DNA from: a virus
DNA: 29,760 nucleotides
Direction: 5' to 3' (one strand)
Virus record (IMG/VR): IMGVR_UViG_3300049847_000428
Coordinates: 1 to 29,760 of that record
Below the pieces are notes generated by a model, which searched no databases, was not told the origin of the DNA, and worked only from the letters and a program-made list of their open reading frames with translations. Both the position numbers and the translations under genes were made by a program. Below, piece by piece: positions 1 through 29,760 of the stretch. Every line of letters begins with the position of its first letter. The stretch's first letter is position 1.

Positions 1-653
1 GCTTGACGATTTCCCATGTTAATTTTCTGCCTGTCTAGATTCCTGTCTCCAAGTTGTAACTTTGCAGTAGTACTATCATTGAGTAATCCAGACTGACGCT
101 TAAATTCATCATTAGTTAAACCTTGCCCGTACTTCCCGTACTCAGTTAAGCGTCTTTGTTTTTCATCAATGTTTTTAACCATCAAATCTTGTTCTAAGTT
201 ATCCTTAGATTGCTGTTGTCCAGTGATAGCATTAGCTTGCTGGGCACTAGCAGCAGCACCGTAAACCTTTCCGCGAGCTTGAGATCTAGCCAACTGACTT
301 AATCCAGTAGCGAAGTTAGAATTCATTCCCCGCATCATTTGCTCACGTTGAGCTTGATACTCTGGAGATGTGTACCCATCTAAGCCACGCTTAAGACCGG
401 CCATAACATCGTTCTGAGTGTCGTCACGGTTAGCATATTTATTCTGTAACCCCTGATAGTCTTGGGTAATAGACTCCGCGCCAGGAACGTTAGTATCAAC
501 TTCGCCCATAGCGCCCTTGGGCATCAAAAGTCCCGTCAACGCTCCCGCAGCGTTAACAGACTCATTGCCATACATCTGAGCAATAGCCCTCTGAGTTGGG
601 TCTATAAGTTTGTCTCCCTTGTTCTTGCCAGCTTTGTCTTTATTCTTTTTCAT
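1..653 (-). CDS. Glutamine-rich virion/ejection-type protein, C-terminus off the left edge
   Basis: The frame is open for 217 codons from an ATG at 653 to the window edge, so the protein is incomplete. AGGGA lies about seven bases before the ATG and supports the start. The N-terminus is strongly basic (alternating Lys, Asn and Asp), then the chain becomes rich in Gln, Ala, Gly, Asn and Met with no cysteine in the visible part. Around residues 90-150 there is a run of Ala/Gln/Arg-rich sequence that looks helical. This composition and the position next to tail genes resemble internal virion (DNA-ejection) proteins of short-tailed phages, but no family is recognised. The role is inference; the reading frame itself is well supported. 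Confidence 0.7.
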   Translation of the reverse strand, partial: MKKNKDKAGKNKGDKLIDPTQRAIAQMYGNESVNAAGALTGLLMPKGAMGEVDTNVPGAESITQDYQGLQNKYANRDDTQNDVMAGLKRGLDGYTSPEYQAQREQMMRGMNSNFATGLSQLARSQARGKVYGAAASAQQANAITGQQQSKDNLEQDLMVKNIDEKQRRLTEYGKYGQGLTNDEFKRQSGLLNDSTTAKLQLGDRNLDRQKINMGNRQ

Positions 654-698
654 ATGCTTTCCCTAAAACTATCAGAAACTAGTGTTTTAAATAAGTGC

Positions 699-1190
699 CT
701 AAACTATCTCCACAAAGCCATTAGCAGAGACTCTAGCAAGCCCCGCCGTATATGCCGCAAATCCAGGTCTAGTAAACCTAATTTGATTAGTACCAGATGA
801 AAAATACCAAAAGCCCACTTCTTGAGCAGCTCCCGCATTTTGAGACATATATCCGCTAGTTTGATAAGAAACGGTAGTTGCCGCACCTTCCGTAAGAGGA
901 GCAGTCCCAGGTATTTCAATAAAAATATTAGTCGTTAATGGAGCTGCTAAGGTTCCACTAAAGTCCACAGAGAACCAAAGAAATTTCCATATTTTCAAAA
1001 ACCTAGATCTGTAAATTAGTGGAGTAGTAATAGTCATTCCGTTCCAATTAACTTTTGGATCAAACGTTCCCCAGGAAAATACTTCCTCTGTTAGAAAAGG
1101 AACCCGCCTAAGCTGAGAGAACATAACATCAAAAGTCTTTCTCCAATCCCTAAGAGTTGCAAAATTAGGCTTATAAATTCCGGTGGTCAT
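699..1190 (-). CDS. Small virion-type protein of unknown function
   Basis: This 163-residue protein starts with ATG at 1190, in an ATGA overlap with the stop of the large tail gene upstream, which suggests coupled translation. It is rich in Thr, Gly, Phe and Trp, has no predicted membrane helix, and its pattern of short alternating hydrophobic stretches suggests a beta-sandwich. The only charged, possibly helical part is the N-terminal 30 residues. No catalytic motif is visible. Its place between the tail hub and an ejection-type protein suggests a minor structural or tail-tip component. I do not recognise the family. Confidence 0.75.
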   Translation of the reverse strand: MTTGIYKPNFATLRDWRKTFDVMFSQLRRVPFLTEEVFSWGTFDPKVNWNGMTITTPLIYRSRFLKIWKFLWFSVDFSGTLAAPLTTNIFIEIPGTAPLTEGAATTVSYQTSGYMSQNAGAAQEVGFWYFSSGTNQIRFTRPGFAAYTAGLARVSANGFVEIV

Positions 1191-4100
1191 TTTATTAAAT
1201 CCTCCTTTTCGTAGTTGGCATCAAACATCAGCTCGGTGCCAGTAAATAAAGGAGACTGTCTAATTGTATTAGTTGTTAACCTTAAAATATAGAAATGTGT
1301 TTTACAGTTTTTGAGTTTAAGATCGCGGAAGATGTCCGTTGCTAGCGTAAAGGTTAAAGTATTAGCGTTAGCGTTTATGTTGCTGCCACCAGTCCACGCA
1401 GTAGATCCAGTCGCTCCAGTCTCAACTAAAACGGTATACGGTATCCAAATGTCATTCGCGTAAGGTTGTGGCATAGACCACAAACGAAAACGAATTGGAG
1501 TTTTTAACTGCCCAGGTTCTCCCAGGTTCATTGGGTTCCATTCTAAAATGTATGAAATTGCCAAAGTGTTATCGATAAAGGAATCTCCATTACCGTTACC
1601 AGAAGGGCTATTATCTACGAATCTGGGAAGGCTTTGAAAAACCGCATAAGGATACCAGCTTGATAAGTGATAAGTAACTCCTTGAATAGTCACCCCACCA
1701 CCAGCTTGATCCATTTGCTCAGGATACAAAGTCTCGAAAGTCTTTACTCCTAAATCGTGAATATCGTTCCCCATTAGAGCCGGAGAAAAACTATCCCCTC
1801 TCATCTTAGAGTAATCAACAACAAACCCTATAGGTTGAGTTTCAGATCCTTGAGATGTGCTAATAGGAACACTAACAACATACTTCCCATGTCCATCATT
1901 AAAGGCTGTGGCGAGATTAAAATAATAATCTTGCCCGTCTAACTTTGCATTTAATTTAGAGAAGGCATTTTGATTAATATGTCCATTTTGGATAACAACT
2001 AATCCAGAGGGATTAATGCCAATTAAGCAATCTTTTACTCTTCTTAATGAAGCTTGAGAAGATACCCCATAATCACCCTCAGTAACCGTATTAACGGAAA
2101 AGGAACCACCATCGAGATCTCCTATGATATCATAATAGGAACGTTCTTTAAGAACGGCTAGCCTATCTACCGTGTCTGAAGCAATCGCGGTAATTAGCCC
2201 AGAATCAGTAGAGGGAACATTAAGAGAATTAGAAGCTAATGGAAAGTACTCAGATCCATCAGCCGTTGAAAAATCCACTTGATTAGGATTCGCGGGAGAT
2301 CTCGTTGTTACCAGCCCTCCTTGGTGGGCGCATACTAGAGAACATGGAGGTGGATAATTATGCTCTTTACCTAGAGTGGGTGGAGTCCACTGAGCATACT
2401 GAACTAAGACAGAATCATTTACGTTGTCATCAAAAACTACTGCGTAAGGAGAAGCGCCGTTAGCATCGTATCCATTAACAGGAATCTCGCAAAGTTCGTA
2501 AAACTGATTTCCACCAGCCGTTGTTCTATATACCTTTACGGTGAATCCAGCAGAAATAGGAGAGTCGGCAGGAATAGTGTATCCCGAAGCATCAGCCACC
2601 GTTATAGAACTAATAGTCGGGCTAACTCCAGCTAACTGAGCGCAATAATTAGTGCAAGTGGTTTTATGTAAAGCGCCTAGACCAACAGCACCAAGTCCTG
2701 TAAGCCAGAGTCCTGTGTTAACACCACCGCCGCCAGTCTTTTGTGTTACGTTATCCAATAAACAAATAGGATCCCCAGGTTGTAAGAATGCTGTTAACCC
2801 TGGAGCACCAGTATTGTCATCAACATAAAAAAAGGTCGAAGAAGTAGCGGGGGCTTCCGCTGTGTTTTTAAAACAACTTCTCCCCCAATGACCGTAACCA
2901 CCACCATAAGCCGTGTTAGATTGTAGCGTGGTTGTTTTTGTTGTGGGAAGTCTTTCTACAAAACTTATTTCTACATGCACATAATTAGCCGCACAAGTAA
3001 TGCTTGTTCCGAATGTTGGAAAAGCAGATGTAAAATTAAGCCTAGAATAGTCTCCTTCGATAATATTCCCTTGCGCGTCATATTGAATAAACGTAGCTTG
3101 ATACTTGTAAGTTCCCGTTAGAACTCCAGCAGCAGGCGCTCCAAGAAGCATTCCAGGCGCGGGAAGCCCAGCCCTCTTTGCATGAACACCATCAATTTTA
3201 ATAAGATTATTAGCAAAGGTATCAACGCCATCCGAGGCTGTTCCACTAGCTGCTACAAATAAACAATCATCCTGACTCACCGCTACCGGAGGTTGGTGAA
3301 ATGAGGTCTTAGCGGTTGTTGCGTTAGCAGTTCCTTTTGTGGTTATAAAAAGTTTTAATGCAGAATCAAAAAGATGCCCGAAATCTTTATCCCCTTCAGG
3401 AATCAGTCTGAAGTAAGGAAAGTTTAAGGTAAAAGGCGTTGTGGATGCGGTTTGAGAAATGCCAACGGGAAAACCCGCCGCGATTTGTCCCATGTAACCT
3501 AAGATGTCACCATCATTTAGAGTCACTATCTGTCCAACATAAACTATAGTAGTAGCAGTGGTACTAATAACAAAACCACCAACTAGAGTAGGATTTCCAT
3601 AAACAGAGCTACTTAATCCCCCCGTGTTTGCTAACTGAGCAGCGGGAAACGTTATTATATCTCCAGCCTTAAAGGTGTGTGGAGTATTAGCAACAGTAAC
3701 CGTGTACCTAGTCCCGTAAGTAGTAGTGGCTCCGGCAGCAGTTGTTTGCGCTCCGTTTACAATTGCAAAAGGTGGACAAGGACCGCGAGTACCCCTATTA
3801 ATTGCTAAATCAGCAGTTGCGTCGATAGAACCTAATAGAGAATATATAGTTGTAGACGTAGATGTTAATCCGTCATTTAAATCCACATCTAATATCTGAG
3901 CGCCGTTTTTCTTTATGTAGAAATGGTGGGTAGTTCCACTTACCGCCTTATACCAGGAGTAAGAGCCACCAGTATTGGTAATAGAGAATGGATAAGAATC
4001 TAATACCCAAGCTTGCTGATTAATTCCAACAACCTTTGATATGCTAGCGCCGTCAGCCACAGTTTTTGTAGTTGATAAGTCCCCCGTTTGGTTTGGGTAA

Positions 4101-4354
4101 ACGCCAGCAGCAACTTGATACTTAATATCGTACTGGTCTTGGGTTCTGGTGTAGTTGTATGGGAATATTCCCATAAACCCATATTTCCCAGCGAAATCAC
4201 ACCCAACCCTTCCCCTTATAGAATCACTAATCGATCTTTCTAAGTTTACTGCTCTAGCAAATCCAACTTCCTCGTCAGGAGAAAGCAAAGTAGATTCAGC
4301 ATCTACGCCCTTATAGTCGTAGCCAAAGGTTTGTTTAAAGACACGCTTGGCCAT
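1187..4354 (-). CDS. Large tail structural protein, probable tail hub/nozzle
   Basis: This 1055-residue protein is the longest in the window. It is dominated by Gly, Thr, Ser, Ala and Asn with many short beta-type segments and no catalytic motif. The stretch around residues 640-820 (RLAVLKERSYYDI, then a run ending SGLVVIQNGHI) resembles the beta-propeller portion of podovirus tail-tube hub proteins such as P22 gp10 and T7 gp12. The gene lies directly downstream of the adaptor-like gene (3-bp gap), the arrangement expected for adaptor followed by nozzle. It is longer than those two models, so extra domains are likely. Assignment as nozzle is inference from context and general resemblance; a virion structural role is much more secure. 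Confidence 0.7.
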   Translation of the reverse strand: MAKRVFKQTFGYDYKGVDAESTLLSPDEEVGFARAVNLERSISDSIRGRVGCDFAGKYGFMGIFPYNYTRTQDQYDIKYQVAAGVYPNQTGDLSTTKTVADGASISKVVGINQQAWVLDSYPFSITNTGGSYSWYKAVSGTTHHFYIKKNGAQILDVDLNDGLTSTSTTIYSLLGSIDATADLAINRGTRGPCPPFAIVNGAQTTAAGATTTYGTRYTVTVANTPHTFKAGDIITFPAAQLANTGGLSSSVYGNPTLVGGFVISTTATTIVYVGQIVTLNDGDILGYMGQIAAGFPVGISQTASTTPFTLNFPYFRLIPEGDKDFGHLFDSALKLFITTKGTANATTAKTSFHQPPVAVSQDDCLFVAASGTASDGVDTFANNLIKIDGVHAKRAGLPAPGMLLGAPAAGVLTGTYKYQATFIQYDAQGNIIEGDYSRLNFTSAFPTFGTSITCAANYVHVEISFVERLPTTKTTTLQSNTAYGGGYGHWGRSCFKNTAEAPATSSTFFYVDDNTGAPGLTAFLQPGDPICLLDNVTQKTGGGGVNTGLWLTGLGAVGLGALHKTTCTNYCAQLAGVSPTISSITVADASGYTIPADSPISAGFTVKVYRTTAGGNQFYELCEIPVNGYDANGASPYAVVFDDNVNDSVLVQYAQWTPPTLGKEHNYPPPCSLVCAHQGGLVTTRSPANPNQVDFSTADGSEYFPLASNSLNVPSTDSGLITAIASDTVDRLAVLKERSYYDIIGDLDGGSFSVNTVTEGDYGVSSQASLRRVKDCLIGINPSGLVVIQNGHINQNAFSKLNAKLDGQDYYFNLATAFNDGHGKYVVSVPISTSQGSETQPIGFVVDYSKMRGDSFSPALMGNDIHDLGVKTFETLYPEQMDQAGGGVTIQGVTYHLSSWYPYAVFQSLPRFVDNSPSGNGNGDSFIDNTLAISYILEWNPMNLGEPGQLKTPIRFRLWSMPQPYANDIWIPYTVLVETGATGSTAWTGGSNINANANTLTFTLATDIFRDLKLKNCKTHFYILRLTTNTIRQSPLFTGTELMFDANYEKEDLIK

Positions 4355-4357
4355 AGG

Positions 4358-5332
4358 TTAAAACCACTCATACCTATCCGCTTGAGGAATATACTGAACT
4401 TCGCTCGTTTGAGATTTCAGTGCTTCAATAATATCTTGCTCAATTAAAGCTAAACTATCGCTCTGAGAACTTACATCACTAGATGAGTCCTTCTTAAATA
4501 CTTCGTTCGCAGCATAATGAATTAAATATCTTTCACAATTATCTGGTAGCTGAGAGAAGCATGTTGTGTACTTATTAAACGTACATAAATCACCGTTAAC
4601 TCCAACAGCAGCAGCGATAGGAACAGAATCGTTTGCAGTAAAGACATAAGGGCTTGGGTTTGGCGCTATTACATTAGTCACGGTGCTGTATGTATTTATC
4701 AAAATATTCATACACCTTCTAGTTCCCGCTAAAGGATCGGTAATGCAAAAATATTGCATACTACTCCAGCCGGGAGTTGTAGTTTCATAAGTATCAGCAG
4801 GAGTTCCAAGTACAGTTACGCTTGTGAACTGAGTAGCGGTTCCTCCGGTTACTGTTGAAATGATACCGCGAGGAATATCAAGATCATCAAGCTCACGCTC
4901 ATAAGTGACGCGAATAGTACCGCTAGTAGTCGATGGAGTTGGTTGTAAAAGAATTTGCCCGCCACGTTTAATATACCCCCAAGGATAAGTACTTGAATTA
5001 GTGTCTCGATTAATAAAATTTAATTTCTCTAATCGCACGTAATCTGCGACAGCTCCCGTATAGGAAAACTCAACATTCTCAATCTGCTTATTTAACAGAA
5101 TTCTGTCTGGAACGGTATAGGCTTCCTGACCTGACACAACAGAGATAATTTGCTGAGTAACAAAAATTTTAGCTATGTTTTTCTGAGCGCATAGTTTGTT
5201 TTGTAGTCTGTCTTGAGCATCGTTTAAATACTGGAGTATCTCTTCATCTGAAATCGAGTAAGTACCATCAGCATTCGCAGAGTTGCGCGAAATTGCACGG
5301 GCCTGAGTAATAAGAACGTCGACACGTTTCAT
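4358..5332 (-). CDS. Probable head-to-tail adaptor protein
   Basis: A 324-residue protein whose first 45 residues carry a segment like those of phage connector proteins (ISDEEILQYLNDAQDRLQNK). Its C-terminus has a second helical, acidic stretch (residues about 265-310) with beta-type sequence between. P22 gp4 and T7 gp11 adaptors bind the underside of the portal ring and have this helix-rich plan with a beta insertion; this protein is longer than either. The start ATG at 5332 overlaps the previous stop (ATGA). Lying upstream of the large tail gene fits an adaptor. Family membership is inferred from the N-terminal pattern and gene order. Confidence 0.65.
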   Translation of the reverse strand: MKRVDVLITQARAISRNSANADGTYSISDEEILQYLNDAQDRLQNKLCAQKNIAKIFVTQQIISVVSGQEAYTVPDRILLNKQIENVEFSYTGAVADYVRLEKLNFINRDTNSSTYPWGYIKRGGQILLQPTPSTTSGTIRVTYERELDDLDIPRGIISTVTGGTATQFTSVTVLGTPADTYETTTPGWSSMQYFCITDPLAGTRRCMNILINTYSTVTNVIAPNPSPYVFTANDSVPIAAAVGVNGDLCTFNKYTTCFSQLPDNCERYLIHYAANEVFKKDSSSDVSSQSDSLALIEQDIIEALKSQTSEVQYIPQADRYEWF

Positions 5333-5613
5333 TTAAACTTAGAAGCTAAAACAGATCCCATTAAAGCAAGTGAACTATCTTTCTTTTTCTTTTTCTCCTG
5401 TTCCCCGTCTGTAGCATCCTCTTTAGCATCAAGTTTTGTGCCCTCATCAGCATCAGCCATGCTATCAGGCACAAAAGGGGTCATCTCATCCTGACCACCA
5501 TTGTTAATATCTTCCTCTTGTTTAGGAATCTTAGGATTCTCCCCTTCGGAAGTATCACCAATACATTCTATAATTTGCTGAGAAAGTGCTTTTAGTTTTG
5601 CATAATCAATCAT
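5329..5613 (-). CDS. Small acidic protein with lysine-rich tail, unknown
   Basis: A 94-residue protein. The middle (residues 20-75) is rich in Asp, Glu, Asn and Gly and looks disordered; it is followed by a tight block of lysines (KKKKKD) and a short hydrophobic C-terminal segment. Both ends overlap neighbours by ATGA, so it belongs to the tail/ejection operon. A small, disordered, charged protein here could be a chaperone or assembly factor for the ejection proteins, but nothing in the sequence shows this. The family is not recognised. Confidence 0.65.
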   Translation of the reverse strand: MIDYAKLKALSQQIIECIGDTSEGENPKIPKQEEDINNGGQDEMTPFVPDSMADADEGTKLDAKEDATDGEQEKKKKKDSSLALMGSVLASKFK

Positions 5614-6527
5614 AGGTATGGGTTCCTTATAAATGCATCAGGATTCGCTGCGTAATCTGGTGCCACTGAAAATTCTGGTTGCAACTCAGGCAGAAGTTGA
5701 ACTAGTGCCGCTTTCTTTCGAGCTTTCTTTTGCTCACCTACATTCCTTCTAGGCTGGGAAGAATTGCCGCCTTGAGAAGAGTCTATAAGAGATGAGAGTG
5801 AGGCACTGGGTGAAATATCAATTCCACCATTATGTTCTCTAACTAATTGCTGTTTTAAAGCTTCGTTCGCAACAGCTTCTTGCTTTGTAGGATCTAGTTT
5901 AGAGTACCCAGGCAAAGAATAAAGAGATGCTGAGTTGATAATATCTTTTCCAACTAAATCAGCTTCGTTTCTCGATTGCTGAAAAGTTTGATTATTCTCC
6001 CATTCCTTAACCCCAGAATTAGGAACATTAACTCCTTGCTCTGCTAATTTTCCGCGAGCTTTTTCTTCTAGGTGGGATTCGCCACGACCTAAAACCTTAT
6101 TAGCCAAAAGAGATCCACCGCCAGTAAGGGCAAAAAGAGATGCCGCTTGAGGCATGGAAATCTTTTCATCTTTTAGAATTTTGCCAGCACCTTCAAGCTG
6201 TTGTTTGCCAGTGTATCCACCAGCGGCAATTCCACCTAAACCGACTCCACCTAATGCGCCTTGACCAGCAGTTCCAACAGCAGCATCAGCTCCAGCATTC
6301 CAAGCCGCATTTTGTGCTTCTGTTTGAGCTAAGCCGGAGAGCGAAGCTCCAGCATCAGGCATTAAAGACTCAGCACCTTTAAGTGCCGCACCACCTTGTA
6401 AAAGACTAGCGAGAGAAGCTTTAGGAGACTCTTTTTGAGCCATAGCAGTTCCTAGCCGATCTCTTTCTTCGGGAGACATTCTAGCCCAATCTTCTGCGCT
6501 TATGGTAACATCTCCAGCAGCACTCAC
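5610..6527 (-). CDS. Ala/Gly-rich ejection-type virion protein
   Basis: A 305-residue protein starting at GTG (6527-6525), preceded by AGGA and overlapping the previous stop as GTGA. An acidic N-terminus (SPEERDRLG) leads into an Ala/Gly-rich region, residues about 40-110, with glycine-zipper-like spacing (GQGALGGVGLGGIAAGGYTG). A second weakly hydrophobic Ala/Gly stretch follows near residues 125-145, and the C-terminal half is polar. Glycine-zipper segments are common in phage proteins that insert into the host envelope during DNA ejection. With the next gene, also carrying a hydrophobic segment, it may form an ejection channel. This is inference from composition and location. Confidence 0.65.
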   Translation of the reverse strand: MSAAGDVTISAEDWARMSPEERDRLGTAMAQKESPKASLASLLQGGAALKGAESLMPDAGASLSGLAQTEAQNAAWNAGADAAVGTAGQGALGGVGLGGIAAGGYTGKQQLEGAGKILKDEKISMPQAASLFALTGGGSLLANKVLGRGESHLEEKARGKLAEQGVNVPNSGVKEWENNQTFQQSRNEADLVGKDIINSASLYSLPGYSKLDPTKQEAVANEALKQQLVREHNGGIDISPSASLSSLIDSSQGGNSSQPRRNVGEQKKARKKAALVQLLPELQPEFSVAPDYAANPDAFIRNPYL

Positions 6528-6940
6528 ATCTTTCCTAATCTAGCTAAAATCGGTTCAATAGCATTGTTCGCAGTTTGGTTCGCTCCTTGCATAATAGCCT
6601 GTCCACCTTGAGCTTGAAGCTTCGCCATGCTGTCATATAATTGAGCGAGGTTGTTCATTTTGGCAAGCTTTAAGGCCAAACCAGATCCACCACCACCGCC
6701 ACCACCTTTAGCTTTGGCAGCTTCAATCTCTGCCATTCTTTGTCTAGCAGCTTCTTCCGCCATAGACTTGGCACCTTTTTGTTGAAAGTAAATTCCTGCA
6801 AGTCCTAATCCACCCTGTAAGAGTGGTCCCCAAAGTCCAGTTGTAGAAGAAGAGTCTTTCGATGGTACAACGCCACCGCCAATTCCCAGAACGGAACCAA
6901 GGGAGTCTGTGATGGAATTAAGTGACCAGTCTCCAGCCAT
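6524..6940 (-). CDS. Small ejection-type protein with hydrophobic segment and polyglycine run
   Basis: A 138-residue protein starting at ATG 6940. Residues about 12-25 and 33-52 are Gly-rich and hydrophobic (LWGPLLQGGLGLAGIYF) and could cross or insert in a membrane. Residues 60-80 are an Ala/Glu/Arg helix, followed by seven consecutive glycines encoded by a CCACCACC-type tract near 6689-6711. The C-terminal half is an Ala/Gln/Met helix. The layout resembles small DNA-ejection proteins of podoviruses. The polyglycine linker is unusual and the repeat tract may vary in length between strains. The function is inferred. Confidence 0.65.
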   Translation of the reverse strand: MAGDWSLNSITDSLGSVLGIGGGVVPSKDSSSTTGLWGPLLQGGLGLAGIYFQQKGAKSMAEEAARQRMAEIEAAKAKGGGGGGGSGLALKLAKMNNLAQLYDSMAKLQAQGGQAIMQGANQTANNAIEPILARLGKM

Positions 6941-6941
6941 A

Positions 6942-7259
6942 TTAATTTAACCGTATAACCCCACAAGAAACATATCCTAATGTGTAAGTTCCATCTGTAC
7001 CTTGTTTTACTGAAATCGTACCAGACTCTCCCCCAGCCGCACCGAGATTAAGATTATAATTAGAGTTTGTTGGTATCGACACATGATCGGTAACGCCACC
7101 ATCAAGGGAAATTACACAATCTCCATCAAGCGCATTAAATATTACAATATTAACAACTCGGCCTTCTACACAAGATAGCAGAGTAGAATATCCAGCCGCC
7201 ACAGAGCCAAAGGCTATAGTTGCTCCCGCTTTATTTACTAAACGTCTATTCGCAGTCAT
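6942..7259 (-). CDS. Small beta-sandwich virion protein, paralogue of the 21587-21898 product
   Basis: A 105-residue, Gly/Val/Asn-rich protein with alternating hydrophobic residues and no catalytic motif. Its central part (GYSTLLS, about ten residues, then VIFNALDGDCVISL) matches the 103-residue protein encoded at 21587-21898 (SYQTLLS, about ten residues, then AIFNTCDNPITL), and both end in a beta strand closing with Arg. They are probably paralogues sharing a small jelly-roll or Ig-like fold, as in capsid decoration or fibre-base proteins. The start ATG at 7259 follows the stop of the upstream gene by two bases. The exact role is unknown. Confidence 0.7.
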   Translation of the reverse strand: MTANRRLVNKAGATIAFGSVAAGYSTLLSCVEGRVVNIVIFNALDGDCVISLDGGVTDHVSIPTNSNYNLNLGAAGGESGTISVKQGTDGTYTLGYVSCGVIRLN

Positions 7260-7261
7260 GT

Positions 7262-8281
7262 TTAATACTCCGAAATATCATCTGTACCAATTACAAAAAC
7301 ATGCGTCACTCCGTTAGTATCTGTTGCCGCACCACCGGAAGCCCTAGTTTGCAATCTTATTACGTTAGCAGCGTAACTATGAACCTGAGCGCGCTGCGTA
7401 GTTGTCGTTATGAAAATAGCAGGTTCTCTTTTAAACGGCTCCGCTACTGTAATAGAAAAATCACCCGCGCCGTTATCGGTTAGAGTAGTGAAATCAGTCC
7501 CTCCAGTAGATCCACCAATAGTAAGAGTCGGAGTTCCACCAGTGTTTGTTATTTCACAAGCGATAATTCTCGGAAGTCTTTGAGAGTTTTGCAAGGGCAT
7601 TCTCCCCCTACCAGCATCAGATCTAGCGTCTGAACCAATAGCGCAAATATAAAAATCAGCATCGGTTGCGGTTCCGGTTTGTGGAGCAAGCAAAACAGTA
7701 CAGCCCGCCGCAGTCTTGGAAGTAATTCTTGCCGTTGTTGCTGCCGCAGTTGCTATTCCCGTAACCATAACAACAGGAGTAAATGCAAATGCTTTTTTAA
7801 AAGTTACCGTGTAAGTTCCAGCCGCAGTTCTAGTAGCGGAAAAATCCCTTATTCCTATCGCCGTTGCTCCAGTGGTTCCTGTAATCTTCCCCCAAATTAT
7901 TCTTGGAGCATTAAGAGTTGCTGCAACTCTCTGTTTTTTGCAGAGAGATAAATCTGAAGAGTCCCAACCAAAGCAGAAACCCTCGGCAGTTCCTTCCGCA
8001 GCGGCTCCTGCGTTGTCTAAAATGGAATAAAGAAAATTATCATTTTCCCCAGCAGTGGTGTTGTAAACAGCATAACCCCCATTAGTAGTCCCTTGAGAAA
8101 GTAGGATTAGTCCATTTCTGTAAAATCCATGACGATGAACTAGAGCACCAGCGCCAGTTCCAGTTCTAGTTACGGTGTAATCTCCGTAGCCAATATTCAT
8201 TGTGGCAGTAGATGCGGTAGTCGTTAACTGAAAAGGAACTATTCTAGGCTTAACGTGTTTATTGACAATTTCTCGTAGCAT
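7262..8281 (-). CDS. Thr/Gly-rich virion structural protein
   Basis: I place the start at ATG 8281 because GGAGG lies eight bases upstream. The frame stays open twelve codons further to 8317, but that extension is rich in Phe and Trp and has no ribosome site. The resulting 339-residue protein is beta-rich with many Thr, Ala and Gly. Two similar segments (around residues 130-220 and 230-339) each contain a T-G-x-TYTVTF- or GDFSITVAEPF-like strand followed by a P-x-V/I-F/M-V/I-T strand, suggesting an internal duplication. It is the first gene after the terminator at 8317-8349 and leads the tail/ejection group. It is probably a capsid- or tail-associated decoration or fibre protein. Confidence 0.7.
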   Translation of the reverse strand: MLREIVNKHVKPRIVPFQLTTTASTATMNIGYGDYTVTRTGTGAGALVHRHGFYRNGLILLSQGTTNGGYAVYNTTAGENDNFLYSILDNAGAAAEGTAEGFCFGWDSSDLSLCKKQRVAATLNAPRIIWGKITGTTGATAIGIRDFSATRTAAGTYTVTFKKAFAFTPVVMVTGIATAAATTARITSKTAAGCTVLLAPQTGTATDADFYICAIGSDARSDAGRGRMPLQNSQRLPRIIACEITNTGGTPTLTIGGSTGGTDFTTLTDNGAGDFSITVAEPFKREPAIFITTTTQRAQVHSYAANVIRLQTRASGGAATDTNGVTHVFVIGTDDISEY

Positions 8282-8316
8282 TTGATCACACCTCCAAATA
8301 AATGGGTAAAAGAACA

Positions 8317-8349
8317 AGGCTAAGGAGAAGTGTGAATTCTCCTTAGCCT
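8317..8349 (-). terminator. Strong rho-independent terminator after the head genes
   Basis: A perfect 13-bp stem (8317-8329 with 8337-8349, arm AGGCTAAGGAGAA) with a 7-base loop. Read leftward it is followed by TTGTTCTTTT, a good U-tract. It lies just past the stop of the capsid-proximal gene at 8357, so it should end or reduce transcription of the head module before the tail/ejection genes. In the rightward direction the stem is followed only by a short ATTTT. Confidence 0.8.
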
Positions 8350-8356
8350 ATTTTAA

Positions 8357-8899
8357 CTAAATAATCCTACGCCATACAAAAGGTACGTTTGTAGTTGCCG
8401 TTCCGCCAAACTGCGCGAAAGCTTGCAATACACAAGGACCAGTTGAAGCAAAGGTTGTTGCCTGAGCAACAGCACATGCAGCAGTAGTGGTTCCACCAAC
8501 ACCAGTAGTAGTTAGGAGCGAAAGAATCGATCCTGTAGTTCCTACGGGTACAATGGTTAACGTTTGCCCATGGTATGCCGCCTGTTGAATTGCATAGTTG
8601 CTACCAGTGGTAGACACGCTAAGCAAAATAACAGCAGCATTATCATGTGTAATGGTTCCGCTAGTTGCCGCGAACGATTGAAAATCAGTCGTTGCTTGGC
8701 CTCTAGGGGAGGGAACGTTTACATACGCTCCACCATTAGTTGAATTAGTTCCAGCTATAATACCGTTGTAACTTCCAAACTGATACCCACCTGGGAATTG
8801 GTTTGAAGCAACGGTACTAGCTGTTCCTGTAGTTCCTATTACGGGCTGTGCAGCTAGCTGCATCAGTCCTGCGATATCATGGATCCTATCAAGCGACAT
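8357..8899 (-). CDS. Probable capsid-associated (decoration or fibre) protein
   Basis: The start is placed at ATG 8899, which has AGGAG eight bases upstream. The frame extends further to 9013, but that part overlaps the major capsid gene and has no ribosome site. The resulting 180-residue protein has a short helical N-terminus and is then almost entirely Gly, Thr, Ser and Ala with regular beta-type alternation, ending in FVWRRII. It lies 29 bp after the major capsid gene and before a strong terminator, a common place for head decoration proteins. No enzyme motif is visible. The role is inferred from position and composition. Confidence 0.7.
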   Translation of the reverse strand: MSLDRIHDIAGLMQLAAQPVIGTTGTASTVASNQFPGGYQFGSYNGIIAGTNSTNGGAYVNVPSPRGQATTDFQSFAATSGTITHDNAAVILLSVSTTGSNYAIQQAAYHGQTLTIVPVGTTGSILSLLTTTGVGGTTTAACAVAQATTFASTGPCVLQAFAQFGGTATTNVPFVWRRII

Positions 8900-8928
8900 A
8901 TACGTTTCTCCTAAAAAATTTAATAAGC

Positions 8929-10188
8929 TTAAGTCGTGGTTAATCCCGTCATTATTCCGTGTGCTGAAGGCATGATTCCGAATTCGCCATACAAAGCGTA
9001 ACGTGCTTGCCACGTATCGTTTGTTGGAGAGAGTCGGAAAATACTTCCACCCATCGTAGGATCTTCAACCCACCCGCCGTCAGGTCTTGCATGAAATTCG
9101 ATAAAGTCACTATTCAAAGAATAGACTGTATCGTCTTCCACAAACCTTTCTGCGATAACTGGTATTGGTCCAGTATCAGCCATAAACTCAAGAGCCTGAA
9201 AGCTAAACTTTCCTTTTGGTCCTTCGTTTCTGGATTCAACTATCATGTAACGCTTCTGGTCTTCGAGCTGGTTGAGCAATTTCCTGTACTGCACGAAACT
9301 CACCACGTACATATCGTGGTTCTCTCCGAACGCATATTTGATATCAAGCGCTTGCTGATTCAAAAGGTCTGGAGTGATACCAACTGATAAGTTCGTTAGC
9401 TGACTAGGAGATTGCCATCTGTAACCAACAGCAACGTTGAATAACGTTCCTGATGTTGCAAGTAGTGCGCCCCTAATTCCGGTTGCGTCATTGTTTTGAG
9501 AGTTCTGCATATAGAAGCTCACGGTATTTCTACCAGTAAGATCAAATGCGGAACCGTTCGTTTGTGTTAAAGTAATAGTAGCTGTGGTTGCAGAAGCAGT
9601 CGGGCTTACGCCAGTTACTTCATACTCAGCAGTACCAGATACGCTAGTATTAACGTAATCTTTTACTTCCCAATTCGCCAGCTTCCAGTTAACAGGGTTA
9701 GCACCAGCTATTAAAAAGGTTACCGTATACACACCAGCAGCGGAGGTAATGTTAGTAGAAGCCGAGCTAATACCCAAACGACCGTTACCACCAGATGTGA
9801 TAGAATCAGTGAACAACATTCTGCTCAAGTTGCCTTGAAACGCCTGAACTCCTCTTTTAACTGGTTCTTTGCTCAAACGTACAAATGCTCCTTCATCAGT
9901 CTGAGAAGCCTTGATTGCCTCGTTATCGATTTCGATAATGGTGTAAAGCTTTTTAGATGTGATAAGCATTTTCTGGTAAGCAGTTATGTTAGCTCTCGGT
10001 ATTGAACCAGAACCACGACCACCACCAAAAGAAGTAGGTACGGAAATAAGCGCTTGGTCACCTACAAAACTGTCATTGCGCTTAATTTTAGCAAGAACTA
10101 CGTTCTCGCTGTTGAACATGTCACGGGACATCTTGATGTATTTGGTTTTAAATACACCAGTGGCCGTGGTTAAATTATAATTTGCCAT
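8929..10188 (-). CDS. Major capsid protein
   Basis: A 419-residue protein directly downstream of the scaffold-like gene, as expected for the main head protein. It has an N-terminal helical arm, a loop rich in Gly/Arg/Ser (GGGRGSGSIPRAN, near residue 60) and a long helix with charged residues around 85-120. A Thr/Ala/Val-rich insertion follows (about 150-220), and the conserved-looking C-terminal part includes FMADTGPIPVIAERFVED and GGWVEDPTMGG. This order fits an HK97-fold capsid protein with an inserted beta domain. GGAG lies eight bases before the ATG. The fold assignment is by general pattern; the identity rests strongly on gene order and length. Confidence 0.82.
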   Translation of the reverse strand: MANYNLTTATGVFKTKYIKMSRDMFNSENVVLAKIKRNDSFVGDQALISVPTSFGGGRGSGSIPRANITAYQKMLITSKKLYTIIEIDNEAIKASQTDEGAFVRLSKEPVKRGVQAFQGNLSRMLFTDSITSGGNGRLGISSASTNITSAAGVYTVTFLIAGANPVNWKLANWEVKDYVNTSVSGTAEYEVTGVSPTASATTATITLTQTNGSAFDLTGRNTVSFYMQNSQNNDATGIRGALLATSGTLFNVAVGYRWQSPSQLTNLSVGITPDLLNQQALDIKYAFGENHDMYVVSFVQYRKLLNQLEDQKRYMIVESRNEGPKGKFSFQALEFMADTGPIPVIAERFVEDDTVYSLNSDFIEFHARPDGGWVEDPTMGGSIFRLSPTNDTWQARYALYGEFGIMPSAHGIMTGLTTT

Positions 10189-10206
10189 TTAGACTCTCCA
10201 AAAAAA

Positions 10207-11400
10207 TTAACGTGTTGGGCGCGAATAAACTTTCGGCTGATTGCGGTAAAGAAAATCTAAATCTTCCTTATCCCACCCCTCTACTTTTCCGTTCTCTTTT
10301 TTGGCCGAGCTGACTTGATTGAATTGATTTCCAGATTTCTGGACTTTTCTATTTAAGTTCTCAACCGCTTTGGGATTAGCATTCTTTGCTATCCCCGACG
10401 CTTCTATTACTTTTGAGATGTCCTCTACAGTAAGTGATGGGTCGGAAGCCGTTATCCGGCTAATTTCATCAAGGATGGATTCATCCTCAATTCCAAATTT
10501 CTCACTTGCTGCAATAACCTTCTCTTCGTGCCGAACCGCCAGAGTGAAACGTATAACATCCTCTGGTTTAATATCTTCACGATTTTTGAAAGCTTTTCCT
10601 TCACCAACTTGAGAAGATTCTAGTGCTTTGTAATTTTTCCAAAACACCGGATCTTCTACTTCGTACTGCTTTTGAAGAGTCGAAACTTTTTCTTGAAGCT
10701 GAGATTTTTCAGCGTGAGCCGTCTTTTCTTCTTCAAGTCCTTTCGCTTTTTCTCTAGCATCAGCTAGCGCACGTTCTGCAAAAAAAGCTCTCCTTTCTTC
10801 AGGAGACTTATTTGTATAAACGTCCCTAACCCTTTCTAGTTGATCAAAGTACTTCTTTTCAAACTCTACTACATCCAATCCTGTACCCGAAGTTGCGATT
10901 TTTGCAAGTGCCCTTATAGCCGTGACAAAATCCCCACCTTGAGCATGTTCAATAAGTTTTCCAACTTTCTCTTTAAATTGAGCTTGGTCTTGATTCCACT
11001 TATGTTCTTTTTGCCCAACAGCAGCAACGCGCTTATCTATATTGCGATTAAATTCCGCTTGCTGGGTGTAAGCTTGGATTGCGTCTTTAATCTTAAACTC
11101 TACTTCTTTCCCGTTAATAACTCTCTTAATCGGTAGGTCTTCTAGCCCGTCATCAACCTTATCGCCCTTTCTCTCCCCAGGCTTTATGGCTTCCTCCGTT
11201 ACTTCTTCTTTAACGGGTTCCTCTTTTTTAGGTTCTTCCGCGCTAGTAGCTTCCTCTTGTTTTGATTGTTCAGAGTAAGCGTCAAGAAGCTCATCATCAT
11301 AAGGCTTCGCCGTTGATATTGGCTTGGCAACATTAGAGTTATCTTGAGTTGTTTCTACTACTGGCGCACTTGGAACTTCGGGTGTTGTTATATCTGCCAT
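10207..11400 (-). CDS. Capsid assembly scaffold protein
   Basis: A 397-residue, highly charged protein with almost no aromatic core. Residues 1-95 are Glu/Lys/Pro/Thr-rich and look disordered. Residues about 105-240 form long amphipathic, probably coiled-coil helices rich in Glu, Lys, Ala and Gln, and the C-terminal 40 residues are basic and end near RNQPKVYSRPTR. Scaffolds of P22- and T7-like phages have this composition, with a basic C-terminal end that binds the capsid protein. It sits between portal and capsid genes, and its ATG shares one base with the portal stop (TAATG). The protein would be lost from the head before or during DNA packaging. Confidence 0.82.
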   Translation of the reverse strand: MADITTPEVPSAPVVETTQDNSNVAKPISTAKPYDDELLDAYSEQSKQEEATSAEEPKKEEPVKEEVTEEAIKPGERKGDKVDDGLEDLPIKRVINGKEVEFKIKDAIQAYTQQAEFNRNIDKRVAAVGQKEHKWNQDQAQFKEKVGKLIEHAQGGDFVTAIRALAKIATSGTGLDVVEFEKKYFDQLERVRDVYTNKSPEERRAFFAERALADAREKAKGLEEEKTAHAEKSQLQEKVSTLQKQYEVEDPVFWKNYKALESSQVGEGKAFKNREDIKPEDVIRFTLAVRHEEKVIAASEKFGIEDESILDEISRITASDPSLTVEDISKVIEASGIAKNANPKAVENLNRKVQKSGNQFNQVSSAKKENGKVEGWDKEDLDFLYRNQPKVYSRPTR

Positions 11401-13631
11401 TATCTCACATTAGACGGTGGTTGAGGTGGCAGAGGTGGCGGGGAAGTCGAAGCTCCCATATCCATTCCTGCCGGACTCAAAGCATTTTCTTGCATCGTAC
11501 CTGAAGCTTGTGGCATTGGTCCCCCTGGTGGTCCCATACCTTGTGGTGCCATTCCCATCATCGGGGGAACTGGAGTTCTTAATAGTAAAGGGAAATCCGG
11601 ACATTCAAATGCTAGTTTCTGAGCAAATGTTGGATTGGGCATTCTAATGGGCATACCCATAGAGTCCATAATTCCAAAACCCTTTTCAAACATTAAGTAT
11701 TCTGTCACGTAAATATGATTATCAATGGCAGCACGAACCGCATCAGGCCAAAGCTCTTTGTACTCTCTGCTCTGAGTAATCTGCACATGAATTTTCCAGT
11801 GTGCCACTAAATCTTCTGTTTCCATCGGAGGTTTAACGGGTCTTCCAGCAACTAGGTCATCATTCTCGCTCTGAGCGCAGCGAGTTGCGCGAGTAACAAT
11901 ATCTTTAAATTGATTCGCAGCGGTTAGGTCTAGCAGGTTAATCGCCTGTTCTCTCGATAGTATCGCGCCAGGAACCACAGGCATTTGCATTAGCTCTGTT
12001 ATCTCATCGATCCTAGCCGCTGGAGACTGAGAAAGAGCAGTTGTGTTTTCTATTCTAAAGTGAAAAGGTTTTGTGAGATTTGCAACTTCAAAGTTACGAA
12101 TTCTGTACTCGTTATCTTTTCCAACAACCTGAAGTAATCTGCCATCAGAATTATCGTAGAAGGTTCCCGCTACAGAGATTGTCATTCTCGCGTTTTCAAC
12201 CAATCCGATATTATTGTACTTAACGGACGTAATGTAAGCACGTTTATCCTCTTGTTCCTCCAATACCCTAAGCGCTTTGGCGGCTCTGACACCAGACGGG
12301 GCTTGCCCACGCGACATTGTGAAAACACCGGAAAGTTTCTCCGCCGTGGCTTCGAGTTTATCAAGATACGAAAAGAGTTCGTTCGAGACTGGGCTTTGCG
12401 TGAGAAGAGTCGGTGGAATACCGCCACTAAAGAAAGTAACCGTCGATTCATTAAGTAATTGTTGGACATCAACACTACCCTCCTGAGCAATAATCTTAGG
12501 ATGCGCGAACAGAACTAAAGACTTGTAAATGAGGGAGGCACAGGCATTAATTTGATGTTGTAGTGGGAATATCTGTTGGAAGAATGACATCCCTCGGATC
12601 TGATCGGGAATATCAATATCAGCCATATAAACGTAAGGAATTTTACCATGCTCATATGGAAGCCTTGTGTTTTCTAGGATACAGCCTTTAACTCGTTTGA
12701 TATATCGGCCTTGTTCCATGAACTCATGCGAGCGATGAAACAATTCGTAAACAACAACTTGGTTTTTTAATCTGGCAGTATCAACTCTGTAAGCAGTGTA
12801 GAGGGAGTTGATATCTAGGTTTGAAGTAATCTTATCGGCCTGGTCTGGGTACTTAGCGCGAAGATATTCAATATCTTCTAAGTACCAACGAATAGACCAA
12901 TCGATATTCTTTCTATTACGACAGGGCTGATCAAACACATGCCAAGGAGCGTCTATCGTGTAGTCCACATCCCCTATATGAACAGCGTGATCCATACTCA
13001 TGGCCTCGCCGTTAGAATTGGTAACTGGCTTACCAGTAGAATCTAGAATTGGAACAGTCCGTCCACCTTGCCTAGCGGCAAGATAGTCTGGATGCACGTC
13101 ACCCTTTTGCGGATTCCAAGTAATCCACATATAGGATTCACCAAAGATTTTAATCTGGCGAGCAAACTCTTGTAGAACCTCATCGATACGATTCTCGTAC
13201 CAAATGTAATCTAGAACGTCTTTTGATATTTTTGCGTCATCTGCGTCACTTTCAACAGAACGTGCTGGGTAGATTGCTACAGCAGGACGGTAGCGAGTAA
13301 GACGAGATACCCATTGAGTTACGAAATCAGCTAGATGATTTATAACCACGCGAGGGTTGCGTGTGTTCGGAAAACCCTGCTTATCAAGAACACGGTTAGC
13401 TTGCCTATCAGCCGCCAACCAATGAATCCCTTTAAACAGAAGTAAATTATCTAGCTGAACTTGAAAGAAGTCCCTGTAATAGTCCTGACAGCCTAGAACG
13501 GCGTTATCGAACCACTCTTCTAGTTTTTTAGGGTCTTCTATGTCTGGTAACGACCAGAGGGGTAGAACTTCCTTACTTGAGAACTCTAAGTCATCAAACA
13601 AGCTTGTACTATTTGGGCTTACTCCTGCCAC
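11400..13631 (-). CDS. Portal protein, large podovirus type
   Basis: A 743-residue protein starting at GTG 13631, directly after the previous stop and with AAAAGGGG upstream. Features typical of large P22-type portals are seen. An N-terminal region holds a Trp/Tyr-rich segment and NPRVVINHLADFV near residue 95; then comes an acidic/helical stem region (ISKDVLDYIWYENRIDEVLQ), a GESYMWITW strand, a central helical domain with FFQQIFPLQHQINACASLIYK, and RGQAPSGVRAAKALRVLEEQ in the tunnel-loop area. The last 60 residues are Pro/Met/Gly-rich and probably disordered. The portal is the dodecameric DNA gate of the head and docks the terminase encoded just upstream. Family assignment is by these patterns and gene order. 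Confidence 0.85.
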   Translation of the reverse strand: MAGVSPNSTSLFDDLEFSSKEVLPLWSLPDIEDPKKLEEWFDNAVLGCQDYYRDFFQVQLDNLLLFKGIHWLAADRQANRVLDKQGFPNTRNPRVVINHLADFVTQWVSRLTRYRPAVAIYPARSVESDADDAKISKDVLDYIWYENRIDEVLQEFARQIKIFGESYMWITWNPQKGDVHPDYLAARQGGRTVPILDSTGKPVTNSNGEAMSMDHAVHIGDVDYTIDAPWHVFDQPCRNRKNIDWSIRWYLEDIEYLRAKYPDQADKITSNLDINSLYTAYRVDTARLKNQVVVYELFHRSHEFMEQGRYIKRVKGCILENTRLPYEHGKIPYVYMADIDIPDQIRGMSFFQQIFPLQHQINACASLIYKSLVLFAHPKIIAQEGSVDVQQLLNESTVTFFSGGIPPTLLTQSPVSNELFSYLDKLEATAEKLSGVFTMSRGQAPSGVRAAKALRVLEEQEDKRAYITSVKYNNIGLVENARMTISVAGTFYDNSDGRLLQVVGKDNEYRIRNFEVANLTKPFHFRIENTTALSQSPAARIDEITELMQMPVVPGAILSREQAINLLDLTAANQFKDIVTRATRCAQSENDDLVAGRPVKPPMETEDLVAHWKIHVQITQSREYKELWPDAVRAAIDNHIYVTEYLMFEKGFGIMDSMGMPIRMPNPTFAQKLAFECPDFPLLLRTPVPPMMGMAPQGMGPPGGPMPQASGTMQENALSPAGMDMGASTSPPPLPPQPPSNVR

Positions 13632-14054
13632 CTAAACCCCTTTTCCGTTGAACTTAGCATGATGCTCTTCAGCCTTTTCTAGCAAGTCCAATTCTTCATC
13701 GGACATAGTGGGCTTTAGCCAGTCCATCATTCCTTTGTTGGTAAAAAGCTCATCAACTTCTTTTTTGGCTAGAAGATTCTTAACACCCTGCTCTTTCGTG
13801 AGGATTCTAGGGGTAGCCAGAGTACGTTGCAAGGCCACAACTGCTAGGTTAGAAGCGGAAGCCATATTGAATGCTCGCTCGGCAAACTTCTCAGCGACCT
13901 TAGCCGTTATGTGAATCTTATCGATTCTCCCCTTTAGCTTCTGATTATTTTGAATAACTGGGAATCGAACCTCCAGATTTTGTTTCTTCTTAGAAACCCT
14001 CCACACCGCAAAGATAAGGCAGAGATCAATTATAATATTCAGCGTAAATATCAT
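13632..14054 (-). CDS. Small protein with N-terminal membrane segment between terminase and portal
   Basis: A 140-residue protein starting at ATG 14054, overlapping the terminase 3' end by 29 bases. Residues about 2-18 are strongly hydrophobic (IFTLNIIIDLCLIFAVW) followed by basic residues, the plan of a membrane anchor with a cytoplasmic C-terminus. The rest is helical: a central segment rich in Ala and Leu and an acidic C-terminal helix (SDEELDLLEKAEEHHAK). Its stop is directly followed by the portal GTG. An alternative later start would remove the hydrophobic segment, and the ribosome site for the first ATG is weak (GGAT). The function is unknown; a membrane protein at this place in a packaging operon is unusual. 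Confidence 0.65.
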   Translation of the reverse strand: MIFTLNIIIDLCLIFAVWRVSKKKQNLEVRFPVIQNNQKLKGRIDKIHITAKVAEKFAERAFNMASASNLAVVALQRTLATPRILTKEQGVKNLLAKKEVDELFTNKGMMDWLKPTMSDEELDLLEKAEEHHAKFNGKGV

Positions 14055-16530
14055 TCGAGTTTATCCATAAAGAGTTTTCTACTACGTTATTAGCCCATTC
14101 TTCCGGCGCAATTTCAATAGTCTTACTATAATTTGGCAAACCCTCGTTTAGCGTAGGGTCTGGGTTATCAACTAGCTTCCAATGCGAGATTTGCATCAGG
14201 TATTTAGCGCAATCGATTAAATGGTTGTTGATATCTGGATACCTACCCTCCTCATCAGTTACAAAAGACTCGATTTCCCACCTAAACCAATAGCATCTGT
14301 CCGATACAGTCAAGCTACCAGGATTAGTCATCAGCATTTTAATGCGAGAGATATCATCCTCTTCGTTAGAGAAGTTTTTAGCAGATGGCATAAGGGATTC
14401 GTGATAATTCGCTTGAACCTCTCTCTGAAACCAGGCAGCAGCTTCGTCGTAGATTCTTTTCCAAGTTCTTTGAGGCGCATTAGGATACAACTCTTCTTCC
14501 TTCTTTCTTATTCTTTCCCAAATTTGCCGAGTATCGGTTCTGTTTCTATCTCTTTCGTATATCTCATCAAGAACAAATATCTGTTGAGTGTACGGATTAT
14601 AAGCCGCAAAAAGCACAGCAAAACATGTGCTAGTTCCAGGGTCACAGATGGTAAACCATCTAAGCTTGTGTCTATCCCCTTCTATAAAGCTAGTTACCAC
14701 AGCATGAGGACGACAATGGGTTTTCGGATTCCACTTAGGGAACACAACATCCTCACCACCAAAGGCTAATTTACCTTCGTACTCTCTGTACCAGATAACC
14801 TCATTATCAGATTCAATTAGCTGTTTTCTCTTTTCAAGTAAAAGTTGAGCATCGTTAACGGGATTAATACTAGCGTTAAACTCATAATAACTAGAGAGAG
14901 AATCTCCGAGCTTTATTCTCTCTAGTAACTGCTCTCTGAACTCAACATAATAAGCTGAACGCTTCTTTGGTGGAGTACCGAATATAAAAAGTGCCTTGTC
15001 TTTAGATAAAAGGTTTGGCTCCATAACTTCTAAGTGGAATTCCTTAGAATGATGTTGGAACTCATCATAAATAACCAAGTCGGGCTTTACGCCGCGAAGA
15101 CCTTCGTAATTCTCGCAACCATCTACCGTAATAATAGAGCCGTTAAGGAACTCCACCTTTAAATCAGTAGTGTTTATGTCTTTTATGAATTGTGGTGGAG
15201 CGTAGTTCTGTAATCTTTTCTTATGCCAGTAGATTTTCTTCCCTTGTTTTAGTTCTGGGCAAATTATCATTACTTGGAAGTTGTCATTTAAAAGACAGGC
15301 AACATTGGCAAGAAAAAGAGCGCATTCGGTGTTGTGAGTTGGGACCAAAGACTTTCCCGCTAAGAATAAATGGGAGGGGTGATCTATTCCTATACAACGG
15401 ACAGGAACGCTAGGAACCTCATCCACCGCCACAACAGTCCTGCGATTCGCGCCTTTTCTTTTACCCAAAGCAGGGGAGAGTCTAGCCGCCTTCCTCGGCA
15501 ACCTAAAGATTTGCTGGTTGGGAATTATCTCAACAATATAAGCCAAAGAGCAGTCTTTGCCGTTACACTTAGGGATTTTTGTGTTTACAGAAACCCTCAT
15601 TCCTAAGCTCTCCGCTAGAAACTTAACACCATAAGCAATGTTTTTATTAATGTTACAAAAATTAGTTCTCCCCGTCTTACTAACATAACCGTCCGTGTCC
15701 ATTAACCCTTGAAGAAGCGCTAATCTTTGACTCGCTCCAGATAGAAGATACTTTTCTGGAATATGCTTATTTCTTTCTAATTTTAATTTTCTTATGTGGG
15801 TATGAAGGTTGCTAAATGAATATTCAAAAGCTCTTTTTGTCTTAACTACGGGATGACCAAGACGAACAAACTCTTCTACAATAAAAGGATCGTTAGAATA
15901 TAAATAACCAGCATCCTGTTTCCCATCCCCTAACCAAGCGCCAAGAACATAGGGATCTATTTCTAGTTGTTGAGGTGAAATAGAAAGAGGGGCACAAGTC
16001 GAGATGGTATGGTTATATTCTGGTCCCCAATATAAAGACTTACTAATTTCTTCCGTTGTAGAAATCTTTGGAAACCTTAGGGGAGATCGGTTAGGCATCT
16101 TCCCCTTATTTTTCTTTATCGAACTTCTAATAGATCTCGTACTCGTAACCCAGCGATGCTCTGCATCTGCTACAATCTTAGTGCCGTCATTAAAAGTAAC
16201 TTGATAACATTTGTGATCTACCATAATGGGAGATGTGGTAATAATTCTAGAAGGAGTGCCGTCTACTGCGTAAACGTAATCCCCAACCTGAACTGTTCCC
16301 ATAGTCCTCCAGCCGGTAGTAGTTAATATTGGGGTGTCCAAAGCCAGCGCCTTCCCTCCATTCCTACTCCACTGCGACATGACGACTCGCTTACCCTTAA
16401 TGAAATAATCTTTTGCAACTTGAATTTGGCCCTTATGTAACGGCCTTTTATGCACGTTGTCGAGTCTATCGTACACCGCAGTCATTATGTCTGCGTGTCT
16501 TCCTAAGATAGAGCAAGCTTCGTCGTTCAT
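14026..16530 (-). CDS. terL: Terminase large subunit, interrupted by an intein
   Basis: The precursor has 834 residues; after removal of the 340-residue intein (61-400) the mature protein has 494, a normal length for a large terminase. The N-extein ends in SQWSRNGGK and the C-extein starts with T, together forming the Walker A loop of the packaging ATPase. Walker B is DLVIYDE (484-490), the coupling motif is FGTP (517-520), and the nuclease acidic residues fit D630 (ICDPG), D694 (IYDEA) and D773 (LIDCAKYL). The enzyme pumps DNA into the head through the portal and cuts concatemers. The start ATG overlaps the small-terminase stop (ATGA). Splicing is required for ATPase function because the intein separates the catalytic Lys from the Thr that helps bind Mg-ATP. 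Confidence 0.93.
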   Translation of the reverse strand: MNDEACSILGRHADIMTAVYDRLDNVHKRPLHKGQIQVAKDYFIKGKRVVMSQWSRNGGKALALDTPILTTTGWRTMGTVQVGDYVYAVDGTPSRIITTSPIMVDHKCYQVTFNDGTKIVADAEHRWVTSTRSIRSSIKKNKGKMPNRSPLRFPKISTTEEISKSLYWGPEYNHTISTCAPLSISPQQLEIDPYVLGAWLGDGKQDAGYLYSNDPFIVEEFVRLGHPVVKTKRAFEYSFSNLHTHIRKLKLERNKHIPEKYLLSGASQRLALLQGLMDTDGYVSKTGRTNFCNINKNIAYGVKFLAESLGMRVSVNTKIPKCNGKDCSLAYIVEIIPNQQIFRLPRKAARLSPALGKRKGANRRTVVAVDEVPSVPVRCIGIDHPSHLFLAGKSLVPTHNTECALFLANVACLLNDNFQVMIICPELKQGKKIYWHKKRLQNYAPPQFIKDINTTDLKVEFLNGSIITVDGCENYEGLRGVKPDLVIYDEFQHHSKEFHLEVMEPNLLSKDKALFIFGTPPKKRSAYYVEFREQLLERIKLGDSLSSYYEFNASINPVNDAQLLLEKRKQLIESDNEVIWYREYEGKLAFGGEDVVFPKWNPKTHCRPHAVVTSFIEGDRHKLRWFTICDPGTSTCFAVLFAAYNPYTQQIFVLDEIYERDRNRTDTRQIWERIRKKEEELYPNAPQRTWKRIYDEAAAWFQREVQANYHESLMPSAKNFSNEEDDISRIKMLMTNPGSLTVSDRCYWFRWEIESFVTDEEGRYPDINNHLIDCAKYLMQISHWKLVDNPDPTLNEGLPNYSKTIEIAPEEWANNVVENSLWINSNDIYAEYYN
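15331..16350 (-). mobile_element. Class 3 (Ala1, WCT) intein with LAGLIDADG homing endonuclease
   Basis: The intein covers precursor residues 61-400. It begins with Ala (ALALDTPILTTTGWRTMG) instead of Cys or Ser and ends in His-Asn before Thr+1. Intein residue W67 (ADAEHRW, block B), C319 (VPVRCIGID, block F) and T338 (VPTHN, block G) form the Trp-Cys-Thr set that defines class 3 inteins, in which the block F Cys is the first nucleophile. Two LAGLIDADG-type motifs, LGAWLGDG (about intein 136-143) and LLQGLMDTDGY (about 212-222), with acidic residues kept, indicate a homing endonuclease that may still cut. Class assignment follows the published WCT rule; activity is inferred. Confidence 0.9.
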
Positions 16531-17045
16531 TTCTCTGGCAACTCTGGATATTCAAAAACAGGATCTTTTTTCTTCAAGTCCTGTAAAACAACTCTAGTCT
16601 CTTGATAGTTTCTGCTAACAGTAGAAACGTTCTGAGTACTTTTCCCTAACTCTAACCTTAAAAGGGTATTCATATCAGTAGCTAATTTACCTAGCGCTGC
16701 TAAGTCCCTAACTCCAGTAATCATAAGAGCTTTGTATTCTGGATTCTCCTTAATCTCTTTTAACGTTTCAATTATCTGGCTTAAGGACAGGCTAGCAACC
16801 TCTTCTAATGAGGCGAGCTTATCCTTTAGGGTTTCCCTTACAACTTCAGCCTCAACTCGCTTCATCCCCTTTTTAAATTCATCTTCAGCCATTATTCTAA
16901 TAATGGTTCTCTCTGGTATTTCAAACTGAGCTATCATCTGGTTTACGCTCATACCAGCAAGCTTGCCCTTTAAGACTAAAGCAATTTTCTGTTCCCAGAT
17001 TTGATTCTTATCAACTTTCTTTTTTAGTTGAGGACTTTCTGACAC
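16527..17045 (-). CDS. terS: Probable terminase small subunit
   Basis: A 172-residue protein starting at GTG 17045 with AAGGAG eight bases upstream. The N-terminal third carries a helix-turn-helix-like segment (GMSVNQMIAQFEIPERTIIRI, about residues 31-51), the usual DNA-recognition part of small terminases. Residues about 60-130 are long charged helices that could form the oligomeric coiled core, and the C-terminus is basic and extended. It lies immediately upstream of the large terminase with an ATGA overlap. Small terminases bind the packaging site and load the large subunit. Sequence families are divergent, so the call rests on the HTH, length and neighbour. Confidence 0.78.
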   Translation of the reverse strand: MSESPQLKKKVDKNQIWEQKIALVLKGKLAGMSVNQMIAQFEIPERTIIRIMAEDEFKKGMKRVEAEVVRETLKDKLASLEEVASLSLSQIIETLKEIKENPEYKALMITGVRDLAALGKLATDMNTLLRLELGKSTQNVSTVSRNYQETRVVLQDLKKKDPVFEYPELPEK

Positions 17046-17265
17046 TAGGGAACTCCTTTAGAAAAAGTCTAGAAAATAGTATTAAGTCACAAAGCGGTAA
17101 ATGTCCTAGCCTATTACGAACAAAGGTTGAAATTCTTTCAGCCCTTAAACCATTTAAAGCATGAGCAAAATCATCCAAAGCCGATAGTGACTCGTTAGCT
17201 TCTTTTTCGTAAGCTTCTTGAACGGAAGTTAAAAGTTCTAATAGTTCTTCTTTCTCTCTCGCCAT
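17011..17265 (-). CDS. Small helical protein, unknown
   Basis: An 84-residue protein starting at ATG 17265, directly after the upstream stop (TAAATG), and overlapping the small terminase by 35 bases. Residues 1-45 are an acidic, probably coiled-coil helix (REKEELLELLTSVQEAYEKE). A short hydrophobic stretch (LPLCDLILFSRLFL, about 55-68) follows and the end is basic. The hydrophobic stretch is too short and polar for a confident membrane call, so a holin role is not supported. The family is not recognised. Confidence 0.6.
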   Translation of the reverse strand: MAREKEELLELLTSVQEAYEKEANESLSALDDFAHALNGLRAERISTFVRNRLGHLPLCDLILFSRLFLKEFPSVRKSSTKKES

Positions 17266-17469
17266 TTAAACCTTTAGGTTCTTTTTTATAGTTTTTTGCA
17301 CCCGTCGTCTTAACGCTTTTTGAACTGAAGGATGAAATTCTAAAATCAATTCGCCAGAAGGGTCCATGCAAAATCTAACGGACTCATCTTCAAAGAGTTT
17401 GAATAACCACTTCTCTTGTTCTCTAACGAAGTTATCTATAAAACGATAAACTTTCTCTTCTCTATTCAT
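17266..17469 (-). CDS. Small basic-tailed protein, unknown
   Basis: A 67-residue protein whose ATG (17469) overlaps the previous stop as ATGA. The N-terminal half is a mixed-charge helix with Trp and Phe (VREQEKWLFKLFEDE). A short strand (GELILEFHPS) follows, and a strongly basic C-terminal helix (KALRRRVQKTIKKNLKV) could contact nucleic acid or phosphates. No known domain is recognised. It belongs to the packaging operon by overlap with both neighbours. Confidence 0.6.
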   Translation of the reverse strand: MNREEKVYRFIDNFVREQEKWLFKLFEDESVRFCMDPSGELILEFHPSVQKALRRRVQKTIKKNLKV

Positions 17470-17876
17470 AACGAGCGAATGTTTAAATCAAAAGACTTCT
17501 CGCCTTCTGTTCTTCTTAAAAGTTCCTGAAATCCTAAAACAGATGAGCTAATGATTCCTTCACTATCATCAACGCCCTTCCCCACTAAAATACAACCAGA
17601 TGTGTTTTTTAGCGAGTTGCCAATATGGAATAGAATTCCCGTTCTATTTAAAACTCCCACCACTTGATAAGTCCTGGGAATAAAAGTTCCACCATCAGTA
17701 GTTCTATCTTTCACCTGCTTACACATGTACATCCCTTCAGGAATACAAGAAACTTTTTCCTTATTCTCTAACCAGGGAAGTTCTAAGGTAAAACAAACGA
17801 AAACGCCCTTAATACTAAGGATTCCAAGGGTCGGTCCCTTTAGAGACTTTTTAAACCTTAGAATCTCAACGTTCAT
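17466..17876 (-). CDS. DUF5675 family protein, L,D-transpeptidase-like motif
   Basis: A 136-residue protein that fits the DUF5675 pattern. It has TLELPWLENKEKVSCIPEG at residues 30-48, then RTYQVVGVLNRTGILFHIGN (68-87), then SGCILVGKG (93-101). The H84-x-GN and S93-G-C95 pair resembles the HxxG...SxGC signature of YkuD-type L,D-transpeptidases, which act on peptidoglycan through the Cys. Proteins of this family are common in phages and near lysis genes but have no established activity that I can cite. Both ends overlap neighbours as ATGA. A cell-wall role, for example in lysis, is a reasonable inference; no other endolysin candidate is visible in this window. Confidence 0.7.
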   Translation of the reverse strand: MNVEILRFKKSLKGPTLGILSIKGVFVCFTLELPWLENKEKVSCIPEGMYMCKQVKDRTTDGGTFIPRTYQVVGVLNRTGILFHIGNSLKNTSGCILVGKGVDDSEGIISSSVLGFQELLRRTEGEKSFDLNIRSL

Positions 17877-18349
17877 TTCTTAGTTAAAGTTAAAACCACC
17901 GCACGAACAACGTTATTATAATGTTTCATAAAAAAGCCGCGAGCTATCTCACTTCTATTCATAGCTTCTACTTCCACCGCGAAATTCCCAGCAACTTCAA
18001 AGTTAGCAATCATGGGAACTTCAGTGAATTTGTTTTGCTCTCTCCAGTCTTTCGACGCGAAATTAAGAGAAGCCTCACTAATAGCGCGAACGGTTAGTGG
18101 GCTAACCCATGCGTTATTAGATGCGTAATGAGGGGAAGAGAAAGTAGCGATTCCACCAGGAACTAAAAGACGATAACATTCGTCAATGAATGCGGGTAAG
18201 TCTTTTATCTTCTCTAAAATATTCACTCCGTCGATAGTTTCAACGGAGTCGGCGGGAAGCTGAGAAGTAGTAAGAGGAATGAAAGACTCAAAGCCTTCTT
18301 TTACGTTAGTGTCTAGAGTGAATAAAATCTTTTTCATAATTCCTACCAA
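17873..18349 (-). CDS. Methyltransferase-like protein lacking the SAM-binding loop
   Basis: A 158-residue protein with the central and C-terminal part of a class I methyltransferase. LPADSVETIDGVNILEKI (residues about 31-48) matches the post-motif I region, and ECYRLLVPGGIATFSSPHYA (57-76) is a good motif III equivalent. The glycine-rich SAM-binding motif I is missing; the N-terminus is too short to hold it. It may be inactive, may need a partner, or may be a trimmed relative used in a complex. The start used is TTG 18349 with AAGGA five bases upstream; ATG 18337 is an alternative (154 residues). It is coupled to the glycosyltransferase gene upstream by a 7-base overlap. Confidence 0.7.
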   Translation of the reverse strand: MVGIMKKILFTLDTNVKEGFESFIPLTTSQLPADSVETIDGVNILEKIKDLPAFIDECYRLLVPGGIATFSSPHYASNNAWVSPLTVRAISEASLNFASKDWREQNKFTEVPMIANFEVAGNFAVEVEAMNRSEIARGFFMKHYNNVVRAVVLTLTKK

Positions 18350-19044
18350 ATCGTTCCTTCAGCCTGGTCGTAGTGTCCGACCTTACAACTAGTATCAACA
18401 GCGAATTTATATCCAAGCTTCTGTGCTTTTTGGAAAAAGAAAAGGTCCTGGGTCATCACACTCCCTGGCTCCGCTACTGTTTTAAACCACTGACCAAACT
18501 CGAAACCAGGATTGCGAAACATGTCCAGACGAAACAAAGTAAAGCCCATTCCAAGGCCATTACATTCTTGTAGCGTATCTGGGATAGGAGTTTGCGGAAC
18601 ATAAGTATTAGGCTCTTTCGGATCACCCCAAATCATGGGAACTCCACCTTCTCCTTTAATCCAGTAAAGACCGCCAACAGCATCAAACTTTTGAATGCCT
18701 TTATAGAGTTTTAAAAGTCCGTCAGGAGGGGGAGTATTATCTTCCTCTACGGTTAAAAGATACTGGAATTTAGAGAAAATAGGACTAGAAAGTATTCCAG
18801 CAATTGCTTCGTTATAAGCTTTCCCAACTTCAAACCCTTCTACGCACCAGCGACAAAGGGGAGAATTAGGAGCGCCCATTACATTTGCCCAACTAAACGC
18901 AACGCGAGTTCCACACGTACCACGAGTGGGAGTAACCCAGGCGGTAGATAGGTTTTTATAAAGTCCTAACTCCCCCCAAGCAGCATATCTCTCATTGGTA
19001 TTGAGTTTCCCTTCATAATTCTCAATGTAAATTTTTCCAGTCAT
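18343..19044 (-). CDS. GT-A-type glycosyltransferase
   Basis: I place the start at ATG 19044, two bases after the previous stop; the frame also offers an in-frame TTG at 19056. The 233-residue protein has a GT-A plan: an N-terminal strand TAWVTPTRG (34-42), a helix ending near YNEAIAG, and YLLTVEEDNTPPP (95-107) as the DxD-like nucleotide-sugar and metal site. It continues with a GLGMGFTLFRLDMF acceptor-side segment (163-176) and TQDLFFFQKAQKLGYKFAVD with KVGHYD near the end. Such enzymes transfer a sugar from a nucleotide donor. Next to fibre genes and a methyltransferase-like gene, it may modify the virion, host glycans or phage DNA; the substrate cannot be read. Confidence 0.75.
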   Translation of the reverse strand: MTGKIYIENYEGKLNTNERYAAWGELGLYKNLSTAWVTPTRGTCGTRVAFSWANVMGAPNSPLCRWCVEGFEVGKAYNEAIAGILSSPIFSKFQYLLTVEEDNTPPPDGLLKLYKGIQKFDAVGGLYWIKGEGGVPMIWGDPKEPNTYVPQTPIPDTLQECNGLGMGFTLFRLDMFRNPGFEFGQWFKTVAEPGSVMTQDLFFFQKAQKLGYKFAVDTSCKVGHYDQAEGTIW

Positions 19045-19046
19045 TA

Positions 19047-20552
19047 TTAATCCCAATACCCATTAATACCTACCGCCCCGTCAAGAGTACCTGATGTAAC
19101 GGCAGTGGCAAAAAGAACCCTCCAACCTATCTTTAAAAATTCCCCAGGATGAATAACTAGAGGAGTTGAAAACTGCGTAGTGCTTTCAGCCGTCCCAATA
19201 TCCACCGTTCCAACCGCAGCCGCCGCAGCAAACCCCGTAGCCTTGCCTAGAGGAACTAGCCTATCTGTTTTCTGTGCTACTGCCGTTGTGCCGTCTGCGT
19301 CTGTGGTTGCAGATGTCAAAGCGGTAGATCCAATACAAGCAAACCAAATAGCCCCAAAAGGGCCTCCGACTAAAACAGTAGAAACAAAAACTGGTGTGAC
19401 AGTTATCCCTGTTACGTAAAAATTTCTAGCGTTGTTGGCAACACCCGCAGTCGTGGGAATTGCAGGATTTTGGTATCCTGCAACCCAGATAGTTTGGTGG
19501 GCAGTACCAGAAACGGAAGCGCCGTTCATGCGGTAGAATCCCCCCATCTGAGCTGTGGTATTGAGCACCGAAGCAGTATTAGAACCTGTTGCCGCTGTGG
19601 GCACCGCGCCGGAGGCAGGCAAGTTGTGCGTTAGTGTCGCAGTAGTTTGAATGTCTGGTTGCTGATAGTAAGAACTCTTATCCATCGCAGCCATGCGAGA
19701 GGGATGAGACTGTCCATCATCAGCACCGACTTTGATTATAGAAATTTGTGCAATATCAGGAGTACAGGCAGCGGAAGCAGCACCAGAGTTAAAAATACGA
19801 AACATAAAAGGAAGCGAAACCCCTTTTATTGTTCCATACATAGTCGTTGGCTTTACAATTCTTGCTTGGTAAGCGCCATCTACCCAAAATTGCACCTCTA
19901 GCTCGGTAATAACTAACTCGTATTCTTTTGATACGTTATCAGCGTAAGGAACGTTTGAGTTTATATTTACGGTTTGCGCTCCCGCGGCGCCGCCCTCGGA
20001 AGTTTCGAGTACTCCCAGGAGTCCCCCAGTAGTAGTCCACCTAAACCCAATAAACTCGTTTGTTGCAGCCGCTTGCCCAGCAGCAAAGGCATAATAGCCT
20101 AAACCCGCATCTATTTGCTTATTAGTAGCTGTAGCGTTTACGTGTCTAAGTTGAAAACGAACACGATAATCATATCCGTTTTCTAGTGTAACAACTCTGT
20201 TCGAGTAAATCGCAATACCCGTTGTTGTGGTAGTAATTGCGGAAGCATTTAAGCGCATGAAACCGTTAGTCTGAACGGCCTTAGTCATAGTAGTTGCGTT
20301 AGTTCCCCACTTTGCGGATTGAACGGTAGTTACTGCGTTAAAATCACCATGAAAAATTTGCCGAGCTTCAGCCGCATAAAACTGACCGTCCTCATTAACC
20401 TTAACTACCCTAGTAGCCGCAGCGACGGGAGTGTAAGATCCTTGTATATACCCAGCTTGAGAACTAGTTGTAGGTAAATTAACTTGTAAGTTAAAATTAG
20501 AATCAACATTAGCCTTTCCCGTTGCTGAAGATCCTGTATCAATTACTGCCAT
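19047..20552 (-). CDS. Virion protein with lectin-like beta domain
   Basis: A 501-residue protein starting at ATG 20552 with AAGGA upstream. It is Thr/Ala/Gly/Asn-rich, without enzyme motifs. Residues about 65-270 (IFHGDFNAVTTVQSAKW through PFMFRIFN) have the strand spacing of a concanavalin/LamG-type jelly roll, including YDYRVRFQLRHV and YELVITELEVQFWVDGAY. The C-terminal 200 residues are a second beta-rich region ending in a strand pattern (HPGEFLKIGWRVLFATAV) usual in phage receptor-binding or capsid-fibre proteins. It follows a tail-fibre-like gene. It is likely exposed on the virion and may bind carbohydrate; the binding role is inferred. Confidence 0.7.
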   Translation of the reverse strand: MAVIDTGSSATGKANVDSNFNLQVNLPTTSSQAGYIQGSYTPVAAATRVVKVNEDGQFYAAEARQIFHGDFNAVTTVQSAKWGTNATTMTKAVQTNGFMRLNASAITTTTTGIAIYSNRVVTLENGYDYRVRFQLRHVNATATNKQIDAGLGYYAFAAGQAAATNEFIGFRWTTTGGLLGVLETSEGGAAGAQTVNINSNVPYADNVSKEYELVITELEVQFWVDGAYQARIVKPTTMYGTIKGVSLPFMFRIFNSGAASAACTPDIAQISIIKVGADDGQSHPSRMAAMDKSSYYQQPDIQTTATLTHNLPASGAVPTAATGSNTASVLNTTAQMGGFYRMNGASVSGTAHQTIWVAGYQNPAIPTTAGVANNARNFYVTGITVTPVFVSTVLVGGPFGAIWFACIGSTALTSATTDADGTTAVAQKTDRLVPLGKATGFAAAAAVGTVDIGTAESTTQFSTPLVIHPGEFLKIGWRVLFATAVTSGTLDGAVGINGYWD

Positions 20553-20561
20553 AAATTTTCC

Positions 20562-21590
20562 TTAAGCTACCGCATAATAAACTTTTCTTTTTCCAACTAT
20601 CGGGCCTGGGAGCGCTAGCGCCGTCAAAGTAAACTGTCCTGTTCCAGCAAGAGCACCTAACAATAAGTTATCCCACTCTAGATCGTTTCCAACCCTGCTA
20701 GTTCCCACATTTCCAGACGGCCAAACGGCAATCTTGCTGCTTCCCGTAACCGTTCCGTCTGTAACTGTAAACGTCTTATCTCTAACGGGAGTAGTGCCGA
20801 AATCAATCTCAGTTTCGGTCATGGCAAAACTACCAGAGCCAGAGGCCGCTGTAATCGTAATAGCGTCCGTAGCAGCGTTAGTTGTTATGGTAACGTTGGT
20901 TCCAGCAACTAAAGTTAAGGTATCGGCATTAGAATCAGCAACAACATTGCTCTGCCCACTAACAGCAATTGTAGTGAAAGATAACTGTGCCGCGCTATTA
21001 GCCAAAGCAAGAGAGGCATTAACAGAAGCGTCTAACTTGGCCTCATCAATAGACGAGGCAACTAGCGCCGCAGTAATTGTATTCGCCGCATCATTATAAG
21101 TAAAATCAATCTCAGCGGTATCAGTAAGAATAGTTCCTACAGCATCCTGAGCCATTTCATCCGTATACTGGGTAATGTCCCCAACATATAGAAAATTACC
21201 GTCCGTACAGGCCGTATCAAACTGGGCTTTTGTGCCAGTAATTCCAACAATAGAAGTTTGATCTCCGGTATTAGTTCCGGAAGAACTACCAGAGTGAGTA
21301 CCTGAAAGATTATTCCCAGTAATGTTTCCAGTATCATCAACAAAAGCAGCGGAATTTTGAATTAACTTTCCGGTCGCGGTATCATACCTAGCAATCGCGT
21401 TGTCAGTAGCTCCAGCAGGACCAACAACATCTCCCGTTCCAGCACCAACAGAAGCGATAGAAATATCATTCCCAACAGGGGTAAGCGTAATATTAGCTCC
21501 AGCAGAGAGAGTAACCGCACCAGTTAACCCATTAAGAGAACTAACTCCCGCAGCCGCACCCCCACTACTTTGAATATCAATCTGGCTCAT
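20562..21590 (-). CDS. Tail-fibre-like protein
   Basis: A 342-residue protein with the hallmarks of phage fibre shafts: Ser/Gly/Thr/Asn-rich, repeated short beta motifs and very few aromatic residues. SSLNGLTGAVTLSAGANIT (residues 17-35) and GPAGATDNAIARYDTATGK (57-75) are typical of fibre N-terminal and shaft regions, followed by NLSGTHSG and NTGDQTS. The C-terminus (about 270-342) is less repetitive and contains KIAVWPSGNVG and a final hydrophobic strand. The start overlaps the stop of the upstream gene in the operon (21587) as ATGA. Its family members attach to the virion and bind the host surface; which part binds cannot be told from sequence alone. Confidence 0.75.
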   Translation of the reverse strand: MSQIDIQSSGGAAAGVSSLNGLTGAVTLSAGANITLTPVGNDISIASVGAGTGDVVGPAGATDNAIARYDTATGKLIQNSAAFVDDTGNITGNNLSGTHSGSSSGTNTGDQTSIVGITGTKAQFDTACTDGNFLYVGDITQYTDEMAQDAVGTILTDTAEIDFTYNDAANTITAALVASSIDEAKLDASVNASLALANSAAQLSFTTIAVSGQSNVVADSNADTLTLVAGTNVTITTNAATDAITITAASGSGSFAMTETEIDFGTTPVRDKTFTVTDGTVTGSSKIAVWPSGNVGTSRVGNDLEWDNLLLGALAGTGQFTLTALALPGPIVGKRKVYYAVA

Positions 21591-21898
21591 CTAAATACCG
21601 TAACAGAAATTTCCCCAGTAGTGGGCGCTACCCCTGAATGCTTAACCTTAATAATCCCCTTCGCCATTCTTTTTGAATTGGTTCTGAAATCAAAAACAGT
21701 AGAAGCTCTAGCGGGTAAGCGAATCTCTTTAGTGCTCAGCTTACTCGGAACCTGCAAAGTAATAGGATTGTCACAAGTATTGAAAATAGCCAAGACATCA
21801 GCATCGTCACTTAAAGACAAAAGAGTTTGATAAGAACCCGTAAGAGAAGTTCCTAAAAGGAATCCAAAATCATCAAACTCTACGTGCTTGATTGCCAT
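21587..21898 (-). CDS. Small beta-sandwich protein, paralogue of the 6942-7259 product
   Basis: A 103-residue protein with regular alternating hydrophobic residues. SYQTLLS and AIFNTCDNPITLQV (residues about 21-51) match the same region of the 105-residue protein at 6942-7259, including Y-x-TLLS and I-F-N at near-identical spacing. A basic linker (FRTNSKRMAKGIIKVKHSG) follows and the end is GEISVTVFR. It lies just upstream of the fibre gene and may be a fibre base or attachment unit. The ribosome site is weak (TTAAGAA), but overlap with the upstream gene suggests coupling. Confidence 0.7.
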   Translation of the reverse strand: MAIKHVEFDDFGFLLGTSLTGSYQTLLSLSDDADVLAIFNTCDNPITLQVPSKLSTKEIRLPARASTVFDFRTNSKRMAKGIIKVKHSGVAPTTGEISVTVFR

Positions 21899-22239
21899 TT
21901 CTTAAAATCCGTTTCCGCATCCTTAACCTCAGGATCTCGATTCTTCCCCTCTAATCTCTCCGAATACTTCTCAAAGACCTTTTCAACCTGCTCCACAATC
22001 TCAATAGCATTCTGAGACAACGTTCTTGCGTCCAAACCATCCCTTCCACTATGAGCAGTTAGGCCACCAAGAATATCTTTCACACACTGAGTCTTCGCGT
22101 ACCCGTTAAGCACAGCTTGTAAACCACCACCAACTACAAAATCAGCTAATGTCTTTACAGAATTAGCTAGCTGGGTAGTCGCTTCAATTTGCTGAATCGC
22201 TAACTCTTTTTCAGTTTTTACTGCCGGTAACTCTTCCAT
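21880..22239 (-). CDS. Helical protein, possible fibre-adjacent factor, unknown
   Basis: The start is placed at ATG 22239; the frame continues up to a TTG at 22284, but the extension overlaps the upstream gene heavily. The 119-residue protein is mostly helical, with a Glu/Ala/Gln-rich first half (EKELAIQQIEATTQLANSVKT), a Gly-rich turn (VVGGGLQAVLNGYAK), and a long charged C-terminal helix (EIVEQVEKVFEKYSERLEGK). No catalytic motif or domain is recognised. It overlaps both neighbours and so belongs to the same transcript. Confidence 0.6.
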   Translation of the reverse strand: MEELPAVKTEKELAIQQIEATTQLANSVKTLADFVVGGGLQAVLNGYAKTQCVKDILGGLTAHSGRDGLDARTLSQNAIEIVEQVEKVFEKYSERLEGKNRDPEVKDAETDFKKWQSST

Positions 22240-22450
22240 CACTCTCAACCAAATTAATCTGTTCCCCAATCCACAGTTTAGCAAGTTCTAAACTATCACA
22301 GTCCTTAATAACAAAACTCTGCCCATCTACACTTACAAAAATTCGGTATAGATTCGCTCTTATATACTGAGGACGAAAAGATGAAATCTTGTCCCGTCTA
22401 ACAAAAACAATCTCACCACTACCATGCTCATACGTTATAAATTTACTCAT
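22211..22450 (-). CDS. Small beta-type protein, unknown
   Basis: A 79-residue protein starting at ATG 22450, overlapping the previous stop as ATGA. It alternates short strands (GEIVFVRRDKISSF, LYRIFVSVDGQSFVIKD) and ends in a helix (SLELAKLWIGEQINLV). The layout of strand, strand, helix is common in small phage proteins without known function. No family is recognised. Confidence 0.6.
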   Translation of the reverse strand: MSKFITYEHGSGEIVFVRRDKISSFRPQYIRANLYRIFVSVDGQSFVIKDCDSLELAKLWIGEQINLVESDGRVTGSKN

Positions 22451-22845
22451 TGCGCTATCACCAAATTACTTTTTGTTTTTAATTTTATCTGCATCTCAGA
22501 AGTACAACTCTCACAACCAACAGAAATTATGTCCACATTATGTATCAACACCATTCCCTTATTCGGATGCTTCCTACAAACGAAACGAGAAAACTTACAC
22601 GGAATAATAACGTCCATAGGAAAAAGTAAACGATAACTCTCATTACACCTTAAACATCCCATCTCAATTCGGTTAGTATCCGCCGAAATCCAACATTCAA
22701 AAAGATGCTTTCCACACTTAACACAACAAAGATGGCCTTCAGGTAAAGTCATCACATCAATGCCAGTTCCGAGAATAGGACTGGATGTTGCGGGAAGTAC
22801 CGCAGCGCGAACGGCTAAACGAGTTTGTTTTTTATTGAGATACAT
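22447..22845 (-). CDS. Zinc-ribbon-like protein
   Basis: A 132-residue protein with three Cys-x2-Cys knuckles: C41/C44 (CCVKCG), C64/C67 (GCLRCN) and C111/C114 (GCESC). Further cysteines lie at 51, 83 and 90. Knuckles one and two, about 23 residues apart, are spaced like a zinc ribbon. The third may pair with C83/C90 in a second site. Zinc ribbons bind nucleic acid or protein, so a transcription or assembly role is possible. The start ATG at 22845 overlaps the previous gene by 14 bases. No named family is recognised. Confidence 0.65.
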   Translation of the reverse strand: MYLNKKQTRLAVRAAVLPATSSPILGTGIDVMTLPEGHLCCVKCGKHLFECWISADTNRIEMGCLRCNESYRLLFPMDVIIPCKFSRFVCRKHPNKGMVLIHNVDIISVGCESCTSEMQIKLKTKSNLVIAQ

Positions 22846-23029
22846 CCTTACACGCCTCGTTCAAAAACTTTCGACCCGCAACAACTACACACTCTTCAAA
22901 TAAGCTAAGCGCATGCTCCTTTGGAAGACCTCTCAACTCTCGCATCATAGCGCCTAAAGAATCGCTAAGCTTTAAGCGAAGAGATAACTCGCCAAATGAG
23001 TGTGCCTTATCAATCTCAATCGAATCCAT
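22832..23029 (-). CDS. Small helical protein, unknown
   Basis: A 65-residue, helix-rich protein starting at ATG 23029, four bases after the methyltransferase stop at 23034. It contains SLRLKLSDSLGAMMRELRGL and a C-terminal helix with Cys and Glu (HALSLFEECVVVAGRKFLNEA). No motif is recognised. Position and coupling place it in the leftward operon. Confidence 0.55.
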   Translation of the reverse strand: MDSIEIDKAHSFGELSLRLKLSDSLGAMMRELRGLPKEHALSLFEECVVVAGRKFLNEACKDVSQ

Positions 23030-23033
23030 GAAA

Positions 23034-23630
23034 TTATTCTTTTACTATTAAGCCAATTCCACCCCAGTTCGTAGGCTCGGAAATATATTCCTCGTACTGC
23101 TTTCCAACCTTAACTTCATCCCAAAACTTCTTAACCTCACAGCCAGATTCTTTTGAATGCTCGCAGATGTCATGGAAGGCAATCAGGCCACCAGGACGGA
23201 CGAGAGGGGAATAATTCTCGTAATCCTTTTTAACTCCCTCGTAAGAATGATCTCCGTCGATGAAAAGGAAATCTATCGTGTTCTTATAGAAAACAGTAGA
23301 AACCCGCTTGCGTGTTTCTTGAAGATGAGAATCCGCAGCGATGAAAGTAAAGTTAGGAAAAGATTCGTTCCTAATGTACTCAATAGAATCCTCTGATGGT
23401 CCACCACCCCAGGGGCCGTTGGGTAAATCAACAGTACAGATTTCTAAGAGGCTGGTTAATTTCGACCACGCCCAAGTAGTTCCACCTTTACCAGAACCAA
23501 TTTCTAACATGTTTTTCGGCCAGAGATGAAGAACTTTTCGTATAAGAGAACAAAGCTCATCCTGCTTCTGCATCGCACCAAAGCCGTTAATGGCAAGTAA
23601 GGCTAGTTCTTGTGGGGAAAGGGAAATCAT
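23034..23630 (-). CDS. Class I SAM-dependent methyltransferase
   Basis: A 198-residue protein with the full class I fold order. Motif I is MLEIGSGKGGTT (41-52), with the acidic end of strand 2 at CTVDLP (65-70). TIDFLFIDGDHSYEGVKKDY (117-136) is motif II with the D-H pair seen in the Methyltransf_24 and CmcI-like group. RPGGLIAFHDI (144-154) follows as motif III. Enzymes of this group often methylate hydroxyls on sugars or small molecules. With the glycosyltransferase and the truncated methyltransferase downstream, a glycan-modifying role is plausible; DNA methylation is less likely because no target-recognition domain is visible. The start overlaps the previous stop as ATGA. Confidence 0.83.
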   Translation of the reverse strand: MISLSPQELALLAINGFGAMQKQDELCSLIRKVLHLWPKNMLEIGSGKGGTTWAWSKLTSLLEICTVDLPNGPWGGGPSEDSIEYIRNESFPNFTFIAADSHLQETRKRVSTVFYKNTIDFLFIDGDHSYEGVKKDYENYSPLVRPGGLIAFHDICEHSKESGCEVKKFWDEVKVGKQYEEYISEPTNWGGIGLIVKE

Positions 23631-23911
23631 TTAGATCCTCCCGCAGCAATACTCAAACACGAAACAACAGGCTGAGGTGAGTACCAAATAGTTTTTTCAT
23701 GTACGGGGAAAACTGTTGGAGTTTGATTGCCATCCCATCCACCAATTTCAAATGAATACTGGTTGGTACAACTACGAGCGGGAACAGAAATAACACGAGG
23801 GGATGTGGTAACACCCTGCTCGTGAACAGAACAACAGAGATGAACACCAGAATTATCTTTGGAAAATTCTACTAACATTAATCCAAGCTCCTTTAGTTTT
23901 TCTTCGGTCAT
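23627..23911 (-). CDS. Small beta-type protein, unknown
   Basis: The start is placed at ATG 23911, with AGGAG eight bases upstream and an ATGA overlap with the previous stop; an in-frame TTG at 23929 is less likely. The 94-residue protein has a short helix, then strands with four cysteines in the body (HLCCS, SCTN, SCLS) and aromatic residues (GGWDGNQ, TIWYSPQP). The cysteines could form disulphides or bind metal. The family is not recognised. Confidence 0.6.
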   Translation of the reverse strand: MTEEKLKELGLMLVEFSKDNSGVHLCCSVHEQGVTTSPRVISVPARSCTNQYSFEIGGWDGNQTPTVFPVHEKTIWYSPQPVVSCLSIAAGGSK

Positions 23912-24201
23912 TTGTCGAACTCCTGCCAAGCATTCTCCGCATCGTGAGAATTTTGAACTTTTTCTAATTCTGAGGACTCAGGGGAAATATGGAACGGTGA
24001 ATCTTTTACTACCGCTTGATACCCAGCAAGGAAAGCTTCACGACGAAAAGAATTCACAACAGACGTTATAAAGTCAGTGAAAGATTCTAGTTCCTCAGAA
24101 TCAGGGTTGGGATATTTAGTTGCTCCGTTACACTGCAAGTCTGGAAACACGTACTTCATTCCAGACAGAGCTTGAGAGATTTTATTTCTTACTTCGCTCA
24201 T
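23908..24201 (-). CDS. Small helical protein, unknown
   Basis: A 97-residue protein starting at ATG 24201 with AAGGAG five bases upstream, inside the end of the preceding regulator gene. It has an N-terminal helix, a polar loop with Pro and Asn (NGATKYPNPDSEE), a central helix (FTDFITSVVNSFRREAFLAGYQ) and an acidic C-terminal helix. No known domain is recognised. It is the second gene of the leftward block. Confidence 0.6.
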   Translation of the reverse strand: MSEVRNKISQALSGMKYVFPDLQCNGATKYPNPDSEELESFTDFITSVVNSFRREAFLAGYQAVVKDSPFHISPESSELEKVQNSHDAENAWQEFDK

Positions 24202-24322
24202 CTAACTCCTTGATAATCATTGCGCGGATAAATTTCGAGAGAGACAGCCCAAGCTCCGCACACAAAACACGCAACCTCTTGTGAAGGTCTTCAGGGAAAC
24301 GAACTTGCAGAAACTTGGGCAT
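24182..24322 (-). CDS. Ribbon-helix-helix DNA-binding protein, first gene of the leftward block
   Basis: This 46-residue gene is short but well formed: ATG 24322, then a ribbon strand (KFLQVRFPEDL), helix 1 (HKRLRVLCAELG), a turn (LSLS) and helix 2 (KFIRAMIIKELDERS), ending TAA. This is the complete Arc/MetJ/CopG plan with alternating strand residues that face the DNA major groove. It has no clear Shine-Dalgarno sequence and may be leaderless or weakly translated. It overlaps the next gene by 20 bases and contains that gene's ribosome site. As first gene beside the control region, it is likely to bind palindromes there. Confidence 0.75.
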   Translation of the reverse strand: MPKFLQVRFPEDLHKRLRVLCAELGLSLSKFIRAMIIKELDERSKK

Positions 24323-24459
24323 GTAGTGTTTGTAGTGGGTGTAGGGGTTTTTGGAAAGGGGGAAAGTTGTTTAGATTTTTGGTTTCAAAAAAATTTGGAA
24401 AATTGGTGTGAGGGGATCAGCCGCTGACCCACCCCACCCTCGGCGGCTCCAGGGGGGTA

Positions 24460-24480
24460 GCTATGCAATTTTTGCATAGC
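24460..24480. repeat. Inverted repeat, possible operator
   Basis: GCTATGCAA (24460-24468), TTT, then TTGCATAGC (24472-24480): a perfect 9-bp inverted repeat just upstream of the first sigma-54-type promoter. The half-site word TTGCATA recurs near 24502 and 24673. It could be an operator or a binding site for an activator. It is not followed by a U-tract and so is not a terminator. Confidence 0.6.
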
Positions 24481-24488
24481 GATTTGAG

Positions 24489-24506
24489 TTGGCATGAAAC
24501 TTGCAT
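24489..24506 (+). promoter_or_regulatory. Sigma-54-type promoter 1
   Basis: TTGGCATGAAACTTGCAT has GG at 24491-24492 and GC at 24503-24504, exactly ten bases apart, with TGGCAxG and TTGCA in consensus form; only the C of TGGCAC is T here. The predicted start is near 24516. Nothing is coded for the next 458 bases, so a long leader or an RNA would result. Consensus knowledge: TGGCACG-N4-TTGCW. Confidence 0.65.
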
Positions 24507-24536
24507 ACGCAAGGAAATTGAGGAAATTGACCAATA

Positions 24537-24565
24537 ACAATACTTATCGATACAAATATATTCAA
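24537..24565 (-). promoter_or_regulatory. Weak candidate sigma-70 promoter for the leftward block
   Basis: On the minus strand, TTGAAT (24565-24560) and TATTGT (24542-24537) are 17 bases apart, each matching four of six consensus bases. The leader to ATG 24322 would be about 200 bases. No better leftward promoter was seen between 24323 and 24700; the block may instead use a phage or activated promoter. Confidence 0.3.
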
Positions 24566-24622
24566 TCACATCAAGCACATAGTACTACATGATGCACAAT
24601 CTGCATAATACTCGGCGTTTTT

Positions 24623-24648
24623 CTAGTTCACCAGAATTATTGAACTAG
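24623..24648. repeat. Inverted repeat with overlapping direct repeat
   Basis: CTAGTTCA (24623-24630) and TGAACTAG (24641-24648) are an 8-bp inverted repeat with a 10-base spacer. TGAACTA occurs again directly at 24649. The 18-base centre spacing fits a dimeric regulator binding on one DNA face. The cognate protein is unknown. Confidence 0.5.
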
Positions 24649-24679
24649 TGAACTAAGAATTAGTACGCAAAGTTTGCAT

Positions 24680-24695
24680 AGTTCCACGTGGAACA
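24680..24695. promoter_or_regulatory. parS-like palindrome (ParB binding site)
   Basis: AGTTCCACGTGGAACA contains the perfect 14-bp palindrome GTTCCACGTGGAAC (24681-24694). Chromosomal parS sites bound by ParB/Spo0J follow TGTTYCACGTGRAACA, so 15 of 16 positions match and only the first base differs. No ParB gene is seen in the window, so the host protein would be the partner. A 14-bp exact palindrome of this type is unlikely by chance, but a phage regulator with the same target is possible. Confidence 0.65.
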
Positions 24696-24699
24696 TTCT

Positions 24700-24716
24700 T
24701 GTCCCACGGTGGGACA
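24700..24716. promoter_or_regulatory. 17-bp palindrome, likely operator or activator site
   Basis: TGTCCCACGGTGGGACA: perfect 8-bp arms around a single G (24708). A further half-site TGGGACA lies at 24719-24725. It sits about 105-120 bp upstream of the second sigma-54-type promoter, a normal distance for an enhancer-binding activator. The protein that binds is unknown. Confidence 0.6.
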
Positions 24717-24817
24717 GTTGGGACAGCGCGGTAAGCTATCGTGCAATGACATAAGATTTTCCTAGCATCTTAATAGACAAGGTCATCCATTGAAAATCAA
24801 TAGGTAATTAATACGAC

Positions 24818-24835
24818 TTGGCACGATTCTTGCAT
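24818..24835 (+). promoter_or_regulatory. Sigma-54-type promoter 2, full consensus
   Basis: TTGGCACGATTCTTGCAT matches TGGCACG-N4-TTGCW at every conserved position, with GG at 24820-24821 and GC at 24832-24833 separated by ten bases. The predicted start is near 24845, upstream of the clamp gene at 24974. Sigma-54 promoters need an ATP-driven activator bound upstream; the palindromes at 24680-24716 lie at a fitting distance. Confidence 0.75.
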
Positions 24836-24893
24836 GTCGCTCAATCTGAGTAGAACTACTCACTAAACAAATTAAAATAAACCCATTAAAGTA

Positions 24894-24921
24894 TTGACAT
24901 CATCTGTGCAATGTATATAAT
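24894..24921 (+). promoter_or_regulatory. Consensus sigma-70 promoter of the clamp operon
   Basis: TTGACA (24894-24899) and TATAAT (24916-24921) both match the consensus exactly, with a 16-bp spacer, one shorter than ideal. The start is predicted near 24928, giving a leader of about 46 bases to the clamp ATG. It is close enough to sigma-54 promoter 2 (start about 24845) for the two to compete or to serve different growth states. Confidence 0.85.
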
Positions 24922-24973
24922 AGAGATATGCAGTAGATTGAGACACTGCTTAATAAAGGAAACGAAGGAATAT

Positions 24974-25567
24974 ATGAACAACTTACAATATGTAGAAAGA
25001 GCAATTAGCAAGGATGAGACTAGATCCAACATGTGCCGAGTCTATAGAGACAAGAAGCATTTAGTAGCAACAGATGGCCATAGAATTCATTTTGCTAACG
25101 GACTACCAGAACTAGAGAAGGGACACTATCTAGATGGCTATGACGGCGCATTCCCATCATGGGATCAAGTAATGCCCACTGGTCCGGTAATAGCTAAAGT
25201 GGATCTCGCTATCAGCAAAGATGAGGTAAGGAAGCTTAAGGCAGTTATTAACTTTGCATTTAAAGTGTTGAATGATCGCAATATTACTTGCAAGTTTAGA
25301 TTCGAGAAGAATCAACTTCTAGTAACAGCTCAAGATAAGCAATGTAACCTTTGCACCATAGCGCTAGATTTTCGCTACGAATCAAACATTCCACTAGATA
25401 AGCCAATAGAATTAGCATTAAACGCTCAATACTTCTTAGACGCTACGGAGCCACAAAAGGACATGTTTAATGTGGTAGTTAGCCTTGAGCTTCGAGGCGC
25501 AACCGAGGGCATCTTGATAACTGTACCAATGGGCAAAGCAATCGTAATGCCTATGCGTATGATTTAA
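24974..25567 (+). CDS. Shortened beta sliding-clamp (DnaN-like) protein
   Basis: The start is ATG 24974, after AAAGGAAACGAAGGAATAT; the frame also opens earlier at 24911, inside the promoter zone. The 197-residue protein matches landmarks of bacterial DnaN in order: LVATDGHRI (30-38, DnaN TVATDGHRL), GAFPSWDQVMP (58-68, DnaN GRFPDYRRVLP), NQLLVTAQD (113-121, DnaN NQLKITANN), YFLDAT (153-158, DnaN YVLDVL) and VMPMRMI (191-197, DnaN VVMPMRL end). DnaN has about 366 residues and three domains. Here domain I and about half of domain II are missing, leaving about one and a half domains. It probably tethers or regulates a DNA polymerase, or interferes with the host clamp. It leads the rightward operon. 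Confidence 0.8.
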   Translation: MNNLQYVERAISKDETRSNMCRVYRDKKHLVATDGHRIHFANGLPELEKGHYLDGYDGAFPSWDQVMPTGPVIAKVDLAISKDEVRKLKAVINFAFKVLNDRNITCKFRFEKNQLLVTAQDKQCNLCTIALDFRYESNIPLDKPIELALNAQYFLDATEPQKDMFNVVVSLELRGATEGILITVPMGKAIVMPMRMI

Positions 25568-25575
25568 TCCAGCTT

Positions 25576-25618
25576 GATCACTCTCTCACCAGAGTGATCG
25601 CTGATGGATTAACCATCA
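25576..25618 (+). promoter_or_regulatory. Two tandem hairpins after the clamp gene
   Basis: Hairpin one: GATCACTCT (25576-25584), six-base loop, AGAGTGATC (25591-25599). Hairpin two: TGATGG (25602-25607), five-base loop, CCATCA (25613-25618). They begin 9 bases after the clamp stop. There is no U-tract, so full termination is unlikely. They may protect the upstream mRNA, mark a processing site or reduce read-through. The next gene has its own doubled ribosome site. Confidence 0.55.
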
Positions 25619-25644
25619 AACAATAAAGGAAATAAAGGAAACGT

Positions 25645-26118
25645 ATGATTACAAACAAACAAAGAACATTAATCAAAGAGACTTGGAGCGACATAGAATA
25701 CCACCTCGATAATATCGACTGGACACACTACGCGAAAAACATGCTTGAAGTCTGCCTAGAGGAGTCAAAGCGACATGATAGGTTCAGATCGGACGGAATA
25801 TTTCGCGGTTTAACGGTCTTAGAGGAAGCAAAATACTTTGCAATCAAGAGACTCTGGGAATACAGAAACGGACAAGAGCATTTAAAAATCGAACATTATT
25901 TAATGACTCAAAAGAGCTGTTTTAATGCCGCTTGTATTATGACTAGTGATCGCTTTAAGGAAGCTAGGGAGAAGATATTAAAACTAAGAAGCGAGGACAT
26001 GGAAACCATCGCACTCTGGGACTACTGCGATCTAATTCACGCCGAAAAACTATCCCCAGGCTACACGCTAGACTCTAGGCGTGGTTTTAAGCGCTCGCCT
26101 GTAAGCAAGGAGGCATAA
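25645..26118 (+). CDS. Helical protein of unknown function
   Basis: A 157-residue protein that starts at ATG 25645 after two tandem AAAGGAAA/AAAGGAAACG ribosome-site-like words. It is helix-rich and mixed in charge, with aromatic clusters (ETWSDIEYHLDNIDWTHYAKN, EAKYFAIKRLWEYRNG) and a Cys-containing central part (SCFNAACIM). The C-terminal 20 residues are basic. No domain or catalytic motif is recognised. Cotranscription with the clamp suggests a role in DNA replication or host takeover, but that is guilt by association only. Confidence 0.65.
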   Translation: MITNKQRTLIKETWSDIEYHLDNIDWTHYAKNMLEVCLEESKRHDRFRSDGIFRGLTVLEEAKYFAIKRLWEYRNGQEHLKIEHYLMTQKSCFNAACIMTSDRFKEAREKILKLRSEDMETIALWDYCDLIHAEKLSPGYTLDSRRGFKRSPVSKEA

Positions 26119-26121
26119 ACA

Positions 26122-26313
26122 ATGAACTACCTAAACATAATACCCGAAACAATCGCGATAGCATTACTAACCGTCTATCTTTATCGCTCTGTGAAAGAGC
26201 ACAGGAGAGAAAAGCGCTTGCGCTCAGTCTCAAACTCGATACGGCTATGGACTATGATCAAGCAAGATCGGGTTAATACTAGGGCGGGGATTTATAAAAC
26301 AAGGGGACAATAA
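26122..26313 (+). CDS. Small membrane protein, unknown
   Basis: A 63-residue protein with AAGGAGG nine bases before ATG 26122. Residues about 6-22 form one hydrophobic segment (IIPETIAIALLTVYLY) followed by a strongly basic tail (KEHRREKRLR and KTRG). This fits a single-pass inner-membrane protein with its basic C-terminus inside the cell. No known family. It could be a membrane anchor or a toxic takeover peptide; neither is shown. Confidence 0.6.
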   Translation: MNYLNIIPETIAIALLTVYLYRSVKEHRREKRLRSVSNSIRLWTMIKQDRVNTRAGIYKTRGQ

Positions 26314-26529
26314 ATGGAATATAAATACACGGGAGTACTTACAAATAATGATGGTTGTGATTTTGACGAAATTAAGTCTAACAACCTAAAGCACATTAAA
26401 AAGTGGGCCAAGGGCAGAAACGGCAATTATAAATTGCAGATCTACTGGGCAGACCCCGTAGATCCCTACGAGGATTCCGATTTTATTTTACAGTTTAAAA
26501 TAATAAACGACAGACTAATAGCGGAGTAA
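26314..26529 (+). CDS. Small phage protein, unknown
   Basis: A 71-residue protein directly after the previous stop. It has an N-terminal strand (YKYTGVLTN), a helix with basic Trp/Lys residues (NLKHIKKWAKGRNG) and two strands at the C-terminus (YKLQIYW, DFILQFKIINDRLIAE). Small proteins of this strand-helix-strand form are common in phage early regions. AAGGGGA lies about nine bases before the ATG. Confidence 0.6.
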   Translation: MEYKYTGVLTNNDGCDFDEIKSNNLKHIKKWAKGRNGNYKLQIYWADPVDPYEDSDFILQFKIINDRLIAE

Positions 26530-26563
26530 AAACAATCGACTATATTTGATTAAGGATTAACCC

Positions 26564-26770
26564 ATGAAAATGAAAAAGACATTAAACCCTTTTAACACTC
26601 CACATGAGTATAGCTTTACCTGGGATGACTTAGCCCATATGCACAACATGGCTTTAGATCAAGTAAGATACCTTGAGAGTGTAAAGTGTAAAGAGCTTAG
26701 CTTTTTAAGACGGCGCACGAACGAGGTTTTTAAGAAGCTTAAACGGTATATGAACAGGACTAAGAGTTAA
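26564..26770 (+). CDS. Small basic helical protein, unknown
   Basis: A 68-residue protein with AAGGA ten bases before ATG 26564. It contains FTWDDLAHMHNMALDQVRYLESVKCKELSF-type helices followed by a very basic C-terminal part (FLRRRTNEVFKKLKRYMNR). The basic end could bind DNA or RNA. No family is recognised. Confidence 0.55.
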   Translation: MKMKKTLNPFNTPHEYSFTWDDLAHMHNMALDQVRYLESVKCKELSFLRRRTNEVFKKLKRYMNRTKS

Positions 26771-26773
26771 CCC

Positions 26774-26989
26774 ATGAAAACCAAAAACCTAAACATACGC
26801 CTAGCCGAACCTTGGTTTGGCTGGCTAAAACAGCTATGTGTTCTAAACCTAACCACCATGTCGCAACAAATTAGAACGCTGATTCAAGATGAGGCCAGGA
26901 AGCAGGGGTTACAAGCTACCACCGAGAAGTGTGTGCAGGACCCCGAAAATATCCCCCAGGAAGCTCTAGGAACCGACAAACTCCCTTGA
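26774..26989 (+). CDS. Ribbon-helix-helix-like DNA-binding protein
   Basis: A 71-residue protein starting three bases after the previous stop. Residues 3-42 fit the ribbon-helix-helix order: strand (KNLNIRLAEP), helix 1 (WFGWLKQLCVLN), turn (LTTMS) and helix 2 (QQIRTLIQDEARKQG). The rest is a polar, probably flexible tail. As last gene of the rightward operon, just before a terminator, it could regulate this operon or the 46-residue ribbon-helix-helix gene at the other side of the control region. DNA targets are unknown. Confidence 0.65.
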   Translation: MKTKNLNIRLAEPWFGWLKQLCVLNLTTMSQQIRTLIQDEARKQGLQATTEKCVQDPENIPQEALGTDKLP

Positions 26990-27008
26990 CTTAACCTCAC
27001 ACATCGCT

Positions 27009-27036
27009 AGGGTGCTAGAATTCAACCTAGCACCCT
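27009..27036 (+). terminator. Rho-independent terminator of the clamp operon
   Basis: A 10-bp stem AGGGTGCTAG (27009-27018) with CTAGCACCCT (27027-27036), loop of 8 bases, followed by TTAAG. The U-tract is short, so termination may be partial. It lies 20 bp after the stop of the last rightward gene. Confidence 0.65.
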
Positions 27037-27149
27037 TTAAGCCCGAATACCCTAATCAACCAGTCGACCACTCTCTCAGGTAGCATCCTGTGAGTACCCA
27101 AGAAAACAAACGCTGTTTTAATCGCACTAAAAAACTTCATCATAATCAT
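27027..27149 (-). CDS. Possible 40-residue small peptide gene
   Basis: An ATG at 27149 (with further in-frame ATGs at 27143 and 27140) opens a 40-residue frame ending in TAG 27029-27027. The peptide is hydrophobic and amphipathic (KFFSAIKTAFVFLG, then RVVDWLIRVFGLKGC) with basic residues. AGG lies near the ATGs. It lies beyond the end of the leftward helicase gene and its stop is inside the terminator stem of the opposite operon. The evidence is open frame and composition only, so it may be chance. Confidence 0.3.
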   Translation of the reverse strand: MIMMKFFSAIKTAFVFLGTHRMLPERVVDWLIRVFGLKGC

Positions 27150-27164
27150 AGCCTAGCTTTTACA

Positions 27165-27205
27165 TGTTTCCACTCTCTCTCTTAAGAGAGAGAGAGATGG
27201 AAACA
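27165..27205. repeat. Long palindrome with 22-bp perfect core
   Basis: The core at 27173-27194 is a perfect 22-bp palindrome made of CT and AG dinucleotide repeats around TTAA. It is flanked by the inverted pair TGTTTCCA (27165-27172) and TGGAAACA (27198-27205), with three extra bases (AGA) on the right. The whole can fold into a near-complete 19-bp hairpin on either strand. It sits at the left end of the TGGAAACA array and could be an origin hairpin or a transcription boundary. Confidence 0.75.
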
Positions 27206-27385
27206 TTTGTATAAAATCTGCGGTGTTGGAAACACGCTTTGGAAACATTTTGGAAACATTGCCCATAAGTCCTTGATTTTATTAACCCACTTGGAAACAT
27301 CACTTGGAAACATTTTGGAAACATTTTCGCTATAAATGTTTCCAAGCCCCAAAAAACGAAAGATCGAAGGATACAACTGGAAACA
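27198..27385. repeat. Iteron-like array of TGGAAACA, candidate replication origin
   Basis: TGGAAACA occurs in direct orientation at 27198, 27227, 27240, 27251, 27292, 27305, 27316 and 27378, and inverted at 27337. The triplet 27227/27240/27251 and the triplet 27292/27305/27316 both have spacings of 13 and 11 bp, so a three-copy unit has been duplicated 65 bp apart. One more inverted copy lies at 27564 inside the helicase gene. Arrays of this kind are bound by initiator proteins at replication origins, or by repressors. It lies between converging operons and next to primase-helicase genes. The stretch 26990-27398 otherwise holds the terminator and the possible small gene. Confidence 0.8.
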
Positions 27386-27398
27386 CTGTTTGATTATT

Positions 27399-28931
27399 TT
27401 AAAACATATCATCTGGGACTCTCTCAGACTCCCTTACTTTCTTCCTTTGGCCTAAATACTTAGATACTGTCCCTCTAGTCGTCTTTAGCGCTTCCACGAT
27501 CTCCTTGTTCGAGTACCCTTGATCTTCTAAGTTCCAGACCTGCTCTTTTAATGTTTCCTCAATTGTTTCCACTTCCCACTTGTGGGTATTTGCTGTTTGC
27601 ATGACGAGTTTGGCCGTAAAGGGTACAGCGTCCTTGCCTAACATGTTTCGCTTCTTCTCAAACCGAACCTCGAAACAAGCTCCGTTTTCATCGTTGTACC
27701 CTGGGGGTGTAGTCAATTTCATTACAGTGTCCATGATGTCCTCTCTTTTGGAAGTCCCTCTTTGACCACCGGACTTTCCGCTATGGTGTATGAAAATTAT
27801 AGTTCTACCCTCTTTCTTATGCTTTAAAGCCCACTCTTGAACTAGGTTCCAAGAATCAGCATCATTCTCCTTGGCGTCACCACGAACTAAGCAGCTCAAA
27901 TTATCGACAATTATAACTTCAGTCTCTTTTAAAAGAGCGTCTATTTGTTCCTGTCCCTCTACGCTTGCCAAGTTGGGCATACCAGACGGCTGTAAGTCTG
28001 GGGTAATGAATTCTAGTGCCTCTGGGACGGTTTTAGAGTCTGACGAGTCTATTATGGTCCTCATGCGAGCCTGTAGTTCTGTTACGGCCAACTCTCCGTC
28101 TATGTATATAACCCTTACTTGCTTAGACGCTTGCCAGCCAAGGAAACTCCCTTGGGTAGCTAGTGCATGAGCAATACCAAACGCCATATGGGTCTTACCC
28201 GTTCCTCGCCACGCATGAATCATGTTAACAGATTGTTTTAGTAGCCAGGGGAGATACTTTTCACGCTCTGGGAAGGTTGTTTCTAATAAAGCTTGAGCTG
28301 ATATCTTATTGAATTTATTTGTTTTGATTATGTTTGTGGCTGGAATATCACACAAAGGAACATCCTTTAGAGTCTTTAAAGGATTAGCTGCTATCCAATC
28401 AGCACAATCCTGCCTATTCACTAGCTGTAACTTTGAAGTATCTACCTGCATTAGTGTGCAACCAAGCGGGAGCAAGTGCTTAGCTATTGTCTGAACGTAT
28501 TCCGCTGCCTCTGGCCCTATATCCGGCCAAATTATTATTGATTTGTTAGCTAGTGGCCTCCAGTTTGCAGAGTTAAGAGTTTTAGATCCCCCCGTTGTCG
28601 TGACGACACAACCTAATGCGCTTAACTTATCAGCCTTTAGCTCTCCCTCAACTATCCACACTTCGCTAGCAGATTCTAGTAGTGGCTCGTTATAGAGAGG
28701 ATCTCCACTCTCAAACTTTGGTTTAAGTTTTATTATCTTCCCGTCGATAGATTCGTGTATAAAAGGACAGTGCTTTGCCCCTGTCTGATAATTCTTAAAT
28801 CGTGCCTTATAGTAATAAGGCTTATCTTTTCCGAGGTATGGGAATAAACCCTCAAAGCGATAGCCGTCTTTTAGTAAATAAGAATAACTAGCCTTAACAA
28901 ACTCTTTGATATTGTCAGGAATTAAAATCAT
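27399..28931 (-). CDS. Primase-helicase: TOPRIM-like plus RecA-type helicase plus HTH
   Basis: A 510-residue protein. Residues about 88-180 look TOPRIM-like: VWIVEGELKA (91-100), IIIWPDIG (132-139) and DCADW (175-179). The usual second Asp of the TOPRIM DxD motif is Gly here (PDIG), so metal-dependent priming may be reduced. Residues 230-410 are a RepA/AAA_25-like ATPase with Walker A WRGTGKTH (241-248), Walker B VIIVDNLS (339-346) and IIFIHHSGKSGGQRGTSK (378-395). A C-terminal HTH (YSNKEIVEALKTTRGTVSKY, 473-492) could bind DNA, perhaps the repeats just downstream. The start overlaps the zinc-finger gene stop as ATGA, suggesting coupled synthesis. Confidence 0.85.
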   Translation of the reverse strand: MILIPDNIKEFVKASYSYLLKDGYRFEGLFPYLGKDKPYYYKARFKNYQTGAKHCPFIHESIDGKIIKLKPKFESGDPLYNEPLLESASEVWIVEGELKADKLSALGCVVTTTGGSKTLNSANWRPLANKSIIIWPDIGPEAAEYVQTIAKHLLPLGCTLMQVDTSKLQLVNRQDCADWIAANPLKTLKDVPLCDIPATNIIKTNKFNKISAQALLETTFPEREKYLPWLLKQSVNMIHAWRGTGKTHMAFGIAHALATQGSFLGWQASKQVRVIYIDGELAVTELQARMRTIIDSSDSKTVPEALEFITPDLQPSGMPNLASVEGQEQIDALLKETEVIIVDNLSCLVRGDAKENDADSWNLVQEWALKHKKEGRTIIFIHHSGKSGGQRGTSKREDIMDTVMKLTTPPGYNDENGACFEVRFEKKRNMLGKDAVPFTAKLVMQTANTHKWEVETIEETLKEQVWNLEDQGYSNKEIVEALKTTRGTVSKYLGQRKKVRESERVPDDMF

Positions 28932-29209
28932 TTAATAAATTCCTTTTGAAGAATCTTTATTGTTGTTGGAAAATCTTGGCTCCAGGCTCTCATAGCAAAC
29001 GCTATTATATCCTGGCCCTTAGCATCACATGCGAAGCATTTAAACGCGCCAGTCTTTGTGTTGATAAAAAAATTCCCCTTGTGCTGGTCGTTGTGAAATG
29101 GGCATAAACCAGCAGGGCACCAATCAGAACTCTTGTGTGAATTAATTGATAATTCTTTTTCGTAGAATTGAATAGGGCTTATTTTAGCCTTTATTTGCTC
29201 GGCTCTCAT
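28928..29209 (-). CDS. Primase zinc-finger (CHC2-type) protein
   Basis: I place the start at ATG 29209 because GAGG lies nine bases upstream (the frame opens at 29230, seven codons earlier). The 93-residue protein has CPFH (36-39) and CFAC (58-61) with a TGAFKCFACDAKGQDIIAF segment, the C-x2-H / C-x2-C zinc site of DnaG and T7-type primases that recognises the priming site. It has no catalytic domain. With the TOPRIM-helicase encoded next, it would form a split primase-helicase. The gene overlaps the HTH gene by 26 bases and the next gene by four. Confidence 0.85.
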   Translation of the reverse strand: MRAEQIKAKISPIQFYEKELSINSHKSSDWCPAGLCPFHNDQHKGNFFINTKTGAFKCFACDAKGQDIIAFAMRAWSQDFPTTIKILQKEFIK

Positions 29210-29399
29210 TGCGAACTTCCTCATTAGCATTGTGTAATGTTTCGAGAGTAAGCCACTTAAAAGCTTTCAGTAACTTGCTCCAGTGCTTGTGAGGTATTCC
29301 ACGATTGAGCCATTGCTCAACTGCATACTGATTGCAATTAACCTTGAGTGCAATTTTTATACTGCCCCCAGCTTTTTCAAATATATCCGGCATTTTCAT
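29184..29399 (-). CDS. Cro-like helix-turn-helix protein
   Basis: A 71-residue protein whose residues about 4-45 fit the Cro/YdaS plan: FEKAGGSIKIALKVNCNQYAVEQWLNRGIPHKHW, with the recognition helix near AVEQWLNRGIP. It is the first gene of the leftward replication operon and faces a divergent gene at 29487. A palindrome lies between the two (29422-29450), so autoregulation and control of both genes is likely. There is no clear Shine-Dalgarno sequence before ATG 29399. Regulation is inferred from position. Confidence 0.75.
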   Translation of the reverse strand: MKMPDIFEKAGGSIKIALKVNCNQYAVEQWLNRGIPHKHWSKLLKAFKWLTLETLHNANEEVRNESRANKG

Positions 29400-29421
29400 A
29401 AATGGTTATTTTTTTTGTTGA

Positions 29422-29450
29422 CGAGATGTTTAATCTATGCGAATGTCTCG
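29422..29450. promoter_or_regulatory. Imperfect palindrome, likely operator of the Cro-like protein
   Basis: CGAGA at 29422-29426 mirrors TCTCG at 29446-29450, with further symmetric T/A positions inward, giving an imperfect 29-bp dyad. It overlaps the leftward promoter next to it. Binding here would silence the HTH gene and possibly the divergent ATPase gene. Confidence 0.5.
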
Positions 29451-29460
29451 AAAGTTGCAA
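29432..29460 (-). promoter_or_regulatory. Leftward promoter of the replication operon
   Basis: On the minus strand TTGCAA (29460-29455) and TAGATT (29437-29432) have a 17-bp spacer, four of six matches each. The start would be near 29425, 26 bases before ATG 29399. A rightward TTGACG at 29418-29423 is present, but its -10 partner is poor, so the promoter of the divergent gene is not resolved. Confidence 0.5.
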
Positions 29461-29486
29461 GAGAACAAGTTAAGGAAACGAAATTT

Positions 29487-29760
29487 ATGAAAGTTATCAC
29501 CAGCACCCCAACTCGACCACCTAGAATATTACCTTATGGACCTTCTAAAGTAGGTAAATCAAAATTAGCTTCGGATTTCCCAACTCCAATATTTATAGAC
29601 ATCGAGGGCGGTCTAGAGCACTTAAACGTTGAGTGTTTTCCCCGCTGTACGACTTACGAAGAAGTCTTGCACTGTTTAGAGCAATTGTGCAGCGAAGAAC
29701 ATAAATTCAAAACTGTCGTCATAGATAGTTGTGACTGGCTAGAAAAACTAATTTGGGAAA
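29487..29760 (+). CDS. RecA/Sak4-like ATPase, C-terminus off the right edge
   Basis: ATG 29487 is preceded by AAGGAAACGAAATTT, and the frame stays open to the window edge (91 codons). Walker A is GPSKVGKSK (18-26) after a short strand (PPRILPYG), followed by PIFIDIEGGLEHL (34-46) and Walker B TVVIDSCDWLE (76-86). This is the plan of phage AAA_24/Sak4-type nucleotide-binding proteins, small RecA-related single-strand annealing or recombination ATPases. It is close to the primase-helicase genes, in line with a replication-recombination role. The C-terminal part is not visible, so the exact subfamily cannot be fixed. Confidence 0.8.
   Translation, partial: MKVITSTPTRPPRILPYGPSKVGKSKLASDFPTPIFIDIEGGLEHLNVECFPRCTTYEEVLHCLEQLCSEEHKFKTVVIDSCDWLEKLIWE

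Follow-up and report, generated by a model that had tools for sequence, protein, structure and literature searches.

Bacterial sliding clamps (DnaN, or beta clamps) are pseudo-D6 rings of twelve half-units with radial twofolds, in which each domain is a pseudo-twofold pair. Bacterial polymerases, the delta subunit of the clamp loader and repair proteins hold the clamp by clamp-binding motifs, which are short tails of the QLxLF type. Each DnaN subunit has three complete domains (six half-units) and dimerises head to tail through I78 and F106 of domain I and I272 and L273 of domain III (E. coli numbering, used throughout), while the trimeric clamps PCNA and T4 gp45 have two complete domains per subunit. 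Ringless, positively charged processivity factors with a clamp fold also exist, namely UL42 and UL44 (review PMC9690074).

Short relatives of DnaN have also been recorded in phages. One layout, which lacks domain I and half-unit II.2 of domain II, is already represented by phrog_6615 (labelled 'DNA polymerase') and by GenBank entries of several cultured phages, under names such as 'DNA polymerase III subunit beta' and 'PolIII beta clamp subunit'. No characterised short phage DnaN relative was found in the literature searched. The protein described here joins this known, uncharacterised phage clamp family, and its layout is therefore not new.

The gene lies on a linear viral record of 29,760 bases (IMGVR_UViG_3300049847_000428), probably a fragment, all of which was analysed and is called the window below. 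It spans 24974-25567 (+ strand) and encodes 197 residues, with the open frame, start, length and DnaN landmarks (TDGHR, FPxxxxVMP, NQLxxTA and MPMR) that the sequence-only reading had noted. A likely ribosome binding site, GAAGGA, precedes the ATG at 24974 (24964-24969, +). Another ATG at 24911 would give 218 residues; because it falls within a sigma-70-type promoter match (TTGACA-16-TATAAT; 24894-24921, +), 24974 appears the likelier start. The sequence-only reading placed the gene first under the strongest promoter of the window. With spacers of 16 and 17 tried, no other TTGACA/TATAAT box in the window matches at 12/12, but agreement with a consensus is no proof of promoter strength. The long non-coding stretch upstream of the gene holds inverted repeats GCTATGCAATTTTTGCATAGC and GTTCCACGTGGAAC (24460-24480 and 24681-24694), which are possible operators, and is flanked by a 46-residue ORF on the minus strand (MPKFLQVRFPEDLHKRLRVLCAELGLSLSKFIRAMIIKELDERSKK, 24182-24322) that reads like a ribbon-helix-helix regulator.

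The relationship to DnaN was recovered by several profile searches. As a single sequence, the 197-residue protein matched the Pfam models of domain III and (first half) of domain II at E-values of 8e-4 and 0.068, both below the curated cut-offs. NCBIfam dnaN TIGR00663 gave 1e-5 (residues 57-195 against positions 238-366 of 367) and the full-length clamp family phrog_947 gave 4.6e-12, while phrog_6615 matched end to end at 1.2e-9 (residues 7-196 against 13-213 of 214 positions). A profile built from the window protein and two viral-contig relatives (33-36% identical), with no full-length DnaN included, found the beta clamp 7rzm as its best PDB match (E 3.3e-10), with separate stretches aligned to the start of domain II and to domain III of PDB clamps. 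These searches rule out chance similarity of three short motifs as the source of the landmarks. Identity to DnaN is low (20-29%), but, judged by these comparisons, the product is a true DnaN homologue above chance, and it shares with bacterial DnaN (TIGR00663, PF02767/PF02768) half-unit II.1, domain III, pocket residues and the predicted fold.

Alignment to E. coli DnaN covers II.1, the linker, III.1 and III.2, i.e. three of the six half-units, as the sequence-only reading had counted; domain I and II.2 are missing. Residues 1-43 (24974-25102, +) correspond to II.1 without its first strand and include R17 (R152), M20 (L155) and T33, H36, R37 and I38 of TDGHRI (T172-L177). The predicted strands here run over residues 24-26, 29-33 and 37-42, of which the first (strand B) is short. 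A short bridge, residues 44-69 (25103-25180, +), replaces II.2 and ends in FPSWDQVMP (F241-P249), so that 21-22 residues separate TDGHR from FP in proteins of this layout, whereas most full-length DnaN proteins in the comparison have about 56-76 there. In the model, half-unit III.1 (residues 70-137; 25181-25384, +) carries a basic helix at residues 82-99, a region with a net charge of +3 against 0 in E. coli. Half-unit III.2 (residues 138-197; 25385-25564, +), placed by alignment and model, supplies NAQY (N320/Y323) and IVMPMR (V360-R365). With one and a half domains, the protein thus has neither the three of bacterial DnaN nor the two of PCNA and T4 gp45.

AlphaFold2 predicted a clamp fold for the monomer (pLDDT 91, pTM 0.86) from a 27-row alignment that included DnaN rows. 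A control alignment of three short relatives only, without DnaN rows, gave a pLDDT of 35, and the model is therefore not independent of the sequence homology. Only bacterial beta clamps were among the 50 PDB matches listed by Foldseek, with TM-scores on the query of about 0.62-0.73; the best match had an E-value of 1.7e-9 and a TM-score of about 0.7 on the query. A close structure match also linked the protein to the PolIII beta-like processivity factor of Bacillus phage Sam46, a short beta-type clamp (217 aa, BFVD; E 4.3e-9, TM 0.73/0.67). The replication module described for Sam46 consists of an initiator, a loader and a helicase, like that of SPP1 (PMC8190038).

Scanning the DNA of viral contigs for the pattern VATDGHRxH, followed by further searches, yielded a family of such proteins that falls into three types. 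Type A, which lacks II.2, comprises the window protein, the viral-contig proteins L054, L055 and L056 (partial), and those of the cultured phages Staphylococcus SPbeta-like (gp017), Geobacillus E3 (gp175), Bacillus Silence (gp47), Microcystis MaeS, Leuconostoc 1-A4 (gp4) and Lactobacillus LfeInf. The cultured members of phrog_6615 (those of the SPbeta-like phage, E3, Silence and 1-A4) have the same layout of II.1, linker and domain III, without domain I and II.2. For example, SPbeta-like gp017 (YP_009226693.1) matches phrog_6615 at 2.4e-65, and hhalign places it collinear with the window group (15-195 against 29-225, E 2.8e-7). Layout and end-to-end match thus put the window protein in phrog_6615, although the proteins of this family are only about 20% identical to it and the cultured ones mostly have TDSH where the window group has TDGHR. 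Type B (L003, L027, L039, L051, L052, L062, L063 and Shewanella SppYZU01 gp33) resembles the window protein in keeping II.1, linker, III.2 and the pocket and in having lost II.2, but differs in an N-terminal extension and in the loss of much of III.1; some type B phages have PolA. Type C, which is phrog_3007 and was matched in 167 phage records, likewise groups short DnaN relatives from phages that have retained the pocket, but here II.2 is present and nearly all of III.1 is absent. All three types share the pieces from which the peptide pocket is formed (II.1, linker and III.2), while the ring pieces lost differ.

Annotation of these proteins is uneven. The label of phrog_3007 is 'RusA-like Holliday junction resolvase', yet the members tested are short DnaN relatives (listed members: L005, L006, L008, L015, L017, L045, L049 and L059). 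L008, for instance, matches phrog_3007 at 3.9e-30, the DnaN family PHROG 947 at 7.9e-17 and TIGR00663 at 1.3e-14. The label has been copied into other records, such as that of Sodalis phage SO-1. A clamp-RusA fusion, as the label might suggest, was rejected, since the alignment shows a short clamp. Searching phages with the window protein by tblastn gave nothing below 0.01, and phage matches needed a hand-made consensus of three relatives. Several candidates were set aside: the first viral-contig match (L001) lies antisense to a tail gene and is due to chance, many of the matches to the consensus (Rhizobium 16-3, RR1-A, RHph_X2_25, AmM-1 and Mae-JY04) are ordinary DnaN of 349-402 aa, and a seemingly short Deinococcus plasmid match is a full 360-aa DnaN.

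Among the 18 published residues of the peptide pocket of the beta clamp (PMC11139829), 13 are identical in the alignment to E. coli DnaN (R152, T172, G174, H175, R176, P242, V247, N320, Y323, M362, P363, M364 and R365), three are conservatively changed (L155M, L177I and V360I) and two differ (R246Q and V344T); the cleft residues of domain III are thus kept. When nine diverse type A proteins are compared, conservation is highest at P363, Y323, P242, H175, P249, R365, T172, N320, D173, F241 and R152, nearly all of which belong to the pocket. In a permutation test that excluded the TDGHR columns, which had served as search bait for part of the set, pocket columns were more conserved than the rest in type A (p 5e-5, and the same with cultured phages only), type B (p 0.003) and type C (p 2e-4). 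This makes it very improbable that the protein is a remnant without function, left by the decay of a full-length phage DnaN, although half of it is missing and its identity to DnaN is low. Such a remnant would also fit poorly with an open frame behind a consensus promoter and ribosome site, with orthologues at 31-36% identity in which the pocket columns are specifically conserved, and with a layout that recurs in phages of Staphylococcus, Bacillus, Geobacillus, Leuconostoc and Microcystis. Full-length, ring-forming DnaN conserves the pocket equally strongly, so pocket conservation alone is no sign of ringlessness; the case for ringlessness comes from the parts lost.

The surroundings of the gene include replication genes. 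The next gene in the rightward run (25645-26118, +; 157 aa) has no family match in Pfam or PHROGs. Further on, the minus strand encodes a helicase/primase-type AAA_25 protein (27399-28931; Pfam AAA_25 6.8e-22, phrog_239 2.7e-20) and a CHC2 zinc-finger primase piece (28928-29230; Pfam Zn_ribbon_DnaG 1.1e-11). The stretch that separates the helicase gene from the early genes has, at 27161-27392, many copies of TTGGAAACA(TTT), direct and inverted, including two 35-nt copies at 89% and several perfect inverted arms; this array looks like an iteron-type replication origin or an operator array. Elsewhere in the window, an 834-residue ORF (14026-16530, minus strand), which by eye reads as a large terminase, has an insert resembling an intein, in which a LAGLIDADG homing endonuclease is recognised (Pfam Hom_end 1.5e-7 at residues 261-335, LAGLIDADG_3 3.7e-6). 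In two related contigs (G001, 38 kb; G002, 30 kb), the clamp gene also lies in the early region, near divergent genes with weak HTH_3-like matches (9610-9873 in L054 and 4562-4858 in L055). Both contigs encode AAA_25 helicases, and a DUF3799 nuclease occurs in L054.

A phage polymerase with a clamp-binding motif, for which these genomes were searched, was not found in the partial window record or in its two near relatives. Neither PolA, PolB nor Pol III alpha was detected in the three (G000, G001 and G002; the window record is itself a fragment), and their proteins contained 0, 2 and 0 clamp-binding motifs against 2-4 expected by chance. The partner of the clamp is therefore probably a host protein. 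Depletion of such motifs in type A phage proteomes was also considered and dropped, as the count is too small (checked against reversed motifs and other loci). Two cultured phages are different in this respect. The short clamp gene of Leuconostoc 1-A4 lies 8 nt ahead of a DNA polymerase gene, an arrangement not found for the window group, and in Shewanella SppYZU01 (L081, 3995-7023) the type B gene gp33, annotated as hypothetical, overlaps a DNA polymerase gene by 4 nt; the SppYZU01 polymerase has no clamp-binding motif of the forms searched. This adjacency is easier to reconcile with a replisome part than with a decoy. A further lead is the presence of anti-restriction genes near three type A relatives: ArdC adjoins the clamp gene in L055, ArdA lies a few genes away in the Staphylococcus SPbeta-like phage, and an 'antirestriction protein' gene adjoins it in Microcystis MaeS.

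Without domain I, which supplies one side of the known dimer interface, the window protein cannot close a canonical ring. The domain III side is not clearly lost: I272 and L273 align with K and V in the window protein, but some of the full-length DnaN compared likewise have K at 272. The sequence-only reading had proposed that four copies could close a ring of another kind, and such a true sliding clamp of new stoichiometry, used by host Pol III at the phage fork, appears unlikely. Four copies of three half-units would complete the twelve-unit ring with D2 symmetry and two identical faces, II.1 pairing with the II.1' of a neighbour to rebuild a domain and III facing III' in a head-to-head contact. 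The count of three comes from sequence and model, and the known clamp fold suggests that a pseudo-D6 ring can be divided into four threes with D2. Consistent with this, the lost first strand of II.1 would belong, by the known topology, to the same sheet that lost the II.2 strands, net charges of +3, +3 and +5 (0 in E. coli) make the III.1 helix, which would line the pore, basic in the window protein, L054 and L055, and the genes of 1-A4 and (type B) SppYZU01 adjoin polymerase genes. Against it stand the absence of the canonical I-III' interface and the remodelling of II.1, in which strand 24-26 is short in the model and all four type A sequences from viral contigs have R at the position of F160 (YR[DE]), unlike a buried sandwich core. 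Nor is the helix basic in all cultured relatives (-5 in MaeS, -1 in the SPbeta-like protein), and types B and C keep about two and three units in other combinations, which leaves no common ring count for short clamps. The fuller proposal of a D2 ring of four three-unit subunits, on whose two like faces host polymerase and loader could dock from either side, is improbable; if it is true, no earlier clamp, as far as known here, has lacked a polar face.

The same basic helix could instead serve a ringless factor of the herpesvirus UL42 type, in which the pocket would hold a polymerase tail while the helix touches DNA, with no ring and no loader. Besides the precedent of UL42 and UL44, charge speaks for such a factor: net values lie between 0 and +3 in eight of the nine type A proteins, where domains II-III of E. 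coli DnaN have -8, and in the window group the III.1 helix is basic. Two cultured phages also have polymerase neighbours. However, the whole window protein, at +1, is far from strongly basic, LfeInf has a charge of -11 (with a start possibly annotated too late) and MaeS has an acidic helix, so basicity does not extend to all relatives. Nor was a polymerase of their own found in the window's phage and its two relatives. A UL42-like role appears unlikely.

The explanation that we favour, tentatively and at a little under an even chance, is that the pocket captures host replication proteins by their clamp-binding motifs, probably with no canonical ring. The protein would be a beta-clamp remnant selected for this pocket, expressed early from the strong promoter-like site and occupying the tail of the host replicase or of its loader. 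Host Pol III would then either be recruited to the phage fork or be kept from the host's own clamp; a decoy for host motifs, the other suggestion of the sequence-only reading, is compatible with the evidence. Binding, a host target, ringlessness and either outcome are inferred. In favour of this explanation, types A, B and C have shed II.2, II.2 with much of III.1, and nearly all of III.1, respectively, yet all keep the parts of the pocket. The early position of the gene and the nearby anti-restriction genes of three relatives also count for this explanation. Supporting it further, delta has an affinity about 50 times higher for a monomeric beta variant than for the dimer (PMC11139829), and a ringless pocket could therefore compete well. 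Against this explanation, the window protein retains III.1, which the pocket does not need. A phage clamp, Adephagia gp35, has been reported to be toxic (PMC11373665), but at 402 aa it is full length and was rejected as a direct precedent.

In summary, short DnaN relatives are common in phages and loosely annotated, for instance as 'DNA polymerase' or 'RusA-like resolvase'. Three layouts keep the pocket while losing different parts of the ring, which makes the choice between ringless capture of host replication proteins and rings of odd stoichiometry a testable question. A ringless pocket, if true, would be a natural tool for research on how phages take over replication.
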